Source: Candidatus Kapaibacterium sp.
Lineage (GTDB): Bacteria; Bacteroidota; Ignavibacteria; Kapaibacteriales; NICIL-2
DNA: 64,000 bases
Direction of reading: 5' to 3'
NCBI GenBank assembly: GCA_026003475.1
Contig: BPHJ01000001.1
Location: 1,549,189 to 1,613,188, forward strand
Shown: positions 1 to 64,000 of the stretch, piece after piece
Numbering within the stretch: position 1 is the stretch's first letter
Layout: each line of letters begins with the position of its first letter
Notes under the pieces: generated by a model
Databases searched by the model: none
Seen by the model: only the letters and a program-made list of their open reading frames with translations
What the model was told of the DNA's origin: nothing
Position numbers and translations under genes: made by a program

Positions 1-264
1 TTCGATCGTCGCCATGGCATTGGAGCACTGGAACACTACCGCAAGCACATTGGCATCTACGCCTATCGCCGAGGCGCGCTGGAGCAATTTGCCGAACTTC
101 CACCTGATCCAATCGAAGTGTTGGAATCACTCGAGCAGCTTCGCCTGCTGCGGGCTGGTGCAACCTTTCTGTGCGTCCCGACGGATGCAGAACTTATCGC
201 TGTGGATACCCCTGCCGACGCTGATCGTGTCCGAGCGTACTTGCGGCGTCAGGCAATGTTGTGA
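1..264 (+). CDS. kdsB: 3-deoxy-manno-octulosonate cytidylyltransferase, C-terminal part
   Basis: The reading frame is open from the first base and ends in TGA at 262-264, giving the last 87 residues; the 5' part lies outside the window. KdsB activates KDO with CTP to CMP-KDO for lipopolysaccharide inner-core synthesis in the cytoplasm. The visible segment carries family landmarks: HIGIYAYRRGAL near its start, an acidic/leucine-rich E-x-LEQLRLL stretch, and a C-terminal VDTPADADRVR, matching the usual ...VDTPEDLERVR... ending. It implies a Gram-negative envelope, which fits the outer-membrane proteins elsewhere in the window. The last 16 nt overlap the convergent yebC gene. Function is confident; nothing can be said about the N-terminal catalytic half. 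Confidence 0.85.
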   Translation, partial: FDRRHGIGALEHYRKHIGIYAYRRGALEQFAELPPDPIEVLESLEQLRLLRAGATFLCVPTDAELIAVDTPADADRVRAYLRRQAML

Positions 265-962
265 TACACGTGTTGGACGTCGTCGTCTTGTTCGATGTGT
301 TCGAGCAAGCGCGCGACATCGTCCATTTGCTCATCGGTAAGAGAAACCGTCGAAAGCGGAATCCACTGCAGTTGGGCAAGCGCAAGCGGGACACCTCGAT
401 CTTCCAGCGCACGTTGCATCCGGCCGAACTCCTCGAAGGCGGTGTACGCAACGACAACGCTATCGTCGGGATCGAATTCGATATCCTCAGCGCCGGCATC
501 AATCAGTAACAGTTCCAGGTCATCGAGGGCGGTATCACCGACGGGCACTTTGAACACGCCACGACGCTGGAAGAGGAATTCCACAGCACCGCTCTGCGCC
601 AATGACCCGCCGTACTTATTGAAGTAGCTTCGCAGATTTGCGACGGTGCGCGTGGGATTATCCGTTGCGGTTTCGATCATGAGCGCCACCCCATGCGGAG
701 CATATCCTTCGTAGAGCACTTCCTGGAGAGCATCGGCTTGGCGACCGAGCGCACGTTGGATCGCCGCCTCGACTCGATCCTTGGGCATATTATTGGCGCG
801 TGCTTCCTGGAGAGCAGCACGCAGCCGTGGATTGCCTGCTGGATCGGCACCGCCTGCTTTGACAGCAATGGTGATTTCACGCCCAATTCGCGTGAAGGTT
901 TTTGCCATGCGGTCGTAGCGGGCAAACATTTTCGCCTTGCGTTTCTCGAAGATTCTGCCCAT
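249..962 (-). CDS. yebC: YebC/PmpR family DNA-binding / translation-associated protein
   Basis: 237 residues, the normal length for the YebC/PmpR (TACO1-like) family. The N-terminus has the family signature: a basic start with KMFARYDRMAKTF, REITIAVKAGG, GNPRLRAALQEARANNMPK, then the helical DRVEAAIQRA segment. The middle has LYEGYAPHGVALMIE and the asparagine-rich NPTRTVANLRSYFNKYGGSLA motif. Members were described as transcriptional regulators, and more recently as factors relieving ribosome stalling; I cannot tell which applies here. The ATG at 962 is preceded by a -7 promoter element at 995-1002. The 3' end overlaps kdsB tail to tail by 16 nt. Confidence 0.93.
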   Translation of the reverse strand: MGRIFEKRKAKMFARYDRMAKTFTRIGREITIAVKAGGADPAGNPRLRAALQEARANNMPKDRVEAAIQRALGRQADALQEVLYEGYAPHGVALMIETATDNPTRTVANLRSYFNKYGGSLAQSGAVEFLFQRRGVFKVPVGDTALDDLELLLIDAGAEDIEFDPDDSVVVAYTAFEEFGRMQRALEDRGVPLALAQLQWIPLSTVSLTDEQMDDVARLLEHIEQDDDVQHVYHNIA

Positions 963-994
963 ATGCTCAATGGTGGTGGCTGGTAATCAGGCTG

Positions 995-1002
995 CAAACT
1001 TA
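995..1002 (-). promoter_or_regulatory. Bacteroidota-type -7 promoter element for yebC
   Basis: The minus strand reads TAAGTTTG, a full match to TAnnTTTG, followed by CAG. It lies 33 nt upstream of the yebC ATG, predicting a leader of about 25 nt. No TTTG box is seen at the usual 19-21 nt spacing upstream. Confidence 0.5.
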
Positions 1003-1080
1003 CGGCACTTTTGCAATGTCCATGGATCAGAGCATCCGCCGGAAGGCACTGCTCGGCCTACGCTCCATCGCGTGTACGCA

Positions 1081-2193
1081 TCAGCGTGAAAGTTCTTCTG
1101 CTCGCTCGATTGCCATTGCGCGGAGGATGTCGTCCTCGAGATGGAAACGCACACCATCGGAGGTTGCCAACAGCAGCAGGAGGTTGGTCAGATTCCGGGA
1201 GAACATCATCGAAGCATGGTGCGGTAGCTGGGCTGGAAGCAGCAAGGGAGCAAGGATCGTGACACCATTGGAGAGAACAACTTCCTTGCCAGGCTGGGTT
1301 TGTTCGGTATTGCCCCCGCTCTCAGCGGCAAGGTCCACGATGATTGCGCCTGGTTTCATCGCTTCGAGCATGGCAGTGCTGACCAGCAGCGGTGCGCGCT
1401 TCCCCGGAACGGCAGCAGTCGTGATCACGACGTCAGCGCGTGCAACGTAGGGAGACAGTCCATCCCGTTGGCGCTGGAGCTGCTCATCGGCAAGCTGGCG
1501 GGCATATCCAGCAGCCGTTTCGGTCTCCACGGTGCCAATCTCAATACGGATTGGTCGCCCGCCCAAACTTGCGATTTGTTCCTGTGCTGCGGGGCGAACG
1601 TCATAGGCAGACACCTGCGCACCCAATCGTCGTGCCGTTGCTATTGCTTGCAAACCCGCAACGCCGGCACCAATCACCAAACACTCTGCTGGCGGGATCG
1701 TTCCTGCTGCAGAAACCAGCATGGGGAAAAATCGTGGCAGACGCTCTGCTGCAACAATAGCAGCACGGTAGCCAGCAACGGTTGCCATCGAACTGAGCAC
1801 ATCCATCGCCTGTGCGCGACTGGTACGGGGAATTCGCTCCAGCGCAAGAATGCGGACGCCGCGCCCCACTACGTTTTCGACGACGTCGGCATGCTTCCAC
1901 TGCTGCACGAGCGTGATCAGAACTTGTCCCTGGCGTAGCTGTTCGGCCAACGGAACCGGGAAAGTCAGCGTGCACAGGATCTCAGCTTCAGAAAGAACTG
2001 ACACAGCATCAGGCACAATCAGGGCACCTGCTTGCTGGTAGAGAGCATCATCGAGGGATGCCAATTCCCCCGCCCCACGTTCGATGACGATCCGGAAACC
2101 GCGCTCTGCCAAGCGACGGACCGATTCTGGAACGAGCGCAACGCGCCGCTCCAACGAGTTCCACCGATATTCAGCCAAAATGCCAATGGTCAT
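1081..2193 (-). CDS. pntA: NAD(P) transhydrogenase subunit alpha, NAD-binding part
   Basis: 370 residues. This is the soluble domain I (NAD(H)-binding) subunit of proton-translocating transhydrogenase, related to alanine dehydrogenase. The N-terminal half has ERRVALVPESVRRLAERG. Residues 123-142 carry the family motif that reads RAQAMDVLSSMATVAGY at its core. The Rossmann motif GAGVAGLQAIATARRLGA is at about 175-192, followed by the acidic end of strand 2 (AYDVRP). No transmembrane segments follow, so this is the split (PntAA) form; pntAB and pntB are not in the window. The stop overlaps neither neighbour, but the start ATG overlaps the selD stop in an ATGA (2190-2193), so selD and pntA are probably translationally coupled. 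Alanine dehydrogenase is a less likely alternative. Confidence 0.85.
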   Translation of the reverse strand: MTIGILAEYRWNSLERRVALVPESVRRLAERGFRIVIERGAGELASLDDALYQQAGALIVPDAVSVLSEAEILCTLTFPVPLAEQLRQGQVLITLVQQWKHADVVENVVGRGVRILALERIPRTSRAQAMDVLSSMATVAGYRAAIVAAERLPRFFPMLVSAAGTIPPAECLVIGAGVAGLQAIATARRLGAQVSAYDVRPAAQEQIASLGGRPIRIEIGTVETETAAGYARQLADEQLQRQRDGLSPYVARADVVITTAAVPGKRAPLLVSTAMLEAMKPGAIIVDLAAESGGNTEQTQPGKEVVLSNGVTILAPLLLPAQLPHHASMMFSRNLTNLLLLLATSDGVRFHLEDDILRAMAIERAEELSR

Positions 2194-3359
2194 AAGCTCA
2201 AATCCGGCGAGAGTTCATTCCGTTCGGGGAGAACGATGACAACGTGCGCATCCCCTTCCCATAGCTCATATGTTTGTCCGATGGGCGTGGCAATCGTGCT
2301 GAGCCCAAATGAACTAAGCAGCTCTTCGGCTTCGTATTCACCGCCACCAACGGTACTCATGCAGACGATCAATCCCCCGCTGGTTTGTGGATCGCAGAGC
2401 ACCGCCAGGTACGGCTTGTACACCTCCCAGAGTTGCTCCAGCGAGAGTTGATGTTCGGATTGCCCCGTGGATTTGCGCCGGTGGTGCCGAATTTCGACCT
2501 GGTGCCCATAGCTAAGCCAGTTCCGCCGCGCACCACCAGGAATGGCATTCATGCCGACATAGGCATCCACCCAGGGCAACAGGGGAAGGCTGGACCAGTC
2601 GAGCTCTATTTGGACATGACTTGCCCGCGCTACCTCGAGTGCATGCCCGAGCAGTCCGAACCCTGTCACATCGGTCATTGCCGTCACCCCAGGCATCCGT
2701 GCAAGTACCGGTCCAATGCTATTGAGCCGAGTCATCCACCGAATTGCTTCTGCCAGATCCGTCGGGCGTGCAATACCACGCTTGTGCGCAGTGGTGATAA
2801 TCCCGACCCCCAACGGCTTGGTCAGAAAGATGCTATTGTACGGCGTTGCGGCAGCATTTTGCTTGAGGTACGCTAACTCGACGGTACCAGTAACCGCTAA
2901 GCCATAGATTGGCTCGGGAGTATCAATGCTATGCCCCCCAGCCAGCGGGATACCTGCTTCCTGGCAGATGTCTCGACTGCCCCGGATCACCTCTGCTGCC
3001 AGCTCTGCTCCGAGCTTGTCAATTGGCCATCCCAAAATGCCCAGCGCCATCATCGGCTCTCCACCCATGGCATAAACGTCGCTAATCGCATTGGCTGAGG
3101 CAATCCGGCCGAACTCGTAGGGATCATCCACGATCGGCATGAAAAAATCGGTTGTGCTTACAACAGCCGTACCGTTGCCGAGATCGTAAACTGCTGCGTC
3201 GTCGCGCGTCTCGTTGCCGACAATCAAGCGTGGATATGAGCGCCGCCCCACGGTCTGACCGCGCAGAATATCCTCGAGCACGCGCGGGCTCAACTTACAC
3301 CCACAGCCGGCACCGTGGCTGTATTCGGTCAAGCGAATCGGGGAGCGCTCAGTGTTCAT
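2190..3359 (-). CDS. selD: selenide, water dikinase
   Basis: 389 residues. SelD makes selenophosphate from selenide and ATP for selenocysteine or 2-selenouridine synthesis. The glycine-rich N-terminus has SHGAGCGCK, with Cys19 at the position that is Sec or Cys in the family and Lys22 as the catalytic lysine. Further landmarks are TDFFMPIVDDPYEFGRIA, ASANAISDVYAMGG, GGHSIDTPEPIYGLAVTG and TDVTGFGLLGHALEVARAS. It is somewhat longer than the roughly 345 residues of E. coli SelD, the excess lying after residue 290. No selA, selB, selU/mnmH or tRNA-Sec is seen here. Its 3' end overlaps pntA by 4 nt. A near -7 sequence (TAATTTG, one nt short in spacing) lies at 3399-3405. Confidence 0.95.
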   Translation of the reverse strand: MNTERSPIRLTEYSHGAGCGCKLSPRVLEDILRGQTVGRRSYPRLIVGNETRDDAAVYDLGNGTAVVSTTDFFMPIVDDPYEFGRIASANAISDVYAMGGEPMMALGILGWPIDKLGAELAAEVIRGSRDICQEAGIPLAGGHSIDTPEPIYGLAVTGTVELAYLKQNAAATPYNSIFLTKPLGVGIITTAHKRGIARPTDLAEAIRWMTRLNSIGPVLARMPGVTAMTDVTGFGLLGHALEVARASHVQIELDWSSLPLLPWVDAYVGMNAIPGGARRNWLSYGHQVEIRHHRRKSTGQSEHQLSLEQLWEVYKPYLAVLCDPQTSGGLIVCMSTVGGGEYEAEELLSSFGLSTIATPIGQTYELWEGDAHVVIVLPERNELSPDLSL

Positions 3360-3514
3360 TCCTTTAGGGACAAATGGCAGTGGATTCTTTTGCTACCGCA
3401 AATTACGGACAAGTAAAGCCTGCACCGCTTGTGCAGAGCATCATCGGTGCGGCAGCGCGTTGCGCACACCACCAGTAATCGCGATGACGGGAAATGAGGT
3501 CCTCCTCGATGCCC

Positions 3515-5677
3515 CTACTGTTTGGGGCGGAACTCATCATCGCTGATTGGCACGTTGATCTCGTAGGTATTTGTGCTCGCGATGCTGAACATTGGCGATT
3601 CGAGTCGTTCCTTCTGTGGCAGCATAATGCCATTGTGCGGTGCATAGTCCTCGTAGAATTCGCTCAGGGTGACACCGCCGTCCTCGGGTCCTTGTTGGTA
3701 ATCGGTGCGGCGCAAGAGGAAGGTGCCTTCGTCGAAGTAGAACCGCGATTCTTTCCCGTCCTTGATGGCACGGAGGATAATCATGCCATTTCGCTTCCCG
3801 ACGATTGAGCACTGGTATCCCAGCGACGGCAGTTTCGTGACAAAGAACAGCACTGCCCGATCTTTTGCATTGCGCGCCAGTTCCTCGGGCATCGGCTTTG
3901 CTCCTTCTGGACCGTGCTTGATCCAGGCTTCTGCGCCGTCAATCCATTCCTCCTGCTGGATCACCGGCAGCGACAGGCGTTGGTAGAGTTTGTTGGGAGC
4001 TTTCTGCTTGACCGTCAACGTTCCATTGAACTGCTGTCCGCCGGCGCTCAGGGTAACCGTCGAGTTTTTGACGATGCTCTGGACCGCAGCCAATGCTGCA
4101 TCTCCACCCATTGCTTTGGTGTACCGACGGAGCAATTCCTCCACGCTCATGGAAACCGATTCTGGCTCGGCAGAACCGACCTGCTTGAGATCAAGGTCAT
4201 AGCGATAGACATCTCCATAGCGCTCGAGTTCTTTGGCAATGCCAGGTTTGCCAACAACGACCAGCCACCAATTGCGCGGTTGGAGATACCGTTCGGCAGC
4301 AGCAAGTGCATCGTAGGGCGAGTAGGCAACCAACCGTTTTGGATAGGCTTTGAAGTACTCGGGCGGCAACTCCAGATAATTAGCATTCTGCAGAAGTGAA
4401 GCAACAAACCATGGTTGCTCGAAGTTCATCTGGTAGTTGCCCAGCAGATTTTGCTTGATGACAGCGAATTCTTCTTCTGTTGCAGGCTCGTTGGCGACCT
4501 TTTCCACTTCGCGCCGCAACACCAAGATTGCTGAATCAGTCACTGCCGTCCGTACATCAGCACCAGCAACGAACCGGTTGAAGTACTTGCCCTGGGTCAC
4601 GAATGCATACGGGGTGTACGTGAACGAGTAGGTCTCGCGGAGTGTTTTGAAGAGTCTGCCGCTGAAACCATTGCCCAACAATTCAACGGCAAGGTCGAGC
4701 TTCTCGTAGTCGGGGTCTTTGCGTCCTGGAGCCAGTCCGCACAGTACGATTGTTGACTGCACCGAACCGGGACGCTCGACCACATACACACCACGCGGTA
4801 GTGGCTTCGGCTGTGGCAGTGGCTTGATGTCAACCGGTGATGGTTCCCATCGGCGGAAGGCAGCCTCGATCTGCGAGACAATCTCTTTGAGCGTCACATC
4901 ACCAATGATTGCCAGCGAAGCACCGTTGTTCGGACGGACGTAGGTGTTGTAGAACGTCCGGATGTCGTCGGGAGTGATTGAACGAACACTTTCTTCGGTG
5001 CGGCGTTGTGCACTGGGATGGTCAGGGCCATAGAGCACGATCCGCGATAACGCCATTGCCAATTGGGTTGGGCGGGACTTTTCCTGCTTGATTGAAGCGA
5101 TCACTTGCGGCAGAAACTTGTCGAGTTCTTCTTTCGGGAACGCTGGATTGATCACGACGTCACTGAAAATAGCCAGCAGCAACGGCATGTGTTTTTTGAG
5201 TCCGCTGGCAGTGATGGTGAGAAGCTCGCCGCCACTGGATGCCGATAGTTCCGCCCCAATACTATCGAGGGCAGTGGCAATGTCGAGCGCCGTTCGTCGG
5301 CGCGTTCCTTTGGTCAGGAGATCGGCCATCAACGACGACAGTCCCGGCTTGGCACCGTCGAAGGTCTCGCCAGCGCGGACCTGGAGACGAAAGGCAATCG
5401 TCGGCTGACGATGATCTTCGATGACGTAAATCTTGAGTCCGTTTTTGAGTGTTGCTTCCTCGTACCGGGGGAATTCGTATTCACGCAAGGGTTCGATCGT
5501 GGGACGCCGACGCGGATCGAACGCCTGTGGTTGCTCCAGCGCAGGCGTGGACAGCACCTGTTCGGGTACCGGGATCAGCGGTGCTTTGTCGCTTTTTTTC
5601 GATTGTCCTTGTTTGGGTTGTGCCTGGCTAACTGTTACAGCAAGCACGACCAGAATAATTGTCCGTATGCGATTCAT
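3515..5677 (-). CDS. M16 family peptidase, non-catalytic (B-type) subunit with C-terminal extra domain
   Basis: 720 residues with a signal peptide (MNRIRTIILVVLAVTVSQAQ). Two M16 repeats follow: about 65-290, beginning ATLKNGLKIYVIEDHRQP, and about 290-500, with the VERPGSVQSTIVLCG segment. The zinc-binding HxxEH is absent where expected: the site reads GLSSLMADLLTKGT. It is therefore the structural partner of the catalytic subunit encoded immediately upstream, with a 1-nt gap. About 180 residues after position 530 form an additional beta-rich domain (KAMGGDAALAAVQSI ... GKESRFYFDEGTFLLRRTD ... PQKERLESP) that resembles LolA/outer-membrane-lipoprotein-sorting-type folds; that is an inference from pattern only. 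Likely periplasmic. Confidence 0.85.
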   Translation of the reverse strand: MNRIRTIILVVLAVTVSQAQPKQGQSKKSDKAPLIPVPEQVLSTPALEQPQAFDPRRRPTIEPLREYEFPRYEEATLKNGLKIYVIEDHRQPTIAFRLQVRAGETFDGAKPGLSSLMADLLTKGTRRRTALDIATALDSIGAELSASSGGELLTITASGLKKHMPLLLAIFSDVVINPAFPKEELDKFLPQVIASIKQEKSRPTQLAMALSRIVLYGPDHPSAQRRTEESVRSITPDDIRTFYNTYVRPNNGASLAIIGDVTLKEIVSQIEAAFRRWEPSPVDIKPLPQPKPLPRGVYVVERPGSVQSTIVLCGLAPGRKDPDYEKLDLAVELLGNGFSGRLFKTLRETYSFTYTPYAFVTQGKYFNRFVAGADVRTAVTDSAILVLRREVEKVANEPATEEEFAVIKQNLLGNYQMNFEQPWFVASLLQNANYLELPPEYFKAYPKRLVAYSPYDALAAAERYLQPRNWWLVVVGKPGIAKELERYGDVYRYDLDLKQVGSAEPESVSMSVEELLRRYTKAMGGDAALAAVQSIVKNSTVTLSAGGQQFNGTLTVKQKAPNKLYQRLSLPVIQQEEWIDGAEAWIKHGPEGAKPMPEELARNAKDRAVLFFVTKLPSLGYQCSIVGKRNGMIILRAIKDGKESRFYFDEGTFLLRRTDYQQGPEDGGVTLSEFYEDYAPHNGIMLPQKERLESPMFSIASTNTYEINVPISDDEFRPKQ

Positions 5678-5678
5678 G

Positions 5679-7013
5679 TTAGTTGCCCTCCTTCGCTTGT
5701 GATGGAATGAACGTCAGCACGACCCGGTTGGGAGTTCCGAAATACTTCTTCGCCACGCGTTGCAGGTCCTCGCGGCGGACGCTGTAGAAGCGTTGCATCT
5801 CGGTATTGACCAGCTCTGTATTCTCGAAAAACGCATAGGCACGCGCCAGCGCTAATGCTGTTGGATAGGTTCCTTTCTTGTCGGCGATGAAGCGCGATTC
5901 AGCGATGTTACGTGCTTTGGCAAATTCCGCTTCCGTGACGCCGTGGGCAATGACGCTATCAATGACAGCGTACATCATGTGCTCGACGGTGTCTATGCTT
6001 CTGCCTGGTGCGGCAACTCCCACCATGATTGCAGCACCGACTTTTTCCAGTTCGTAGGGAAACACCGAGCTTTGAACGGCAACTTGGGCACGGTCCACTA
6101 AGGCGCGATACATCCGCGAGCTTTCACCGTTGGCTAAAATGTCCATGAGCATTTGGAGCGCGTAGCTATCGGTGTGACCTTCCGGAACGGTACGATAGCC
6201 GATGAAGACCGCCGGCAGTTGGGCTTTGGGGTCGAAGATTGTATCGCGAATTTCCCCACGCAGGGGTGGAATCTGGAGTGAATCTCGTCGCGGTGGCGGT
6301 CCCGGTGGCTGAAAGCCAAAGTACATGTCAACCAGTTTGCGGGCTTCGGTCTCGCTAAAGTCACCACTGATGACGAGCACGGCATTATTGGGAACATAGT
6401 ACGTGTCGTAGAACTGCCGGAACTCGGTAATCGCAGCACTATCAATGTGCTGTGATGCTCCGATTGGCGTCCAGCTATAGGGCGACTGGGCAAACAGCCG
6501 CTCGAACATGCGGATATTCCAAACACCGTAGGGCGAATTCTCGTAGCGCATCTTCCGTTCCTCTTTGACGACCCCGCGCTGGGTCTCGACGCCGATGGTG
6601 TCGATCTTGAGTCCCCGCATTCGCTGCGACTCAATCCAGAGCGCCAGTGGCAGGGCGTTCGAGGGAACGCGCATGTGATAGACCGTTTGGTCGAACGACG
6701 TAAAAGCGTTGAGCTCTCCCCCCGCTTGCTGAATAAGTTTAGAAATTTCGCCCCGCTGGAGGCTATCGGTACCTTCGAACATCAGGTGCTCGAAAAAGTG
6801 GGCAAATCCCGTTCGCCCCGGAGCTTCGTAGCGCGAGCCAACGCGGTACCACAGAACTGTGGTCACAACGGGTGCGGTCCGATCTTGTCGGAAGATCACG
6901 TGCAGCCCATTGGGGAGCGTGTACTCTGTAAACGACAGTGGCTTGTACATCTGCGCGTGGAGTGCTACCAGCGACGCCAGCAGCAAGGCGACTGCAATAC
7001 GCAATCGTGGCAT
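5679..7013 (-). CDS. M16 family zinc metallopeptidase, catalytic subunit
   Basis: 444 residues from the chosen ATG at 7013, which gives a clean signal peptide (MPRLRIAVALLLASLVALHA). An in-frame ATG at 7046 would add 11 residues and is closer to the -7 promoter at 7085-7092, so it remains possible. The inverted zinc motif HFFEH is at residues 72-76, with the third ligand in VVKEERKMR at about 151-152. Downstream are NAVLVISGDF and the R/Y-containing C-terminal half typical of pitrilysin-type enzymes. It pairs with the inactive subunit encoded 1 nt downstream, as in bacterial PqqL/YmxG-like two-subunit M16B peptidases. Predicted role: periplasmic peptide or protein degradation. Confidence 0.9.
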   Translation of the reverse strand: MPRLRIAVALLLASLVALHAQMYKPLSFTEYTLPNGLHVIFRQDRTAPVVTTVLWYRVGSRYEAPGRTGFAHFFEHLMFEGTDSLQRGEISKLIQQAGGELNAFTSFDQTVYHMRVPSNALPLALWIESQRMRGLKIDTIGVETQRGVVKEERKMRYENSPYGVWNIRMFERLFAQSPYSWTPIGASQHIDSAAITEFRQFYDTYYVPNNAVLVISGDFSETEARKLVDMYFGFQPPGPPPRRDSLQIPPLRGEIRDTIFDPKAQLPAVFIGYRTVPEGHTDSYALQMLMDILANGESSRMYRALVDRAQVAVQSSVFPYELEKVGAAIMVGVAAPGRSIDTVEHMMYAVIDSVIAHGVTEAEFAKARNIAESRFIADKKGTYPTALALARAYAFFENTELVNTEMQRFYSVRREDLQRVAKKYFGTPNRVVLTFIPSQAKEGN

Positions 7014-7084
7014 AGTCAATGCTCGGTCAATGAGTGGAACTTCCATTGCCTTGGAAAGGCTAAACTGCACTGCAAGGTAGGTTG

Positions 7085-7092
7085 CAAACTTA
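7085..7092 (-). promoter_or_regulatory. -7 element for the M16 peptidase operon
   Basis: The minus strand reads TAAGTTTG, followed by CAAC. It is one arm of a perfect 12-bp inverted repeat with 7138-7149, so the two divergent transcription units have mirror-image -7 elements 45 nt apart. No clear -33 box. Confidence 0.5.
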
Positions 7093-7137
7093 GCGAAACC
7101 GCTGCTCCCACCATAGAAGGAAGCAATTCGGCATTTG

Positions 7138-7145
7138 TAAGTTTG
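7138..7145 (+). promoter_or_regulatory. -7 element for the deoxyhypusine-synthase-like gene
   Basis: TAAGTTTG followed by CAAC, 44 nt before the chosen ATG. It mirrors the element at 7085-7092. The first TTG of the downstream frame (7168) would leave almost no room for a ribosome site, while the ATG at 7189 has one. Confidence 0.5.
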
Positions 7146-7188
7146 CAACTGTTGCTTTGTTCCACCATTGCATCTGCGGGGAAGCAGC

Positions 7189-8226
7189 ATGACACCACAC
7201 CTTGAGCACCCGATGACCATCGCCCAACCGGAACGTGCCACCCTCCAGGAGCTCGTTCGCGGTCCCGTATCGCAGTTCATGGAAGAACATTTTCTCCACT
7301 TCAATGCTGCTACGGTCGTCGAAGCCGCGCGCGCCTACGAGGACCTGATCGAGCGTGGTGGCAAAATGCTCGTCGCACTGGCAGGAGCAATGAGCACCGC
7401 CGAACTGGGTAAATCCCTTGCTGAAATGATCCGTCAAGACAAGGTGCACATCATCTCTTGTACGGGCGCCAATTTGGAAGAAGATGTCATGAACCTTGTG
7501 GCACACTCGCACTACAAGCGCATTCCCAATTGGCGGGACTTGACACCGGAGCAAGAACGCCAACTCCTCGACGAACACTACAATCGCGTCACCGATACCT
7601 GCATCCCGGAAGAGGAAGCCTTCCGCCGCCTGCAACATCATCTCGAGCGCGTCTGGACACGTGCTCAGCATGAGGGCAAACGCTACTTCCCACACGAATA
7701 CCTCTACCAGCTCATCGAAAGCGGCGAGCTGGAGCAGTACTACGAAATTGACCCACGCAACTCGTGGATCATCGCTGCTGCCGAAAAGCATCTGCCCATC
7801 GTCGTTCCAGGGTGGGAAGATTCAACCACGGGAAATATCTTCGCTTCGTACGTGCTTCGAGGAACGCTGCGTCCAGATATTGTCAAATCAGGGATTGAGT
7901 ACATGACTTGGCTTGCCGAGTGGTATTCGGCAAACTGTCAACCACCGGGCATCGGCTTTTTCCAAATCGGGGGTGGGATCGCTGGTGACTTCCCCATCTG
8001 CGTCGTCCCGATGCTCCATCAAGACTTGGGACGTCAGGACGTGCTGCTGTGGAGCTACTTCTGCCAGATCAGCGACTCGACAACCAGCTACGGTTCGTAT
8101 TCTGGCGCAGTCCCCAATGAAAAAATCACGTGGGGTAAGTTGGGTGTCGAGACCCCGAAGTTCATCATCGAAAGCGACGCAACCATCGTTGCCCCACTCA
8201 TCTTCGCATGGGTGCTCGGTTGGTAA
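7189..8226 (+). CDS. deoxyhypusine synthase-like protein
   Basis: 345 residues. The start is set at ATG 7189 because a GGGGAAG ribosome site lies at 7178-7184; an in-frame TTG at 7168 is less likely. The protein has the deoxyhypusine/homospermidine synthase fold signatures: GGKMLVALAGAMSTAELGK, SCTGANLEEDVMNLVAHSHY, HLPIVVPGWEDSTTGN, and near the C-terminus SGAVPNEKITWGKL. The last contains the lysine that in eukaryotic DHS forms the covalent butylamine imine. Enzymes of this family use NAD and spermidine to transfer a 4-aminobutyl group. Bacteria lack eIF5A, so the acceptor here could be a polyamine (homospermidine-type activity) or an unknown protein. The downstream gene overlaps by 19 nt, suggesting translational coupling. 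Confidence 0.9.
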   Translation: MTPHLEHPMTIAQPERATLQELVRGPVSQFMEEHFLHFNAATVVEAARAYEDLIERGGKMLVALAGAMSTAELGKSLAEMIRQDKVHIISCTGANLEEDVMNLVAHSHYKRIPNWRDLTPEQERQLLDEHYNRVTDTCIPEEEAFRRLQHHLERVWTRAQHEGKRYFPHEYLYQLIESGELEQYYEIDPRNSWIIAAAEKHLPIVVPGWEDSTTGNIFASYVLRGTLRPDIVKSGIEYMTWLAEWYSANCQPPGIGFFQIGGGIAGDFPICVVPMLHQDLGRQDVLLWSYFCQISDSTTSYGSYSGAVPNEKITWGKLGVETPKFIIESDATIVAPLIFAWVLGW

Positions 8227-9164
8227 ACCGTGCAGCACTGATTCTGTTCTGCCTGTGCAGCATTGGCAGGGGACAGCCAGCAAAAATGCTGCTTGGAAGT
8301 GTTGCCATTACATCCCGCTGTACAGATGCTATCACATCTGCCAAAGCTGAAGCCGCTCTCGCACTCGCGCTTGAAAACAGTGGTCAGTACCATTTGGTCA
8401 CCTACCGGGATCTTCACCAGCGGGGTCATGACACCGGTTCGATTCATGCGTCCCTTCCCAGTCGTCGCATTCAGGTACGCATAGACTGTTTCCACAATCT
8501 GCTGCGTGCCGATATCGAGCTTGTTTTGCCAGACACAATGCGTCGTGGCAGTGGCTATAGTCTTATTCGGCATCGGTGGGAGCAGAGCGATCAACTGCTT
8601 GCCGATCCTGCCCTGCTGGAAGCGATCGAGCGTGCATTCTGCGTTGCCAGTGGTGATTGGTTCCTCTATGCCCGCCGGGATAGTGCTGGGGTACGTCCCG
8701 CATCGTTGCTTGCGGTGACAAATCTGGAGATTCGGGATAATCCATCCTTGCCTCAGTGGGAACTGTTCACCGACGCAATCACGACAAGCTATAGCGGCAT
8801 TCTCGCGGCCATCACTGGCGGGCAACGCGCACCGGGATATGTTGTGCTTGACGTTGACACCCGCGACAGCATCTACGCCCACTTTCGGCTCTATGAGCCG
8901 GAACCAGGCATGCCGCCATCACGACAAGAAATTGCAGCGCTTGCATACTTCGGCGTGGAGGCTCTCATGAGTGGATGGCTGGAACGTACTGCTGCTGGGG
9001 CTCGATTAGAACTGCGCTTGCTCGATACACACCCCGATGGTTCTGTTTCCCTCCGTGCGCGCGTGGAGCGTCAACTCAACGACGACAGCCGAGTCGCCTT
9101 CCTCGAAGCAATTGCGGCTGCTGCAAAGGAATTGCTCAGCACGCACTCACCGTCCCCCCGTTGA
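8208..9164 (+). CDS. secreted protein of unknown function
   Basis: 318 residues; I do not recognise the family. The N-terminus (MGARLVNRAALILFCLCSIGRGQ) looks like a signal peptide, so it is probably periplasmic or surface-exposed. The body is mixed alpha/beta. A segment of about residues 18-120 (KMLLGSVAITSRCTDAITSAKAEAALALALENSGQYHLVTY) resembles the small secreted domains that build periplasmic oligomers or curli-assembly-like proteins. A later segment, GYVVLDVDTRDSIYAHFRLYEPEPG, looks like one beta-rich domain. The start lies inside the upstream DHS-like gene in another frame (19-nt overlap), so the two are probably one operon. The 3' end overlaps the convergent beta-propeller gene by 18 nt. 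Confidence 0.7.
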   Translation: MGARLVNRAALILFCLCSIGRGQPAKMLLGSVAITSRCTDAITSAKAEAALALALENSGQYHLVTYRDLHQRGHDTGSIHASLPSRRIQVRIDCFHNLLRADIELVLPDTMRRGSGYSLIRHRWEQSDQLLADPALLEAIERAFCVASGDWFLYARRDSAGVRPASLLAVTNLEIRDNPSLPQWELFTDAITTSYSGILAAITGGQRAPGYVVLDVDTRDSIYAHFRLYEPEPGMPPSRQEIAALAYFGVEALMSGWLERTAAGARLELRLLDTHPDGSVSLRARVERQLNDDSRVAFLEAIAAAAKELLSTHSPSPR

Positions 9165-11498
9165 GCGTTCGACGACAATTTTTGCAACTGCTCCCTCTCC
9201 GCTTTGCTCCGAAACAGCATGCAGCAGGTAAATCCCGCTTGGCACTGCGCTTCCGTGATCGTCTCGCCCGTCCCAAACCGCCGTGCGACTTCGTGTCCGT
9301 AGTGTGCGAATGGTCATTCCACTCAGCGTCGAAATGCGAAGTTCTGTCTCGGCAGTCAAGCCCTCGATCGTTAGCATCTGCTGGTCCGGATCGAGCGGCT
9401 GCGGATAGACTCGAAGCTGGTAGTTCTGCCGTGGCAACATCGCAAGCGTTCGCACAGCATTGATTCCGCGTTCGGTGCCAATGTAGAGAATGCCTCGTTC
9501 CTTGTCGGCAGCCAAGGCTCGCGCATCGTTCGAGAGCAGAATCGGATACTGGGCCTGCGTGATCGTCCCGAGAATGCTCACCCCATCATCGCCGATAATC
9601 CAAATTCCATTGGGCGTCGCAATCCACTTGTTATTGAGCGCATCCACCGTGATCGCGTTGATAGCAACGCCGCGTAATTCACGAACGATGCGGACAAAGG
9701 GTGTGCCTCCACTAAGGACAGCGGTTGGATTGACAATGGTTGCCAGTCCTGCGGTTGTGCCGACCCAGAGCATCCCCGTCTGATCCGTTACGAGCGCAGT
9801 AATGGTGTTCGATGGGAGCCCGCCGGCTTGGGTGGTCAGTCGCCCCCAGCGGTCGTCGCGCACGTCATCGAGAGTGCCGCCATCGTTGAACCATGCAAGG
9901 CCGCTTCCCTCCGCATCAGAGCGGTAGGAACCAAGCCACTTCGTCCCTGCCGCATCAATGGCGATGAACAGGAAGTACCCGACAGCCGGCGGATTCCCTG
10001 GATAGGTGAAACTGTAGAACCGTCCGCTGGAATCTCGCGCCAGCAGGTGTGCCGAGGACTGAATCCAGTTGCCCCAGTGAGCAATCCACGCTGTCCCATT
10101 GCGATCGCCCGTAACACTGCCCGGGACGGTGTAGGATGGATTTCCGGGGAATCCAACAAGCGGTGCGTTGTGGTTGTTGTAGTACTCGAGTGCGATGGAA
10201 TCGCCAGCAAGGATGCGAGCGCGAAGCAATCCTGCACCCCAACTACTAAGCCACACATCTCCCGTCGGCAGAGCAGCAACGCGGTAATAATACGGCGAAG
10301 GCACCCGCGCATCCGATGCTGGCGTGAACGACCGCCAATGTTGTCCGATACGACAGGCGAATCCATTGCCCGATCGCCCCCCTGCCGCAGTTGCGACCCA
10401 GAGATTTCCGTTGGTATCCACTGCCAGATCGTAAGCAGTATTCGATGGCATCGAGTTCGGCGCGATGACTGTGAGCATATCCTCCGTAACGATGCTAATG
10501 CCGTTTGCGGACGTACAGCCGACGAGTAGTTCGCCGCTTGTCACTTTCACCGTCCGCTGGCGACGAAGGAGCGATGGTTGCATGGGGCCGCGTGGCATTC
10601 CCGTCTCAAGCGATAGCAACTGCCTCCCCACACCAATGATGACTTCGTCACCGAAGCGACTCAAGCCTACGACCGCATCGGTGCTACCCGTGGGACGTTG
10701 CCAGACAAGCTCGAACAGTGCCTCTCCATTCTGCCGAAGCACAACCGTTTGTGTTGCCACGACCAGCCGACCGGCACTGTCGAAGGCAAGTCCCGTTGCC
10801 GGGCTATCCCACTGCCACCCTTGGGGAAGCTGCCAGGAGCGCCACTGCTGTCGGTCCCGGAGCGAGGGCACACCCAACCACACCGATGCAATACCACCTG
10901 TTCCTGCTGCAAAGAGCGTATCGTTCCGCACAGCAAGCGCGGTGATAGCTGTCTTCGGTGCAAAAGTCCCAACAGCATCCACTGTTTCGACGGGCACTCC
11001 ATAGGTGGCATCGAAGACGACAATCCCAAAGTCGGTTGCAGCGTAGATCCGGCTGCCGAGCACAATCAGCGCATTGATTGTCCGCCGCGGGTATTGGTCG
11101 GCTGCCCTTCGAATGTCGGTCAGTGTCCGCTGCGGGCCGCTCGATGAAGACAGTATCTCGAGCGTGCCATCGCTTGCGCCGGCAACGATAAGCTGGCCAT
11201 CCTCAGAGGCCGCAATGCTCGAAAAATCCTGTGCCAGCAATCCTTCGCCCGGACGGTACTCGGCTAGGATTTGGCGCGTGGTTGGATCGCATACAACAAT
11301 GCCACCCGTCGTTGCTACCCAGAGATGGTCGGCATGATCGCTGGTGACATCGCGTGCATCCAGGAGTGACGTCAGGGACGTCCACTCGACAAGCCCCAGC
11401 GCATCGGCGGTCAGCTGTGCCCAGGATGCCACCGACACCACCACCATCGCCGATAGCAGCCACACCAGCGTTCCGCAGATCGAACCGGCAGCGTTCAT
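9147..11498 (-). CDS. secreted two-component-propeller-like protein with C-terminal sorting/FlgD-like domain
   Basis: 783 residues with an N-terminal hydrophobic segment (WLLSAMVVVSVASWAQ). The body is built of repeats of the type DxxGxLWVAT...G(I/L)xxxD, for example DHLWVATTGGIVVCD, NGNLWVATAAGG, GTAWIAHWG, GMLWVGTTAGLATI and NKWIATPNGIWII. These are the ligand-binding Reg_prop beta-propeller blades common in FCB sensors, but no kinase follows. The last 85 residues (LRVYPQPLDPDQQ ... DGRDDHGSAVPSGIYLLHA) match the FlgD-Ig-like/T9SS type A C-terminal domain, so the protein is likely exported across the outer membrane. It begins inside the ribH stop (ATGA, 11495-11498) and overlaps the convergent gene at 8208-9164. 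Confidence 0.8.
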   Translation of the reverse strand: MNAAGSICGTLVWLLSAMVVVSVASWAQLTADALGLVEWTSLTSLLDARDVTSDHADHLWVATTGGIVVCDPTTRQILAEYRPGEGLLAQDFSSIAASEDGQLIVAGASDGTLEILSSSSGPQRTLTDIRRAADQYPRRTINALIVLGSRIYAATDFGIVVFDATYGVPVETVDAVGTFAPKTAITALAVRNDTLFAAGTGGIASVWLGVPSLRDRQQWRSWQLPQGWQWDSPATGLAFDSAGRLVVATQTVVLRQNGEALFELVWQRPTGSTDAVVGLSRFGDEVIIGVGRQLLSLETGMPRGPMQPSLLRRQRTVKVTSGELLVGCTSANGISIVTEDMLTVIAPNSMPSNTAYDLAVDTNGNLWVATAAGGRSGNGFACRIGQHWRSFTPASDARVPSPYYYRVAALPTGDVWLSSWGAGLLRARILAGDSIALEYYNNHNAPLVGFPGNPSYTVPGSVTGDRNGTAWIAHWGNWIQSSAHLLARDSSGRFYSFTYPGNPPAVGYFLFIAIDAAGTKWLGSYRSDAEGSGLAWFNDGGTLDDVRDDRWGRLTTQAGGLPSNTITALVTDQTGMLWVGTTAGLATIVNPTAVLSGGTPFVRIVRELRGVAINAITVDALNNKWIATPNGIWIIGDDGVSILGTITQAQYPILLSNDARALAADKERGILYIGTERGINAVRTLAMLPRQNYQLRVYPQPLDPDQQMLTIEGLTAETELRISTLSGMTIRTLRTRSRTAVWDGRDDHGSAVPSGIYLLHAVSEQSGEGAVAKIVVERSTGGR

Positions 11499-11968
11499 TG
11501 TCCGCGTCGGCGGAGTTGGTCGAGGAGGTCGGCCATTTCGAGTGCGACAAGGGCAGCTTCCGCACCTTTATTGCCCGCTTTTCCACCCGCACGATCGAGT
11601 GCTTGGTCCAGCGTGTCCGTGGTCAACACACCGAATGCGCACGGAATACCTTCGGCAAGCATCGTCTGGAGAATGCCACTGGCAGCTTGCGTTGCGACAA
11701 AATCAAAGTGTGCCGTCTCACCCCGAATCACGCAGCCAAGCACGATGATCGCATCGAACTCTCTGCGCTCGGCAAGAGTGCGGACCACCAGTGGCAATTC
11801 AAAACTGCCCGGACACCAGACAATCGTTATGTGGTCGGCGGCAACTCCCTGCCGTTGCAATGCATCGAGGGCACCAGCCAGGAGCCGGTCGGTCACCAAC
11901 TGATTCCATCGCGCGGCGGCAATGGCGATCCGGTAGCCAGATCGGTACTGTCCTTGGATTGTCTGCAT
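11495..11968 (-). CDS. ribH: 6,7-dimethyl-8-ribityllumazine synthase
   Basis: 157 residues from ATG 11968, the normal length; an upstream in-frame ATG at 12094 would overlap ileS and precede the promoter, so it is rejected. RibH condenses 5-amino-6-ribitylaminouracil with 3,4-dihydroxybutanone phosphate, the penultimate riboflavin step. Family motifs: AAARWNQLVTDRLLAGALDAL, WCPGSFELPLVVR, IIVLGCVIRGETAHFDFV, PCAFGVLTTDTLDQALDRAG, and GNKGAEAALVALEMADL. It is first in a two-gene unit with the propeller protein. A -7 element (11998-12005) lies 30 nt upstream of the ATG. Confidence 0.95.
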   Translation of the reverse strand: MQTIQGQYRSGYRIAIAAARWNQLVTDRLLAGALDALQRQGVAADHITIVWCPGSFELPLVVRTLAERREFDAIIVLGCVIRGETAHFDFVATQAASGILQTMLAEGIPCAFGVLTTDTLDQALDRAGGKAGNKGAEAALVALEMADLLDQLRRRGQ

Positions 11969-11997
11969 ACGCACGTGGGTGAATTCATGCTTGGCTG

Positions 11998-12005
11998 CAA
12001 AGCTA
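11998..12005 (-). promoter_or_regulatory. -7 element for ribH
   Basis: The minus strand reads TAGCTTTG followed by CAGCC, 30 nt upstream of ATG 11968. This supports the short ribH start. No -33 box is evident. For the divergent ileS, GATATTTG at 12039-12046 is a one-mismatch candidate. Confidence 0.5.
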
Positions 12006-12084
12006 CAACTGCTCCCCGAAGACGGACGGAGGGTTCCCGATATTTGCGCACTGCACAAAACGTTCTTTTTCGAATCGGACACCA

Positions 12085-15000
12085 ATGTTTCCACCCTACG
12101 AGGACGAGCTCAACTTTCCCCAACTGGAAGAACGCATCCTGGAATTTTGGGATGCCACCGGCGCGTTTGAGCGTTCGCTCCAGCAGCGCTTCCAGGAAAA
12201 TGCTCCCTGGTTCAACTTCTACGAAGGTCCCCCAACCGCAAACGGTGCGCCCGGCATTCACCACATGATGGCACGTACGGTCAAGGATGCCGTGTGCCGG
12301 TACAAAACCATGCGCGGATACTACGTTCGACGCCAAGCCGGCTGGGATACTCACGGCTTGCCCGTCGAGATTGCCGCCAGTAGGGAATTGGGGCTGCTGA
12401 CGCGCAACGACATCATCGCCTACGGCATTGACCGATTCAATCAGTACTGCCGGGAATTAGTCGGGCGACACATCTCGATGGAAGGCGGCTGGCGATACTT
12501 GACCCGACGCATGGGATTCTGGGTGGACCTCGACGCAGCGTACATGACGTGCTCGAACCAGTACATCGAAAGCGTTTGGTGGTCGCTCAAACAACTCTTC
12601 GATCGCGGGCTAATTGTCAAAGGATTCAAGGTCGTCCCTCAATCACCCACGATCGAAACACCGCTCTCGTCACATGAACTCTCGCTGGGGTATCGCACCG
12701 TGCGCGATCCAAGCGTGTACTTGATCGTTGCCATCACCGAGCCATCGGTGCCTCAGCTTGAGGGCGCATCCCTTCTGGTGTGGACGACAACGCCGTGGAC
12801 GCTCTTTGGGAATGTTGCCCTTGCAGTCCATCCATCGGTTGAATATGTCGTCGTCGAAGCACGTGCGACCAAACGCCCGGACCACGTTGCTCGATTCGTA
12901 CTGGCTGCTTCACGAGTGGAAGTACTCGCACCCGATTGGGAAGTATCCGAGATAGCACAGCTCAAGGGTAGCCAACTTGTCGGCACACGGTACGAGCAAA
13001 TTTTCGACGATATCCCCCTCGACCTGGAACAATACCCCAATGCACTCCGGGTTCTTCCTGGAGACTTTGTCACGACCGACGAAGGAACCGGTATCGTACA
13101 CCTTGCGCCGGCATTCGGACAAGACGATTTCGATATGATGCAACGCTTCCACTTACCGATGCCGGTGCCGGTCACGCCGAATGGTCATTTTACCGAACAG
13201 GTCCGCGCATTCGCAGGGCGGGCAATCAAGACATTCACCTACCCAGACGGCAGCACAGAAGAAGGCGCCGACCGCGATATTGTCGCACTGCTCAAGAGCC
13301 AGGGGAAAGTGTTCATGGCGCGCTTCGATTACGAGCACTCGTATCCTCACTGCTGGCGCACTGGCAACCCCATCATGTACTATGCGCGCGAGTCGTGGTT
13401 TATTCGTTCTCCGCAGTACCGCGATCGGATGATCGAGCTCAACGCAACTATCCGCTGGCAGCCACCCGAGATTGGAACCGGTCGCTTTGGTAACTGGCTC
13501 GAAGAGGTCAAGGACTGGGCACTCTCACGCGACCGATTTTGGGGAACACCGCTGCCGATCTGGGCAAGCGATGATGGCGATTGTTTCGCGATCGGATCGG
13601 TTGCGGAATTGATGGAAGGTTTCGTCGAACAGCCAGGCGGTGGACGCGTCCCGGTTGCAGCAGTCGCCGATCAGCTCGACTTGCACCGCCCGTTTGTGGA
13701 TGCGATCGTCTTCGAGCGAAACGGGAAGCTCTACCGCCGGGTGCCAGACGTTATAGACGTCTGGTACGACAGCGGCGCTATGCCCTTTGCGCAATTCCAC
13801 TACCCCTTCGAGAATCAGCAACTCTTCGAGCGTTCGTTCCCGGCTGACTTCATCGCCGAAGGCATTGACCAAACGCGCGGCTGGTTCTACACACTCCACA
13901 ATCTGGCAACGGCACTCTTCGATAAGCCAGCCTTCCGTTCGGTTGTTGTCAACGAGTTGGTGCTCGATAGCGCCGGCCAGAAGATGAGCAAAAGCCGCGG
14001 CAATACGGTTGATCCCTTCGCGATGATGGAACGCTACGGCGCCGATGCTGTCCGGTGGTATATGGTCGTCAGCAACCCACCCTGGAAACCGCTGCGTTTC
14101 AATGAAAGCGACATCAGCACAACCGTCCTGGCAGATTTCTTCCGTGCGCTGACGAACACCTACGCTTTTTTTGCGCTCTACGCGAATGTGGATGGATTTA
14201 CCGCGAGCGAACCACTCATTCCCCTTTCGGAGCGTCCTGAGATTGACCGCTGGGTTCTATCGGCACTCCACACGGTCCGCACTCGCTACTGCGCTGAGAT
14301 GGATAGTTACGACATCACGCGCGCAGCACGGTTGGTGCAGGACTTTGTCCGCCGAGATGTTTCGAATTGGTACGTCCGACGCAATCGCCGCCGTTTCTGG
14401 AAAGGTGAACACGACCGCGATAAGCGCGCTGCCTACCAAACGCTCTACGAAGTGCTGCACACAGTGAGTACGCTGATCGCCCCCATTGCACCGTTTTTGG
14501 CCGAGGACCTCTACCAGCGCCTCCGCCGCGAGAGCGATCCAATTTCCGTCCACATGGAACGGATCGAGCCTGGCGATCCGGCTATGGTTGACCCGGTCCT
14601 TGAGCGTCGCATGGACCTTGCGCAGCGGATTGTGTACCTTGCACGCTCGCTCCGGGAGAAGGCACGCATCCGCACCCGCCAACCCTTGCGCCGCATCATG
14701 ATTCCGCCGGTCTCGACTGAGCAGCGCCAGGACATCGAACATACATACCAGCTTATCTGTGAGGAAATCAATGTCAAGGCCATCGAATTTCTCGACGACG
14801 ACACTGCTATCGTTCGCCGCACAGCAAAGCCGAACTTCCGCACACTCGGCAAGCGGTACGGCAAGGATGTTCAGCAGGTTGCCACAGCAATTCGTGCACT
14901 CACACCCAACCAGATCCGCATCCTACTGTCAACAGGTGAGCTGCAGCTTCCCATCGGTGAATCGGAGGCAACTGTTACGCTCGAAGATGTCGAGATTATC

Positions 15001-15342
15001 AGCGAAGACATCCAGGGATGGCTGGTCGCATCCGAGGGCAACGTCACTGTTGCACTCGACACCGAAATCACCCCCGAGCTGCGAGCAGAAGGAATTGCAC
15101 GCGAACTGGTCAACCGCATCCAGAACATGCGTAAATCTTCGGGCTTCGAGGTAACCGACCGTATCCGCGTCGCCATCGAAACATCCGATGGGGACGTGCG
15201 CGACAGCATCGAACAACTGCGCGGCTACGTCATGGAGGAAACACTTGCCGTCGAGCTTGTTCATACGATGCTTGGGGATCGTGGAACGCTTGTTGATCTC
15301 GACGGGACACAAGTTCGGATCCACGTCGAACGTGTACGATGA
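12085..15342 (+). CDS. ileS: isoleucyl-tRNA synthetase, IleRS2 type
   Basis: 1085 residues, full length. It charges tRNA-Ile with isoleucine. The N-terminal catalytic domain has PPTANGAPGIHHMMAR: the class I signature is GIHH at residues 57-60 instead of the usual HxGH, i.e. first and third positions swapped. The CP1 editing domain has LLVWTTTPWTLFGNVALAVHP and the DEGTGIVHLAPAFGQDDF stretch. KMSKS is at about 633-637 (GQKMSKSRGNTVDP). The C-terminus has the long IleRS2 extension and lacks the four-cysteine zinc finger of IleRS1. IleRS2 enzymes are eukaryote-like and mupirocin-tolerant; the swapped motif has been linked to very strong resistance. The stop overlaps the next gene in ATGA (15339-15342). 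Confidence 0.97.
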   Translation: MFPPYEDELNFPQLEERILEFWDATGAFERSLQQRFQENAPWFNFYEGPPTANGAPGIHHMMARTVKDAVCRYKTMRGYYVRRQAGWDTHGLPVEIAASRELGLLTRNDIIAYGIDRFNQYCRELVGRHISMEGGWRYLTRRMGFWVDLDAAYMTCSNQYIESVWWSLKQLFDRGLIVKGFKVVPQSPTIETPLSSHELSLGYRTVRDPSVYLIVAITEPSVPQLEGASLLVWTTTPWTLFGNVALAVHPSVEYVVVEARATKRPDHVARFVLAASRVEVLAPDWEVSEIAQLKGSQLVGTRYEQIFDDIPLDLEQYPNALRVLPGDFVTTDEGTGIVHLAPAFGQDDFDMMQRFHLPMPVPVTPNGHFTEQVRAFAGRAIKTFTYPDGSTEEGADRDIVALLKSQGKVFMARFDYEHSYPHCWRTGNPIMYYARESWFIRSPQYRDRMIELNATIRWQPPEIGTGRFGNWLEEVKDWALSRDRFWGTPLPIWASDDGDCFAIGSVAELMEGFVEQPGGGRVPVAAVADQLDLHRPFVDAIVFERNGKLYRRVPDVIDVWYDSGAMPFAQFHYPFENQQLFERSFPADFIAEGIDQTRGWFYTLHNLATALFDKPAFRSVVVNELVLDSAGQKMSKSRGNTVDPFAMMERYGADAVRWYMVVSNPPWKPLRFNESDISTTVLADFFRALTNTYAFFALYANVDGFTASEPLIPLSERPEIDRWVLSALHTVRTRYCAEMDSYDITRAARLVQDFVRRDVSNWYVRRNRRRFWKGEHDRDKRAAYQTLYEVLHTVSTLIAPIAPFLAEDLYQRLRRESDPISVHMERIEPGDPAMVDPVLERRMDLAQRIVYLARSLREKARIRTRQPLRRIMIPPVSTEQRQDIEHTYQLICEEINVKAIEFLDDDTAIVRRTAKPNFRTLGKRYGKDVQQVATAIRALTPNQIRILLSTGELQLPIGESEATVTLEDVEIISEDIQGWLVASEGNVTVALDTEITPELRAEGIARELVNRIQNMRKSSGFEVTDRIRVAIETSDGDVRDSIEQLRGYVMEETLAVELVHTMLGDRGTLVDLDGTQVRIHVERVR

Positions 15343-15707
15343 CTGTGTATCGAATCGGTCACTACGAGCATCGCTCCCAGCCGCTGTTGGAGCGGCGGTT
15401 ATTTATCCGGCGCCTTTTCGGTCATGGAGTGTTTGCGACCCTCATTGTCGCACTCTCGCTTGGGATGGGCGTGCTGGGATATCACGTCTTCGAAGGTCTG
15501 CCGTGGATTGATTCGCTCCTGGAAGCAGCGATGATTTTGGGCGGGATGGGACCGGTCAACCAGTTGCACACGGTCGCCGGAAAACTTTTTGCAGCGTGCT
15601 ACGCCCTCTATAGCGGTGTTGCGTTCCTTGCAACGGTGGGCATCCTCTTAGCTCCCATCGCCCACCGCATGTTGCACCGCCTCCATCTTGAGCAACCCTC
15701 CGACTAA
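15339..15707 (+). CDS. small integral membrane protein, ion-channel-like
   Basis: 122 residues. Two clear hydrophobic helices are at about 31-48 (VFATLIVALSLGMGVLGYHV) and 82-106 (LFAACYALYSGVAFLATVGILLAPI). Between them a re-entrant-looking segment reads LLEAAMILGGMGPVNQLHT. The helix-loop-helix outline recalls a minimal two-helix ion channel (pore loop), but no TVGYG selectivity filter is present, so transport of potassium is not claimed. It starts inside the ileS stop codon (4-nt overlap) and is probably co-translated with it. Function unknown. Confidence 0.65.
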   Translation: MTVYRIGHYEHRSQPLLERRLFIRRLFGHGVFATLIVALSLGMGVLGYHVFEGLPWIDSLLEAAMILGGMGPVNQLHTVAGKLFAACYALYSGVAFLATVGILLAPIAHRMLHRLHLEQPSD

Positions 15708-15726
15708 GGCTGACGCGACCGATCAA

Positions 15727-17580
15727 TCAAGGAGCCGATACAGCACGCTGTTCGATCACTTCCAATTGCTGCCGTGCACGCAGATTTCGCGGATCAAGCT
15801 GCAGCGCAATCCGATACGACTTTGCTGCCTGCTGGCGGGAACGCTCATCCCCACTTGCGAGAGCATCGCCGGTGCGCACGTATGCCTGTGCTGCCAATGC
15901 AACAAGCCCCCGATCGAGACGTTCCGACCTATACACTGCCGCACTTTGGATAAGCGCCGTTGCATCCACAACTGCTGGCGGCGGCAGCGGAGAATCAGTG
16001 GCTGCCTGTCGGAGGGCAACAGTGGCCCCATACGGCTCTGTAGCAAATAGCGCAGCAAAGTCGGGTTCGGTCTCGAGCACCTCAGGTGTCGCGAAGGCGG
16101 GTCGCTCGGGATTTCGGCGTACGATTGCCTCCAGCAAAGCAACAAAGGCTTGTTGGATTGTTCCGTAGCGTTCCTGTGGCATCTTTCCCGATTCGAACTC
16201 TTCCAACAGCGGCATGTAGGCGGCAATCTCGCTTGAGCAGCGTTCGATCGGCTCACCATACCACCGCCGGAGCTGACCGATATACCACGTGCGCCGGAGA
16301 AGCTCTTTTTCGACCAGCACAATATCGCGGCGGTACCCTTCGACCTGCTGCAGATACCAGAACGCCGAACAGAAGTAATCCCACTGCTGCGACAGGAGAA
16401 TGCTCCCCTTCGGAAGGGGTTCGACAACGAGCCGGACGTATTCCCGAATCAATCGGTGCACATGCAGATCGTTGGGCTTCCAGTTCCAGGCTGTGTACAC
16501 AATCGGCAAGAGCACCAAAACAACCCGAAGGTGCCGGTACCGCCACAGTGCTGCAATCCCAACCGCAACAGCAAGATTCAATGCAATGAACGCCGTTAGA
16601 AAGTACGGCTCAATGTCGTGGATGCTGTAGTGAACGACGTACCCAACGCACACCACCACCAGCAGCACAAGGAGCACTGCATAGAGACGATGGCGCTTCC
16701 AGATCACCAGCCCACCCCACAGCGCACAAGGTACGACAACGTTGGGCAGCAGCAAGGACCAAAACACATTCAGTTGGCGGCGCCATTGGCCGCTGAACAT
16801 CCAGACCGCATACTGCTTTCCCAGGACGTGGTAGAGGAACTTATCAATGCCGCGATGCACCTCGCCCCAGTTGAACAGTGGTTCAGCCATGCTGCGGAGC
16901 GGCAGGTATGCATAGAGCACCGCGCACGCCAAGCACACAATAGCCGGCAACGTAAGCTGGCGTAGGCGCTGCCAGCCCTGCCCACTACTACTGAGCATCA
17001 CCGCAAAGACAAGCACTCCCGGCACAAGCACAATCGCCGACAGATGATTGGTAAAGCACAGCCCCAGCAGGAGTGCGGCGTAGAGGGCATGCCGACGGGA
17101 ACGTTCCTGTTCCCACCGAACCAACCAATAGAGCATGCCCACAATGAGCACTTGTTGGAGAACGTGCACTTCGAAGCTGAGAGCTTGTGCCCACACCGTG
17201 CGCGCAGTCATCAGCAGTAACGCACCAAGTGCAGCGCCAGCGCGCCGTGCTTGCTCATCGAGGCCGAGAATCTGGGGCAACAATCGCAACAGCAGCCGAT
17301 GGGCAATAGCAACGCCTATTCCACCAAGCAGCACCATGAGAAGATTTAGCTGCTCGATCGGGGACAGTGGCAAGGGAACGTGCAACCATGCATGCCCCAG
17401 CATCGACAAGAGCGGATAGCCCGTTGGATGAGCCACACCAAGCGTAACGCACACCCCCGCGAGCTCGCCGCAGTCGGTGTAGTAGAGGTCAGGTGCCGCA
17501 GTCCACCGGTAGAGCAACAGCGCCACAAGGGCAATGCCTTCTGTTTCTACCCAGCTCCGATCACAAGGCCATTGCTTCAC
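15727..17580 (-). CDS. DUF2723 family membrane protein (glycosyltransferase-like)
   Basis: 617 residues from a GTG at 17580, supported by a -7 element 31 nt upstream. The N-terminal DUF2723 signature reads YYTDCGELAGVCVTLGVAHPTGYPL, followed by about ten hydrophobic helices up to residue 365 (for example LLMVLLGGIGVAIAHRLLL, HALYAALLLGLCFTNHLSAIVL, LYAVLLVLLVVVCVGYVVH). A soluble C-terminal part of about 240 residues includes LLSQQWDYFCSAFWYLQQVEGYRRDIVLVE and ends in a TPR-like stretch (QQAAKSYRIALQLDPRNLRARQQLEVI). The family is common in FCB bacteria and is related to protein O-mannosyltransferases (TMEM260); a role in surface protein glycosylation would fit the T9SS cargo here but is inference. 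Confidence 0.85.
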   Translation of the reverse strand: MKQWPCDRSWVETEGIALVALLLYRWTAAPDLYYTDCGELAGVCVTLGVAHPTGYPLLSMLGHAWLHVPLPLSPIEQLNLLMVLLGGIGVAIAHRLLLRLLPQILGLDEQARRAGAALGALLLMTARTVWAQALSFEVHVLQQVLIVGMLYWLVRWEQERSRRHALYAALLLGLCFTNHLSAIVLVPGVLVFAVMLSSSGQGWQRLRQLTLPAIVCLACAVLYAYLPLRSMAEPLFNWGEVHRGIDKFLYHVLGKQYAVWMFSGQWRRQLNVFWSLLLPNVVVPCALWGGLVIWKRHRLYAVLLVLLVVVCVGYVVHYSIHDIEPYFLTAFIALNLAVAVGIAALWRYRHLRVVLVLLPIVYTAWNWKPNDLHVHRLIREYVRLVVEPLPKGSILLSQQWDYFCSAFWYLQQVEGYRRDIVLVEKELLRRTWYIGQLRRWYGEPIERCSSEIAAYMPLLEEFESGKMPQERYGTIQQAFVALLEAIVRRNPERPAFATPEVLETEPDFAALFATEPYGATVALRQAATDSPLPPPAVVDATALIQSAAVYRSERLDRGLVALAAQAYVRTGDALASGDERSRQQAAKSYRIALQLDPRNLRARQQLEVIEQRAVSAP

Positions 17581-17610
17581 GTTCCATCACTTGAGCAATA
17601 ATCGAGGCGG

Positions 17611-17618
17611 CAAAAATA
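17611..17618 (-). promoter_or_regulatory. -7 element for the DUF2723 gene
   Basis: The minus strand reads TATTTTTG, 31 nt upstream of the GTG at 17580. A weaker plus-strand element (TATTTTCG, 17644-17651) would serve the divergent MoxR gene. Confidence 0.5.
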
Positions 17619-17677
17619 CCCTCGGATGCCTGGGGGGCTGTTGTATTTTCGGCATGCAACGATTGGCAGCATGCGCA

Positions 17678-19048
17678 ATGGATCAACAACCGATTCTGCT
17701 TTCGGTCGAAGAAATCGCACTCAAGCTCAAAGAGGCAGCGCAGTTCATCGGACAACGCGTGGTCAACCGCGATGAAGTCATCGAGCAAGCCTTCTGCGCA
17801 CTGCTCACGGGCGAACACATGCTCCTGCAAAGCCGAACTGGTGTGGGAAAGACGCTCCTTGCTGAACAACTTTTTGCCATGTTCGAGGGGGCACGGGTGT
17901 TCCGCATCCAAGCCAGTAAAGAACAGCAACCCGATTCCTACTTCGGCGGACTCGACCTGGAGCTGCTCAAGCGCGGCATCTTGAAGCATAACACCGAAGG
18001 CTCGTTGGTCGAAAGCGAGTTTGGTTTCATTGACGAAATTTTCGATGCCAACGACTTTACCTTGCGGGCGCTGCTGTCGCTGCTCAATGAGCGTCGCTTG
18101 CTTCGTGGCACGCACCACCAACCTGCCCGCATCCATACGGTGATTGCTGCAACGAACTACCTACGCGTGAGCGAAGTCACCGAAGCCATTCTCGATCGTT
18201 TCCTCTACAAAGCGCTCATCTTGCCCGACAAGGATCCGTACGTTCAGTTCAAGATTGCACAGAAATACTTGCTCCACGGCGGAAAGCCCGCGCAACCGCC
18301 GCGCACGATTCCCTTCGCCGAACTCAAGTACATGCACACGATCATCACTGGCAATAACCCCACGATCACGATCACCATCCGCCCCGAAGATCTCTACTTT
18401 GCCAATTTGGTCATCGCTCACTTCGAGCACCTGCGCAACCGTGCTCTTCGGGAATCCAACCGCGGTCGGAAGGCCGACGACTACCGCGAATTCTACATTT
18501 CCCCTCGGACGCAAGCAAAGTCGCTCGATCTTCTGCGGGCGTTGGCACTGCTCCGCGCGCGCACGTCCGTCACTCACGAAGACATCAGCAAGCTCTACTT
18601 CATCTTCGCAACTGTTGGAGTTCCGGAAGAAATCGCGCTCTTCAAGAAGTCATTTGAGACGATCGAAAATTCGCTCACCTCATCGAATGGTTTCGAACAG
18701 ATCGCTACGCTGCTGGCCTTTGAGACACTCCTGCAACATATCCGCCACGATCGCAGCATACTCGAACAACCACTGGGAGAATTAGCCACTACCCCAATTC
18801 GGCGCACCTTCATCGAATGGTTCAAGGAAACCTTCGGGGGCGTTGATAAAACCGTTGCTCACAATCGCCGGCAGTTGGAGCAGTTCATCACCGACTTTGT
18901 CCCAGCAACCGAAGAAGTGCGCGAACTCAAGCTCGCGGTCGAACGACTCATGACACGTGTCTTCCAAGAAATCGAGCGTGATCAAGCGCGGGAAGCAGAG
19001 CGCCGCCTGCGCCGGCAGGAGCAGTACACAAGCCAACAAGAGCCATAA
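17678..19048 (+). CDS. MoxR/RavA family AAA+ ATPase
   Basis: 456 residues from ATG 17678; an in-frame ATG at 17654 lies almost on the predicted transcription start and is less likely. Walker A is RTGVGKT at residues 53-59 and Walker B FGFIDE ends at 120. Sensor 1 is VIAATNYLR, and the arginine-containing LDRFLYKAL follows. The C-terminal third is helical and charged, ending in an E/R-rich coiled coil. MoxR ATPases act as chaperones that remodel or insert metal cofactors into partner complexes, usually with a VWA-domain protein encoded next door. None is adjacent here, so the partner is unknown. The closest architecture is the RavA branch. Confidence 0.9.
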   Translation: MDQQPILLSVEEIALKLKEAAQFIGQRVVNRDEVIEQAFCALLTGEHMLLQSRTGVGKTLLAEQLFAMFEGARVFRIQASKEQQPDSYFGGLDLELLKRGILKHNTEGSLVESEFGFIDEIFDANDFTLRALLSLLNERRLLRGTHHQPARIHTVIAATNYLRVSEVTEAILDRFLYKALILPDKDPYVQFKIAQKYLLHGGKPAQPPRTIPFAELKYMHTIITGNNPTITITIRPEDLYFANLVIAHFEHLRNRALRESNRGRKADDYREFYISPRTQAKSLDLLRALALLRARTSVTHEDISKLYFIFATVGVPEEIALFKKSFETIENSLTSSNGFEQIATLLAFETLLQHIRHDRSILEQPLGELATTPIRRTFIEWFKETFGGVDKTVAHNRRQLEQFITDFVPATEEVRELKLAVERLMTRVFQEIERDQAREAERRLRRQEQYTSQQEP

Positions 19049-19069
19049 TACCGCTGGGCAGTTTCGGAC

Positions 19070-20392
19070 TTACCGCGAAGGAAGAATTGGCTGGGTAGCC
19101 AAGTCGTGCTCGAGCGGCTCACTACTACGCCCTGCAGGCTCGACCAAGCGCCCATTGTCCCACCGATACCCTTCCCAGCGGGCAATGACGACCGTTGCCA
19201 AACAATTCCCCAACAAGTTGACCGAGGTGCGCGCCATGTCCATGAACTCATCCACACCAAAGATTACGGCAACACCGACAGCCACGAGCGCAGGATCAAG
19301 GAACGAGGATGCAGTCGCCAAGAGCACAACCAAGGATGCTCGTGGGACGGCAGCAACGCCTTTCGAGGTAACCATCAGCGCCAGCATCAGCATCAACTGT
19401 TGAGCCAGCGTGAATGGTTGTCCAGTGGTCGCTTCGATTGCCTGTGCTAAAAAAACTGAAGCCATCGCCAGATAGAGTGTTGTTCCATCGAGATTGAACG
19501 AGTACCCCAGCGGCATGACGAAGCCGACGATCCGACCAGGCACACCAAGCCGCTCCATGTTTTCCATCGCCATTGGCAGAGCGCTCTCGCTGCTGGTGGT
19601 CACAAATGCCAGCATGAATGGCTCACGGACGGCTTCGATAAACGGACGCAGCGGCAGGCGTATCAATAGGGCAACTGCACCAAAGACAACCACCACGAAG
19701 ATCACCAGTGCTCCGTAAAGCGACAGTACCAGCGCACCGAGATTGACCAAGACCCCCAAGCCCTGATGACCAATCGAGTATGCCATTGCTGCACCAATCC
19801 CAATCGGTGCAAACCGCATGATAAGCTCAGTAAAGCGGAACATCACCTGCGATAGCGACTCACACCATTGGACAATTGGTCGCGCACGTTCGCCCGCAGC
19901 CGCGGCAGCAAGCCCGAAGATCGTCGAGAAAGCGACAATTTGAAGAATATCCCCTTCAGCCATGCTCTTGATAATCGAGGCCGGAAAGACATGCACCAAA
20001 ATTTCGATGGGTGTTTTGGGTTTTGCCACTGGTAGTGCGGTAGTGTCTGTCGCATCAGCTTGGAGGATCAGTCCTTGTCCCGGTTGGACCAGATTCACAA
20101 CAGCAAGACCAATTGCCAACGCAAGGGTGGTGACGATTTCGAAGTAGACGAGCGACTTTGCGCCGATGCGTCCCACTGCTTTGAGCGAACCACTTCCAGC
20201 AATCCCAGCGACAACAGCACCAAAAATCAGCGGTGCAATGATGCTCTTGATAAGGTTGAGGAAAATCTCACGCAGGAACTTCAGCTCGATCGCCCAGGCG
20301 GGAACGACCACACCCAGAATGGTTCCTACCACCAGCCCAACGATAATCTGTTGGGTCAGGCTCAGATGCCACCACCGGCGGGGACCAGGCAT
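19070..20392 (-). CDS. dicarboxylate/amino acid:cation symporter (DAACS family)
   Basis: 440 residues, inner membrane. Landmarks of the GltP/DctA/GltPh fold: an N-terminal helix QIIVGLVVGTILGVVVP, LFLNLIKSIIAPLIFG-like text (FLNLIKSIIAPLIFGAVVAG), the serine-rich hairpin TTSSESALPMAMENMERLG, the TM7 motif NLDGTTLY, and the final hairpin motif SKGVAAVPRASLVVLLATA. These enzymes import C4-dicarboxylates, glutamate or aspartate with sodium or protons; the substrate cannot be fixed from the sequence. The gene starts 18 nt after trxA and is probably co-transcribed with it. Confidence 0.93.
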   Translation of the reverse strand: MPGPRRWWHLSLTQQIIVGLVVGTILGVVVPAWAIELKFLREIFLNLIKSIIAPLIFGAVVAGIAGSGSLKAVGRIGAKSLVYFEIVTTLALAIGLAVVNLVQPGQGLILQADATDTTALPVAKPKTPIEILVHVFPASIIKSMAEGDILQIVAFSTIFGLAAAAAGERARPIVQWCESLSQVMFRFTELIMRFAPIGIGAAMAYSIGHQGLGVLVNLGALVLSLYGALVIFVVVVFGAVALLIRLPLRPFIEAVREPFMLAFVTTSSESALPMAMENMERLGVPGRIVGFVMPLGYSFNLDGTTLYLAMASVFLAQAIEATTGQPFTLAQQLMLMLALMVTSKGVAAVPRASLVVLLATASSFLDPALVAVGVAVIFGVDEFMDMARTSVNLLGNCLATVVIARWEGYRWDNGRLVEPAGRSSEPLEHDLATQPILPSR

Positions 20393-20410
20393 GACCGCGC
20401 TCCCGCCGTG

Positions 20411-20746
20411 TTATCCCAAATACGGCTGCAGCCGCTCGACGATCATCCGCTTAGGGACAGCGCCAACGATGGTATCAACAAGTTTCCCCTGGTGAAAAAT
20501 CAGCAGAGCAGGAATGGATCGCACACCGTATTCCATTGGTACGCGGGGATTGCTGTCAACATCCATCTTGGCAACCTTGACTTTGCCGTGCAACTCCTCA
20601 GCAAGTTCATCAATGATGGGAGCAATTTGCCGGCAGGGGCCACACCAGGCAGCCCAGAAGTCAATGATCACCGGTAGCGATGATTGCAGAACTTCCTGTT
20701 CGAATGTATCATCGCTGATATGCAGCGGCTGGAGGGTGATTGCCAT
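20411..20746 (-). CDS. trxA: thioredoxin
   Basis: 111 residues from ATG 20746, a normal thioredoxin length; an in-frame upstream ATG at 20794 lies within the promoter and is rejected. The active site WCGPC is at residues 34-38, preceded by VIIDFWAA. Further landmarks are [28 protein letters not shown] with the cis-proline, then [20 protein letters not shown]. It is a cytoplasmic dithiol reductant. It leads a two-gene unit with the dicarboxylate symporter. A -7 element (20784-20791) lies 38 nt upstream. Confidence 0.96.
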
Positions 20747-20783
20747 CAGTTCCGAAAGCTGTAATTCAACAACAGTTGGGTGG

Positions 20784-20791
20784 CAAAAATA
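20784..20791 (-). promoter_or_regulatory. -7 element for trxA
   Basis: The minus strand reads TATTTTTG, an exact TAnnTTTG match, 38 nt upstream of the trxA ATG. Confidence 0.5.
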
Positions 20792-20867
20792 CACCTACCC
20801 GGCCGAGGCGTCAGAATTATTTGCGCCGAATGCATCTTTGCACCGCGACGTTGCAGACAGGTATCGA

Positions 20868-22442
20868 ATGCCAACCCTTTTACGCCGTCTTCCGCTTCGC
20901 TGGCGATTGACCCTGTGGTATGCCGCACTGGTCACCGTTGCGCTGGGCGCCTTCGGCGGGGCACTCTATCGAACTGTGTCGGAGAGCCTGTCGAAGAATC
21001 TCGATGCATCCCTGAGCCGCGCTGTGACATCGCTCGACTACATCGTCAAACAAAAGCAGCAGGAATCGCGCCGTCCGTTGCGCAGTCCGCGACGACGACG
21101 GAACGCACTGCTCCCATTCGAAGCGGCTCCACCGCGTGATTCACTCCAACGAGACACCGCCACCGACGAGCCCGATGTCGTGTGGATGGCGATCTACGAG
21201 CACATCCTGCTCAACACCCGAACCTTTGCCATCCAAATTGCCGATACTGCTGGCACACTCCTATGGCACTCGTCAGCAACGCGCGATACATTCCCCACAT
21301 TCGCTGTACTCACCCGAGACGAGCAACTGCCGCCACCTTATCCCTTGCTCAAGACGATCGTCATCGGAGGCGAACACTACCGTGTGGCAGCGGTGCGCTC
21401 CGGACAGGTAGAAATTGTGGTCGGTTATCCGCTGACCGAAATCGAACAGACGCTGGCAGAACTCTTCTTTGCCTTGAAGATTGGGCTACCACTGGTATTT
21501 GTTGTTGCCGTCCTCGGTGGCTATTGGCTTGCGCGGTATTCGCTGCGGCAGGTGGAAGTGCTGACCAATGCCGCACAAGACATCAGTGCGCGTCATTTGA
21601 ATGTGCGCCTTCCCATGCCGCCGGTCAACGACGAAATCGCTCGTCTGACGGCAACGCTCAACGACATGATCGCACGCCTGGAACAATCCTTCCAGCAAAT
21701 CCAGCAGTTCACCAGCGACGCTTCTCACGAGCTTCGGACACCGCTAGCGATTCTCATCGGAGAATTGGAGCTGGCGCTGCGTCGCCCCCATAGAGCGGAG
21801 GAATATCAAGCTGTGCTTTCTAGCGCCCTGGAGGAGGTCGTGCGATTGTCGAAAGTCGTTGACGGGTTGCTCGAATTATCCCGCGCGGAGTCTGGACAAG
21901 TTGCCATCGAACGTGAGCTGGTCAATCTCAGCCAATTGGTGCTCGATGTGTGTGAGGATTTCTCGCTCTTGGCGGAAGAACACGGGCTCGAACTCCGTGT
22001 GGAGGTCCAGCCATTTATCCAGCTCATTGGCGACCGCACCCGCCTTCGGCAAGTGCTGATCAATTTGCTCGACAACGCTGTCAAGTACACACCGCGCGGG
22101 GGAATAATCCGCGTCCACCTCTGGTTGGAGCAAGTGCAGGTACACCTTGCCATCAGCGACAATGGCATCGGCATTCCCGCAGAGGACCTGCCGCATATTT
22201 TCGACCGTTTCTACCGTGTGGACAAGGCACGCAGCCGTAAAATTGGTGGGAGTGGCTTGGGCTTAGCGATCGTGCGCTGGATCATCGAGGCACATGGTGG
22301 AACGATTTGGGTCGAAAGCACCGAAGGCAGTGGGACCACTATCCACATTCGTTTGCCGATTGACGCAAATGCACACGAACCTACAGTTTCATCACACCAT
22401 CACCATCGAACAACGTATGCACAATCTTCGACATCAGCTTGA
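20868..22442 (+). CDS. HAMP-domain sensor histidine kinase
   Basis: 524 residues from ATG 20868. TM1 is at about 13-34 (TLWYAALVTVALGAFGGALY), then an extracytoplasmic domain of about 165 residues, then TM2 at about 200-222 (IGLPLVFVVAVLGGYWLA). HAMP follows (SLRQVEVLTNAAQDI ... NDEIARLTATLNDM). The dimerisation motif DASHELRTPLA has the phospho-acceptor His287. HATPase boxes are N (LINLLDNAVKYT), G1 (ISDNGIGIP), F (HIFDRFYRVDKARS) and G2 (GGSGLGLAIV). No response regulator is adjacent, so it is an orphan in this neighbourhood. The last 26 nt overlap the start of the phosphorylase gene, and the tail is histidine-rich. Confidence 0.93.
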   Translation: MPTLLRRLPLRWRLTLWYAALVTVALGAFGGALYRTVSESLSKNLDASLSRAVTSLDYIVKQKQQESRRPLRSPRRRRNALLPFEAAPPRDSLQRDTATDEPDVVWMAIYEHILLNTRTFAIQIADTAGTLLWHSSATRDTFPTFAVLTRDEQLPPPYPLLKTIVIGGEHYRVAAVRSGQVEIVVGYPLTEIEQTLAELFFALKIGLPLVFVVAVLGGYWLARYSLRQVEVLTNAAQDISARHLNVRLPMPPVNDEIARLTATLNDMIARLEQSFQQIQQFTSDASHELRTPLAILIGELELALRRPHRAEEYQAVLSSALEEVVRLSKVVDGLLELSRAESGQVAIERELVNLSQLVLDVCEDFSLLAEEHGLELRVEVQPFIQLIGDRTRLRQVLINLLDNAVKYTPRGGIIRVHLWLEQVQVHLAISDNGIGIPAEDLPHIFDRFYRVDKARSRKIGGSGLGLAIVRWIIEAHGGTIWVESTEGSGTTIHIRLPIDANAHEPTVSSHHHHRTTYAQSSTSA

Positions 22443-23238
22443 GGAAAGCATCGCCGCTATTCGCACCCGCAGCGCGCATGCTCCGAGTGTTGGCATTGTT
22501 CTTGGCACTGGTCTCGATCGTCTTGCCCAGCGATGCAGCGTTGAGACCAGCATTCCGTATGCCGACATACCCCATATGCCGCGTTCAACTGCACCGAGCC
22601 ACCGCGGCCACCTCCTGCTGGGTTCGTGGTCTGGCGTCCCGGTCGCGATCATGCAAGGTCGCGTGCACTACTACGAAGGATACACGATGCAGGAAGTCAC
22701 CTATGGCGTTCGGCTCCTGAAGGCCCTGGGCGTCCGAGTGCTCGTGCTGACCAATGCCGCCGGCGCACTCAATCCGTTGTTCCGCCGTGGCGACATCATG
22801 CTCATCGCCGACCATATCAATCTCATGGGCACAAGTCCGCTCATCGGTCCCAACGATGACCTCCTGGGCGAACGCTTCCCGGATATGAGTGATCCGTATA
22901 GCGCTGAGCTTCGCGACCGTGCCCGGCAGGTCGCACTCGAACAGCGGATCCCGCTCCGCGAGGGAGTCCTTGTCGCAGTACATGGTCCGAACCTTGAAAC
23001 GCGTGCAGAGTACCGCTTCCTGCGAACCATAGGTGCGGACGCTGTCGGCATGAGCACGGTGCCCGAAGTCATTGCAGCAGTGCACGCAAAGCTCCCCGTT
23101 GTAGCCTTTTCGATGCTGACCGATGAATGCTTCCCCGATGCACTCCACCCAGTCTCGGCAGCAGAGATTATCGCCGCAGCCGAGGAAGCCTCCCCCAAAC
23201 TGGAGCAGCTGATCTCGGCCTTGCTCCCCGTGCTGTAA
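22417..23238 (+). CDS. punA: purine-nucleoside phosphorylase
   Basis: 273 residues from ATG 22417. The enzyme splits inosine or guanosine with phosphate to base plus ribose-1-phosphate in purine salvage. Trimeric PNP (class II nucleoside phosphorylase) landmarks: GIVLGTGLDRLAQR, HRGHLLLGSWSGVPVAIMQGRVHYYEGY, VLVLTNAAGALNP, ADHINLMGTSPLIGPND, the nucleoside-binding GPNLETRAEYRFLRTIGADAVGMSTVPEVIAA, and the C-terminal CFPDALHPVSAAEII. It overlaps the end of the kinase gene by 26 nt in another frame, which suggests a shared transcript. I recognise the family firmly; the symbol is the usual one for it. Confidence 0.93.
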   Translation: MHNLRHQLEESIAAIRTRSAHAPSVGIVLGTGLDRLAQRCSVETSIPYADIPHMPRSTAPSHRGHLLLGSWSGVPVAIMQGRVHYYEGYTMQEVTYGVRLLKALGVRVLVLTNAAGALNPLFRRGDIMLIADHINLMGTSPLIGPNDDLLGERFPDMSDPYSAELRDRARQVALEQRIPLREGVLVAVHGPNLETRAEYRFLRTIGADAVGMSTVPEVIAAVHAKLPVVAFSMLTDECFPDALHPVSAAEIIAAAEEASPKLEQLISALLPVL

Positions 23239-23433
23239 AACGTCAGCGGAACCAGACACTGTGAACAAATGTTGACAGCTTCCGGGCGCGGATGCACTGA
23301 AACAAATCCGAGCAGGAGTGCATTTCTGCAGTGCACGGGCGGCCTGCAGCAGTTGCTCGTGTCATACCGCTGGAACTTTTACCGAATTGGCACACTATTG
23401 GCCACTGGAAAATTTGTGCGCACCACTTCAACG

Positions 23434-23441
23434 AAAGGAGG
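23434..23441 (+). promoter_or_regulatory. strong Shine-Dalgarno site
   Basis: AAAGGAGG, five nt before ATG 23447. Most genes in this window have weak or no ribosome sites, so this consensus site stands out and fixes the start of the oxidoreductase gene. Confidence 0.75.
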
Positions 23442-23446
23442 CTCTC

Positions 23447-24469
23447 ATGAAAAAAGTCGCGCTCGCCGTCATCGGCGCAGGCAATATCGCGCAGAGCGTT
23501 CATCTGCCCATCCTTCGACGCCTGCCAAACGTTGAGCTCATCGCCCTTTGCGACCGCAACTACTCCAAAGCGCGCGCAGTCGCTGAGCGTTTCGGAATTC
23601 CTCATGCCGTTCGATCGGTGGAGGAGCTGCGCCACCTGCCGATCACCGCAGCAGACGTCTGCACCTCTACCGACTCGCATTCCGACGTTGTTGGCGCGTG
23701 CATCGAGGCCGGATGGGATGTATTCGTTGAGCGACCCCTTGCCATCACCAGCGACCAAGCAGCACTCCTTGCAGACAAAGCACGGTCGCGTGGCGTCAAG
23801 CTGATGGTTGGAATGAACCACCGGTTCCGCACCGACGTTGTGCTCATGAAGAACTACATCGAGCAAGCCCAACTCGGCCATGTGTACTATGCCAAAGCCG
23901 GCTGGCTCAAACCGCATAGTGGCGATGGACGGCTGCTTGCCCTCGCTGAGCACCACGGGCGTGGCGTTCTCTTCGAGCTGGGATTGGTGTTGGTTGACCT
24001 GCTGCTCTACCTCTTCCGCGGCACGTCCGTGCGTTCGGTGAGCGCATCGCTGTTCTACAACTCGCACCCAACTGTTGAGGATGTTGCCATCGCAACCCTC
24101 AATTTGAGCGATGGCAGCGTTGCATCCATTGAAACCAGTTGGTCACTGGTCCGACCGGAAGACTTGTTCTACTGCAACATGTACGGCAAAAACGGAAGTG
24201 CCTTCATCAACCCATTCAAGGTGGTTCGCCAGCAGGAGACCGGTGTTTCAATCGCAACGCCGCCGCAACCGACATCGAAAGTCGAAGTCTATACCCGCTC
24301 CTACGAGGCGGAGTTGAAGCACTTTGTTGCCAGCGTGCAAGGATTAGTGCCGGTCGTCTCGACTGCCGAAGAAGCGGCTGAGCGCCTGCTGGTGGTGGAA
24401 GCACTCTACCAATCTGCTCTCCAACACTCGGAAGTGCAACTCCCCTCAGGCGATTTTGTCACGGCATAA
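23447..24469 (+). CDS. Gfo/Idh/MocA family NAD(P)-dependent oxidoreductase
   Basis: 340 residues; start fixed by a consensus ribosome site. The N-terminal Rossmann fold begins KKVALAVIGAGNIAQSVHLPIL, with LIALCDRN at the end of strand 2 and DVCTSTDSHSDVV for the cofactor loop. The family EKP motif is modified to VERPLAIT: lysine to arginine. The C-terminal domain holds GMNHRFRTDVVLMKNYI, GRGVLFELGLVLVDLLLYLF and the beta-sheet. Such enzymes oxidise or reduce sugars or inositols; the substrate is not predictable. It is followed by a Rho-independent terminator at 24498-24529, so its transcription unit ends there. The 208-nt region before it (23239-23446) contains no gene I can support. Confidence 0.88.
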   Translation: MKKVALAVIGAGNIAQSVHLPILRRLPNVELIALCDRNYSKARAVAERFGIPHAVRSVEELRHLPITAADVCTSTDSHSDVVGACIEAGWDVFVERPLAITSDQAALLADKARSRGVKLMVGMNHRFRTDVVLMKNYIEQAQLGHVYYAKAGWLKPHSGDGRLLALAEHHGRGVLFELGLVLVDLLLYLFRGTSVRSVSASLFYNSHPTVEDVAIATLNLSDGSVASIETSWSLVRPEDLFYCNMYGKNGSAFINPFKVVRQQETGVSIATPPQPTSKVEVYTRSYEAELKHFVASVQGLVPVVSTAEEAAERLLVVEALYQSALQHSEVQLPSGDFVTA

Positions 24470-24497
24470 GCCACAGACGCGACGAGCCCCCTTCGGA

Positions 24498-24529
24498 ATC
24501 GCTGCCGGGAAGGCAGCGATTTCTTTTTC
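24498..24529 (+). terminator. Rho-independent terminator
   Basis: A perfect 9-bp stem ATCGCTGCC / GGCAGCGAT (24498-24506 and 24512-24520) with a GGGAA loop, followed by TTCTTTTTC. It ends the oxidoreductase transcript. Confidence 0.85.
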
Positions 24530-24577
24530 AGAATGGTATTTTGGGATGGGATGTCTCATGATGTCATTCATAATCCC

Positions 24578-25120
24578 ATGCGCACAGCTTTCCTTGGAGC
24601 ACTGCTAGTGATCGCTGGCGTGCTGAGCGCTGTCGCCCAAACCGATCAAGCTACTCGACGCGCTGAACAACTGGCGCGACAGGCAGAAGCCCTCGCACAA
24701 CTGCCCGACCTGGTAGCCCGACAGTACCAGCTCTCAGCAAGAGAGCATCTGACCCCGCCGACACCTCCAGACCTTAGCGTAATTCCATCAGCACCGAATC
24801 CAAGAATTTCTCCCTTCAACCCCGATACGGTTCAGCACCGTATCGAGCGGTTGTTGGAGCATCTTGCAGCCTGCCTTAGCCGTCTCCAAGCCAACTCAGC
24901 TGCAACGGAGCTGGACTCAGTGCGTGTCCTGCTGAACAATCCATCCATCAGGGCCACCATCTCGGAGGCCATCGCACTATCGCTCGACTATTCTGTCAAA
25001 GTGCTGGAGGAACTCAACGCCATGACCCGGAAGCTCGACACGATGTTCGAGCAACTCAAGACAAGGCTGGAGCAACTGCGCAAGCAGCTACAGGACACAC
25101 GCAAGCATTCCGACAACTAA
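24578..25120 (+). CDS. secreted coiled-coil protein of unknown function
   Basis: 180 residues from ATG 24578, chosen because it gives a signal peptide (MRTAFLGALLVIAGVLSAVAQ); an in-frame start at 24533 would add 15 polar residues before it. The mature part is a helical stretch (RRAEQLARQAEALAQLPDLV), a proline-rich linker (LTPPTPPDLSVIPSAPNP), then helices that end in a heptad-like coiled coil (KLDTMFEQLKTRLEQLRKQL). No family recognised. It begins 48 nt after the terminator of the previous unit and is followed 10 nt later by nadB, so the two may be co-transcribed. Likely periplasmic. Confidence 0.65.
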   Translation: MRTAFLGALLVIAGVLSAVAQTDQATRRAEQLARQAEALAQLPDLVARQYQLSAREHLTPPTPPDLSVIPSAPNPRISPFNPDTVQHRIERLLEHLAACLSRLQANSAATELDSVRVLLNNPSIRATISEAIALSLDYSVKVLEELNAMTRKLDTMFEQLKTRLEQLRKQLQDTRKHSDN

Positions 25121-25130
25121 GCTTGCACGC

Positions 25131-26750
25131 ATGCCATATCAATCCGATTACCTGGTGCTCGGCAGCGGCATTGCAGGGCTGTACGCTGCGCTCAAGGCTT
25201 CCGAGCAGGGCAGCGTCGTTGTCTTGACCAAAAAGCAGCGTGCCGAATCCAACACCAACTATGCCCAAGGCGGCATCAGCGCAGCCATTGGGGAGAATGA
25301 TTCGCCACAGGCACACTTGGAGGATACGCTTCGCGCTGGTGCAGGACTCTGCCATCGCGACGCCGTCGAACATATGGTCGCTGCTGCCCCAGCAGTTATT
25401 GAGGAGCTCTGCGCCATCGGCGTTGAATTCACGCGGCGCAACGGCGGCTTCGATCTTGGGCGAGAAGGAGGGCATAGCCGCAACCGCATCGTCCACGCCC
25501 ACGACATGACCGGTCGAGCGATCGAACAAGCACTCTTGCACGCGCTGTCGGTTCGTCCATCGGTAACGTTGATCGAGCATGCAACCGCCGTCGAGCTGAT
25601 CACCCAGCATCATTTTCGTTCCCGTACGGATGCAAGCACACCGACCTGCTACGGCGCCTATGCACTGACTGCCGACGGACGCATCGAGCAGTTTTTTGCG
25701 CGAGCGACTATCCTTGCCACCGGTGGATGCGGACAAGTCTACGTGCACACCACTAACCCATCCATCGCCACTGGCGATGGAGTCGCCATGGCATATCGCG
25801 CTGGTGCTGCAATTGCAAACATGGAATTCATCCAGTTCCATCCGACTGCCCTGTACGAACCCGAACGCACCGGTCCGGCATTCCTCATCAGCGAAGCTGT
25901 CCGCGGCGCTGGAGCAATCTTGCGCAATAGCAGTGGCAAACGCTTCATGCCGGAGTACGACGATCGCGCCGAGCTTGCCCCACGCGATGTCGTCGCACGA
26001 GCAATTGACCATGAGCTCAAAACCCGTGGCGACCGATATGTCTGGCTCGATCTCCGCCACATGGATGCATCCACCGTTTGGGAGCGCTTCCCCACCATTG
26101 CCAGCGAATGCGCTCGACGCGGCATTATGCTGCCCAACGATATGATTCCCGTCGTGCCGGCAGCACATTATTGCTGTGGCGGTGTGCTTACCGACCTCAA
26201 CGGACGCACCTCGATCGAGCGACTCTACGCCTGTGGCGAAGTTGCCTGCACCGGCGTGCACGGTGCCAATCGGCTGGCAAGTAATTCGCTCCTGGAGGGC
26301 GTTGTCTTCGCAGGTCGTGCCATCGCGGACATTGCATCCGCCCCACCACCGGCACCCAACGTCATCGCTGACGTCCTGCCATGGGACACCAGCGGCACCG
26401 ACAACCTCGACGAATGGATTTTGATCGCGCATGACCGGGAAGAATTGCAAACGCTCATGTGGGACTACGTGGGCATTGTTCGCTCTGACCTTCGGCTGGA
26501 GCGAGCACTCCGCCGCATCGAACTTCTTCGCAGGGAGATCGAAGACTTCTATCGGCGCACTACCTTATCCCCTGCACTGATCGAGCTTCGCAACCTGGTA
26601 ACCGTTGCGTGGCTCATTGCACGCAGTGCGCTCCACCGCAAGGAAAGCCGCGGCCTGCACGCGATGAGCGACTATCCTACCAGCGACGACCGCTGGCGCT
26701 GCGATACGGTCATCGTTGCCGACCGCATCGAATGCCGCCCCATTCCGTAA
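25131..26750 (+). CDS. nadB: L-aspartate oxidase
   Basis: 539 residues, full length. NadB oxidises L-aspartate to iminoaspartate, the first step of de novo NAD synthesis. The FAD-binding GSGIAGLYAA is at residues 11-20, followed by TKKQRAESNTNYAQGGISAAI. The succinate dehydrogenase/fumarate reductase-type catalytic parts are visible: NMEFIQFHPTALYEPE, FLISEAVRGAGAIL, the DPRDVVARAID-like segment APRDVVARAI, VVPAAHYCCGGVLTD, and GEVACTGVHGANRLASNSLLEG. The C-terminal helical domain ends ARSALHRKESRGLHAMSDYP. No nadA or nadC lies in the window. Confidence 0.96.
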   Translation: MPYQSDYLVLGSGIAGLYAALKASEQGSVVVLTKKQRAESNTNYAQGGISAAIGENDSPQAHLEDTLRAGAGLCHRDAVEHMVAAAPAVIEELCAIGVEFTRRNGGFDLGREGGHSRNRIVHAHDMTGRAIEQALLHALSVRPSVTLIEHATAVELITQHHFRSRTDASTPTCYGAYALTADGRIEQFFARATILATGGCGQVYVHTTNPSIATGDGVAMAYRAGAAIANMEFIQFHPTALYEPERTGPAFLISEAVRGAGAILRNSSGKRFMPEYDDRAELAPRDVVARAIDHELKTRGDRYVWLDLRHMDASTVWERFPTIASECARRGIMLPNDMIPVVPAAHYCCGGVLTDLNGRTSIERLYACGEVACTGVHGANRLASNSLLEGVVFAGRAIADIASAPPPAPNVIADVLPWDTSGTDNLDEWILIAHDREELQTLMWDYVGIVRSDLRLERALRRIELLRREIEDFYRRTTLSPALIELRNLVTVAWLIARSALHRKESRGLHAMSDYPTSDDRWRCDTVIVADRIECRPIP

Positions 26751-26784
26751 TGCATCGCCGTTGGAAAGGAGGGCTGTGGTTTTC

Positions 26785-26792
26785 TAAGTTTG
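26785..26792 (+). promoter_or_regulatory. -7 element for the EF-G-like gene
   Basis: TAAGTTTG followed by CAG, 68 nt before ATG 26860. GTTG at 26760-26763, 21 nt upstream, is a possible -33 box with one mismatch. Confidence 0.5.
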
Positions 26793-26859
26793 CAGGAAGC
26801 CTTCTGCCCTGGTGCTTAGGCAGATGCATTGTCTCACCATCGTCGGGAGTAATTCGCCT

Positions 26860-28995
26860 ATGCAGTACGATCTGCAGCACATCAAGAACGTCGCACTGCT
26901 CGGTCATACAGGATCGGGAAAAACGACGCTGGCCGAAGCTATGCTCTTCGAGTCCGGTGCTACTACTCGCCGCGGTTCGGTTGAGGAGCGCAATACAGTC
27001 TCCGACTACACCGACATCGAGCATGAGCGCGGCAGTTCGGTCTTCACCACTCTGATGCACCTGGATTGGCGCGGCTACAAAATCAACCTGCTCGACACAC
27101 CCGGATACGACGACTTCTGCGGGGAAATTATCACGGCGTTGCGCGTGGCCGACACCGGGCTGCTCATCCTGAATGCTGCCAGCGGCGTCGAAGTCGGTAC
27201 CGAACTCATCTGGCGCTATACCGAGCAATTTGCAACCCCGATGATTATTGCCATCAACAAGCTCGACCATGAGAACGCTGCCTTCGAGCGCACCGTCGAG
27301 CAAGCGCGGGAACGATTCGGTCGAGCAGTCACACTGGTGCAGTATCCCCTGGCCGAGGGCACCGGCTTCAACGCTATCGTGGACGTGCTCAAGATGACGC
27401 TCTACCAGTTTCCCCCACAAGGCGGCAAACCACAAAAGCTCCCAATCCCCGAAAGCGAACGGGAGCGCGCCAATCGTCTCCACAACGAGCTTATCGAAGC
27501 AATCGCCGAGAACGACGAAACGCTCATGGACCGCTATTTTGAAAAAGGTTCGCTCGACGAAGACGAAATGCGCACCGGTCTCAAGCAAGCAATGATCCGC
27601 CGCCAACTTTTCCCTGTCTTCTGTGTTTCGGCAAAGAACAACATGGGCTGCGGGCGCATTCTCGGATTCATTGACAACGTTGCACCCAGCTCGAATGAAC
27701 TGCCAACGCCGGCGCTCGATACCAACGGCAACCCAATCGCCTGCGACCCTGCTGGACCAACCGTCCTGTTCGTCTTCAAGTCCATCAGCGAACCGAATGT
27801 CGGCGATATGTCGTTTTTCAAGGTGTACTCGGGAACGCTGCGACCAGGGACCACACTCATCAACGCCCAGACAGGCACTGCTGAATCCATCGGGCATGTG
27901 TACATCGTTGATGGCAAAAAACGGAGCGAGGTAAGCGAGCTCGTTGCAGGCGACCTTGGTGCAGTCGTCAAGCTCAAGAACACACACGTCAATAACACCT
28001 TGCGCGAGAAAGGCACCGACGTGGTGATTCCGCCCATCGAATTTCCCAAGCCGAAGATTCGTGTCGCAGTTGAGCCGGTCAGCAAAGGGGATGAAGAAAA
28101 GGTTGGCAATGCACTCCACCAGCTTCACGAAGAAGATCCCACCCTCATCGTCGAGCATTCCCAGGAGCTCAAGCAGACGATTCTCTACGCACAAGGCGAG
28201 TTGCATTTAGCCGTCGCAAAATGGCGCTTGCACCATCGCTACAAAGTGGACGTTCGTTTCGTCGAGCCGCGAATCCCCTATCGCGAAACAATTCAGCGCC
28301 CCGCACGTGCACAGTACCGCCACAAAAAACAGACCGGTGGTGCTGGTCAGTTTGCCGAAGTTCATATGCTCATCGAGCCATGGACCGAAGGGATGCCACT
28401 ACCTAACGGTCTGACCGTCCGGGCTGTCGAGGAATACCCCTTGCCTTGGGGTGGCAAGCTGGTTTTCCTCAATTGTATCGTCGGCGGTGTCATTGACGCG
28501 CGTTTTATGCCTGCAATCGTCAAGGGCATCATGGAGAAAATGAGCGCTGCTCCACTGACTGGAAGTCCGGCTCGCGATATTCGTGTCGCTGTTTACGACG
28601 GAAAGATGCACCCAGTGGACTCGAACGAAGCTGCGTTCAAAACTGCTGGCATGATGGCGTTCAAAGAAGCTTTCTTGCAGGCCGATCCCAAGCTCCTGGA
28701 GCCGATTTATTCGGTCACCATCATCGTGCCCGACGAATACATGGGCGATGTTATGAGCGATCTTCCATCACGGCGTGCAGTGATTTTGGGAATGGACTCC
28801 GATGGACACTACCAACGCATCTACACGCGCATGCCACTGGCTGAGCTGGATCGCTACTCAACCGCACTCCGATCCATGACGCAAGGTCGAGCCACATACA
28901 CCGCCGAATTCGCCGAATACCAACCCGTTCCCCCGCACGTGCAGCAAAAGCTCGTGCAGGAGCACCAAGCAGAACTCCACGGCGAAGAGGTGTAG
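26860..28995 (+). CDS. elongation factor G-like GTPase (EF-G2 type)
   Basis: 711 residues from ATG 26860. The P-loop GHTGSGKT is at 15-22, the G3 box is LLDTPGYDDF and the G4 box is INKLDHE. Domains II-V follow, with the domain IV sequence VEPRIPYRETIQRPARAQYRHKKQTGGAGQFAEV and the domain V end VPDEYMGDVMSDLPSRRAVILGMDSDG. Switch I reads HERGSSVFT where canonical EF-G has the RGITI stretch, so it is the divergent EF-G-like group found beside true fusA, comparable to Thermus EF-G-2. Its role is probably GTP-dependent ribosome binding, but not the main translocase. The 3' end overlaps the convergent SRPBCC gene by 142 nt. Confidence 0.9.
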   Translation: MQYDLQHIKNVALLGHTGSGKTTLAEAMLFESGATTRRGSVEERNTVSDYTDIEHERGSSVFTTLMHLDWRGYKINLLDTPGYDDFCGEIITALRVADTGLLILNAASGVEVGTELIWRYTEQFATPMIIAINKLDHENAAFERTVEQARERFGRAVTLVQYPLAEGTGFNAIVDVLKMTLYQFPPQGGKPQKLPIPESERERANRLHNELIEAIAENDETLMDRYFEKGSLDEDEMRTGLKQAMIRRQLFPVFCVSAKNNMGCGRILGFIDNVAPSSNELPTPALDTNGNPIACDPAGPTVLFVFKSISEPNVGDMSFFKVYSGTLRPGTTLINAQTGTAESIGHVYIVDGKKRSEVSELVAGDLGAVVKLKNTHVNNTLREKGTDVVIPPIEFPKPKIRVAVEPVSKGDEEKVGNALHQLHEEDPTLIVEHSQELKQTILYAQGELHLAVAKWRLHHRYKVDVRFVEPRIPYRETIQRPARAQYRHKKQTGGAGQFAEVHMLIEPWTEGMPLPNGLTVRAVEEYPLPWGGKLVFLNCIVGGVIDARFMPAIVKGIMEKMSAAPLTGSPARDIRVAVYDGKMHPVDSNEAAFKTAGMMAFKEAFLQADPKLLEPIYSVTIIVPDEYMGDVMSDLPSRRAVILGMDSDGHYQRIYTRMPLAELDRYSTALRSMTQGRATYTAEFAEYQPVPPHVQQKLVQEHQAELHGEEV

Positions 28996-29450
28996 GCGCT
29001 GTGCCTTAGTTGAGCATCGCGCTGGTGGGATTCAGCCACAGCACGAAGCTCCAAGAGAAGCTGCCGTGTCCGCAGCCGCAGCAAGCGTTGGGATGCTTCC
29101 GGACGAATGCAGAGTGCAGGTCCTTCTGCTTCTGCGTGAGTAATGACACGGGTGCCTTGGCCTTCAGGCAAGAGCATCCACGAGCGCCGGGCGACGATGC
29201 CACGACCGACACTCTTCCATTGGAGGGTTCGCGTTGGGCGCTCGGCTATAATCTCACTTGCGAAGCGAATACCGCTGGCTTTCCAGACAAACCGCGTGGG
29301 ATTCATCGCTGGACGCGCACTGAGCACGCGCACAAGCGAATTCCACTTGCGCCATTGGCCGATGTGCCGCAAAAGCTGCCAAACACGATACGGCGGCGCT
29401 GCGATGAATTGCTCATCGCTTGCTTCCATGCGACAAGGTTGAAGACTCAT
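28854..29450 (-). CDS. SRPBCC (START-like) superfamily protein
   Basis: 198 residues from ATG 29450, preceded by an AGAGAGGA ribosome site. About residues 8-145 fit the polyketide-cyclase/START-like fold: ASDEQFIAAPPYRVWQLLRHIGQWRKWNSLV, then strand-rich FVWKASGIRFASEIIAERPTRTLQWKS, and the long C-terminal helix ASQRLLRLRTRQLLLELRAVAES. The last roughly 45 residues are serine, cysteine and tryptophan rich and are encoded antisense to the end of the EF-G-like gene. That tail may be the product of a lost stop codon. Function unknown; such folds bind hydrophobic ligands. Confidence 0.7.
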   Translation of the reverse strand: MSLQPCRMEASDEQFIAAPPYRVWQLLRHIGQWRKWNSLVRVLSARPAMNPTRFVWKASGIRFASEIIAERPTRTLQWKSVGRGIVARRSWMLLPEGQGTRVITHAEAEGPALCIRPEASQRLLRLRTRQLLLELRAVAESHQRDAQLRHSAYTSSPWSSAWCSCTSFCCTCGGTGWYSANSAVYVARPCVMDRSAVE

Positions 29451-29639
29451 GGGTCCTCTCTGCAACAACAATAGGAAAATGTCTTACGTGCACTTCTTGC
29501 GGGGTCAGCGTACAAATCTGGCAGGTATCTTCGCGAGGAAATCCGGGAATAGCGCAGAAATATGGCTCAACGTCTTGATAAAGCTCGAGCAAAGAAGCAA
29601 CGCACAGCCGACGACGAGCGGACAGCAGTGTTATTGTTG

Positions 29640-29647
29640 TAGATTTG
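29640..29647 (+). promoter_or_regulatory. -7 element for the outer-membrane barrel gene
   Basis: TAGATTTG, an exact TAnnTTTG match, 41 nt before ATG 29681. No clear -33 box. Confidence 0.5.
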
Positions 29648-29680
29648 AAAAAGAATTTCCACTCCTGCTGAGGAATTGCG

Positions 29681-30370
29681 ATGCAACTACGGACACTACT
29701 AACGACTGCGCTTCTTTTTCCGACCATTCTGTGGGCGCAAGCGTCGGGGATCAAGATCGGCGCAACGATCCCATCGTGGAAATATGTTGCCGATTCATCA
29801 GCGAATCTGCGCACGGATGATTTGGCAAATTTCACCCTTGCCGCCGTGCAAGAATTTCCCCTCGGTGGCATCGTTGCAATCCAAGTGGAACCGACCTACA
29901 GCCTCCGCACCACAACAACCGACATACCCCAGAGCATCATCGCACAGTACGCTCCCGATTCCCTTCCACCTGCAACACCCCCAACGCTGCAATTTGAGCA
30001 TCAGATCACTTCGCTCGAAATACCCATTTTGCTCAAAATATTCACCGGCACCAGCGGGATCCGCGCCTATCTTTTCGGTGGACCCAACGTTCGAATTCAA
30101 CTGTCGGCAAAAACATCGCTGCGAACCGATACAACGGGGATGAATTCCTCGATTCCGCTGGACGTCAAACCAAATGCACACACGGCTGTTGCAGGTGCTG
30201 ATATCGGCGCTGGCCTGGAAATACCGCTCGGTTTCCTGAGCCTGGTCGCCGATGCACGCTACACATTTCCGCTAGCGGATATGTCCACACTCGAGGCGTT
30301 CGGCAAACGCTTAGGAACACTCAACTCCAACGACATCCGCATCTTCGCGGGTGTCATGTTCCGATGGTAG
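29681..30370 (+). CDS. outer-membrane beta-barrel protein (PorT-like)
   Basis: 229 residues with a signal peptide (MQLRTLLTTALLFPTILWAQ) and an AGGAA ribosome site about 8 nt before the ATG. The mature part alternates in beta-strand pattern: GIVAIQVEPTYSLRTT, HQITSLEIPILLKIF, IRAYLFGGPNVRIQLSAK, AGADIGAGLEIPLGFLSLVADARYTFPLADM. It closes with IRIFAGVMFRW, an aromatic end typical of barrel proteins. This is the OMP_b-brl_2/PorT type common in FCB bacteria. Likely an eight-stranded barrel in the outer membrane; cargo or partner unknown. Confidence 0.82.
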   Translation: MQLRTLLTTALLFPTILWAQASGIKIGATIPSWKYVADSSANLRTDDLANFTLAAVQEFPLGGIVAIQVEPTYSLRTTTTDIPQSIIAQYAPDSLPPATPPTLQFEHQITSLEIPILLKIFTGTSGIRAYLFGGPNVRIQLSAKTSLRTDTTGMNSSIPLDVKPNAHTAVAGADIGAGLEIPLGFLSLVADARYTFPLADMSTLEAFGKRLGTLNSNDIRIFAGVMFRW

Positions 30371-30377
30371 CAGCATC

Positions 30378-31382
30378 CTACTCGAACTTGAACGACGCAA
30401 CTGCACGTTCGAATACCGGCTTATAGGTCGCTTCTTCCTGCTTGTTCCAGGTCAGGAAGACACGGTAGAGCTTAGCATCCTTGACGGCTAAGTACACCTG
30501 CCGCTGAATACCTTTCTGCGGCGAATAGGAAAAGAGCACAGCATCCACCCCACCAAGCTTTGTCTTTTGCGGCGCACCACCGCCGAAGGCTCCGCGATTG
30601 TCAGCAGCGATTTTGTCGAGTTTCGATTGTTTGGATGCATCGAGAACATCCACGCGGATGGTGCAGTCAAGCCGACTGCCCAAGTACTCCGAACCGCCAA
30701 GTGCACCTTGAGCATTGATTCCTTTCACACGGAAATTATCAGGAATTTCCAAACTGTAGCCACTTCCTCGAGCTCGAACAAAGGTGGTCGAAGGTGGCTC
30801 TGGTCCTTTGACCGTATCGACGCGGGGTGCTGGTGCCTGTACCTGAGGAAACGTAACCGATCGGAGTATCCGATCCACCGCTGACGTATAAGCATCGAAC
30901 GTCCCACCAAAAGCTGCAAATTCGACGGTGGTAACAAAGCTGTCCTTGACTGCATAGACCTTGAAGCCCTTGAACATGCCGTCGGGTGCCTCAAACTGAT
31001 ACGACAGTTTTGTTGCGGGCACACCTGCAAGCGTTGTTTGTTCCTGTTTGTATGCTTCGTCGGCAAACACTTTGTCTTCCTTGATGTACTGATCCAGTGG
31101 CGTTGCAGTTTTGACCACACGCATTTCGAGTTTCGCGGCAGCAGGACCTTCGCCGTACTCAACAAAGCGTTGCTCAGCTCCTGCAATTGAAATGGCGTAG
31201 AAATGCTCCCCCGGAATCGAGCGATGCGACCAGTTGGCAGGGTACTCAATCGAAAAGCCCCGTACTGGATCGGTGTAGCGTTCCCACCCCGTTATCGGTA
31301 CGGGCTCGGCTTTTTTCGTGCAACCGCTCAGAACAACGCAAAAAAAGCACACACGTGCCAGATCTCGGATCGTCATTGGCAT
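30378..31382 (-). CDS. lipoprotein with two PsbP-like domains
   Basis: 334 residues from ATG 31382. The signal ends in a lipobox, VVLSGC, so the mature protein is lipid-anchored at a cysteine. Two similar domains follow. The first, about 30-180, has RGFSIEYPANWSHRSIPGEHF and AVDRILRSVTF at its end. The second, about 205-334, has GSGYSLEIPDNFRVKG and AVASFKFE at its end. The pattern (amphipathic strand, Tyr-Pro/Ile-Pro turn, closing helix-strand SVTF/SFKF) is that of PsbP/Mog1-like domains. Role unknown; similar proteins bind at the envelope. It is convergent with the barrel gene, 7 nt apart. Confidence 0.75.
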   Translation of the reverse strand: MPMTIRDLARVCFFCVVLSGCTKKAEPVPITGWERYTDPVRGFSIEYPANWSHRSIPGEHFYAISIAGAEQRFVEYGEGPAAAKLEMRVVKTATPLDQYIKEDKVFADEAYKQEQTTLAGVPATKLSYQFEAPDGMFKGFKVYAVKDSFVTTVEFAAFGGTFDAYTSAVDRILRSVTFPQVQAPAPRVDTVKGPEPPSTTFVRARGSGYSLEIPDNFRVKGINAQGALGGSEYLGSRLDCTIRVDVLDASKQSKLDKIAADNRGAFGGGAPQKTKLGGVDAVLFSYSPQKGIQRQVYLAVKDAKLYRVFLTWNKQEEATYKPVFERAVASFKFE

Positions 31383-31461
31383 GCTCTGGGTAGATTCAAC
31401 AACCATTCCGCTGCGAATCTACACAACCCGAGCCAAGACGCACCCTACGATGCGTTCTTGA

Positions 31462-31608
31462 TCACCCCAAGAGCAGCCAGAGCGCACGCACGATCAGCAT
31501 TGCGCCAGCAACCGCTGCACCACTGCCCCAGAGCCACAACTGCTCCAACAGAGCGTAGCGCTCGTGCTCGGGCAATCGAGCCAGAAATGTATCCATGTCG
31601 AGGTTCAT
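31462..31608 (-). CDS. candidate small single-span membrane protein
   Basis: 48 residues, from ATG 31608 to TGA at 31462-31464. An acidic, amphipathic N-terminus (MDTFLARLPEHERYALLEQL) is followed by one hydrophobic segment (SGAAVAGAMLIVRALWLLLG). No ribosome site or promoter element is visible upstream, and a longer overlapping frame exists on the same strand but is not protein-like. The composition supports a real gene; the evidence is limited. Confidence 0.4.
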   Translation of the reverse strand: MNLDMDTFLARLPEHERYALLEQLWLWGSGAAVAGAMLIVRALWLLLG

Positions 31609-31682
31609 TGCCAATACTGCGTCGGTTCGTGTTCATGCAGAGTATCGGCGCTTGGTGACAAAACTTCACGATGCCGAGGTCG

Positions 31683-31690
31683 TAACTTTG
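31683..31690 (+). promoter_or_regulatory. -7 element for the acyl-CoA dehydrogenase gene
   Basis: TAACTTTG, an exact TAnnTTTG match, 69 nt before ATG 31759. No -33 box at the usual distance. Confidence 0.45.
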
Positions 31691-31758
31691 CCTCGGTTCT
31701 TTGGCTGGCTGCGTTTGCTGCCGCACTTGCTCGCATCCACAATCACCGTGTGTTTGCA

Positions 31759-32925
31759 ATGTCTGATGTCATGACCGCACCGCTTTCGTTTGCACTCAGT
31801 CCAGAGCACGAGCAAATTCGCCAGCTCGCGCGTGATTTTGCCGAGTTGGAGATTCGACCGCATGTTGCCTACCTGGACGAAACGCAAGAATTCCCCCACG
31901 AGATTTTCCGCAAACTCGGCGAGCTTGGTTTCCTTGGCATTTTGATTCCGCCAGAGTTCGGCGGTGCAGGGTTAGGAGCACTCGAATGCGCAATCATCGT
32001 CGAGGAAATAGCGCGGGTATGTCCGGCGGTCGCACTCGGCGTTGCAGCACACAATGGCCTGTGTACCTACCACATCTTTCGCTTTGGGAGCCAGGAGCTG
32101 CGCGAAAAGTATGTCCGCCCGCTGGCGCACGGTGAAACGCTCGGTGCTTGGGGTCTAACCGAACCTGGCTCAGGCTCCGATGCCGGAGCGATGCAAACAG
32201 TCGCCCTCCGCGATGGCGATACCTACATTCTTCGCGGAAGCAAAAATTTCATCACCCATGGCAATGTTGGCTCGATCGCTGTTGTCATGGCACTGACCGA
32301 TCCGAGCAAAGGGAAAAAAGGCATTAGCGCATTTGTTGTGGATAAGTCCATGCCTGGGTTTTCAGCGACAAAAAAGGAAAACAAAGTCGGGATGCGTTGC
32401 AGTGATACTGCCTCGTTGGTCTTCGAGGACGTCCGCGTTCCGGCAGCGAACCGACTGGGAGAGGAAGGCGAAGGATTTCACCAAGCGCTTGCTATCCTCG
32501 ACGGCGGACGCGTGACGATTGCTGCACTCTCGGTTGGGTTAGCTCAAGGCGCCTTCGAAGCAGCAGTGCGATATGCCCAAGAGCGGGTCCAATTTGGCAA
32601 GCCCATCGCCGAGCATCAGGGCATTGCAATGAAACTGGCACGCATGAGCATGGAAATCGAGGCTGCGCGATTGCTCACCTACCGCGCTGCTTGGCTCCGC
32701 GACCAAGGCAAGCCCTTCCGCCGTGAAGCTTCTCAAGCGAAACTGTTTGCCAGCGAGGTTGCGGTCCGCACGGCAGAAGATGCCGTCCAAATCCACGGTG
32801 GCTATGGCTACATCAAGGAATTCCCCGTCGAAAAGTACTGGCGCGACTCCAAACTGCTCACCATCGGCGAAGGAACCAGCGAAATCCAACGCATGGTGAT
32901 TGCCCGCAGTCTGCTCGGTAAATAA
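31759..32925 (+). CDS. acyl-CoA dehydrogenase
   Basis: 388 residues from ATG 31759 (a second ATG at 31771 is possible). FAD enzyme that oxidises acyl-CoA to trans-2-enoyl-CoA. Landmarks: ETQEFPHEIFRKLGELGFLG, the substrate/FAD-binding GAWGLTEPGSGSDAGAMQT, FITHGNVGSIAVVMA, KMGMRCSDTASLVFEDVRVP-like text (VGMRCSDTASLVFEDVRVP), ERVQFGKPIAEHQGIAMKLA, IHGGYGYIKEFPVEKYWRD, and TIGEGTSEIQRMVIAR with the catalytic-base glutamate of short-chain type enzymes. No electron-transfer flavoprotein or beta-oxidation genes are adjacent. Substrate chain length cannot be told. Confidence 0.94.
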   Translation: MSDVMTAPLSFALSPEHEQIRQLARDFAELEIRPHVAYLDETQEFPHEIFRKLGELGFLGILIPPEFGGAGLGALECAIIVEEIARVCPAVALGVAAHNGLCTYHIFRFGSQELREKYVRPLAHGETLGAWGLTEPGSGSDAGAMQTVALRDGDTYILRGSKNFITHGNVGSIAVVMALTDPSKGKKGISAFVVDKSMPGFSATKKENKVGMRCSDTASLVFEDVRVPAANRLGEEGEGFHQALAILDGGRVTIAALSVGLAQGAFEAAVRYAQERVQFGKPIAEHQGIAMKLARMSMEIEAARLLTYRAAWLRDQGKPFRREASQAKLFASEVAVRTAEDAVQIHGGYGYIKEFPVEKYWRDSKLLTIGEGTSEIQRMVIARSLLGK

Positions 32926-32934
32926 GGGGTAACA

Positions 32935-34179
32935 CTACCTCGATCGCAAGCGAAGCCGAACGAAACGACGCTTTCCAACCTTGAGGGTGAATTCACTCTG
33001 CTCCGCCAGCCGAGCGGCAATGTCGGTAACGCGGTCACCATCAACCGAGACTCCCCCTTGAGCAATCAAGCGGCGTGCCTCGCTCTTCGACGGCACCAGC
33101 CCAGCCGCCACAAGCGCATCTACCACCGATACCGGGTGTGCAAGCTCGAGTTCGACAATTTCGATTTCGTCGGGCAATTGCTTGTGGCGAAACATGCGGT
33201 CGAATTCCTCGCGCGCATGGCGGGCGGCATCATCGCCGTGATACCGTGCAACAAGCCGCTCTGCAACGAGTGCTTTTGCGTCGCGCGGGTGGAGCGTCCC
33301 CGCCTGCAACTGCTGTTCCATCTGTTGCGCTTGCTCGGCAGTTGCAAATGTTGCAAAGCGGTAGTAGCGCACAATCAGCGTATCGGGGATGGACATCGCC
33401 TTCCCGAACATCTCGCGTGGCGAATCGAGAACGGCAATGTAGTTGCCAAGCGACTTGCTCATTTTCTGGACGCCATCGGTTCCTTCGAGCAAGGGCATGA
33501 GCACGATTGCTTGGGGTTCTTGTCCAGCATGCTTTTGGAGTTCTCGCGCCAGCAGAAAGTTGAAGCGTTGATCGGTGCCACCAATTTCAACATCAGCACG
33601 CACGTGGACGGAATCGAGGCCCTGCGCCAGGGGATAGAGAAACTCATGGAGCGCAATCGGCTGCTCTCGCTCGAACCGATCGTGGAAATCGTCCCGCTCG
33701 AGCATCTGCGAAACGGTTACTTGTGCAGCAAGCCGAATTACCTCGGCAAAGGTTAGCCCAGCAAGCCACTCGGAATTGTGGCGAATCTCTGCGCGCGAGA
33801 CGTCGAGCAGGATACCCACCTGCTCAAGGTAGGTGCGTGCATTCGCTTTGGTTTCCTCCAACGTCAGCGCCGGACGGGTCTTGGAGCGCCCGCTCGGATC
33901 ACCGATCATCGCGGTAAAGTCGCCAATGATGAAAATCACCTGGTGACCAAGCTCCTGAAATTGCCGCAGCTTCTCGAGCACGACCGCATGGCCAATATGG
34001 AGGTCTGGCCGCGAGGGATCGCATCCGAGTTTGACGCGAAGAGGCACACCTGTCTGCACCGATCGTTCCAGCTTGGCGACAAATTCATCCTCCGGTAAAA
34101 TTTCGGCCACACTGTCGGCAAGAATGCGGTATTGCTCGCGTGCCGAGAGGGTCATCGTCAGATCCGGTCGGTTCAACAT
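32935..34179 (-). CDS. tyrS: tyrosyl-tRNA synthetase
   Basis: 414 residues. Class I synthetase charging tRNA-Tyr. The HIGH motif LHIGHAVVLEKL is at about 60-71, with the FIIGDFTAMIGDPSGRSKTRP loop after it. The tyrosine-site GGTDQRFNFLLARELQ and the KMSKSLGN motif (about residue 240) follow. A C-terminal S4 RNA-binding domain reads LVAAGLVPSKSEARRLIAQGGVSVDGDRV. The spacing is that of the TyrRS-2 (TyrZ-like) group. The ATG at 34179 overlaps the thioesterase stop by 7 nt; an ATG at 34155 is also possible. It is the last gene of the murF-thioesterase-tyrS group. Confidence 0.95.
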   Translation of the reverse strand: MLNRPDLTMTLSAREQYRILADSVAEILPEDEFVAKLERSVQTGVPLRVKLGCDPSRPDLHIGHAVVLEKLRQFQELGHQVIFIIGDFTAMIGDPSGRSKTRPALTLEETKANARTYLEQVGILLDVSRAEIRHNSEWLAGLTFAEVIRLAAQVTVSQMLERDDFHDRFEREQPIALHEFLYPLAQGLDSVHVRADVEIGGTDQRFNFLLARELQKHAGQEPQAIVLMPLLEGTDGVQKMSKSLGNYIAVLDSPREMFGKAMSIPDTLIVRYYRFATFATAEQAQQMEQQLQAGTLHPRDAKALVAERLVARYHGDDAARHAREEFDRMFRHKQLPDEIEIVELELAHPVSVVDALVAAGLVPSKSEARRLIAQGGVSVDGDRVTDIAARLAEQSEFTLKVGKRRFVRLRLRSR

Positions 34180-34691
34180 GCACTGGTGCGTTGTTCACTT
34201 TGCACTTCCTCGTGCCGCTTGCGCAGAAGCTCCCGTTGCTCAAGCCGCTGCTGCCGGCGGATCTCGGCTGCTTCGTATCGGCGCTTCTCCTCGGCAGAGC
34301 GGGGTTCAATCGGTGGTACAAGCAATGGTTTGCCGTATTGGTCAATGGCGACAAAGGTCAGATACGCCGTCGCAACATGTGCGGTTGAGCCATTGATGGG
34401 ATCCTCGCGGAGAACCTTGACCCCAACTTCCATCGAAGTTCGAAAGGCACGGTTGACCGTTGCATAGATGCGCACCACATGTCCTAGTTTGATGGGCTCG
34501 AAAAAGCTGATGCTGTCAACGGATGCTGTCACACAGACACGCCCGCTGTGCTTCATGGCAGCAAGTGCTGCGGCAATGTCCACCCAATGCATCAAACGTC
34601 CACCGAGTAAGTTGCCCAAGTAGTTGGTATCGTTCGGCAGGACTAATTCGGTCATTTCGATAGCGGAATCGGAAGGGCATTTCGGCTGCAT
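34173..34691 (-). CDS. acyl-CoA thioesterase, hotdog fold
   Basis: 172 residues from ATG 34691. A TTG at 34724 is in frame but lies inside the -7 element at 34722-34729, so the downstream ATG is preferred. The hotdog-fold motif reads NDTNYLGNLLGGRLMHWVDIAAALAAMKH, followed by VCVTASVDSISFFEPIKLGHVVRIYATV and HVATAYLTFVAID; this is the YciA/BACH type. A long charged C-terminal helix (SAEEKRRYEAAEIRRQQRLEQRELLRKR) extends past the usual fold. It hydrolyses acyl-CoA to free acid and CoA. It overlaps tyrS by 7 nt. Confidence 0.9.
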   Translation of the reverse strand: MQPKCPSDSAIEMTELVLPNDTNYLGNLLGGRLMHWVDIAAALAAMKHSGRVCVTASVDSISFFEPIKLGHVVRIYATVNRAFRTSMEVGVKVLREDPINGSTAHVATAYLTFVAIDQYGKPLLVPPIEPRSAEEKRRYEAAEIRRQQRLEQRELLRKRHEEVQSEQRTSAC

Positions 34692-34721
34692 GGACCATCG
34701 ATTGCGTTCGACATGCAACTG

Positions 34722-34729
34722 CAAAGCTA
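34722..34729 (-). promoter_or_regulatory. -7 element for thioesterase-tyrS
   Basis: The minus strand reads TAGCTTTG, 31 nt upstream of ATG 34691 and overlapping the murF stop. GTTG at 34748-34751 (18 nt away) could be the -33 box. It implies a second promoter inside the murF-tyrS group. Confidence 0.45.
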
Positions 34730-36115
34730 CGGTGTGGACGCACCCAGCAACGCAATCACATGCTCCAACGCAAGCGTACGTGAGCCTTTGACCAAGACCA
34801 CATCTCCGGGGCGGCCGATCTGCCGAACCAGTTCAGCCGCACGTGCATGATCATCGGCCAGCAATGCCGGGACCCCAAGTTCGATGGCCGCGCGATGCAT
34901 ATCTTCACCGAGCAAGACAAGCGCATCAGCACGTTCGCGCGCAAAGGAGAGAATGCGGCGATGCTCTGCCGGTGATGCCGCACCAAGTTCCCGCATGTCC
35001 CCGAGCACAGCAAGACGCCGTCCGTTGGTTGGATAGGCAGCAAGCGTTTCCAATGCACACCGCATCGAAGCGGGATTGGCATTGTAACAATCGTTCAGGA
35101 TGGTCATGCCGCCATCGGCTGATTGCACAACCATGCGTGCATACCCATGCGTCGGCGGAGGGCGATACTGCGCCAACTGCGCCGCAATCACATCCAACAA
35201 TGCTCCCATACTCACCGCTGCTGCCGAAGCAGCAATCGCACACAAAGCAGCGGCATAACCAGGTTGCACAATGCGTGCCTCTGCGCGCATGCCCTGCCAC
35301 TCGAGTGATACGATCGGGTATAACGTCTGCGGCTCGAAGCGAACGCTTGCCACCAGCATTGCATCGGCTGTTGTACCAAAGGTAAGCACCGATGGGAGCA
35401 TTGAATGGTAGCGTCTCAGCCGCAGATCATCGAGATTGACACAGGCAACACCGCCTGATGTTGCCAGCCAGCGAAAGAGTGCTGTTTCCTCCTGTTCAAC
35501 GCCGTCGAGCGAGCCGAAAAATTCCAGGTGCTCTTCGGCAATGGTCGTAATCAAACCATGCGTTGGTTCAACAATACGGCAGAGTTGCTCGATTTCCCCG
35601 GGATGATTCGTTCCAAGCTCGATGACCGCTGCTGTATGGTAGGAGCGCAAACCGAGCAAGACCAGCGGCACACCAACTTGATTATTCCAATTCTCTGGCG
35701 TTTTGTGAACGGCTCCATGTGCTGAGAGAAGATGAGCGGTCATGTCCTTCGTTGTTGTCTTGCCGACTGCACCTGCAATTGCCATCACAGGAATGCCAAA
35801 GCGACGACGATGGTACCGCGCCAGCGCACCGAGTGCACCAAGCGTGTCGCGTACCCAGATTGTTGGGACAGGGTGCTGAGGAAGTTCGTGCTGCCGGGTA
35901 ACCTCGAGCACCAGCGCAGCAGCGCCGCGTTCTACTGCTTGCTGGGTAAAGCAGTGACCATCGAATCGTTCGCCGCGCAGAGCGACAAAGAGCATACCCG
36001 GTTCGAGTGTGCGCGTATCGGTGGAAACGCCTTCGATGCTGAAGTTCTTCTCGGCTCCATCGCAGGCGATGGGGTCGAGTGCTTCGACGAGTTCGTGAGC
36101 TGTAAACAGTGCCAT
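34727..36115 (-). CDS. murF: UDP-N-acetylmuramoyl-tripeptide--D-alanyl-D-alanine ligase
   Basis: 462 residues from ATG 36115, a start supported by a -7 element 25 nt upstream. MurF adds D-Ala-D-Ala to the UDP-MurNAc-tripeptide, the last cytoplasmic step of peptidoglycan precursor synthesis. The N-terminal domain has GVSTDTRTLEPGMLFVALRGERFDGH. The ATP-binding P-loop is GAVGKTTTKD at about 115-124, where many relatives have GSNGKTTTK. Next come TPENWNNQVGVPLVLLGL, ELGTNHPGEI and the ligase C-terminal domain with NDCYNANPASMRCALETL and LAVLGDMRELG. It heads a murF-thioesterase-tyrS group. Confidence 0.95.
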   Translation of the reverse strand: MALFTAHELVEALDPIACDGAEKNFSIEGVSTDTRTLEPGMLFVALRGERFDGHCFTQQAVERGAAALVLEVTRQHELPQHPVPTIWVRDTLGALGALARYHRRRFGIPVMAIAGAVGKTTTKDMTAHLLSAHGAVHKTPENWNNQVGVPLVLLGLRSYHTAAVIELGTNHPGEIEQLCRIVEPTHGLITTIAEEHLEFFGSLDGVEQEETALFRWLATSGGVACVNLDDLRLRRYHSMLPSVLTFGTTADAMLVASVRFEPQTLYPIVSLEWQGMRAEARIVQPGYAAALCAIAASAAAVSMGALLDVIAAQLAQYRPPPTHGYARMVVQSADGGMTILNDCYNANPASMRCALETLAAYPTNGRRLAVLGDMRELGAASPAEHRRILSFARERADALVLLGEDMHRAAIELGVPALLADDHARAAELVRQIGRPGDVVLVKGSRTLALEHVIALLGASTP

Positions 36116-36139
36116 TGCTGATTGCGATACTGGACCGCG

Positions 36140-36147
36140 CAAAACTA
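36140..36147 (-). promoter_or_regulatory. -7 element for murF
   Basis: The minus strand reads TAGTTTTG, an exact TAnnTTTG match, 25 nt upstream of murF ATG 36115. It excludes an in-frame ATG at 36220 as the start. Confidence 0.5.
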
Positions 36148-36218
36148 CTTGCTGGAGCTGTTCAGTTTTCCCCCGAGCTGCCGATAACACCCAGCGAACA
36201 CAAGACGCCACTGTTGCC

Positions 36219-36815
36219 ATGTTCGAGCCGAACGAAACGACCGATCGCTACGTGGTCAGTTACGCCGACATGGTAACACTTCTGGTGGGAGTGTTCGTTG
36301 TTCTTTCGACAACGTTTCGCGCCGATGCTGATCGGTATCGCCAGCTTGCACGGGCGGCATCGCATGTGTTCGGGTCCACTCCAGCGGCAGATTCATCGGC
36401 TCCCACCGGTGCGGCGCTGGAAACCATCCTTGCGCGGCTGTCCCCAACGGATCTGGAGCACGACAACACCACATACCGGTGCATCCTTGCCGATGAAGTG
36501 CTCTTCGAATCTGGCTCCAGCCACATCAGCGACCCAGCTCGCCGTGCCCTGGTTGAGTTGGCACAGGTGCTGCAGAACGGTTCGGCAACGATCACCGTGG
36601 ACGGGCATTCCGATAATCGCCCCACCACCGATGGGCGCACCAATCTTGCCCTCTCGGTCGAACGTGCACTCAGCGTTGCAACGGTTCTTGCGCAAGCAGG
36701 TATACCTGAGCACCGTTTGGTTATTCGCGGCTTCGGTTCGAGCAAACCAATTGCGCCCGATCCCGCATCGGCAAGCAATCGTCGCGTCGAAATACTCATT
36801 GCCTTCGATCACTAA
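36219..36815 (+). CDS. MotB-like stator / OmpA-family protein
   Basis: 198 residues. A single N-terminal membrane helix at about 11-32 follows the MotB rule: RYVVSYADMVTLLVGVFVVLS, with Asp17 in the position of the proton-carrying aspartate of MotB. The C-terminal OmpA-like peptidoglycan-binding domain (about 85-197) has ADEVLFESGSSHISD, ITVDGHSDNRPTTDGRTNLALSVERA and ASNRRVEILIAF. The linker is short. No motA is adjacent. Downstream, 28 nt away, comes fliW, then csrA and a response regulator, all same strand, so a role in flagellar motor function is likely. Other MotB-like stators (ExbD/TolR-like or gliding motors) are possible. Confidence 0.85.
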   Translation: MFEPNETTDRYVVSYADMVTLLVGVFVVLSTTFRADADRYRQLARAASHVFGSTPAADSSAPTGAALETILARLSPTDLEHDNTTYRCILADEVLFESGSSHISDPARRALVELAQVLQNGSATITVDGHSDNRPTTDGRTNLALSVERALSVATVLAQAGIPEHRLVIRGFGSSKPIAPDPASASNRRVEILIAFDH

Positions 36816-36843
36816 TTCAGTGTCACCACGGACGGCACATTCG

Positions 36844-37314
36844 ATGGAAACAGCAACCATGCCCTTGCCCACGATGGCATCGAATCCCCCAACATCGTCC
36901 ATCCGCAAGCTCACCACAGAGCAATTCGGCGAAATTCTCGTCGAAGAACGGCACATGTTCACGTTCCCGAACGGCCTGCTGGGTTTCGAGCAGCTCCATC
37001 ACTTCATCATTGTTCGCGATGAACGAACCGAGCCAGTTCGGTGGCTCCTGTCGGTTGAGCACCCCGAGCTGAGCTTCCCCGTCATCAGCCCGTACTTCCT
37101 CCAGCCTGACTACGCTGTGGGGAAAGAATACAGCGACCCGCAACGATACACTCCGTTGGTAATCTTGACCCTCGGCAGTAGTGGTGCAACGGCAAACATG
37201 AAAGCGCCGATCATTCTCGACGTCGAGCATCAACATGGACAACAGATTATCATCCCTTCGGACAAGTATTCCACTGTTCACCCGATTGGAGTTCAACAAA
37301 CCAGCCAACGATAA
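36844..37314 (+). CDS. fliW: flagellar assembly factor FliW
   Basis: 156 residues from ATG 36844. FliW binds flagellin and the CsrA regulator alternately, so CsrA is released from repression of flagellin mRNA only when flagellin is scarce. Family features: [60 protein letters not shown] and the final [27 protein letters not shown]. The gene lies 2 nt ahead of csrA, the standard fliW-csrA pair. The motB-like gene upstream and CheY-like gene downstream complete a four-gene unit; no flagellin gene is in the window. Confidence 0.94.
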
Positions 37315-37316
37315 CC

Positions 37317-37577
37317 ATGCTTGTACTATCACGAAAAATCGGCGAAGTCATTACCATCGGTAACGCAATCACGATTACCATCTTGAGCTACGACCGCGGT
37401 ATTGTTCGGGTCGGCATCGAAGCGCCGAAGGATGTTCCGGTTCATCGCAAAGAGGTGTACGACCGCATCATCGAGCTCAACCGCCAAGCAAGCCAGGTAA
37501 CACCGGAGGCACTCCGCAGCACCATCGGTCGCTTACAACAAGCCACCGCTGTCACCAAAGAGACCAAGACCACATAG
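37317..37577 (+). CDS. csrA: carbon storage regulator CsrA
   Basis: 86 residues. The first 60 are canonical Csr[21 protein letters not shown], then [24 protein letters not shown] with the conserved R-GIEAP and VHR-EV RNA-binding strands. CsrA is a dimeric RNA-binding protein that blocks translation by covering GGA sites near ribosome sites. A roughly 25-residue polar C-terminal extension follows the core. Placed directly after fliW (2-nt gap) and before a response regulator (3-nt gap), as in FliW-CsrA partner-switch loci. Confidence 0.97.
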
Positions 37578-37580
37578 GCA

Positions 37581-38123
37581 ATGAGCAGCCCACCGCTGAT
37601 CTTGATCATTGACGACAATACGTGGATGCAGCGGATTGTCGCCAAAATCGTCGCCAGCTACGGCTGGGAGCCACTCATTGCAGGCAATGGGTATGATGGT
37701 GTCGTGCTCGCCCTAGAGCAGATACCGGACTTGGTCATCCTGGACTTGGTCATGCCGGATTTGTCGGGCATGCAGGTTCTCCGCCTACTCAAACGGTTAC
37801 CACAAACTGCGCACATCCCCGTGCTCATTCTGAGCGTAGCAACTGAAGCAGAGCTCCTCATGGAAACGATGCGGCACGGGGCAGCAGGATTCATCCGCAA
37901 GCCGTTCACCCGCTCGACCATTTACGAGAAAGTGACCGAAGTACTTGGCGGTGGTACATCCGCATCCCCCATGCCTGGAGCACCGCAACCAGCAGCCGAC
38001 ACAGCACCCCACGAGAGCCATGAATCCAAGACGCACTCCTCCTCGGCTCCTCTCGGCCGCTATCGCCAAGCACCATCAGCCACCGACGAACAGGAACTGC
38101 GGCGTTGGCTTGATTCGATCTGA
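37581..38123 (+). CDS. CheY-like response regulator with extra C-terminal segment
   Basis: 180 residues. Receiver domain over about 1-125: acidic pair Asp11/Asp12 (LIIDDNTWMQRIV), phospho-acceptor Asp55 (LVILDLVMPDLSGMQVL), Ser85 and Lys107 (FIRKPFT). After the domain about 55 residues follow, proline, alanine and histidine rich, ending in AELRRWLDSI-like text (EQELRRWLDSI). No DNA-binding output domain, so a protein-interaction role is likely, for example on motility. No kinase is adjacent. Its stop is 8 nt from the convergent gene at 38132-39034. Confidence 0.92.
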   Translation: MSSPPLILIIDDNTWMQRIVAKIVASYGWEPLIAGNGYDGVVLALEQIPDLVILDLVMPDLSGMQVLRLLKRLPQTAHIPVLILSVATEAELLMETMRHGAAGFIRKPFTRSTIYEKVTEVLGGGTSASPMPGAPQPAADTAPHESHESKTHSSSAPLGRYRQAPSATDEQELRRWLDSI

Positions 38124-38131
38124 GCTGAGTG

Positions 38132-39034
38132 CTACCACGGCGTCCAACTTGCCGCCACGATCGGGATCACCAGCGGCAACGAGCTGACACCAACTCCCGC
38201 ATCAAGTGCCAGCGCGGTATTTGCCAAGCGGACACCGACCACGACCATTGTTTGATATGGACGCGCAAGGTCGCTATTCCACAGTTCTGCCAACACATGC
38301 AGGTCGTCCCTTGCCGGAAGCTGCACATCTAAGCCCAATCCAAAACCAATCGCATTCGGCGTGTACCGCATGAGTGCCGAACCAAAGGTACCAGCGTTGA
38401 GTTGGTACACATCGCGGTCGGACAGATTATAGAAGGCCATCACAGTCAGGCGCGAGCGCACGCGGGTAAACGTTCCAGCAATCCATACGTGTTGCAGCCG
38501 ATTCGGTGCGTTGATCCATGCAAGATTACCACCTACGCAGAGGGATAGGTGCCCATCAAGTTGCTGGTAGTCGGCACGCACCAGGGTTGCTTTTGCGTTG
38601 ATAACGCTCAGTTGATGGCTCGCCGGGATACCCGGGACAATACTGCGAAGCAGCAGGATACTTCCAATCTGGCCAACACCAATCCCAGCACCCAGGGTCA
38701 ACAGTTCCATGCTCAGGATGCTATGGTTTGTGCCGATTGGCTCTGCTGTCGGCATCAGGAGAGTGCGCCATGCGTGGCGGTAGAACGACTCCAGCGGGCG
38801 AATCTCAACGACTTGATCCAGGTCAATGGTGGCAGTGCCAACCGCGGTTCGCACCTTGATTGCTTCGATCGAATCCCGCATGGCACGGGAAAGAAGCTCG
38901 CCGCGAAGCACATCACCCGTAGTCAGCCGCACATGGACCAACGTGCCGAACCACTCCTCGGGAATGTCGCTGCGTGGGCCAGCCCACGTGCTCAGACTCA
39001 TCACGCATGCAATGGCAAGCGCTGCCCACCTCAT
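38132..39034 (-). CDS. secreted beta-barrel-like protein of unknown function
   Basis: 300 residues; the signal peptide is MRWAALAIACVMSLSTWAG. A first segment of about residues 28-80 (WFGTLVHVRLTTGDVLRGELLSRAMRDSIEAIKVRT ... IDLDQVVEIRPLE) resembles an Sm-like/GUN4-type small beta module seen before outer-membrane barrels. The rest is strand-rich and may form a barrel or a membrane-inserted beta structure (LMRYTPNAIGFGLGLDVQLPAR, TMVVVGVRLANTALALDAGVGVSSLPL), ending in ASWTPW. It overlaps thrS by 4 nt (ATGA, 39031-39034), so the two are coupled. Confidence 0.7.
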   Translation of the reverse strand: MRWAALAIACVMSLSTWAGPRSDIPEEWFGTLVHVRLTTGDVLRGELLSRAMRDSIEAIKVRTAVGTATIDLDQVVEIRPLESFYRHAWRTLLMPTAEPIGTNHSILSMELLTLGAGIGVGQIGSILLLRSIVPGIPASHQLSVINAKATLVRADYQQLDGHLSLCVGGNLAWINAPNRLQHVWIAGTFTRVRSRLTVMAFYNLSDRDVYQLNAGTFGSALMRYTPNAIGFGLGLDVQLPARDDLHVLAELWNSDLARPYQTMVVVGVRLANTALALDAGVGVSSLPLVIPIVAASWTPW

Positions 39035-40950
39035 GCGAGCGGCTGGTTGAGTGTTGCGAACAGTTCGAGGACGGCATCGAGCGAGAATGTCCCGCGATCG
39101 CCCTTGCCATGCTCACGTAGCGCAACGGTCCCGCTCTCCTCCTCTTTCCGACCAACAATGAGCGCAAAGGGAATTTTCTGCTGCTCGCTTTCGGCGATTT
39201 TCCGCTGCACCTTCTCGGAGCGGTCGTCGAGACGGACACGGTATCCTTTCGACTCAAGAAGGGCATGGACCTTGCCTGCATACTCCCGCTGCGCATCGGT
39301 AATCGGCAGAACGCTCGCTTGGACCGGCGCAAGCCAAAAGGGGAAGTTGCCCGCATAGTGCTCCAGGAGAATGCCGATAAAACGCTCCATCGAACCAAAC
39401 GGAGCACGATGGATGATCACCGGCCGATGTTTGGCATTATCGGCACCGGTGTACTCCAACCCAAAACGCTCGGGCATGACGTAGTCCACTTGCACTGTGC
39501 CCAATTGCCAGCGCCGACCAATTGCATCGCGAACGATAAAGTCAATCTTGGGTCCGTAGAATGCTGCTTCGCCAATGCCGATCGTGTACGTGAGCCCCAT
39601 TTCATCAGCGACTTCTTGGATTTCTCGCTGCGCCCGTTCCCAGAGGGCGACATCGCCACCGTATTTGTCGGCATTGTCATCGCGAAACGAAAGCCGCGTC
39701 GAGACCTCCATCCCAAAGGTGCGGAAGACCAGTTGCGTCAGTTCGATGACTCCTTTGACTTCCTGTTTGAGCTGTTCGGGTGTGCAGTAGATGTGGGCAT
39801 CATCTTGCGTGAATCCCCGGACACGGACAAGCCCTGTCAGCTCGCCGGATTGCTCATAGCGATAGACGGTGCCGAACTCAGCCAAGCGGAGTGGCAAATC
39901 GCGGTACGACCGAGGCTGGCTGGCGTAGATCTGGTGGTGGTGCGGACAGTTCATCGGCTTGAGCAGATACTCCTCCTCCTCGACCTTCATCGGCGGGAAC
40001 TGTGAATCGGCATAGTAGGGATAGTGCCCGCTGGTCTTGTAGAGTTCGAGATTTCCCAGATGCGGGGTAATGACTTCCTGGTAACCACGCTTTTTCTGTT
40101 CGGCACGCAAGAAAGCTTCGAGCGTCCGACGGATGACAGTGCCATTGGGAAGCCAGATTGGCAAACCACTCCCGACGGCAGGAGTGATGAGAAAAATGTT
40201 GAGTTCCCTCCCCAACCGCCGATGGTCGCGACGCTCGGCTTCTTCGCGCTGACGCAAAAATTCATCGAGCATTTCTTTTTTGGGGAAGGAAATGCCGTAG
40301 AGCCGCGTCAACTGTTTCCGGCGATGGTCGCCACGCCAGTACGCGCCAGCAACCGAGAGCAACTTGGGATACCGCAGGTAACCAGTTGACGGAACGTGTG
40401 TGCCGCGGCACAGGTCGGTAAAGTTTCCCTGGCGGTAGAAGGTGATCGGCTGCCCGCGAAGCTCCTCGAGCAGTTCGAGTTTGTACTCATCGCCTTTGGC
40501 GTGGTAGTACGCGACAGCATCTTCCCAGGCAATCTCGATGCGCTCGTAGGGATTGTCGGCTTTGGCAAGCTCACGCATTTTCTCTTCGATGCGGGGAAAA
40601 TCCTCGCTCGAGATCACCGCGCCATTGGGCAAGTCCACGTCGTAGTAGAAACCCTGCTCTATTGGCGGACCGATTCCGAATTTGACGCCGGGGTATAGCG
40701 CTTCAAGCGCCTCGGCCATTAGGTGGGCAGTTGAATGCCAGAAAATGCGCTTGCCTTCGTCGTCGTTCCAGGTGAGAATGCGGACATGTGCATCCTCGGT
40801 GATCGGGCGCGAAAGGTCATAGATCGTCCCGTTGACGACGATCCCAAGAGCTGCGCGCGCCAGCCCTTCGCCAATTGAACGGGCAATCTCCATCCCGGTT
40901 GTGCCGGTGGGATATTCGCGCTGCGAACCATCGGGAAAAGTGATGATCAT
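39031..40950 (-). CDS. thrS: threonyl-tRNA synthetase
   Basis: 639 residues from ATG 40950 (a GTG at 40956 would add two). Class II synthetase for tRNA-Thr. N-terminal TGS domain: ITFPDGSQREYPTGTTGMEIA. The editing domain shows FWHSTAHLMAEALEALYPGVKFGIGPPIEQGFYYD and RGTHVPSTG. The catalytic core has EVITPHLGNLELYKTSGHYPYY, MNCPHHHQIYASQPRSYRDLPLRLAEFG with zinc-ligand cysteine and histidine, VRGFTQDDAHIYC, and IHRAPFGSMERFIGILLEHY. The C-terminal anticodon domain ends LELFATLNQPLA. Its promoter is at 41005-41012. Confidence 0.97.
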   Translation of the reverse strand: MIITFPDGSQREYPTGTTGMEIARSIGEGLARAALGIVVNGTIYDLSRPITEDAHVRILTWNDDEGKRIFWHSTAHLMAEALEALYPGVKFGIGPPIEQGFYYDVDLPNGAVISSEDFPRIEEKMRELAKADNPYERIEIAWEDAVAYYHAKGDEYKLELLEELRGQPITFYRQGNFTDLCRGTHVPSTGYLRYPKLLSVAGAYWRGDHRRKQLTRLYGISFPKKEMLDEFLRQREEAERRDHRRLGRELNIFLITPAVGSGLPIWLPNGTVIRRTLEAFLRAEQKKRGYQEVITPHLGNLELYKTSGHYPYYADSQFPPMKVEEEEYLLKPMNCPHHHQIYASQPRSYRDLPLRLAEFGTVYRYEQSGELTGLVRVRGFTQDDAHIYCTPEQLKQEVKGVIELTQLVFRTFGMEVSTRLSFRDDNADKYGGDVALWERAQREIQEVADEMGLTYTIGIGEAAFYGPKIDFIVRDAIGRRWQLGTVQVDYVMPERFGLEYTGADNAKHRPVIIHRAPFGSMERFIGILLEHYAGNFPFWLAPVQASVLPITDAQREYAGKVHALLESKGYRVRLDDRSEKVQRKIAESEQQKIPFALIVGRKEEESGTVALREHGKGDRGTFSLDAVLELFATLNQPLA

Positions 40951-41004
40951 TGCCACAAAAAGAGTGTGAGCCTATCATTGCGCCCATCGGCAATGAGCGC
41001 ACTT

Positions 41005-41012
41005 CAAAATTA
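41005..41012 (-). promoter_or_regulatory. -7 element for thrS
   Basis: The minus strand reads TAATTTTG, an exact TAnnTTTG match, 55 nt upstream of ATG 40950. No -33 box at 19-21 nt. Confidence 0.5.
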
Positions 41013-41044
41013 CGCTCCCTTGATTGCGGCCGTCCGAACAACAA

Positions 41045-41398
41045 TCACTGGCTGCTCGAGGTTTGTAACTGCTGCAGGGCAGCTTCACGCGAAGGGTAGA
41101 ACTCAAAGAGCCACTCCATCTGCGATATTCGGAACAGGTTCCGCACCGTCTCGCGGACACCAACCAAAACCACTGGTATCTTGTGGTCCCGCAATTGGCG
41201 GTATGCCAGCAGGAGCGCGCTCAAACCGCTGCTATCGGCATAATCCACACGTGAGAGGTCCATAACCAACGCGCTGATGGTTGGCTGGCAAAGAATCAGG
41301 AGCTCTGCTTTGACGTCGGGCGCGTTGCTCGAGTCCAGCCGCGACTCCTTGAGGGTGAAAATGACGATATTATCGTCGTGATCAACAGTGAACTTCAT
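41045..41398 (-). CDS. STAS-domain anti-sigma factor antagonist
   Basis: 117 residues from ATG 41398. The STAS fold is complete: VDHDDNIVIFTLKESRLDSSNAPDVKAELL and the phosphorylation motif VDYADSSGLSALLLAYRQL, where Ser57 is the expected acceptor. LVGVRETVRNLFRISQMEWLFEFYPS makes the last helix-strand. Such proteins work in partner switches with an anti-sigma kinase; none is adjacent. A ribosome site of G residues (GGGGGGACC) precedes the ATG. A leader box identical in core to those of the T9SS genes lies at 41416-41424. Confidence 0.88.
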   Translation of the reverse strand: MKFTVDHDDNIVIFTLKESRLDSSNAPDVKAELLILCQPTISALVMDLSRVDYADSSGLSALLLAYRQLRDHKIPVVLVGVRETVRNLFRISQMEWLFEFYPSREAALQQLQTSSSQ

Positions 41399-41458
41399 TG
41401 CTGGTCCCCCCAGCAGTGGAACATACACCGACACGTGCACCGGCAATGGTACACGCAG

Positions 41459-41466
41459 CAAATATA
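41459..41466 (-). promoter_or_regulatory. -7 element for the STAS gene
   Basis: The minus strand reads TATATTTG, an exact TAnnTTTG match, 61 nt upstream of ATG 41398. It lies just downstream of the stop of the next gene, so the STAS gene has its own promoter. Confidence 0.5.
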
Positions 41467-41477
41467 GCCAACCGCTC

Positions 41478-42824
41478 TTAGTGCATGCGCACGGTTTCGA
41501 TAATCTCGGCACCAAGGCGTTGCCCGTAGAGCTCCCCTGCAGCGATGCTGAAATCGTACTGCGTGCAACTCAACTGTTCAGCGGAGAGAATATCGGCACG
41601 CAATTCCTCGAGGTTTCGGTAATCACGATCCAGCATACCCCGCACGGCGTGTGTGCGATCGGTAATCCGTTCGATCTCCGGAAACGGCGTGCGGAATGCA
41701 TCCTGGAGGATGGCAATCACCGCTGCCGCGATCAGGGCATGGTCGGAGACGTATTCCGGTGTGGGCGGAGAAGGAATCGGGGCTTGATACGCTGGATTGA
41801 GCACTCGACGAATGTATGTTTCCGGTCGGAGCAATGGATAGCGGTACTTGGCTTTCCATGCCAGGACGTATCCATCGTGCATTGCCAGTCCCAGTCGCAG
41901 ATAGAGTACAGCACCGAACCCCATGCGGTAGGGACCGCTCCGCACCAGTTGCGTAGCGATACGCATCAAGTGAGCAGGGAACGTTGGCGCACGACCGAAA
42001 GGATCTGCCCAATAGCGGGCATCGTCGAGCTGGATTTCGGTGAGTGTGTTTCTGCGCAGAGAAACTTGCTTGGCTGCTCGGAAGAAGGCGCTGCCGGTAT
42101 CGGTCGAATACTCTGGTGGTGCTTCGATGGCAGTATCGCGAGCAACGAGAAAGCGCACGCTTGCCCATTGCGGTAGAAGAGGAACCGGAGCTTGATCAGG
42201 TGCCGTTGGTGCCCAAACGCCCGGAACAGGCGGCAACTGGTAATCGGGCGGAAAGAGTTTCTCCCAAGCGCGCTCACCACCATCGTTGCCAGCAACAGCA
42301 ACAATGCGCGCGGCCAACTCTCGGCCATAGCGGACTGAGCGCTCCCGCATTGCAGTATCGAGCTGGGCTAACCACCGCTGAGCAATGTTTGCTGCCTCGA
42401 GCGAATCAATGCGACGTCGCGTCTGCTCCGATGGTGGAAGCATCTGGCGGAGCAGCTCAGCAATAGCCGCATTTGCCACTAACGCCCAGTGATAGCGATT
42501 GCCACTGGTATCCGGAAACGGTAATCCCTCAAGCCCTGTGATGTTCCCTTCGAGCGAACGGTATTGGGGCATACCCGGAACCAACGCCTGGTAGAGCGTA
42601 ATGCCCATGTAGGCATAAATCCGTGCGGCAATCGGATCAACAATACTTGCATGCTGCTCCATGCACCAGGTTGCACACTCGTACCACTGCGTGGCCAGCA
42701 AGTCCGTATCGAAGTGGGCACCGTCGTATGCTGTCGGGTATGGATCCGGCACAACAACGGGATCGCTGCACTGCATCGCCAGCAGCGACAATGCAAGCAC
42801 CGCCATTTGAAACCATCGTGCCAT
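41478..42824 (-). CDS. vanadium-haloperoxidase/PAP2-like secreted protein
   Basis: 448 residues. An N-terminal signal (MARWFQMAVLALSLLAMQC) may be lipoprotein-type, although Gln before the Cys is unusual. The fold is that of vanadium-dependent haloperoxidases and acid phosphatases. Motif 1 is KAKYRYPLLRPETYIR (lysine and arginine-proline of the phosphate site). Motif 2 is PPTPEYVSDHALIAAA, SDH where relatives have SGH. The third motif, normally SR-xx-G-xx-H, is not found: the equivalent stretch before DFSIAAGELYGQRLGAE lacks both the arginine and the histidine. It may be inactive or have another role. Envelope protein. Confidence 0.75.
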   Translation of the reverse strand: MARWFQMAVLALSLLAMQCSDPVVVPDPYPTAYDGAHFDTDLLATQWYECATWCMEQHASIVDPIAARIYAYMGITLYQALVPGMPQYRSLEGNITGLEGLPFPDTSGNRYHWALVANAAIAELLRQMLPPSEQTRRRIDSLEAANIAQRWLAQLDTAMRERSVRYGRELAARIVAVAGNDGGERAWEKLFPPDYQLPPVPGVWAPTAPDQAPVPLLPQWASVRFLVARDTAIEAPPEYSTDTGSAFFRAAKQVSLRRNTLTEIQLDDARYWADPFGRAPTFPAHLMRIATQLVRSGPYRMGFGAVLYLRLGLAMHDGYVLAWKAKYRYPLLRPETYIRRVLNPAYQAPIPSPPTPEYVSDHALIAAAVIAILQDAFRTPFPEIERITDRTHAVRGMLDRDYRNLEELRADILSAEQLSCTQYDFSIAAGELYGQRLGAEIIETVRMH

Positions 42825-43009
42825 CTGGTGTGCACAGCAGAAATTGTTGAACGTCGGATTGGTTCTTACCAGGATTCCCTTCCCGCCCTACACGTGCATC
42901 CGCTGCACTCCGTCATTATCGGCGCAGCATGACGCACACTTGAAGTCGGTGCTGAAACTTCCTCAGCAGAGCTGGCGTTTATGCGTGCAACCAACTAACG
43001 ACCCTTTGG

Positions 43010-45583
43010 ATGCAACTTCTTCTGGTCATTCTCTTGACGGCTGGTATCCTCGGCGCACAGGTCCAATTTGCGCGTCTGGAGGGCACGATCTACGACACCG
43101 AGCGCGCGCCCATTTCGGGTGCAACCATCAAACTGCCGCAACTCAAGCGTGGCGCGATAACCCAGCGTGACGGTTCGTTCGTGATTGCAGACATACCGCC
43201 CGGTACCTACCAAATCGAAGTCTCTGCTGTGGGGTACGATGCCTATGCAACAACCATCACGCTTTCTCCCGCGACGGTCAAGCAGCTCCGTGTCGTGCTA
43301 CGCCAATCGAGCATCGAGGCACAAGCCGTCGAGGTTACCGCATCCCGCCGACTGCAGGAGCAGAGCGACACGCGCACCAGTGTTCTGACGGTTGACCCAC
43401 GCGAAGCCAAGTACAAAGCCGGCGGCATCGAGGACGTTTTTCGCACACTCCAGAATCTGCCAGGGGTTACTGCACCGAGCGACTTTTCCTCGCAACTCAT
43501 CGTGCGTGGCTCTGGGCCCGACCAGAACCTTATCCTGCTCGATAACATCGAGATTTTCAACCCGTATCGCTTGTACGGTTTCATTTCCCTATTCAACCCC
43601 GAAACCATCAGTAGCATTACCCTTCTGACCGGCGGATTCCCGGCGCAGTATAGCGACCGGCTGTCGGCGGTGCTCGATGTGCGCAATCGGGATGGCTACA
43701 CCGGCAATGGTTACTTTTCGGGGAAACTGAACGTGAGCATCACCAATGCGAACGTGATCACTGAGGGGGCTCTCCCCTTTTGGAACGGTGCATGGCTGGT
43801 CTCGACGCGCCGAACCTACTACGATTTGATCGTCGGTCCGATTGTGCGTGCAACGGGCGCTGTTGATGGCGACGTTGCATTTCCCAACTTTCGCGACCTC
43901 CAACTCAAACTGACGCTCTACCCTGCACAGGGGCACAAGCTCTTTGCCAATGTCCTCACCAGCCGCGACAACACAGAGTTCACCTCCGGGGCCAATCGTC
44001 AAACGGCCGATTCGCTCAGTTTGGTTGACCGCAGCTACAACGACGCCTACGGCATTAGCTGGCAATGGACACCATCGAAGCGATTTGTTTCCACCGTTGG
44101 GCTTTCCTACTACGCCAACTACGGCGCAAACAGTTTTGGGGGAGTTGGGGGGTCTGCACTGCTCAATAGCGACCCAAATGGCGGAACACTCAGCAACGAA
44201 GATTTCAAGCGACTGCAGGATTCGCTCCGTCAAGCGGGGGTGGATGTTCCCACGCTTTTCAGCGTGCGCGGGGAAACTGGGTTCCGTTTCCAGAAAACCT
44301 CACTCAAAGTGGACAACAGTTGGCAACTCGACTCGGTCCATCTGCTGGAGTTTGGACTGCAGCAAGATTGGATTTACACTGGCGTGGTTGCCTACCTGGA
44401 TTTCGACCCACGGTTGAAAGCGATTCGTGCAGCAAACCCAACGGCGCCACCCTTACCCGAATCCCTTTCGGAGGGGATCGACTACATCCGCAGCGGACTC
44501 TATGCGCAGGATCGCTGGCGCGCCTTCAACAAGCTCACCCTTACTGTCGGAGCACGGTTCGATTACTTCGCGCTGCTGGACAAGTCGTATCTGGCGCCGC
44601 GACTGGCAGCCTCGTATGCCCTGTCGCCAACCACCACGCTCCGTGCCGCATGGGGCATCTACTACCAGTCCCCCGGTTATGAAAAACTCTTCGATCAACA
44701 AGTGTTCCTCGATCTGACCAGCGAAAATGTCCGCTCGCTCCGCGCCGAACGAGCTACCCACACCATCGCCGGCATCGAGCACCAGATCAATCCGCAATGG
44801 CTTGTGCGGATGGAAGGCTACTACAAAGGTTTTAGCGACTTGATTCTCCCCAAGGTTGTCCGGGGAACTGTGTGGAAAGTTGAAAAGATTCCGGGCTTGC
44901 CCGACTCTGTATACCGGACACGCGATGGCTGGACTAACCCCGTTGCAACGATTGGAGACTCGCTGACCACCATACCGGTCAACAGTGCAACCGGCGAATC
45001 CTATGGCATCGAGCTACTCGTGCAGAAGTTCGCACCAACCAACGGCGGCGGACTCTACGGCTGGATCGCCTATTCCTTTGCGTTCGCCAACCGGTACCGA
45101 GATGGACTCCGCATACCGTTCAACTTCGACCGCCGGCATACACTCAGCATTGTTGGTGGCTGGCGGATTTCGCCTTCTCTCGACCTGAGCGTAACATTCA
45201 CCTACGGCAGTGGCTTTCCCTGGACGTATCCAGTGGGCATTACACCTCGCATTGTGCAAGTGCGCGACACCATAAGCGGCCAAATGACGGCCAAGATTGA
45301 TACCGACTGGCGCGGGGTGATTTTCAATGTGGACCGCGGCGGGTTAGCAAACATCAACCAAGGGCGGCTTCCCGACTACCATCGGCTCGACGTCCGAGTG
45401 ACAACCTACACCAATTGGTTCGGATGGAAGTGGAGCTGGTATCTGGACGTGATCAACGTGTACAATCGCCAAAACGTGGTCGGGATTTTCTACCGCGTCA
45501 ATCGGGAGACGTTAGAGCTGATTGAACGACGCTCGACAATGCTCCCGATTCTCCCCACAATCGGATTCAGTGTGACGTTTTAG
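43010..45583 (+). CDS. TonB-dependent outer-membrane receptor
   Basis: 857 residues with a short signal peptide (MQLLLVILLTAGILGAQ). About residues 21-100 form a carboxypeptidase-regulatory-like domain (LEGTIYDTERAPISGATIKL ... DGSFVIADIPPGTYQIEVSAVGYD). The plug follows at about 115-225: IEDVFRTLQNLPGVTAPSDFSSQLIVRGSGPDQNLILLDNIEI and TLLTGGFPAQYSDRLSAVLDVR. The remaining 630 residues are a 22-strand-type barrel ending in aromatic GFSVTF. The plug carries the form usual for FCB receptors without a SusD partner; no susD-like gene is next to it. It takes up an unknown ligand with TonB-ExbBD energy. Confidence 0.92.
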   Translation: MQLLLVILLTAGILGAQVQFARLEGTIYDTERAPISGATIKLPQLKRGAITQRDGSFVIADIPPGTYQIEVSAVGYDAYATTITLSPATVKQLRVVLRQSSIEAQAVEVTASRRLQEQSDTRTSVLTVDPREAKYKAGGIEDVFRTLQNLPGVTAPSDFSSQLIVRGSGPDQNLILLDNIEIFNPYRLYGFISLFNPETISSITLLTGGFPAQYSDRLSAVLDVRNRDGYTGNGYFSGKLNVSITNANVITEGALPFWNGAWLVSTRRTYYDLIVGPIVRATGAVDGDVAFPNFRDLQLKLTLYPAQGHKLFANVLTSRDNTEFTSGANRQTADSLSLVDRSYNDAYGISWQWTPSKRFVSTVGLSYYANYGANSFGGVGGSALLNSDPNGGTLSNEDFKRLQDSLRQAGVDVPTLFSVRGETGFRFQKTSLKVDNSWQLDSVHLLEFGLQQDWIYTGVVAYLDFDPRLKAIRAANPTAPPLPESLSEGIDYIRSGLYAQDRWRAFNKLTLTVGARFDYFALLDKSYLAPRLAASYALSPTTTLRAAWGIYYQSPGYEKLFDQQVFLDLTSENVRSLRAERATHTIAGIEHQINPQWLVRMEGYYKGFSDLILPKVVRGTVWKVEKIPGLPDSVYRTRDGWTNPVATIGDSLTTIPVNSATGESYGIELLVQKFAPTNGGGLYGWIAYSFAFANRYRDGLRIPFNFDRRHTLSIVGGWRISPSLDLSVTFTYGSGFPWTYPVGITPRIVQVRDTISGQMTAKIDTDWRGVIFNVDRGGLANINQGRLPDYHRLDVRVTTYTNWFGWKWSWYLDVINVYNRQNVVGIFYRVNRETLELIERRSTMLPILPTIGFSVTF

Positions 45584-45625
45584 TTGACCCAACACCGACT
45601 TCCTCAACCAGGCGCACCAGCGGTG

Positions 45626-46738
45626 TTACTGCATCGCCAGTGCAAGCTGACCGCAGGCAGCAGCGATTTCCAGACCGCTCGATGAACGCACCATCGTTGG
45701 TATTCCAGCGCTGCGCAACGCCGCAACGAACTGCTGCATTCGTTCTGGTGGTGTGGGGCGCAACTGCGCTGCTATGCCTTCGGGGTGCGTAAAGTCTATC
45801 GGGTGGAAAGGAATCACATTTACCTTTGATGGGACGCGGCGCGCAATCTTGAGTAGGCGACGAAAGTCTGCATCGCTATCGTTGAGGCGATCGAAAAGAA
45901 TGTATTCGTAGGTCACCGCACGACGCGTGACGCGATAGTAGCCTTCGACCGCACTAAGCAGTTCATCGAGACTCCAGCGACGCGCAATCGGCATCAGGCG
46001 ACGGCGAAGCTCGTCGGTGGTTGCATGGAGCGACAGTGCCAGCTTGACCGAGACGTCCTCGGTAGCCAAGCGCTCGATGGCTGGCACGATTCCCGCTGTT
46101 GACAGGGTCAGATGGCGCGGTGCGATCAGTTGCCAGCGCTCGCATGTCATGATCTTGATTGCCCGCACAACCGCCTCGTAGTTGAGGAGCGGCTCCCCCA
46201 TGCCCATGAACACCACGTTGGTGATACGCTCGTTGCAGAGACGTTCGGCAGCAAGGAATTGCCCGACAATTTCAGCGGTCTCCAGATTCCGGCGTAGCTT
46301 GAGTGATGCCGTTGCACAGAACACACACCCGAGCGGACATCCAGCTTGCGTGGAGATGCAGAGCGTGCGTCGCTGGCGACCGCTTGCCATTTCGCTTGGG
46401 ATGAGAACAGATTCAATCCGGGTCCCATCGAGCAGTTCAAAAAGCAGTTTGATCGTCCCATCCGATGCGCGCTGCTGCGCCTGCAGGGCTAGTGGCATCG
46501 TGATGAATGTCTCAGCGCATCGCTGACGCAGCGATCGTGGAAGGGTGCTGATCTCCAGCAGATTTGTGTGCCGCTCTGCATAGTAGCCATGCAGCAGTTG
46601 CGCCGCACGATAGCGCGGTTGATCCCATTGCTGGAAGAGTGCTTCCACCTCGTTTGGCAGCAAATTGCCCAGTAGCTGTCGCCCCTGCAACACATCGGGA
46701 CTCAAGCTTCGCATTTTTGCCTGTCGTTGATCGAGCAT
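45626..46738 (-). CDS. rlmN: 23S rRNA (adenine2503-C2)-methyltransferase
   Basis: 370 residues from ATG 46738. Radical-SAM enzyme that methylates C2 of A2503 in 23S rRNA, and A37 of some tRNAs. The cluster cysteines are Cys134, Cys138 and Cys141 (AGCPLGCVFCAT), and the C-terminal methyl-carrier cysteine is at about 362 (LEIAAACGQLA). Other motifs: NVVFMGMGEPLLNY, HLTLSTAGIVPAI, VKLALSLHATTDELR, YEYILFDRLNDS, and KVNVIPFHPID. The gene is divergent from the permease at 46851. Confidence 0.97.
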   Translation of the reverse strand: MLDQRQAKMRSLSPDVLQGRQLLGNLLPNEVEALFQQWDQPRYRAAQLLHGYYAERHTNLLEISTLPRSLRQRCAETFITMPLALQAQQRASDGTIKLLFELLDGTRIESVLIPSEMASGRQRRTLCISTQAGCPLGCVFCATASLKLRRNLETAEIVGQFLAAERLCNERITNVVFMGMGEPLLNYEAVVRAIKIMTCERWQLIAPRHLTLSTAGIVPAIERLATEDVSVKLALSLHATTDELRRRLMPIARRWSLDELLSAVEGYYRVTRRAVTYEYILFDRLNDSDADFRRLLKIARRVPSKVNVIPFHPIDFTHPEGIAAQLRPTPPERMQQFVAALRSAGIPTMVRSSSGLEIAAACGQLALAMQ

Positions 46739-46850
46739 TGTCGCTTCGTTGGTGATACTGCCGGGTGCAAGAACGGATAGGGCACTTGCAAATTTCACCA
46801 CAACCGGCATTGCTCACCGACGCATCAAGTTTCATTACTGCTGGCAGACC

Positions 46851-47906
46851 ATGCGCCCTCACCAGAGTTCATCCTTGTGGGTCCTTGCGTGGAAACGGCT
46901 GCGTCGGAATCGTGGCGCGGTCGTCGGGCTTTCGATCATGCTTGTGCTCATCGTGACCGCCATAGCCGCTCCTATCATTGCGCCCATGGATCCCACCGTT
47001 CAGGTGCTCGAGTATGCCATCAAGCCAGCACTGTTCCGCGGCAACGTGCTCTACCGCACCAACCCCGTCCATCCAGACCGACCAAGCATTATCGCCATTG
47101 AATCCTATCGCGTGCATGGTGATTCGGTCGAGTACACCGACCTGCTCGGGCGTACGTTCCGCATCCACCGCTTTCAGCTCTATGGGACAAGCGAGGCAGA
47201 ATGGCATGCTGAGCCGCTCTACCTTCTGGGCACCGATCACTTCGGACGTGATGTGTTCAGCCGGCTGGTCTATGGTGCACGCGTTGCACTCCTTGTCGGG
47301 CTCATTGCAGAGTCGCTGGCGCTGATTATTGGCGTGTTGATTGGGGCACTGGCAGGCTATTTCCGCGGTTGGGTGGACGATGTCTTGATGTGGCTGACAA
47401 ACGTTGTGTGGTCGTTTCCGACAGTGCTGCTGGTTATTGCATTGAGCGTAATCTTGGGGCAGGGACTCTGGCAAACGTTTGTTGCAATCGGTCTATCGAG
47501 CTGGGTGGACATTGCGCGAATCGTCCGTGGGCAGTTCTTGGTACTGCGCAACGTCGAGTTCGTTCAGGCGGCACGCGCACTGGGGTTCGGCTCGTGGCGG
47601 ATCATGGTCGGCCATCTGCTTCCGAACACCCTCGGACCAATCGTCGTTGTTGCTACTGCGGGCATTGCAACGGCGATCATTTTGGAAGCAAGCTTGAGCT
47701 TTTTGGGGTTAGGGATTCAGCCACCGACGCCATCCTGGGGGCGGATGATTCAGGATGGACGCGGTTACCTCTACGTCGGCGAGGGACTGGGGCTTGTGCT
47801 CTATCCTTCGATTGCAATTGCGCTGGCGGTGTATGCCATCAATCTCTTTGGCGATGGACTTCGAGACGCCTTAGACCCACGCACGGTGCAGCGCGGCACG
47901 TCGTGA
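46851..47906 (+). CDS. peptide/nickel-type ABC transporter permease (OppC/DppC)
   Basis: 351 residues from ATG 46851. The first membrane helix follows an N-terminal LAWKRLRRNRGAVVGL segment. The family motif YLLGTDHFGRDVFSRLVYGARVALLVGL is intact, and the EAA loop reads VQAARALGFGSWRIMVGHLLPNTLGPIVV. The C-terminal LSFLGLGIQPPTPSWGRMIQDGRGY is characteristic of the C component. Between TM1 and the permease domain is an insert of about 100 residues (YRVHGDSVEYTDLLGRTFRIHRF and others). Other transporter components (OppA, B, D, F) are not adjacent, so it must work with subunits encoded elsewhere. Confidence 0.9.
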   Translation: MRPHQSSSLWVLAWKRLRRNRGAVVGLSIMLVLIVTAIAAPIIAPMDPTVQVLEYAIKPALFRGNVLYRTNPVHPDRPSIIAIESYRVHGDSVEYTDLLGRTFRIHRFQLYGTSEAEWHAEPLYLLGTDHFGRDVFSRLVYGARVALLVGLIAESLALIIGVLIGALAGYFRGWVDDVLMWLTNVVWSFPTVLLVIALSVILGQGLWQTFVAIGLSSWVDIARIVRGQFLVLRNVEFVQAARALGFGSWRIMVGHLLPNTLGPIVVVATAGIATAIILEASLSFLGLGIQPPTPSWGRMIQDGRGYLYVGEGLGLVLYPSIAIALAVYAINLFGDGLRDALDPRTVQRGTS

Positions 47907-48015
47907 CCATTCTCCGGCTGCAGCGACGCAACCCACCGGCGGTGCGCACTACTCGACACCATCTGTTCGTCTTGAAGTGCCACGGATGCATCGGTTACAG
48001 TATTGGACATCGAAC

Positions 48016-48708
48016 ATGAACGAGCACAAATCCTTTCCCAAGCGTATGCAGGACATCGTCAACACGTACATCAAGCAAGAACAGAGCGCACATTCGCCAA
48101 GCGAGAACACTGCCGACCAACAGCAAGAAACCGCACCATCAGAACAGCACCCAACTGCGGGAGATTCCGCCGCGCTCGAACAGCGTATTGTTGAGCTGGA
48201 AGAACAGCTCGCCACTGTGACTGCGGAACGCGACGAGCTGCGCGAAAAGTATGTCCGCACCCTTGCCGAGATGGACAACCTTCGCAAACGCACCGAGCGC
48301 GAAAAAGACCAGTTGGTGCTCTTTGCAACCGAGCGCCTGTTTAGCCGCTTAGTCGAAATTCTCGACGACCTGCAGGCTGCTGTCGAAGCAGGCAAGCAAT
48401 CGCGCGACTACGATGCCATGCTCAACGGATTGGAAATGATCACCACCAAAGCCCATCGCATCTACGAGGAGCATGGCGTACGTCCACTCGAAGCCCGCGA
48501 AGGCGAGCCGTTCAATGTGGAGCTTCACGAGGCACTCGTCCACGTTCCGCATCCGGAGCTTCCCGAAGGTACGATCGTGCAGCAGGTGCAACGCGGATAT
48601 GTGTTCCGTGACCGCGTGCTCCGCCATGCACGGGTAGTAACATCGGCGGGGGCTCACGCCGCCGATGGTGCAAGCAGCGAACAGTCACCATCCTCCCAGA
48701 GCGACTAA
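48016..48708 (+). CDS. grpE: nucleotide exchange factor GrpE
   Basis: 230 residues from ATG 48016. GrpE releases ADP from DnaK. An acidic, disordered N-terminus (to about residue 55) precedes the long coiled-coil helix ([44 protein letters not shown]). The beta-domain has [24 protein letters not shown] and [23 protein letters not shown], matching the family. A serine-alanine-rich tail of about 25 residues follows. The stop is 1 nt from the dnaJ ATG. Confidence 0.95.
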
Positions 48709-48709
48709 C

Positions 48710-49885
48710 ATGGCAAAACGTGACTACTACGAAGTGTTGGGGGTCAGCCGCACGGCAACACTTGACGAGATCAAGAGCGCATACCGTAAGCTGGCGATGA
48801 AATATCACCCCGATCGCAATCCCGGCAACAAAGAGGCAGAAGAGCGCTTCAAGGAAATCACCGAAGCCTACGAAGTCCTCAGCGATGAGGATAAGCGCCG
48901 CCGTTACGACCAATTCGGCCATACCGGCTTGCGGGAAGGACAAGACTTCCACCACTACACCTCGATGGACGACATCTTCAGTGCGTTTGGAGATATTTTT
49001 GGTGGAACACTTTTCGACGAACTCTTCGGTGGCGGTGCCGCCAACCGTCGTCGGGCGCATGCGCAGCAATCGGTGGGAGAACGTGGAGCAGATTTACGCG
49101 TGACCTTGCCCTTGACGCTTGAAGAAATCGCAAGTGGCACCGAAAAAACCATCAAAGTCAAGCGCTACCTTCCGTGCAGTACCTGTAGTGGAAGCGGTGC
49201 GCGCAGTGGCTCCAGCGGGTACGCTGTATGCCCAACCTGCAATGGCAGCGGACAAATCAGCCAGGTAAGCCGCTCCATGTTTGGGCAATTTGTCAACATC
49301 AGCACCTGTCCCACCTGCAGTGGCAGTGGACGCGTCCTGCGTGATCCGTGCCCTGCGTGCAATGGAGAAGGACGTGTCATGAGCGAGGACACCATTCGCG
49401 TTTCGATCCCTGCGGGTGTAACCGACGGCAACTATATCCCCTTGCGAGGAAAAGGACACGCTGGCAGACGCGGTGGCCCTGCTGGTGACCTCATTATCGT
49501 CATCGAAGAAAAGGAGCACCCCTACTTTCGTCGCGATGGCAACGACGTTGTGTACCATTTGGTCATTTCCTTCCCCGATGCAGCACTCGGCGGCGACATC
49601 GAGGTTCCCACGCTCGATGGCACTGCTCTCCTGCACATCAAACCCGGTACCCAGCCGGGCACTATTCTTCGCATGCGGGGCAAAGGGATTCCGTTTCTCA
49701 ATAGCACCCAGCGCGGTGACCAACTGGTAGTAGTCAACGTCTACGTGCCAACCAAGCTCACCACACGCGAACGAGAACTCCTCTCCCAGCTTGCCGACAG
49801 CGAGAACATTGCCCCCAAAAAGCGACGCAAAGAAACCAAGGACACCGGTTTTTTCGGTAAGATCCGCGGGAGCTTTTCGCTTTAG
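48710..49885 (+). CDS. dnaJ: chaperone DnaJ
   Basis: 391 residues. DnaJ (Hsp40) delivers clients to DnaK. The J-domain has HPD at about residues 33-35 ([10 protein letters not shown]). A Gly/Phe region follows ([19 protein letters not shown]). Four zinc-finger CxxCxGxG repeats are intact: [24 protein letters not shown] and CPACNGEG. The C-terminal beta-sandwich holds [13 protein letters not shown] and [16 protein letters not shown]. It forms a pair with grpE (1-nt gap); dnaK is not in the window. The last 4 nt overlap the convergent hslO. Confidence 0.97.
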
Positions 49886-50790
49886 TTGTTCGATGCGCGC
49901 AGGTGGCCGAGCAGCTCCTCGAAATCTTGCTCGGTCAAATAGTAGCGTTCGCCGCAGTACTGGCACACCAGCTCGTTATGGTGATCACGGCGCATGTGGA
50001 TGATCTCTTCTGCACCGAGACTCAATAGCATTTCCTTGAAGCGCTCTTTCGAGCAGCGACAGAAGAAATCCACTGGCGTGGTACGAAAGATCACGACCTC
50101 TCCTGGTAGCGTCTGGCGAGTTATTTCTTCCGCGTTATAGCCTGACTTGACTAACTCACAGAGGGAGCCAATCTGCCGCAGGAAATCGTAAATGGTGCGC
50201 ACGGTATCTGGTGCTGCACCAGGCAGTGCTTGCACGATAATCCCTGCCGAACATTCTATCGACTGATGGTCATCGAGGGTAACATCGAGTCGGACGCCGG
50301 CTGGAATTTGCTCCGATTGCCAGAAATAGTGCGCTAAATCGGTTGTAATGTTACCCGTACACAGCTCCACAATGCCAGTGATCGGCTCGGCTTTGTCGTA
50401 GAGTACTTTCCGCACCTGGAGTATCCCAGCGCCAAGCGGAGCAGCGTGCCCATTAGTGCGAGGGTTGTACTCGACATAACCGCGAACCTCCCCAACTTGG
50501 AGTGCTTCCGCATAGACGGTTCGGATAAACCCACTCCCTTTGGCTTCGACGATGACGCGTTCTTCCCCTTTGAGGAAGGATGCCATCATGGATGCTGCCG
50601 AGAGTGCGCGGGCAAGCAGGACTGCTCCAACAGCGTCAAGTTGGTGCCGCTGCTGAGCCGTATGCGCTGTTTCCGTCGTCACCGCGGTTGCAGCGCGGAT
50701 TGTTCCATCGGCAGTCATTGCATGAACGACACGATCACGGGTGCGGAATTTCTGCTTGAGTTCGGCAAGAGTGGGCATCGAGCGGAGCAT
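49882..50790 (-). CDS. hslO: redox-regulated chaperone Hsp33
   Basis: 302 residues. Hsp33 is a holdase switched on by oxidation. The core has [34 protein letters not shown] and [11 protein letters not shown]. The C-terminal zinc/redox switch is intact: CxC at Cys244/Cys246 ([10 protein letters not shown]) and CxxC at Cys276/Cys279 ([11 protein letters not shown]). An ATG at 50778 ([11 protein letters not shown]) is an alternative start with equally weak ribosome-site support. It is convergent with dnaJ, with a 4-nt overlap, placing three chaperone genes together. Confidence 0.95.
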
Positions 50791-50988
50791 CAGGAGTAGA
50801 ACTTAGTTGGTATGGCGAACGAAGGCACCATTTATTGCCCGAAAAAATTTCAGGCCGATCAAATATTCCCGCGAACGTTCCGTCTTCAGGCCTGCGCGTT
50901 TCATGGTACCCTCACACAGGCGCAGCTTCCATCACCAACTGCTCAGCGCAGGGAAGTTGCGCCTCTCTTTACGGGGGCATTCCCCGGA

Positions 50989-51007
50989 GCTCCTACTGTG
51001 TAGGAGC
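50989..51007 (-). other. stem-loop after the PAP2 gene
   Basis: Perfect 8-bp inverted repeat GCTCCTAC / GTAGGAGC with a 3-nt loop, 5 nt downstream of the PAP2 stop on its strand. A second small GC hairpin follows. There is no run of U, so termination is only possible. The rest of 50791-51012 shows no supportable gene. Confidence 0.4.
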
Positions 51008-51012
51008 AAACA

Positions 51013-51594
51013 TCACCACCACCGCAGGCGCCGCTTCCACCCGGAAGTGGCGCTTCTGCGTTCAATCCACCACCGAACCGTTCCAACTGTGGCAGCACCA
51101 ATAGTACCACCGAGCACCCAACCACAGAGTACGTCGCTTGGATAGTGAACGCCAACGTACACGCGCGAGAATCCGACCATCCCTGCTGCCAACACCCATG
51201 CCCACCAGCCACGACGATAGAACCAAACGAGCACCACTGCCACCGCAGCCATGTTCACCGCGTGCGAAGAAGGAAACGATGGGCCATCAGCACAGGGAAT
51301 ACGCAGAAGGACCTCGGTAAGCTGGCGACACGGACGCTCACGCTGAACAATCGGTTTGACGACACGATTGGTCAACGGATCAGCAAAAGCGATAACAAGC
51401 ACCATGAATGCTGCGCACCACCGCCCGCGCCGTTGCCCTCGAATCAGCAACCACGCCATTCCAACGGCGAACACTGGTGCCCACCACCGAAACGACGTTA
51501 CTACCGGCATGACAGCATCGAATACCGGGTTGCTCATGCCATGATTGATTGCTCGGAAGAGGAGCAGATCGAGCTGAAAAAGCACATCACTCAT
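51013..51594 (-). CDS. PAP2-superfamily phosphatase
   Basis: 193 residues from ATG 51594 (a TTG one codon upstream is in frame). An integral membrane enzyme of the undecaprenyl-diphosphate / phosphatidic-acid phosphatase type. The three motifs are complete: KPIVQRERP (KxxxxxxRP), PSFPSSHAVN (PSxH), and SRVYVGVHYPSD (SRxxxxxHxxxD). Hydrophobic helices surround them, for example APVFAVGMAWLLI and VVLVWFYRRGWWAWVLA. The likely substrate is a lipid phosphate such as undecaprenyl pyrophosphate. The gene is divergent from anmK (73-nt gap), and both can relate to cell-wall turnover. Confidence 0.88.
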   Translation of the reverse strand: MSDVLFQLDLLLFRAINHGMSNPVFDAVMPVVTSFRWWAPVFAVGMAWLLIRGQRRGRWCAAFMVLVIAFADPLTNRVVKPIVQRERPCRQLTEVLLRIPCADGPSFPSSHAVNMAAVAVVLVWFYRRGWWAWVLAAGMVGFSRVYVGVHYPSDVLCGWVLGGTIGAATVGTVRWWIERRSATSGWKRRLRWW

Positions 51595-51666
51595 CAACGA
51601 TCCTCGCTTGGTTCAACAACACACCGACCAACTAATTTCGCCACGACCACCACATCCCAAACAGAT

Positions 51667-52836
51667 ATGCTCAACGATTCTGACTGGTTGGCTCGTCCGC
51701 GCATTGTTGCTGGCGCGATGAGCGGCACGTCGTTCGACGGCGTTGATGCAGCGTTGGTACGCTTTACCCAAGCAGATAGTCACACACGGATCGAGCTTCT
51801 CGGTTTTGCCAGCGTTGAGTTTCCTTCCTCCTTCCGACATACCCTCATGGCATTGACCGAGCGACCACTTGCCATTGGTGAACTCGGCGATTGTAGCTGC
51901 GTCCTGATGCACTACTACGAACGTGCGATCACCGGTGCAATCACTGCCGCCCATGCTTCTCCGGTAGCCATCGGCATTCACGGGCAAACTCTCTGGCACG
52001 CACCCACCCCCAGCAGTCGCGACGGTGTTCTCTGCCGTTCAACATTCCAACTGGCAACACCTGCTATTCTTGCCGCAACATTTGGTGTGCCGGTTGTCAG
52101 CGATGTTCGCAGCGCGGATGTCGCGCTCGGCGGACAGGGTGCTCCGCTGGTTCCCCTTCTCGATTGGGAATTGCTGCACACCGAACACGACTATGTAATC
52201 GGCCTCAATATTGGCGGCATTGCCAATGTGACGCTCCTTCCACCCGATGCAACACTCAACAGCATTCGCGCTTTCGACACCGGTCCGGGCAACGTGTGGA
52301 TTGACTCTGCCATGCACCGTTACTGGGGAAAGCGGTTCGACGAAGGTGGAAAAACAGCCGCCGCAGGACAAATCATACCATCCCTGCTTGAGCAGTTGAA
52401 GGCAATTCCCTACATCGTGATGCCACCACCGAAGACGACCGGCAGAGAGCTTTTCTCCGTCCGGGAATTAGAACAGTACTTGGTTCCGCTGGAACGAGCG
52501 ATGGTCTGTCCTGAAGACATTGTCGCCACACTGACAGCATTCACCGCATGGAGCATTGCTGAGAACATTCGCCGCTTTGCGCGCGAGGACGCCACCATCG
52601 TTGTCTCAGGTGGTGGCAGTTACAACACAACCGTGCTCGACGCACTCAAGCAAGAACTACCACGTGCACGTATCCTGCGACTTTCGGACTACTGCGGCAT
52701 TCCTGAATCCATCAAAGAAGCTGTGCTCATGGCATACATTGCCTACCGCACACTGGGCGGACTTCCATCGAGCATTCCGTCTGTCACGGGTGCTTCGCGA
52801 GCAGCCGTCCTTGGATCCATTACTCCACCCCCATAA
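51667..52836 (+). CDS. anmK: anhydro-N-acetylmuramic acid kinase
   Basis: 389 residues from ATG 51667; upstream in-frame codons belong to the antisense PAP2 gene and are rejected. AnmK cleaves and phosphorylates 1,6-anhydroMurNAc to MurNAc-6-phosphate during wall recycling. Landmarks: GAMSGTSFDGVDAAL at 16-30, the FGHGQT-like AIGIHGQTLWHAP, SDVRSADVALGGQGAPLVP, GLNIGGIANVTLLP, and FDTGPGNVWIDSAM. The C-terminus shows VVSGGGSYNTTVLDAL and GIPESIKEAVLMAYIAYRTLGG. A weak -7 element (TAATTTCG, 51633-51640) precedes it. A long hairpin at 52839-52875 follows the stop. Confidence 0.96.
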   Translation: MLNDSDWLARPRIVAGAMSGTSFDGVDAALVRFTQADSHTRIELLGFASVEFPSSFRHTLMALTERPLAIGELGDCSCVLMHYYERAITGAITAAHASPVAIGIHGQTLWHAPTPSSRDGVLCRSTFQLATPAILAATFGVPVVSDVRSADVALGGQGAPLVPLLDWELLHTEHDYVIGLNIGGIANVTLLPPDATLNSIRAFDTGPGNVWIDSAMHRYWGKRFDEGGKTAAAGQIIPSLLEQLKAIPYIVMPPPKTTGRELFSVRELEQYLVPLERAMVCPEDIVATLTAFTAWSIAENIRRFAREDATIVVSGGGSYNTTVLDALKQELPRARILRLSDYCGIPESIKEAVLMAYIAYRTLGGLPSSIPSVTGASRAAVLGSITPPP

Positions 52837-52838
52837 CA

Positions 52839-52875
52839 CGAGAGCGGAAGCTGATCATAACAGCTTCCGCTCTCG
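52839..52875. terminator. long hairpin between convergent genes
   Basis: A perfect 15-bp inverted repeat (CGAGAGCGGAAGCTG and its complement) with a 7-nt AT-rich loop lies between the anmK stop and the convergent Ig-protein stop. No U-run follows on either strand, so it is only a probable bidirectional terminator. Confidence 0.6.
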
Positions 52876-52905
52876 GCGAGTACGTCTGTGGACCCTGGTG
52901 TGTGA

Positions 52906-54087
52906 TTAGCGCACAATCACCAGTGGTGTCGAAATTTGGTAGCGCCCGCTCCGTAGGACGCAACGATACATCCCAGGGGCAACACTGATAACACTTGCAT
53001 CGAGCTTTTGCTCTGCACCACTGACAAGACCTTGCCAGAGAGTTCCAACGGTCCGACCAGCCATATCGAGCAGCTCGATCGTTGCTGTTGTTGCACTCGG
53101 CGTTGTCAGCACTAGCGTTACATAGTCACTTGCTGGCTGTGGATCAACACGCAAGCGATACCCTGCTGCATAGGCTTCATCTTCCACCGATGCAGTTGCA
53201 ATCGTCACGACACTCGATTCAACTGTTCCGCAGTTATTGGTCACCACGACCTTGTACTGGCCGGCATCATTTGCCGTGACGTTGGTGATGGTGTAGGTGC
53301 TATTGGTTGCGCCACTAATCGGCTGATTGTCTTTGTACCACTGATACTGCAAGTTATCGCCTTGTGCTTGCACGCTAAGCTGGAACGAACCACCGATCGC
53401 TGCAGTTCCGCCTTGCGGTTGCTGGGTGATGGTCGGAGCAGTGCCAACAGTGACGGTTGCTGGATCGCTATCAATGCTTCCGCAATCGCTGGTAATCTTG
53501 CAGTACACTTGCAGACCATTCATCTGCGCAGTTGCTGTTTGGGAAATGCTCGATGCTGTTGCGCCTGGCACGGGCATTCCACCAGCATACCACTGGTATG
53601 TAACGTTCAACCCACCACTAACCTGCACAGACATTGCAGCGATCTGGCCTTCGCAGACAGTGACATTTTGGGGTTGTTGGGTAATGGTTGGGCCCGGGAT
53701 AACCGTCACTTGAGCCACTGCGGTTGCGGGGGTAACAGTTCCATTTGTCACGCTAACGATCACTGTGTATTGCCCCGCTTCGTTCTGCGTGATGTTGCTG
53801 ATAGTCAGGGTGTTCGTACTCGATCCGCTGTAGGTACTGTTGTCGCTAATAGGCGTGTTGTTGTAGAGCCACTGGAATCCGTACTGTGGGTTGGGATAGT
53901 TCGTCGATGCCTGGACAGTCAACGTAACAGTCTGCCCAACACACACAGTAATATCCTGCGGCGGCTGGTCAATTCGAACGCGATACTCTGTCGCGGACGC
54001 ACGCACACCGAACAAAACAATGCCCACCATACCGAGCACCAATGCTCCAGGCAGCAGGCCACCAACAAACGAAGACAAGCGTTTCAT
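52906..54087 (-). CDS. secreted Ig-domain protein with T9SS C-terminal domain
   Basis: 393 residues from ATG 54087. Signal peptide MKRLSSFVGGLLPGALVLGM. Three tandem Ig-like domains of the FCB type: about 38-130 (QPPQDITVCVGQTVTLTVQA), 131-215 (TITQQPQNVTVCEGQIAAMSV) and 216-300 (TITQQPQGGTAAIGGSFQLSV), each with a YQW or FQW core and AGQY stretch. Then AYAAGYRLRVDPQPASDYVTL opens the T9SS sorting domain, which closes PGMYRCVLRSGRYQISTPLVIVR. The domain order and wording match the last three Ig domains and tail of the giant genes next to it, so it is a minimal paralogue. Probably exported to the surface and anchored. Codons differ from those of the giants' shared module. Confidence 0.88.
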   Translation of the reverse strand: MKRLSSFVGGLLPGALVLGMVGIVLFGVRASATEYRVRIDQPPQDITVCVGQTVTLTVQASTNYPNPQYGFQWLYNNTPISDNSTYSGSSTNTLTISNITQNEAGQYTVIVSVTNGTVTPATAVAQVTVIPGPTITQQPQNVTVCEGQIAAMSVQVSGGLNVTYQWYAGGMPVPGATASSISQTATAQMNGLQVYCKITSDCGSIDSDPATVTVGTAPTITQQPQGGTAAIGGSFQLSVQAQGDNLQYQWYKDNQPISGATNSTYTITNVTANDAGQYKVVVTNNCGTVESSVVTIATASVEDEAYAAGYRLRVDPQPASDYVTLVLTTPSATTATIELLDMAGRTVGTLWQGLVSGAEQKLDASVISVAPGMYRCVLRSGRYQISTPLVIVR

Positions 54088-54103
54088 GATACACCGAAAA
54101 GTA

Positions 54104-54113
54104 GTGGAACATG
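54104..54113 (-). promoter_or_regulatory. conserved leader box CATGTTCCAC
   Basis: CATGTTCCAC on the minus strand, 16 nt before ATG 54087. The identical box sits at the same distance before the giant gene start (59744-59753). A purpose in translation or mRNA control is inferred. Confidence 0.45.
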
Positions 54114-54310
54114 GAGAAAATTGATAGAAAGCTTTCTTTTCGAGATCCTGCACCGATTCCACACCACTTGGAAGCAGTACAACCGACACGTGTCGCAATT
54201 GATTCATGGCTACAGCATCGTGTGTTGATTGAGACATTTGACTGGTGAGCAACACTGAAGCTTGTGAGTACAACCCAACTCATCATAAGCGTGTGTTAGC
54301 TCCTTCATCT

Positions 54311-54342
54311 CGAAAATACAAACTGCTACGATAAAAACCAAA
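54311..54342 (-). promoter_or_regulatory. Bacteroidota-type promoter for the 393-residue Ig protein
   Basis: Minus strand: TTTG (54339-54342), 20-nt spacer, TATTTTCG (54311-54318), the -7 element with one mismatch. An AT-rich tract lies just upstream. It predicts a leader of about 217 nt. Confidence 0.5.
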
Positions 54343-54507
54343 CAAAAATTTTTTGCTATCCCAACACTGTAGCCTGGAGAGGCATTTTTTCTTGTCGTCT
54401 CAAGCTCGGGAATCAGCAACCACCACCGAGCAGAGAACGTTCAATCCATCTCCTTTCCGTCAGCATGTCTGGCGGATGTCGGAGTTGTCCGTATATCCTC
54501 CCCCACC

Positions 54508-54552
54508 ACAAAAAAACAGCACGGCAGGAAGTGCATTCCTTCCCACCGTGCT
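54508..54552 (-). terminator. Rho-independent terminator of the giant gene
   Basis: On the minus strand a GC-rich hairpin (AGCACGG and GGAAG arms paired, with one internal mismatch pair, 54518-54552) is followed by seven T (54510-54516). It lies about 30 nt after the stop at 54583. Confidence 0.8.
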
Positions 54553-54582
54553 GCTTTGCCTGTTCATTCCTTGTGGCTGCTG

Positions 54583-57500
54583 TTACCGCACAATGACGAG
54601 GGGTGTTGACAGGCGATAGTTACCGCTACGAACCACGCACCGATACACGCCCGCCGCTAACGAACTCCAATCACTGCTGAGCCGCACCTGGCCGCCGGTA
54701 ACAATCCCTTCCCACAAGAATTGCACGACGCGACCACTGAGGTCAATGACCTCAACACTCACCCGTGATCCTTGCGGTGCTACGACCACCACATCGCCAC
54801 GTGCATTCACCGGTTGGGGTTCGACGTGGATGGCATAGCCAGCAGCGATTGTCTCATCCTCGACCGACGACAATACCACATCCACCTGGCTCGAGGTCAC
54901 ACTCCCACACTCGTTGCTCACCTCCACTACGTACTGCCCTGCATCACTCGAACTGAAATTCGCTATCGCATATTCCGAACCCGTCGCTCCAGGGATCACC
55001 TGACCATCCTTCTTCCACTGGTACCGAAGACCCTCTCCCTCGGCTACCACACGCAAACGATACACGCCGCCCCGGCTAACCTCTCCTCCCTGCGGCTCCT
55101 CCACGATCCGCGGCGCCGTCTTCACCGTCAACACTGCCTCCCGACTCTCCACCTGACCACAGTCGTTGCTCACCCGACACCGCACGCGCACCCCATTCAT
55201 CGCTGCCGTCACAACCTCCTCCACCGTCATCTGGGTCGCTCCCGGCAACGCCGAACCACCGACATACCACTGATACCGCAAACCGCCTCCACTGGCACTC
55301 ACACTCAATTGCGCCCGCTGCCCCTCGCACACACTCACATCCTGCGGCTCGGCTGTAATCACTGGCGCCTCGTCAACCGACACCTGCGCCTGCGCACTGG
55401 CGACCGCTCCTCCAGGATTGGCCGTCACTTCCACCGTGTACTCCCCTGCATCGCTGCTCCCTGCTCGACTAATCCGCAACACACTCGTACTCGTCCCGCT
55501 GTACACGCCACCATCGCTGAGAGGCTGCCCGTCCTTCAACCAACGATAACTGTACTCCGCGTTCGGTATGTTCGAACTGGCTCGCACACTCAATACCGCC
55601 GGCTGACCCGAACACACTCGAACATCCTGCGGCACCTGGTCAATCGTCACCTGCCCAACGTACAACCCCGCCGTCTGCGTCGTCTGGCTCCCACACAAAC
55701 CCGTCACCACACAGTAGTAATCCTCCCCAATGTCGCTTTGACGTACGTTCCGTATCGTCAACTCACTGGTCGTCGTCCCCGTTATCCGTCCATCATCGCG
55801 CAACGCCACACTCCCACGATACCACTGGTACTGCGGACTGTACCCAGGTATCTGCGCCGACACCGGCTCCACCTCCAACCGCGCCGTCCCTCCGATCGCC
55901 ACCGCCACTCGCTCCGGCTGCCGCGCAATCAACGTCTGCGGCGCTATGTACACCACCGCCTCCTGCGTCACCACCTGCTCAGTCCCACACGTCCCATACA
56001 ACAAACACGTGTACCGACCCGAACTGGCCTCGTCCACGTTCGGGATCACCAAAATCGGATTGGTCGCACCACTAATCGCTCGCCCATCCTTCTGCCACTG
56101 ATACCCCAACACCGTCCCATTGGCGATCACCGACAACGCCGTCTCCTGTCCTCGACACAATATCCGGCTCGACGGCTGCTGCACGATCTCGATCGGCGCA
56201 TTCACCCGTACCGCTATCACCGGACTGGCCAGCGGATCGGCTCCACCCGTCGCCGTCACGTACAACACATAGTCACCCTCGTGCAACGACTGCACCGAGT
56301 TAGAAATCACCAACGTGCCCGATCGCGTCCCACTGTACCCGTTGACTCCCTCCAACAACGGCGATCCATTGCGCAACCACTGGTACGATAGCTGCGCCCC
56401 ATACGTCACCTGCGCATTCCCGCTGATCGTCAGCGTCGTCCCTTGACAACCTACCACCTGCGACGGCGGCGGCGGATTGAACGATATCACCGGAATGATC
56501 TGGTGCGCTCCGTTGTACACCTCACTCCGATTCCGCGTGTTCCCAAAAATGTCGTCCGGCACATCATTGCGCAATCCCATGTTGTACGTCCCGTTCGACG
56601 TCGATCCCAACCCGTACAACCGACTATCCACCTGCGTGAGCGACAAATCCCCACTGCTGACGTTCGCAAACACAATCGGCGCAAACTGACTGTTCTGACT
56701 CCGACCACTGGTCGTCCGCCACGCCGAGAGCTCACTGCCACTGCCTCCCTTCATCACCCCTGTCGTGCCCCAGTACCCTATCACACTCCCCGGCGTGTAC
56801 ACCGTGTTGTAATCAAGCGACGCAAACGCCCCCGTCGCCTGCATGTCCATCGCTGCACTCTGACCACTGGCAGCGTAGAAAATGTTGTTGTTCAAACTCA
56901 TCCCTACCGTGCTCCCATCAACCCGCACCGGCACTCCCATCGTCGCACTCCCATACCCATCCGAGTACACCGTGTTGTGGAACACCTTCGTGTTCGACGT
57001 GTTGGCACACCGTATCCCCCACAGCGCGCCACTGACCCGAATGAAGTTGTTCGCCACCAACGGCGCTCCAGGATTGCTCGACAACCGTGCCTGCAACAAC
57101 AATCCCGGCGCCTGCGTGCTCTGACCTCCTGTCAAGTTGATCCGGTTCTTCTCAAAACGAAAATCTCCAATGTTGTTGGCAATGTTCACACCCGCACTAA
57201 TCCCACTCGAACTACTGCTGATCACGTTCCGACGTATCACCAACCCGTCGGTCACGTTCGAAAAAATCGCACCCGCGTAAAAGTTCGTAAACGTGTTGTC
57301 CACGTACTGATGCCCACCCATGAACGGCGTCGTCGTCCGCCACACGTACAACGACGCACTCCCGTTCTGAAACGTACAGTTCTTCACCACCAACCCCGTG
57401 TGGTAGGCAGAGTTCGAGAGCAACAATATGTCGTTGTACACAAAACTACTCGACGTCCGACCACTGAACACGACTCCGTCGAACGTCACCCCGTCGCAAC

Positions 57501-59727
57501 CGTCACTGTTGCTGTTCCCCATCAACTCCGCACAGACCGCCCAGTTCGAGCCTCCCGTCCCCGTCGCCTGCACCGTTACGTTCTTGAACGTCACGTAGTC
57601 GGCATTGAGCAACCGCACCGTCGGCTCACCTCCGGCAACTCCCGTCTCGTTCAACGCTGCTGTCTGCGTCGTCCCGCCGTTGTGCACAATGATCACCGAC
57701 GCCGCATTCCCGTTCTCCGACTGAAACACAATCGGGCGCGACTGCTGGTTCCCCGGCGGATTGGCGATGAACACATGACCACTGTACGTCCCCGGTCGAA
57801 TGTTGAACGTCACCGCGCCTAATGTGCCACCGTACCGAAGAGCATTTGCAGCAGTTACAACATCAGGAAAGTCGGGATTACTTCCACCAACCGTATATGT
57901 ACCACTCAAACCTGGGGCAAGTTGTGCACTAACGGTATTGTTTGCACTATTCTCATCGGTTTGTCCATTCGGGCAGCACACCGTTGCCGATATCGTCACC
58001 GGCGCGCCAACAGTAAAGTTGGCCGTGCCCAAATTGACCGTTGTGCTTTGATTGTTGCTCAGCGAGCCTGTCCAGTTGATTGGTGTCTGAGCAACGCCAT
58101 TGACTGTCCAGAAAATTTGCGCACTTGTAATCGTCTGGGCACCAAAGTTCCGCATGGTCACACTAATACTCTGCGACCCTGCTGCAAATGGTGCAACTGG
58201 ACTTGCAACGGCAGTCAAACCGAGATCGTAGTCGAGCGGCACAGCGAATTTCCCTACGAACATTGCGGGATAGCCGATGTAATTGTACAGCTGAGGCGCA
58301 CCCGATCCGGAGCCAAACGTCATTGGGTTGCTGTAGTAGTAGCCTGTAATTGCCCCTTCCTTCCGTGAAGGGCTAACACCAATATCGTAGGCATTTTGAG
58401 TACTCGTCCCTGTTGCTGCAAGCCCGCCAAGCGGCTGACCATTTGTTCTCCATACTGCAACCCAGCATTGGTACTGGTACGAGGTGTAGGAAAATGTCGT
58501 AGTGCCAAACGTCCAGTTTACCGTTGAGTATGGGTACGTGTAGCCACCCAGATACACGCTTCCACCGTTGTCAATGCCTACCCCTCGCGCATACTCGTAG
58601 CAGTTTGTCGTACCAAAATTGCGTGCCCACTGAACAACGCCATTGGTATTGAACTTGACGACGAAGCCATCGTAGTAGGAATCACCAGAAGTGATTGTTT
58701 GACTGTTGCCACCATACGCTGTACCGCGGAAGTAACCACCAATGACGACATCACCAGCATTGTTCACAGCTAAATCCTGTGTCCATTCATAGCTACTTCC
58801 CGTAATTCCCCACGTTGCCCAGACGTAGTTGCCGTTTGCATCGAACTTACACAGCCACGTTTCAGGAGTCGAGTAAGGGTAGTAGAGCGAGTAGCTTGTC
58901 GAGCCGAAGTAGCATGGGTAGCTATACGTCATGCCTGCAGCATAGACATTCCCATTCCCATCGACATCAACGCCATAGGTATACTCAGTGCTAGAACCAC
59001 CGATTGCACGTGCCCATTGAAAGACGCCGTTGGTGTTGAACTTTGCGATATAGCCATCCGTCCCTCCGAATGAGGAAAGCGTCGTGTAGGACGACGAGCC
59101 TGCGGAGAAGTAGTACGTGGAGCTGGAAAAGTATCCGGCAATGTAACAATCACCCGTTTGCTTATTCACCGCAAGGTTGTAAAGGATGTCGGTGCTCGGT
59201 CCTGCTTGCCTGGCAGCCCACTGCACGTTTCCGTTTGCATCGTACTTGACGATGAAGACATCCGGCGTTGTTTGGGTAGCAAGCGACCAACTTCCGAAAT
59301 ATGCGGGATTACTGTAGTAGTACCCTGCGACATAGACGTTGCCATTGTTGTCAACGTCAATCCCGTAGCCATACTCTGAGCTTGTGCCGCCGCCACTACG
59401 GACCCACTGGAGATTACCGCTGGCGTCATATTTCGCAACAAACATGTCGTAGTTCGCACCGCCGCCGTACGCGTAGATCGTCGTCGTGCCGAACGTCGCG
59501 TAGTAGTAGAAGTAGCCCGTCACGTAAACATTCCCGTTGTTGTCCACGGTGCTGCGGTAGCCATAGACGTAGTAGTCAGTTGAAGTGGATTGGCCGCCAG
59601 CACCACGTGCCCAATTCCAAAGCTGTGCACGTGCATCAAGCGAGATTAGCGCAACCATCACTGCGCACACTGCCAATGCGTGACCAAACCATGCTGCCAC
59701 TGCAGCAAACAGGGAAAAGCGTTTCAT
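54583..59727 (-). CDS. giant surface protein: SBBP propeller, CARDB, beta-helix, six Ig domains, T9SS tail
   Basis: 1714 residues from ATG 59727. Signal peptide MKRFSLFAAVAAWFGHALAV. About 35-530 holds SBBP-type beta-propeller repeats (STVDNNGNVYVTGYFYYYATFG, GIDVDNNGNVYVAGYYYSN, GVDVDGNGNVYAAGMTYSY). A CARDB-like domain is at about 537-630 (LGLTAVASPVAPFAAGSQSI). A right-handed beta-helix follows at about 640-1090, repeating NVIS and NNF style strands. Six Ig-like domains are at about 1095-1640, then the T9SS domain, ending RLSTPLVIVR. Residues about 633-1643 are encoded by the duplicated module. Secreted adhesin or matrix role is inferred. Confidence 0.88.
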   Translation of the reverse strand: MKRFSLFAAVAAWFGHALAVCAVMVALISLDARAQLWNWARGAGGQSTSTDYYVYGYRSTVDNNGNVYVTGYFYYYATFGTTTIYAYGGGANYDMFVAKYDASGNLQWVRSGGGTSSEYGYGIDVDNNGNVYVAGYYYSNPAYFGSWSLATQTTPDVFIVKYDANGNVQWAARQAGPSTDILYNLAVNKQTGDCYIAGYFSSSTYYFSAGSSSYTTLSSFGGTDGYIAKFNTNGVFQWARAIGGSSTEYTYGVDVDGNGNVYAAGMTYSYPCYFGSTSYSLYYPYSTPETWLCKFDANGNYVWATWGITGSSYEWTQDLAVNNAGDVVIGGYFRGTAYGGNSQTITSGDSYYDGFVVKFNTNGVVQWARNFGTTNCYEYARGVGIDNGGSVYLGGYTYPYSTVNWTFGTTTFSYTSYQYQCWVAVWRTNGQPLGGLAATGTSTQNAYDIGVSPSRKEGAITGYYYSNPMTFGSGSGAPQLYNYIGYPAMFVGKFAVPLDYDLGLTAVASPVAPFAAGSQSISVTMRNFGAQTITSAQIFWTVNGVAQTPINWTGSLSNNQSTTVNLGTANFTVGAPVTISATVCCPNGQTDENSANNTVSAQLAPGLSGTYTVGGSNPDFPDVVTAANALRYGGTLGAVTFNIRPGTYSGHVFIANPPGNQQSRPIVFQSENGNAASVIIVHNGGTTQTAALNETGVAGGEPTVRLLNADYVTFKNVTVQATGTGGSNWAVCAELMGNSNSDGCDGVTFDGVVFSGRTSSSFVYNDILLLSNSAYHTGLVVKNCTFQNGSASLYVWRTTTPFMGGHQYVDNTFTNFYAGAIFSNVTDGLVIRRNVISSSSSGISAGVNIANNIGDFRFEKNRINLTGGQSTQAPGLLLQARLSSNPGAPLVANNFIRVSGALWGIRCANTSNTKVFHNTVYSDGYGSATMGVPVRVDGSTVGMSLNNNIFYAASGQSAAMDMQATGAFASLDYNTVYTPGSVIGYWGTTGVMKGGSGSELSAWRTTSGRSQNSQFAPIVFANVSSGDLSLTQVDSRLYGLGSTSNGTYNMGLRNDVPDDIFGNTRNRSEVYNGAHQIIPVISFNPPPPSQVVGCQGTTLTISGNAQVTYGAQLSYQWLRNGSPLLEGVNGYSGTRSGTLVISNSVQSLHEGDYVLYVTATGGADPLASPVIAVRVNAPIEIVQQPSSRILCRGQETALSVIANGTVLGYQWQKDGRAISGATNPILVIPNVDEASSGRYTCLLYGTCGTEQVVTQEAVVYIAPQTLIARQPERVAVAIGGTARLEVEPVSAQIPGYSPQYQWYRGSVALRDDGRITGTTTSELTIRNVRQSDIGEDYYCVVTGLCGSQTTQTAGLYVGQVTIDQVPQDVRVCSGQPAVLSVRASSNIPNAEYSYRWLKDGQPLSDGGVYSGTSTSVLRISRAGSSDAGEYTVEVTANPGGAVASAQAQVSVDEAPVITAEPQDVSVCEGQRAQLSVSASGGGLRYQWYVGGSALPGATQMTVEEVVTAAMNGVRVRCRVSNDCGQVESREAVLTVKTAPRIVEEPQGGEVSRGGVYRLRVVAEGEGLRYQWKKDGQVIPGATGSEYAIANFSSSDAGQYVVEVSNECGSVTSSQVDVVLSSVEDETIAAGYAIHVEPQPVNARGDVVVVAPQGSRVSVEVIDLSGRVVQFLWEGIVTGGQVRLSSDWSSLAAGVYRCVVRSGNYRLSTPLVIVR
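54798..57831 (-). repeat. 3,034-bp duplicated domain cassette, copy 1
   Basis: Matches 60305-63338 at a constant offset of 5,507 nt, so with no net indel. By eye I count about 12 substitutions (about 99.6 percent identity), three of them amino-acid changing. A stretch of about 1.1 kb (56472-57574) appears identical. Covers the beta-helix and all six Ig domains. Identity stops abruptly at both ends. Confidence 0.9.
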
Positions 59728-59743
59728 GGTAGAACCAACAATT

Positions 59744-59753
59744 GTGGAACATG
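59744..59753 (-). promoter_or_regulatory. conserved leader box CATGTTCCAC
   Basis: Identical to the box at 54104-54113 and at the same distance (16 nt) before ATG 59727. The rest of the two leaders is unrelated in sequence although their lengths agree to within one nt. Confidence 0.45.
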
Positions 59754-59949
59754 ATGATATGGGGAAACAGGCATTGACGGTCTCAGGAACGGGCGAATCT
59801 GCCCCTTGGTAAGGCACAGAAAGGCAAATGCAGGCTTGTGTTGTGTCCATGGTTCCTCACACGCTCTGACGATCCAACATTAGCATCCCTTCCTGGCAAC
59901 TACACGCCCTTCGCCACCGATGAGCAGCATGCCAGAGGGTGCTCTGACC

Positions 59950-59980
59950 CAAAAATAACAAAAATTTCTGTTCGAACAAA
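59950..59980 (-). promoter_or_regulatory. Bacteroidota-type promoter for the giant gene
   Basis: Minus strand: TTTG (59977-59980), a 19-nt spacer, TATTTTTG (59950-59957). Both boxes match the TTTG / TAnnTTTG consensus fully. An AT-rich tract lies just upstream, as at the 54311-54342 promoter. Confidence 0.7.
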
Positions 59981-59995
59981 AATTTTTTATCCTTT

Positions 59996-60035
59996 GCAAA
60001 AACAGCGCGGCAGGAAGCACATTGCTTCCCGCCGC
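59996..60035 (-). terminator. Rho-independent terminator of the second giant gene
   Basis: On the minus strand a hairpin with GCGGC and GGAAGC arms (60007-60035) is followed by five T (59998-60002). It lies about 55 nt after the stop at 60090. Confidence 0.75.
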
Positions 60036-60089
60036 ACCGTGCGTGTAAGGAACTCTCCTCTGTAAGAAACGCTTCGCTATGTGAGATGT

Positions 60090-63000
60090 CTATCGCACAA
60101 TGAGCATTGGCACTGAAAGATGGAACGTACCAGAGCGGAGCACACAGCGATATACACCGGACGCAAGCATACTCACATCGGTTTCCACTTGAAATTGCGC
60201 TTGGCCGCTTTTGCCCTGCCACACTGTAGCAACATGGCGCCCGTTGATGTCAACGATATCGAGACGCACGTCCACTCCAAGCGGTGCCGTCACAACCACC
60301 GTTGCACGTGCATTCACCGGTTGGGGTTCGACGTGGATGGCATAGCCAGCAGCGATTGTCTCATCCTCGACCGACGACAATACCACCTCCACCTGGCTCG
60401 AGGTCACACTCCCACACTCGTTGCTCACCTCCACTACGTACTGCCCTGCATCACTCGAACTGAAATTCGCTATCGCATATTCCGAACCCGTCGCTCCAGG
60501 GATCACCTGACCATCCTTCTTCCACTGGTACCGAAGACCCTCTCCCTCGGCTACCACACGCAAACGATACACGCCGCCCCGGCTAACCTCTCCTCCCTGC
60601 GGCTCCTCCACGATCCGCGGCGCCGTCTTCACCGTCAACACTGCCTCCCGACTCTCCACCTGACCACAGTCGTTGCTCACCCGACACCGCACGCGTACCC
60701 CATTCATCGCTGCCGTCACAACCTCCTCCACCGTCATCTGGGTCGCTCCCGGCAACGCCGAACCACCGACATACCACTGATACCGCAAACCGCCCCCACT
60801 GGCACTCACACTCAATTGCGCCCGCTGCCCCTCGCACACACTCACATCCTGCGGCTCGGCTGTAATCACTGGCGCTTCGTCAACCGACACCTGCGCCTGC
60901 GCACTGGCGACCGCTCCTCCAGGATTGGCCGTCACTTCCACCGTGTACTCCCCTGCATCGCTGCTCCCTGCTCGACTAATCCGCAACACACTCGTACTCG
61001 TCCCGCTGTACACGCCACCATCGCTGAGAGGCTGCCCGTCCTTCAACCAACGATAACTGTACTCCGCGTTCGGTATGTTCGAACTGGCTCGCACACTCAA
61101 TACCGCCGGCTGACCCGAACACACTCGAACATCCTGCGGCACCTGATCAATACTCACCTGCCCAACGTACAACCCCGCCGTCTGCGTCGTCTGGCTCCCA
61201 CACAAACCCGTCACCACACAGTAGTAATCCTCCCCAATGTCGCTCTGCCGTACGTTCCGTATCGTCAACTCACTGGTCGTCGTCCCCGTAATCCGTCCAT
61301 CATCGCGCAACGCCACACTCCCACGATACCACTGGTACTGCGGACTGTACCCAGGTATCTGCGCCGACACCGGCTCCACCTCCAACCGCGCCGTCCCTCC
61401 GATCGCCACCGCCACTCGCTCCGGCTGCCGCGCAATCAACGTCTGCGGCGCTATGTACACCACCGCCTCCTGCGTCACCACCTGCTCAGTCCCACACGTC
61501 CCATACAACAAACACGTGTACCGACCCGAACTGGCCTCGTCCACGTTCGGGATCACCAAAATCGGATTGGTCGCACCACTAATCGCTCGCCCATCCTTCT
61601 GCCACTGATACCCCAACACCGTCCCATTGGCGATCACCGACAACGCCGTCTCCTGTCCTCGACACAATATCCGGCTCGACGGCTGCTGCACGATCTCGAT
61701 CGGCGCATTCACCCGTACCGCTATCACCGGACTGGCCAGCGGATCGGCTCCACCCGTCGCCGTCACGTACAACACATAGTCACCCTCGTGCAACGACTGC
61801 ACCGAGTTAGAAATCACCAACGTGCCCGATCGCGTCCCACTGTACCCGTTGACTCCCTCCAACAACGGCGATCCATTGCGCAACCACTGGTACGATAGCT
61901 GCGCCCCATACGTCACCTGCGCATTCCCGCTGATCGTCAGCGTCGTCCCTTGACAACCTACCACCTGCGACGGCGGCTGCGGATTGAACGATATCACCGG
62001 AATGATCTGGTGCGCTCCGTTGTACACCTCACTCCGATTCCGCGTGTTCCCAAAAATGTCGTCCGGCACATCATTGCGCAATCCCATGTTGTACGTCCCG
62101 TTCGACGTCGATCCCAACCCGTACAACCGACTATCCACCTGCGTGAGCGACAAATCCCCACTGCTGACGTTCGCAAACACAATCGGCGCAAACTGACTGT
62201 TCTGACTCCGACCACTGGTCGTCCGCCACGCCGAGAGCTCACTGCCACTGCCTCCCTTCATCACCCCTGTCGTGCCCCAGTACCCTATCACACTCCCCGG
62301 CGTGTACACCGTGTTGTAATCAAGCGACGCAAACGCCCCCGTCGCCTGCATGTCCATCGCTGCACTCTGACCACTGGCAGCGTAGAAAATGTTGTTGTTC
62401 AAACTCATCCCTACCGTGCTCCCATCAACCCGCACCGGCACTCCCATCGTCGCACTCCCATACCCATCCGAGTACACCGTGTTGTGGAACACCTTCGTGT
62501 TCGACGTGTTGGCACACCGTATCCCCCACAGCGCGCCACTGACCCGAATGAAGTTGTTCGCCACCAACGGCGCTCCAGGATTGCTCGACAACCGTGCCTG
62601 CAACAACAATCCCGGCGCCTGCGTGCTCTGACCTCCTGTCAAGTTGATCCGGTTCTTCTCAAAACGAAAATCTCCAATGTTGTTGGCAATGTTCACACCC
62701 GCACTAATCCCACTCGAACTACTGCTGATCACGTTCCGACGTATCACCAACCCGTCGGTCACGTTCGAAAAAATCGCACCCGCGTAAAAGTTCGTAAACG
62801 TGTTGTCCACGTACTGATGCCCACCCATGAACGGCGTCGTCGTCCGCCACACGTACAACGACGCACTCCCGTTCTGAAACGTACAGTTCTTCACCACCAA
62901 CCCCGTGTGGTAGGCAGAGTTCGAGAGCAACAATATGTCGTTGTACACAAAACTACTCGACGTCCGACCACTGAACACGACTCCGTCGAACGTCACCCCG

Positions 63001-64000
63001 TCGCAACCGTCACTGTTGCTGTTCCCCATCAACTCCGCACAGACCGCCCAGTTCGAGCCTCCCGTCCCCGTCGCCTGCACCGTCACGTTCTTGAACGTCA
63101 CGTAGTCGGCATTGAGCAACCGCACCGTCGGCTCACCTCCGGCAACTCCCGTCTCGTTCAACGCTGCTGTCTGCGTCGTCCCGCCGTTGTGCACAATGAT
63201 CACCGACGCCGCATTCCCGTTCTCCGACTGAAACACAATCGGGCGCGACTGCTGGTTCCCCGGCGGATTGGCGATGAACACATGACCACTGTACGTCCCC
63301 GGTCGAATGTTGAACGTCACCGCGCCTAATGTGCCACCTGCTGTAAGTTGATTTGCAGCAGCGACAACAGTCGGGAAATCTGGATTTGTCCCGCCAATCG
63401 TGTATGTCCCGCTCAAGGCTGCACCAAAGAGATACACTTTCGAATAGTCATTCGACGGGACCGGATCGGTCACGCCATTCGGATTCGACGTCCAAGCCTG
63501 CACCTGCAATGCTCCTACTTGAGGGAAGTTGAAAGAGCCAAGATTCACTGTCGTCGTCTGACCAGATGGAAGCGACCCAGTCCACTGCACCGGCGTTTGC
63601 GTCACACCGTTGACCGACCAGTTGACCGTCACACTCGTGATGGTATTGCCACCGTAGTTCTTGATCGTCGCCTGCACGGTGTTATTCCCCGGTGGGAATG
63701 GCGGCGGGGTTGATGTTGTCAGCGACGTAACACCTGCATCGTTATTCGCAATGATGTTGAGCATGAAATCTCGGAAGTCACCGTAGTTGTAGTAGGTCGT
63801 GTAGTTCCCGGCACACGGATGGTTTGCACCACTGTAGTACACGTAGTCAATGTAGTACCAATATCCGAACATGACCCGCATCCGCTTGGGTCCCATTGTC
63901 ACCGAACTTGGTATTGTAAACGAGCCGGAGGTACTTTGGTAAATGTAGTAGTACGATGCCACCTGCTCTCCTGCATCGAAGAAATCACCGTCGTTATTCC
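60090..64000 (-). CDS. second giant surface protein, 5' end outside the window (GEVED, CARDB, beta-helix, six Ig domains, T9SS tail)
   Basis: The frame is open to base 64000, so the start lies outside; 1303 residues are visible. The visible N-terminus reads as a GEVED domain: NNDGDFFDAGEQV, then SGSFTIPSSVTMGPKRMRVMFGYW, a cysteine-containing stretch and YGDFRDFMLNI, where most members have YGEVEDY. A CARDB-like domain follows (NDAGVTSLTTSTPPPFPPGN). Then comes the beta-helix and six Ig domains, encoded by the module shared with 54583-59727. The T9SS tail is of a different subtype, ending FHLSVPMLIVR. An alternative first codon (GTG, 63962) is not the start, since the frame continues upstream. 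Confidence 0.88.
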   Translation of the reverse strand, partial: NNDGDFFDAGEQVASYYYIYQSTSGSFTIPSSVTMGPKRMRVMFGYWYYIDYVYYSGANHPCAGNYTTYYNYGDFRDFMLNIIANNDAGVTSLTTSTPPPFPPGNNTVQATIKNYGGNTITSVTVNWSVNGVTQTPVQWTGSLPSGQTTTVNLGSFNFPQVGALQVQAWTSNPNGVTDPVPSNDYSKVYLFGAALSGTYTIGGTNPDFPTVVAAANQLTAGGTLGAVTFNIRPGTYSGHVFIANPPGNQQSRPIVFQSENGNAASVIIVHNGGTTQTAALNETGVAGGEPTVRLLNADYVTFKNVTVQATGTGGSNWAVCAELMGNSNSDGCDGVTFDGVVFSGRTSSSFVYNDILLLSNSAYHTGLVVKNCTFQNGSASLYVWRTTTPFMGGHQYVDNTFTNFYAGAIFSNVTDGLVIRRNVISSSSSGISAGVNIANNIGDFRFEKNRINLTGGQSTQAPGLLLQARLSSNPGAPLVANNFIRVSGALWGIRCANTSNTKVFHNTVYSDGYGSATMGVPVRVDGSTVGMSLNNNIFYAASGQSAAMDMQATGAFASLDYNTVYTPGSVIGYWGTTGVMKGGSGSELSAWRTTSGRSQNSQFAPIVFANVSSGDLSLTQVDSRLYGLGSTSNGTYNMGLRNDVPDDIFGNTRNRSEVYNGAHQIIPVISFNPQPPSQVVGCQGTTLTISGNAQVTYGAQLSYQWLRNGSPLLEGVNGYSGTRSGTLVISNSVQSLHEGDYVLYVTATGGADPLASPVIAVRVNAPIEIVQQPSSRILCRGQETALSVIANGTVLGYQWQKDGRAISGATNPILVIPNVDEASSGRYTCLLYGTCGTEQVVTQEAVVYIAPQTLIARQPERVAVAIGGTARLEVEPVSAQIPGYSPQYQWYRGSVALRDDGRITGTTTSELTIRNVRQSDIGEDYYCVVTGLCGSQTTQTAGLYVGQVSIDQVPQDVRVCSGQPAVLSVRASSNIPNAEYSYRWLKDGQPLSDGGVYSGTSTSVLRISRAGSSDAGEYTVEVTANPGGAVASAQAQVSVDEAPVITAEPQDVSVCEGQRAQLSVSASGGGLRYQWYVGGSALPGATQMTVEEVVTAAMNGVRVRCRVSNDCGQVESREAVLTVKTAPRIVEEPQGGEVSRGGVYRLRVVAEGEGLRYQWKKDGQVIPGATGSEYAIANFSSSDAGQYVVEVSNECGSVTSSQVEVVLSSVEDETIAAGYAIHVEPQPVNARATVVVTAPLGVDVRLDIVDINGRHVATVWQGKSGQAQFQVETDVSMLASGVYRCVLRSGTFHLSVPMLIVR
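60305..63338 (-). repeat. 3,034-bp duplicated domain cassette, copy 2
   Basis: Partner of 54798-57831. Immediately outside it, the protein encoded on either side diverges: NARATVVVTAPLGV here versus NARGDVVVVAPQGS in copy 1 at the 3' side, and distinct CARDB sequences at the 5' side. Confidence 0.9.

Follow-up and report, generated by a model that had tools for sequence, protein, structure and literature searches.

Organization of the two surface genes

The window, that is, the whole stretch of 64,000 nucleotides analysed here, was taken from the genome of Candidatus Kapaibacterium sp. (G000:C1:1549189-1613188), which is closed and consists of one contig of 2,159,245 bp. Two adjoining genes with the same orientation, named A and B, lie at its high-coordinate end; B is located upstream of A, and a third gene is located downstream (Table 1). 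The copies in this genome (G000) are referred to as A0 and B0, and those in the sister species G005 (Candidatus Kapabacteria bacterium KatS3mg040, BPHK01000001.1), a closed genome and the nearest closed relative in the same genus, as A5 and B5. The third gene is about 50% identical in amino acids to the Ig part shared by A and B and is not homogenised with either of them. A terminator scan found none.

Table 1. Features of the A/B locus in the window
Feature	Position	Strand	Description
Gene A	54583..59850	-	ORF; 1,755 aa; signal region, SBBP beta-propeller head, CARDB, beta-helix, six Ig, predicted T9SS type A tail
Gene B	60090..64000, cut by window end; whole gene L004:1279-5583	-	1,434 aa; GEVED head, CARDB, beta-helix and six Ig as in A, tail
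Third cluster gene	52906..54273	-	455 aa; Ig domains and T9SS tail
Gene A head (SBBP, CARDB, first part of beta-helix domain)	57832..59850	-	Unlike B; orthologous to A heads of relatives
Gene B head, part in window (end of GEVED, CARDB, beta-helix start)	63339..64000	-	B0-B5 91-97% nt over most of head
Homogenised module, gene A copy	54798..57831	-	Ungapped against B copy, 12 mismatches
Homogenised module, gene B copy	60305..63338	-	Ungapped against A copy, 12 mismatches
Ig domains 4-6	54798..55653	-	G000 about 72% nt against G005 and G002; G005-G002 about 90%; A0-B0 99%
Stretch whose G005 counterpart is 100% identical between A5 and B5	55873..57180, approximate	-	About 1.3 kb, alignment codons about 923-1358
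Islet	55639..55741	-	Sites 55645 and 55646 gene-specific: A0 as A5, B0 as B5
Gene A T9SS tail	54583..54797	-	Not homogenised in G000 (A0-B0 dS 1.0); G005 tails 87-97% alike
Gene B T9SS tail	60090..60304	-	Not homogenised in G000

A Pfam search identified SBBP in the head of A and Ig domains in the module; in gene B it identified GEVED (1.7e-13) and, under the Pfam cut-off, CARDB (0.003). The tail of A matched TIGR04183 at residues 1678-1753 with 27.3 bits (cut-off 23), and that of B matched only Por_Secre_tail (4e-5, 24.1 bits), just under the Pfam cut-off of 27; by profile the tail is a predicted T9SS type A C-terminal sorting domain. The beta-helix part gave no match to Pfam. Its predicted fold was settled as a beta-helix by an AlphaFold model of A residues 545-1125 (mean pLDDT 80, poor past about model residue 480), which comprises a beta-sandwich domain followed by a beta-helix. 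By Foldseek, the former resembles CARDB (2kl6, target TM 0.62) and the latter the pectin-lyase-like beta-helices, e.g. AlgE4 (2pyg, target TM 0.62).

A near-identical module between diverged ends

The original prediction had reported a 3,034-bp block repeated at a constant offset of 5,507 with about 12 substitutions counted by eye. The alignment gave exactly 12 substitutions and no gaps, corresponding to 99.6% identity. The edges in G000 are as abrupt as had been described: sliding-window identity drops sharply on both sides, windows of 50 bp being about 44-58% alike at the low-coordinate side, with a fall by way of 72% to less than 40% at the high side. The ends of A and B are diverged around the module, the heads being 27-57% alike in nucleotides, and dS between A0 and B0 is 0.000 in the middle of the module against 1.0 in the tails. 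The unit, described as exactly one beta-helix plus six Ig domains, needs to be redrawn, since both edges of the block fall inside domains. The N edge corresponds to A residue 674, about 30 residues into the beta-helix domain and just past its N-cap helix; the C edge corresponds to A residue 1684, about 7 residues into the T9SS tail model, which starts at residue 1678. As to further copies of the module, no third one was found in the closed G000 genome, where the only match beyond the two copies was one of 36 bp at 89%; the same gene pair was found in the related genome G005.

Comparison with the sister species

G005 carries the same A/B pair in the same order and with orthologous heads. Its two copies are 94% identical over 3,330 bp, including a block of about 1.3 kb without mismatch that is flanked by sequence about 90% alike; the tails are 87-97% alike, and the similarity stops around the stop codon. 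The possibility that a single real copy has been placed twice by the assembler was considered, as near-identical repeats are a classic source of such errors. This is vanishingly improbable, because the copies in G000 can be told apart by 12 differences, two of them at gene-specific sites shared with G005, because G005 is an independent closed genome carrying the pair, and because draft genomes break at exactly this repeat (see below).

A four-way codon comparison of the mid-module gave dS of 0.000 for A0-B0 and 0.009 for A5-B5, whereas all between-species values were 0.30-0.32; two neighbouring orthologues outside the cluster, used as yardstick, gave 0.26-0.27. The site patterns were 132 concerted (species-specific), 0 orthologous (gene-specific) and 0 crossed. 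The heads and CARDB showed the reverse pattern, with A0 and A5 about 75-99% identical in nucleotides. Since dS in the module is low within each genome and normal between the species, and the heads show the opposite, the module was homogenised separately in each species after their split. The dN inside the module is also low, as would be expected from purifying selection on the protein or from a mutation cold spot acting without any copying; such an explanation is next to impossible, being refuted by synonymous sites that are identical within a genome and normally diverged between genomes (dS 0.00 vs 0.30).

Similar reasoning bears on the idea that one recent segmental event duplicated the block or a whole gene, whose ends then diverged fast or were replaced. 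Tandem placement, a shared orientation and 99.6% identity of the copies would all fit. We nevertheless judge a recent duplication very unlikely, because the order and orthologous heads in G005 indicate that both genes with both heads predate the species split, A-type heads extend to another family of the order, and each species has been homogenised separately, so that the heads are older than the identity of the module. The earlier preference for gene conversion over whole-gene duplication is thus backed by the sliding identity, the synonymous divergence and the related genomes.

At the front of the module, dS was 0.087 for B0-B5, 0.284 for A0-A5, 0.298 for A5-B5 and 0.007 for A0-B0. As B0 is much closer to B5 than A0 is to A5, A0 would have taken the B type, with copying in the direction B to A. 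The longest runs of agreement at polymorphic sites were 135 sites in G005 and 111 in G000, against maxima of 50 and 59, respectively, in 10,000 permutations. Judged from the alignment, the graded identity in G005, these runs and the islet listed in Table 1 are marks of several overlapping conversion tracts, the islet being a putative remnant spared by homogenisation.

The extent of homogenisation varies at the C edge: the entire module from N to C, with the tails excluded, is homogenised in G000, and the tails are included in G005. The two heads also evolve at different rates between the sister species; dS is 0.72 for the head of A (CARDB 1.59) and 0.27 for that of B (CARDB 0.19), that of A being the faster. 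The third cluster gene diverges much more strongly between the sister species (saturated dS, dN 0.27) than its neighbours do (dS 0.26-0.27).

The position of the edges is relevant to the proposal of an exchanged domain cassette with precise bounds, and to the related possibility that a dedicated system (a site-specific recombinase, a shufflon or a mobile element) moves the block. The abrupt edges in G000 would be in line with such a system. It is, on the other hand, extremely unlikely, given that the edges lie within domains and in coding sequence that is still homologous, that the C edge is not fixed between species, and that the genome holds two copies only and no silent cassettes, with no inverted copies in the window. 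The position of the edges likewise gives no support to the exchange of a precisely bounded cassette.

Ig domains 4-6

In the beta-helix and Ig domains 1-3, the genomes G000, G005 and G002 are about equidistant, with dS mostly 0.25-0.4. In Ig domains 4-6, G000 differs from G005 and G002 with dS of 0.56-1.41 and dN of 0.19-0.30; G005 and G002 differ from each other with dS of about 0.3 and dN of 0.03-0.07, and dS between A and B of G000 is 0.00-0.05. Most simply, the old Ig4-6 allele of the G000 lineage would have given way to a divergent one, which was then copied into both genes. The divergence pattern itself suggests that the block was transferred between species; locally fast evolution plus conversion is another explanation of the same pattern. 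Among the genomes of the genus, no donor of Ig4-6 nearer than 73% in amino acids was found, and the third cluster gene was rejected as donor, being only about 50% identical in amino acids. Elsewhere, G001 is nearer to G004 in Ig domains 5-6 (76-88%) than in the helix (50-76%). It is possible, though we hold it rather doubtful, that the two-headed system acquires divergent Ig blocks from other species and copies them into both genes. If this were true, the cell would change the outer bodies of two distinct proteins at once.

Distribution in other relatives

A-type heads were found in G001, G011, G020, G027, G038 and G043, which include another family of the order, and a B-type head was also found in G004. 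CARDB and head sequences group by gene: in trees of CARDB, A groups with A, and inside each family B groups with B; in trees of the beta-helix and of the Ig domains, both genes of the window's genus cluster together, by genome or by genus. The pair was seen directly in the two closed genomes, and other relatives were judged by the ends of draft contigs.

In the drafts (those of family f5, plus G006 and G004), the contigs end inside the module and share one assembler-sized overlap. A single exact end overlap of this kind is what a de Bruijn assembler leaves at a collapsed repeat. The exact overlaps were 99 bp in G038, 127 bp in G027, 141 bp in G004, 77 bp in both G011 and G006, and 67 bp in G020; in G038, G033 and G020 a pair of outgoing contigs has 99, 127 or 141 bp in common as well. 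The collapsed part in G020 is about 1.3 kb and runs from the Ig domains to past the stop codon. The genes of G038 lie at the ends of contigs of 84 kb and 125 kb, and therefore do not form the same head-to-tail tandem. Taken from these contig ends and alignments, partial homogenisation of such pairs apparently recurs in two or more families of the order, with differing parts of the body involved. A further warning is that genes of this kind are systematically lost or broken in short-read MAGs.

Probable concerted evolution by gene conversion

The paralogues are closer to each other within a genome than to their orthologues, synonymous sites included; the duplication predates the species split, and the flanks keep the identity of each gene; and the similarity takes the form of a mosaic of tracts, with runs that are significant and edges that differ. 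On this evidence, it is very probable that repeated gene conversion within the genome keeps the bodies of these old paralogues, A and B, alike, a case of concerted evolution. A similar picture would arise if part of the block were duplicated anew time after time.

On this reading, A and B are old paralogues with predicted T9SS-type tails, unlike heads (SBBP propeller vs GEVED) and related bodies. The agent, most simply, would be RecA-type homologous recombination between the direct copies. The transfer would be non-reciprocal, as a reciprocal crossover would delete the intervening 5.5 kb and one head; since one head would be lost in this way, two heads must be worth keeping. The tracts would cover the beta-helix and the Ig stack and, in some species, extend into the tail. 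They would end near the CARDB/beta-helix junction, where A and B are only about 50-60% alike, the divergence of the heads halting recombination upstream. In G000, the front of the module would have been copied from B to A, the direction being read from the sequence. Repeated copying between A and B would thus account for an identical outer body in differently headed proteins, and selection may favour such a body beneath two heads. Whether the identical body is itself selected or is a mere by-product of two similar tandem copies is, in our judgement, evenly balanced. Of the proposed exchange or maintenance of ectodomains under different ends, it is maintenance, in the form of homogenisation, and not exchange, that the G000 sequence shows.

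Comparison with known systems

By analogy, the closest precedent is babA/babB of H. pylori. In babA/babB and homA/homB, the 3' segment is concerted within a strain and the 5' segment is gene-specific, and RecA-dependent intragenomic conversion has been proposed (PMC3960876). Like A and B, these are paralogous outer-surface genes with gene-specific 5' parts and concerted 3' parts; unlike A and B, they belong to unrelated protein families and use another export route. For bab and hom, conversion has been described from strains of a single species and can alter adhesin binding, whereas that of A/B recurs among species and apparently families.

The rgpA/kgp/hagA genes of P. gingivalis encode T9SS proteins sharing adhesin blocks, for which domain rearrangement and gene conversion have been invoked (PMC5266723). 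Like A/B, they are T9SS cargo whose near-identical repeated blocks sit under different heads and disrupt short-read assemblies, but their Adhesin and DUF2436 domains vary combinatorially in order and number, in contrast to the beta-helix and Ig stack of A/B in fixed order. Long-lasting concerted evolution has been described as rare in prokaryotes, with 26 genes (tuf, amoCAB, fla, psbA and others), none of those listed being a T9SS protein (PMC6053082). In these, too, paralogues are closer within a species than to orthologues, and this recurs across an order; however, they encode for the most part enzymes or subunits of complexes and are homogenised over almost the full length, and in A/B only the body beneath unlike heads is involved.

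A literature search on T9SS in Kapabacteria found nothing on conversion of the A/B type. The A/B pair is an unusually clear and widespread case of a known phenomenon. A bacterial surface ectodomain that is concerted under unlike heads was previously known mainly from pathogens such as H. pylori, and the recurrence among species of environmental Kapabacteria, apparently in two families, suggests that the shared body is kept for a reason.

Other Ig-rich regions of the genome

In the other Ig-gene regions of G000 that were examined for near-identical blocks, only tandem Ig arrays were present, with no second pair like A/B. One T9SS-like region (L155:7892-15327, G000:C1:430891-438326) contains about 28 tandem Ig-like units of 267 bp, 88% alike; a second array (L155:2805-4341) contains about 5.8 units of 264 bp, 95% alike. 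One Ig match in the L155 region spans three TGA codons. Another region (L005:7019-16000, G000:C1:1687018-1695999) harbours a giant gene with an open frame of 3,294 aa, which comprises a beta-helix-like part and many Ig domains and is 42% identical in amino acids to the last Ig domains of the module.
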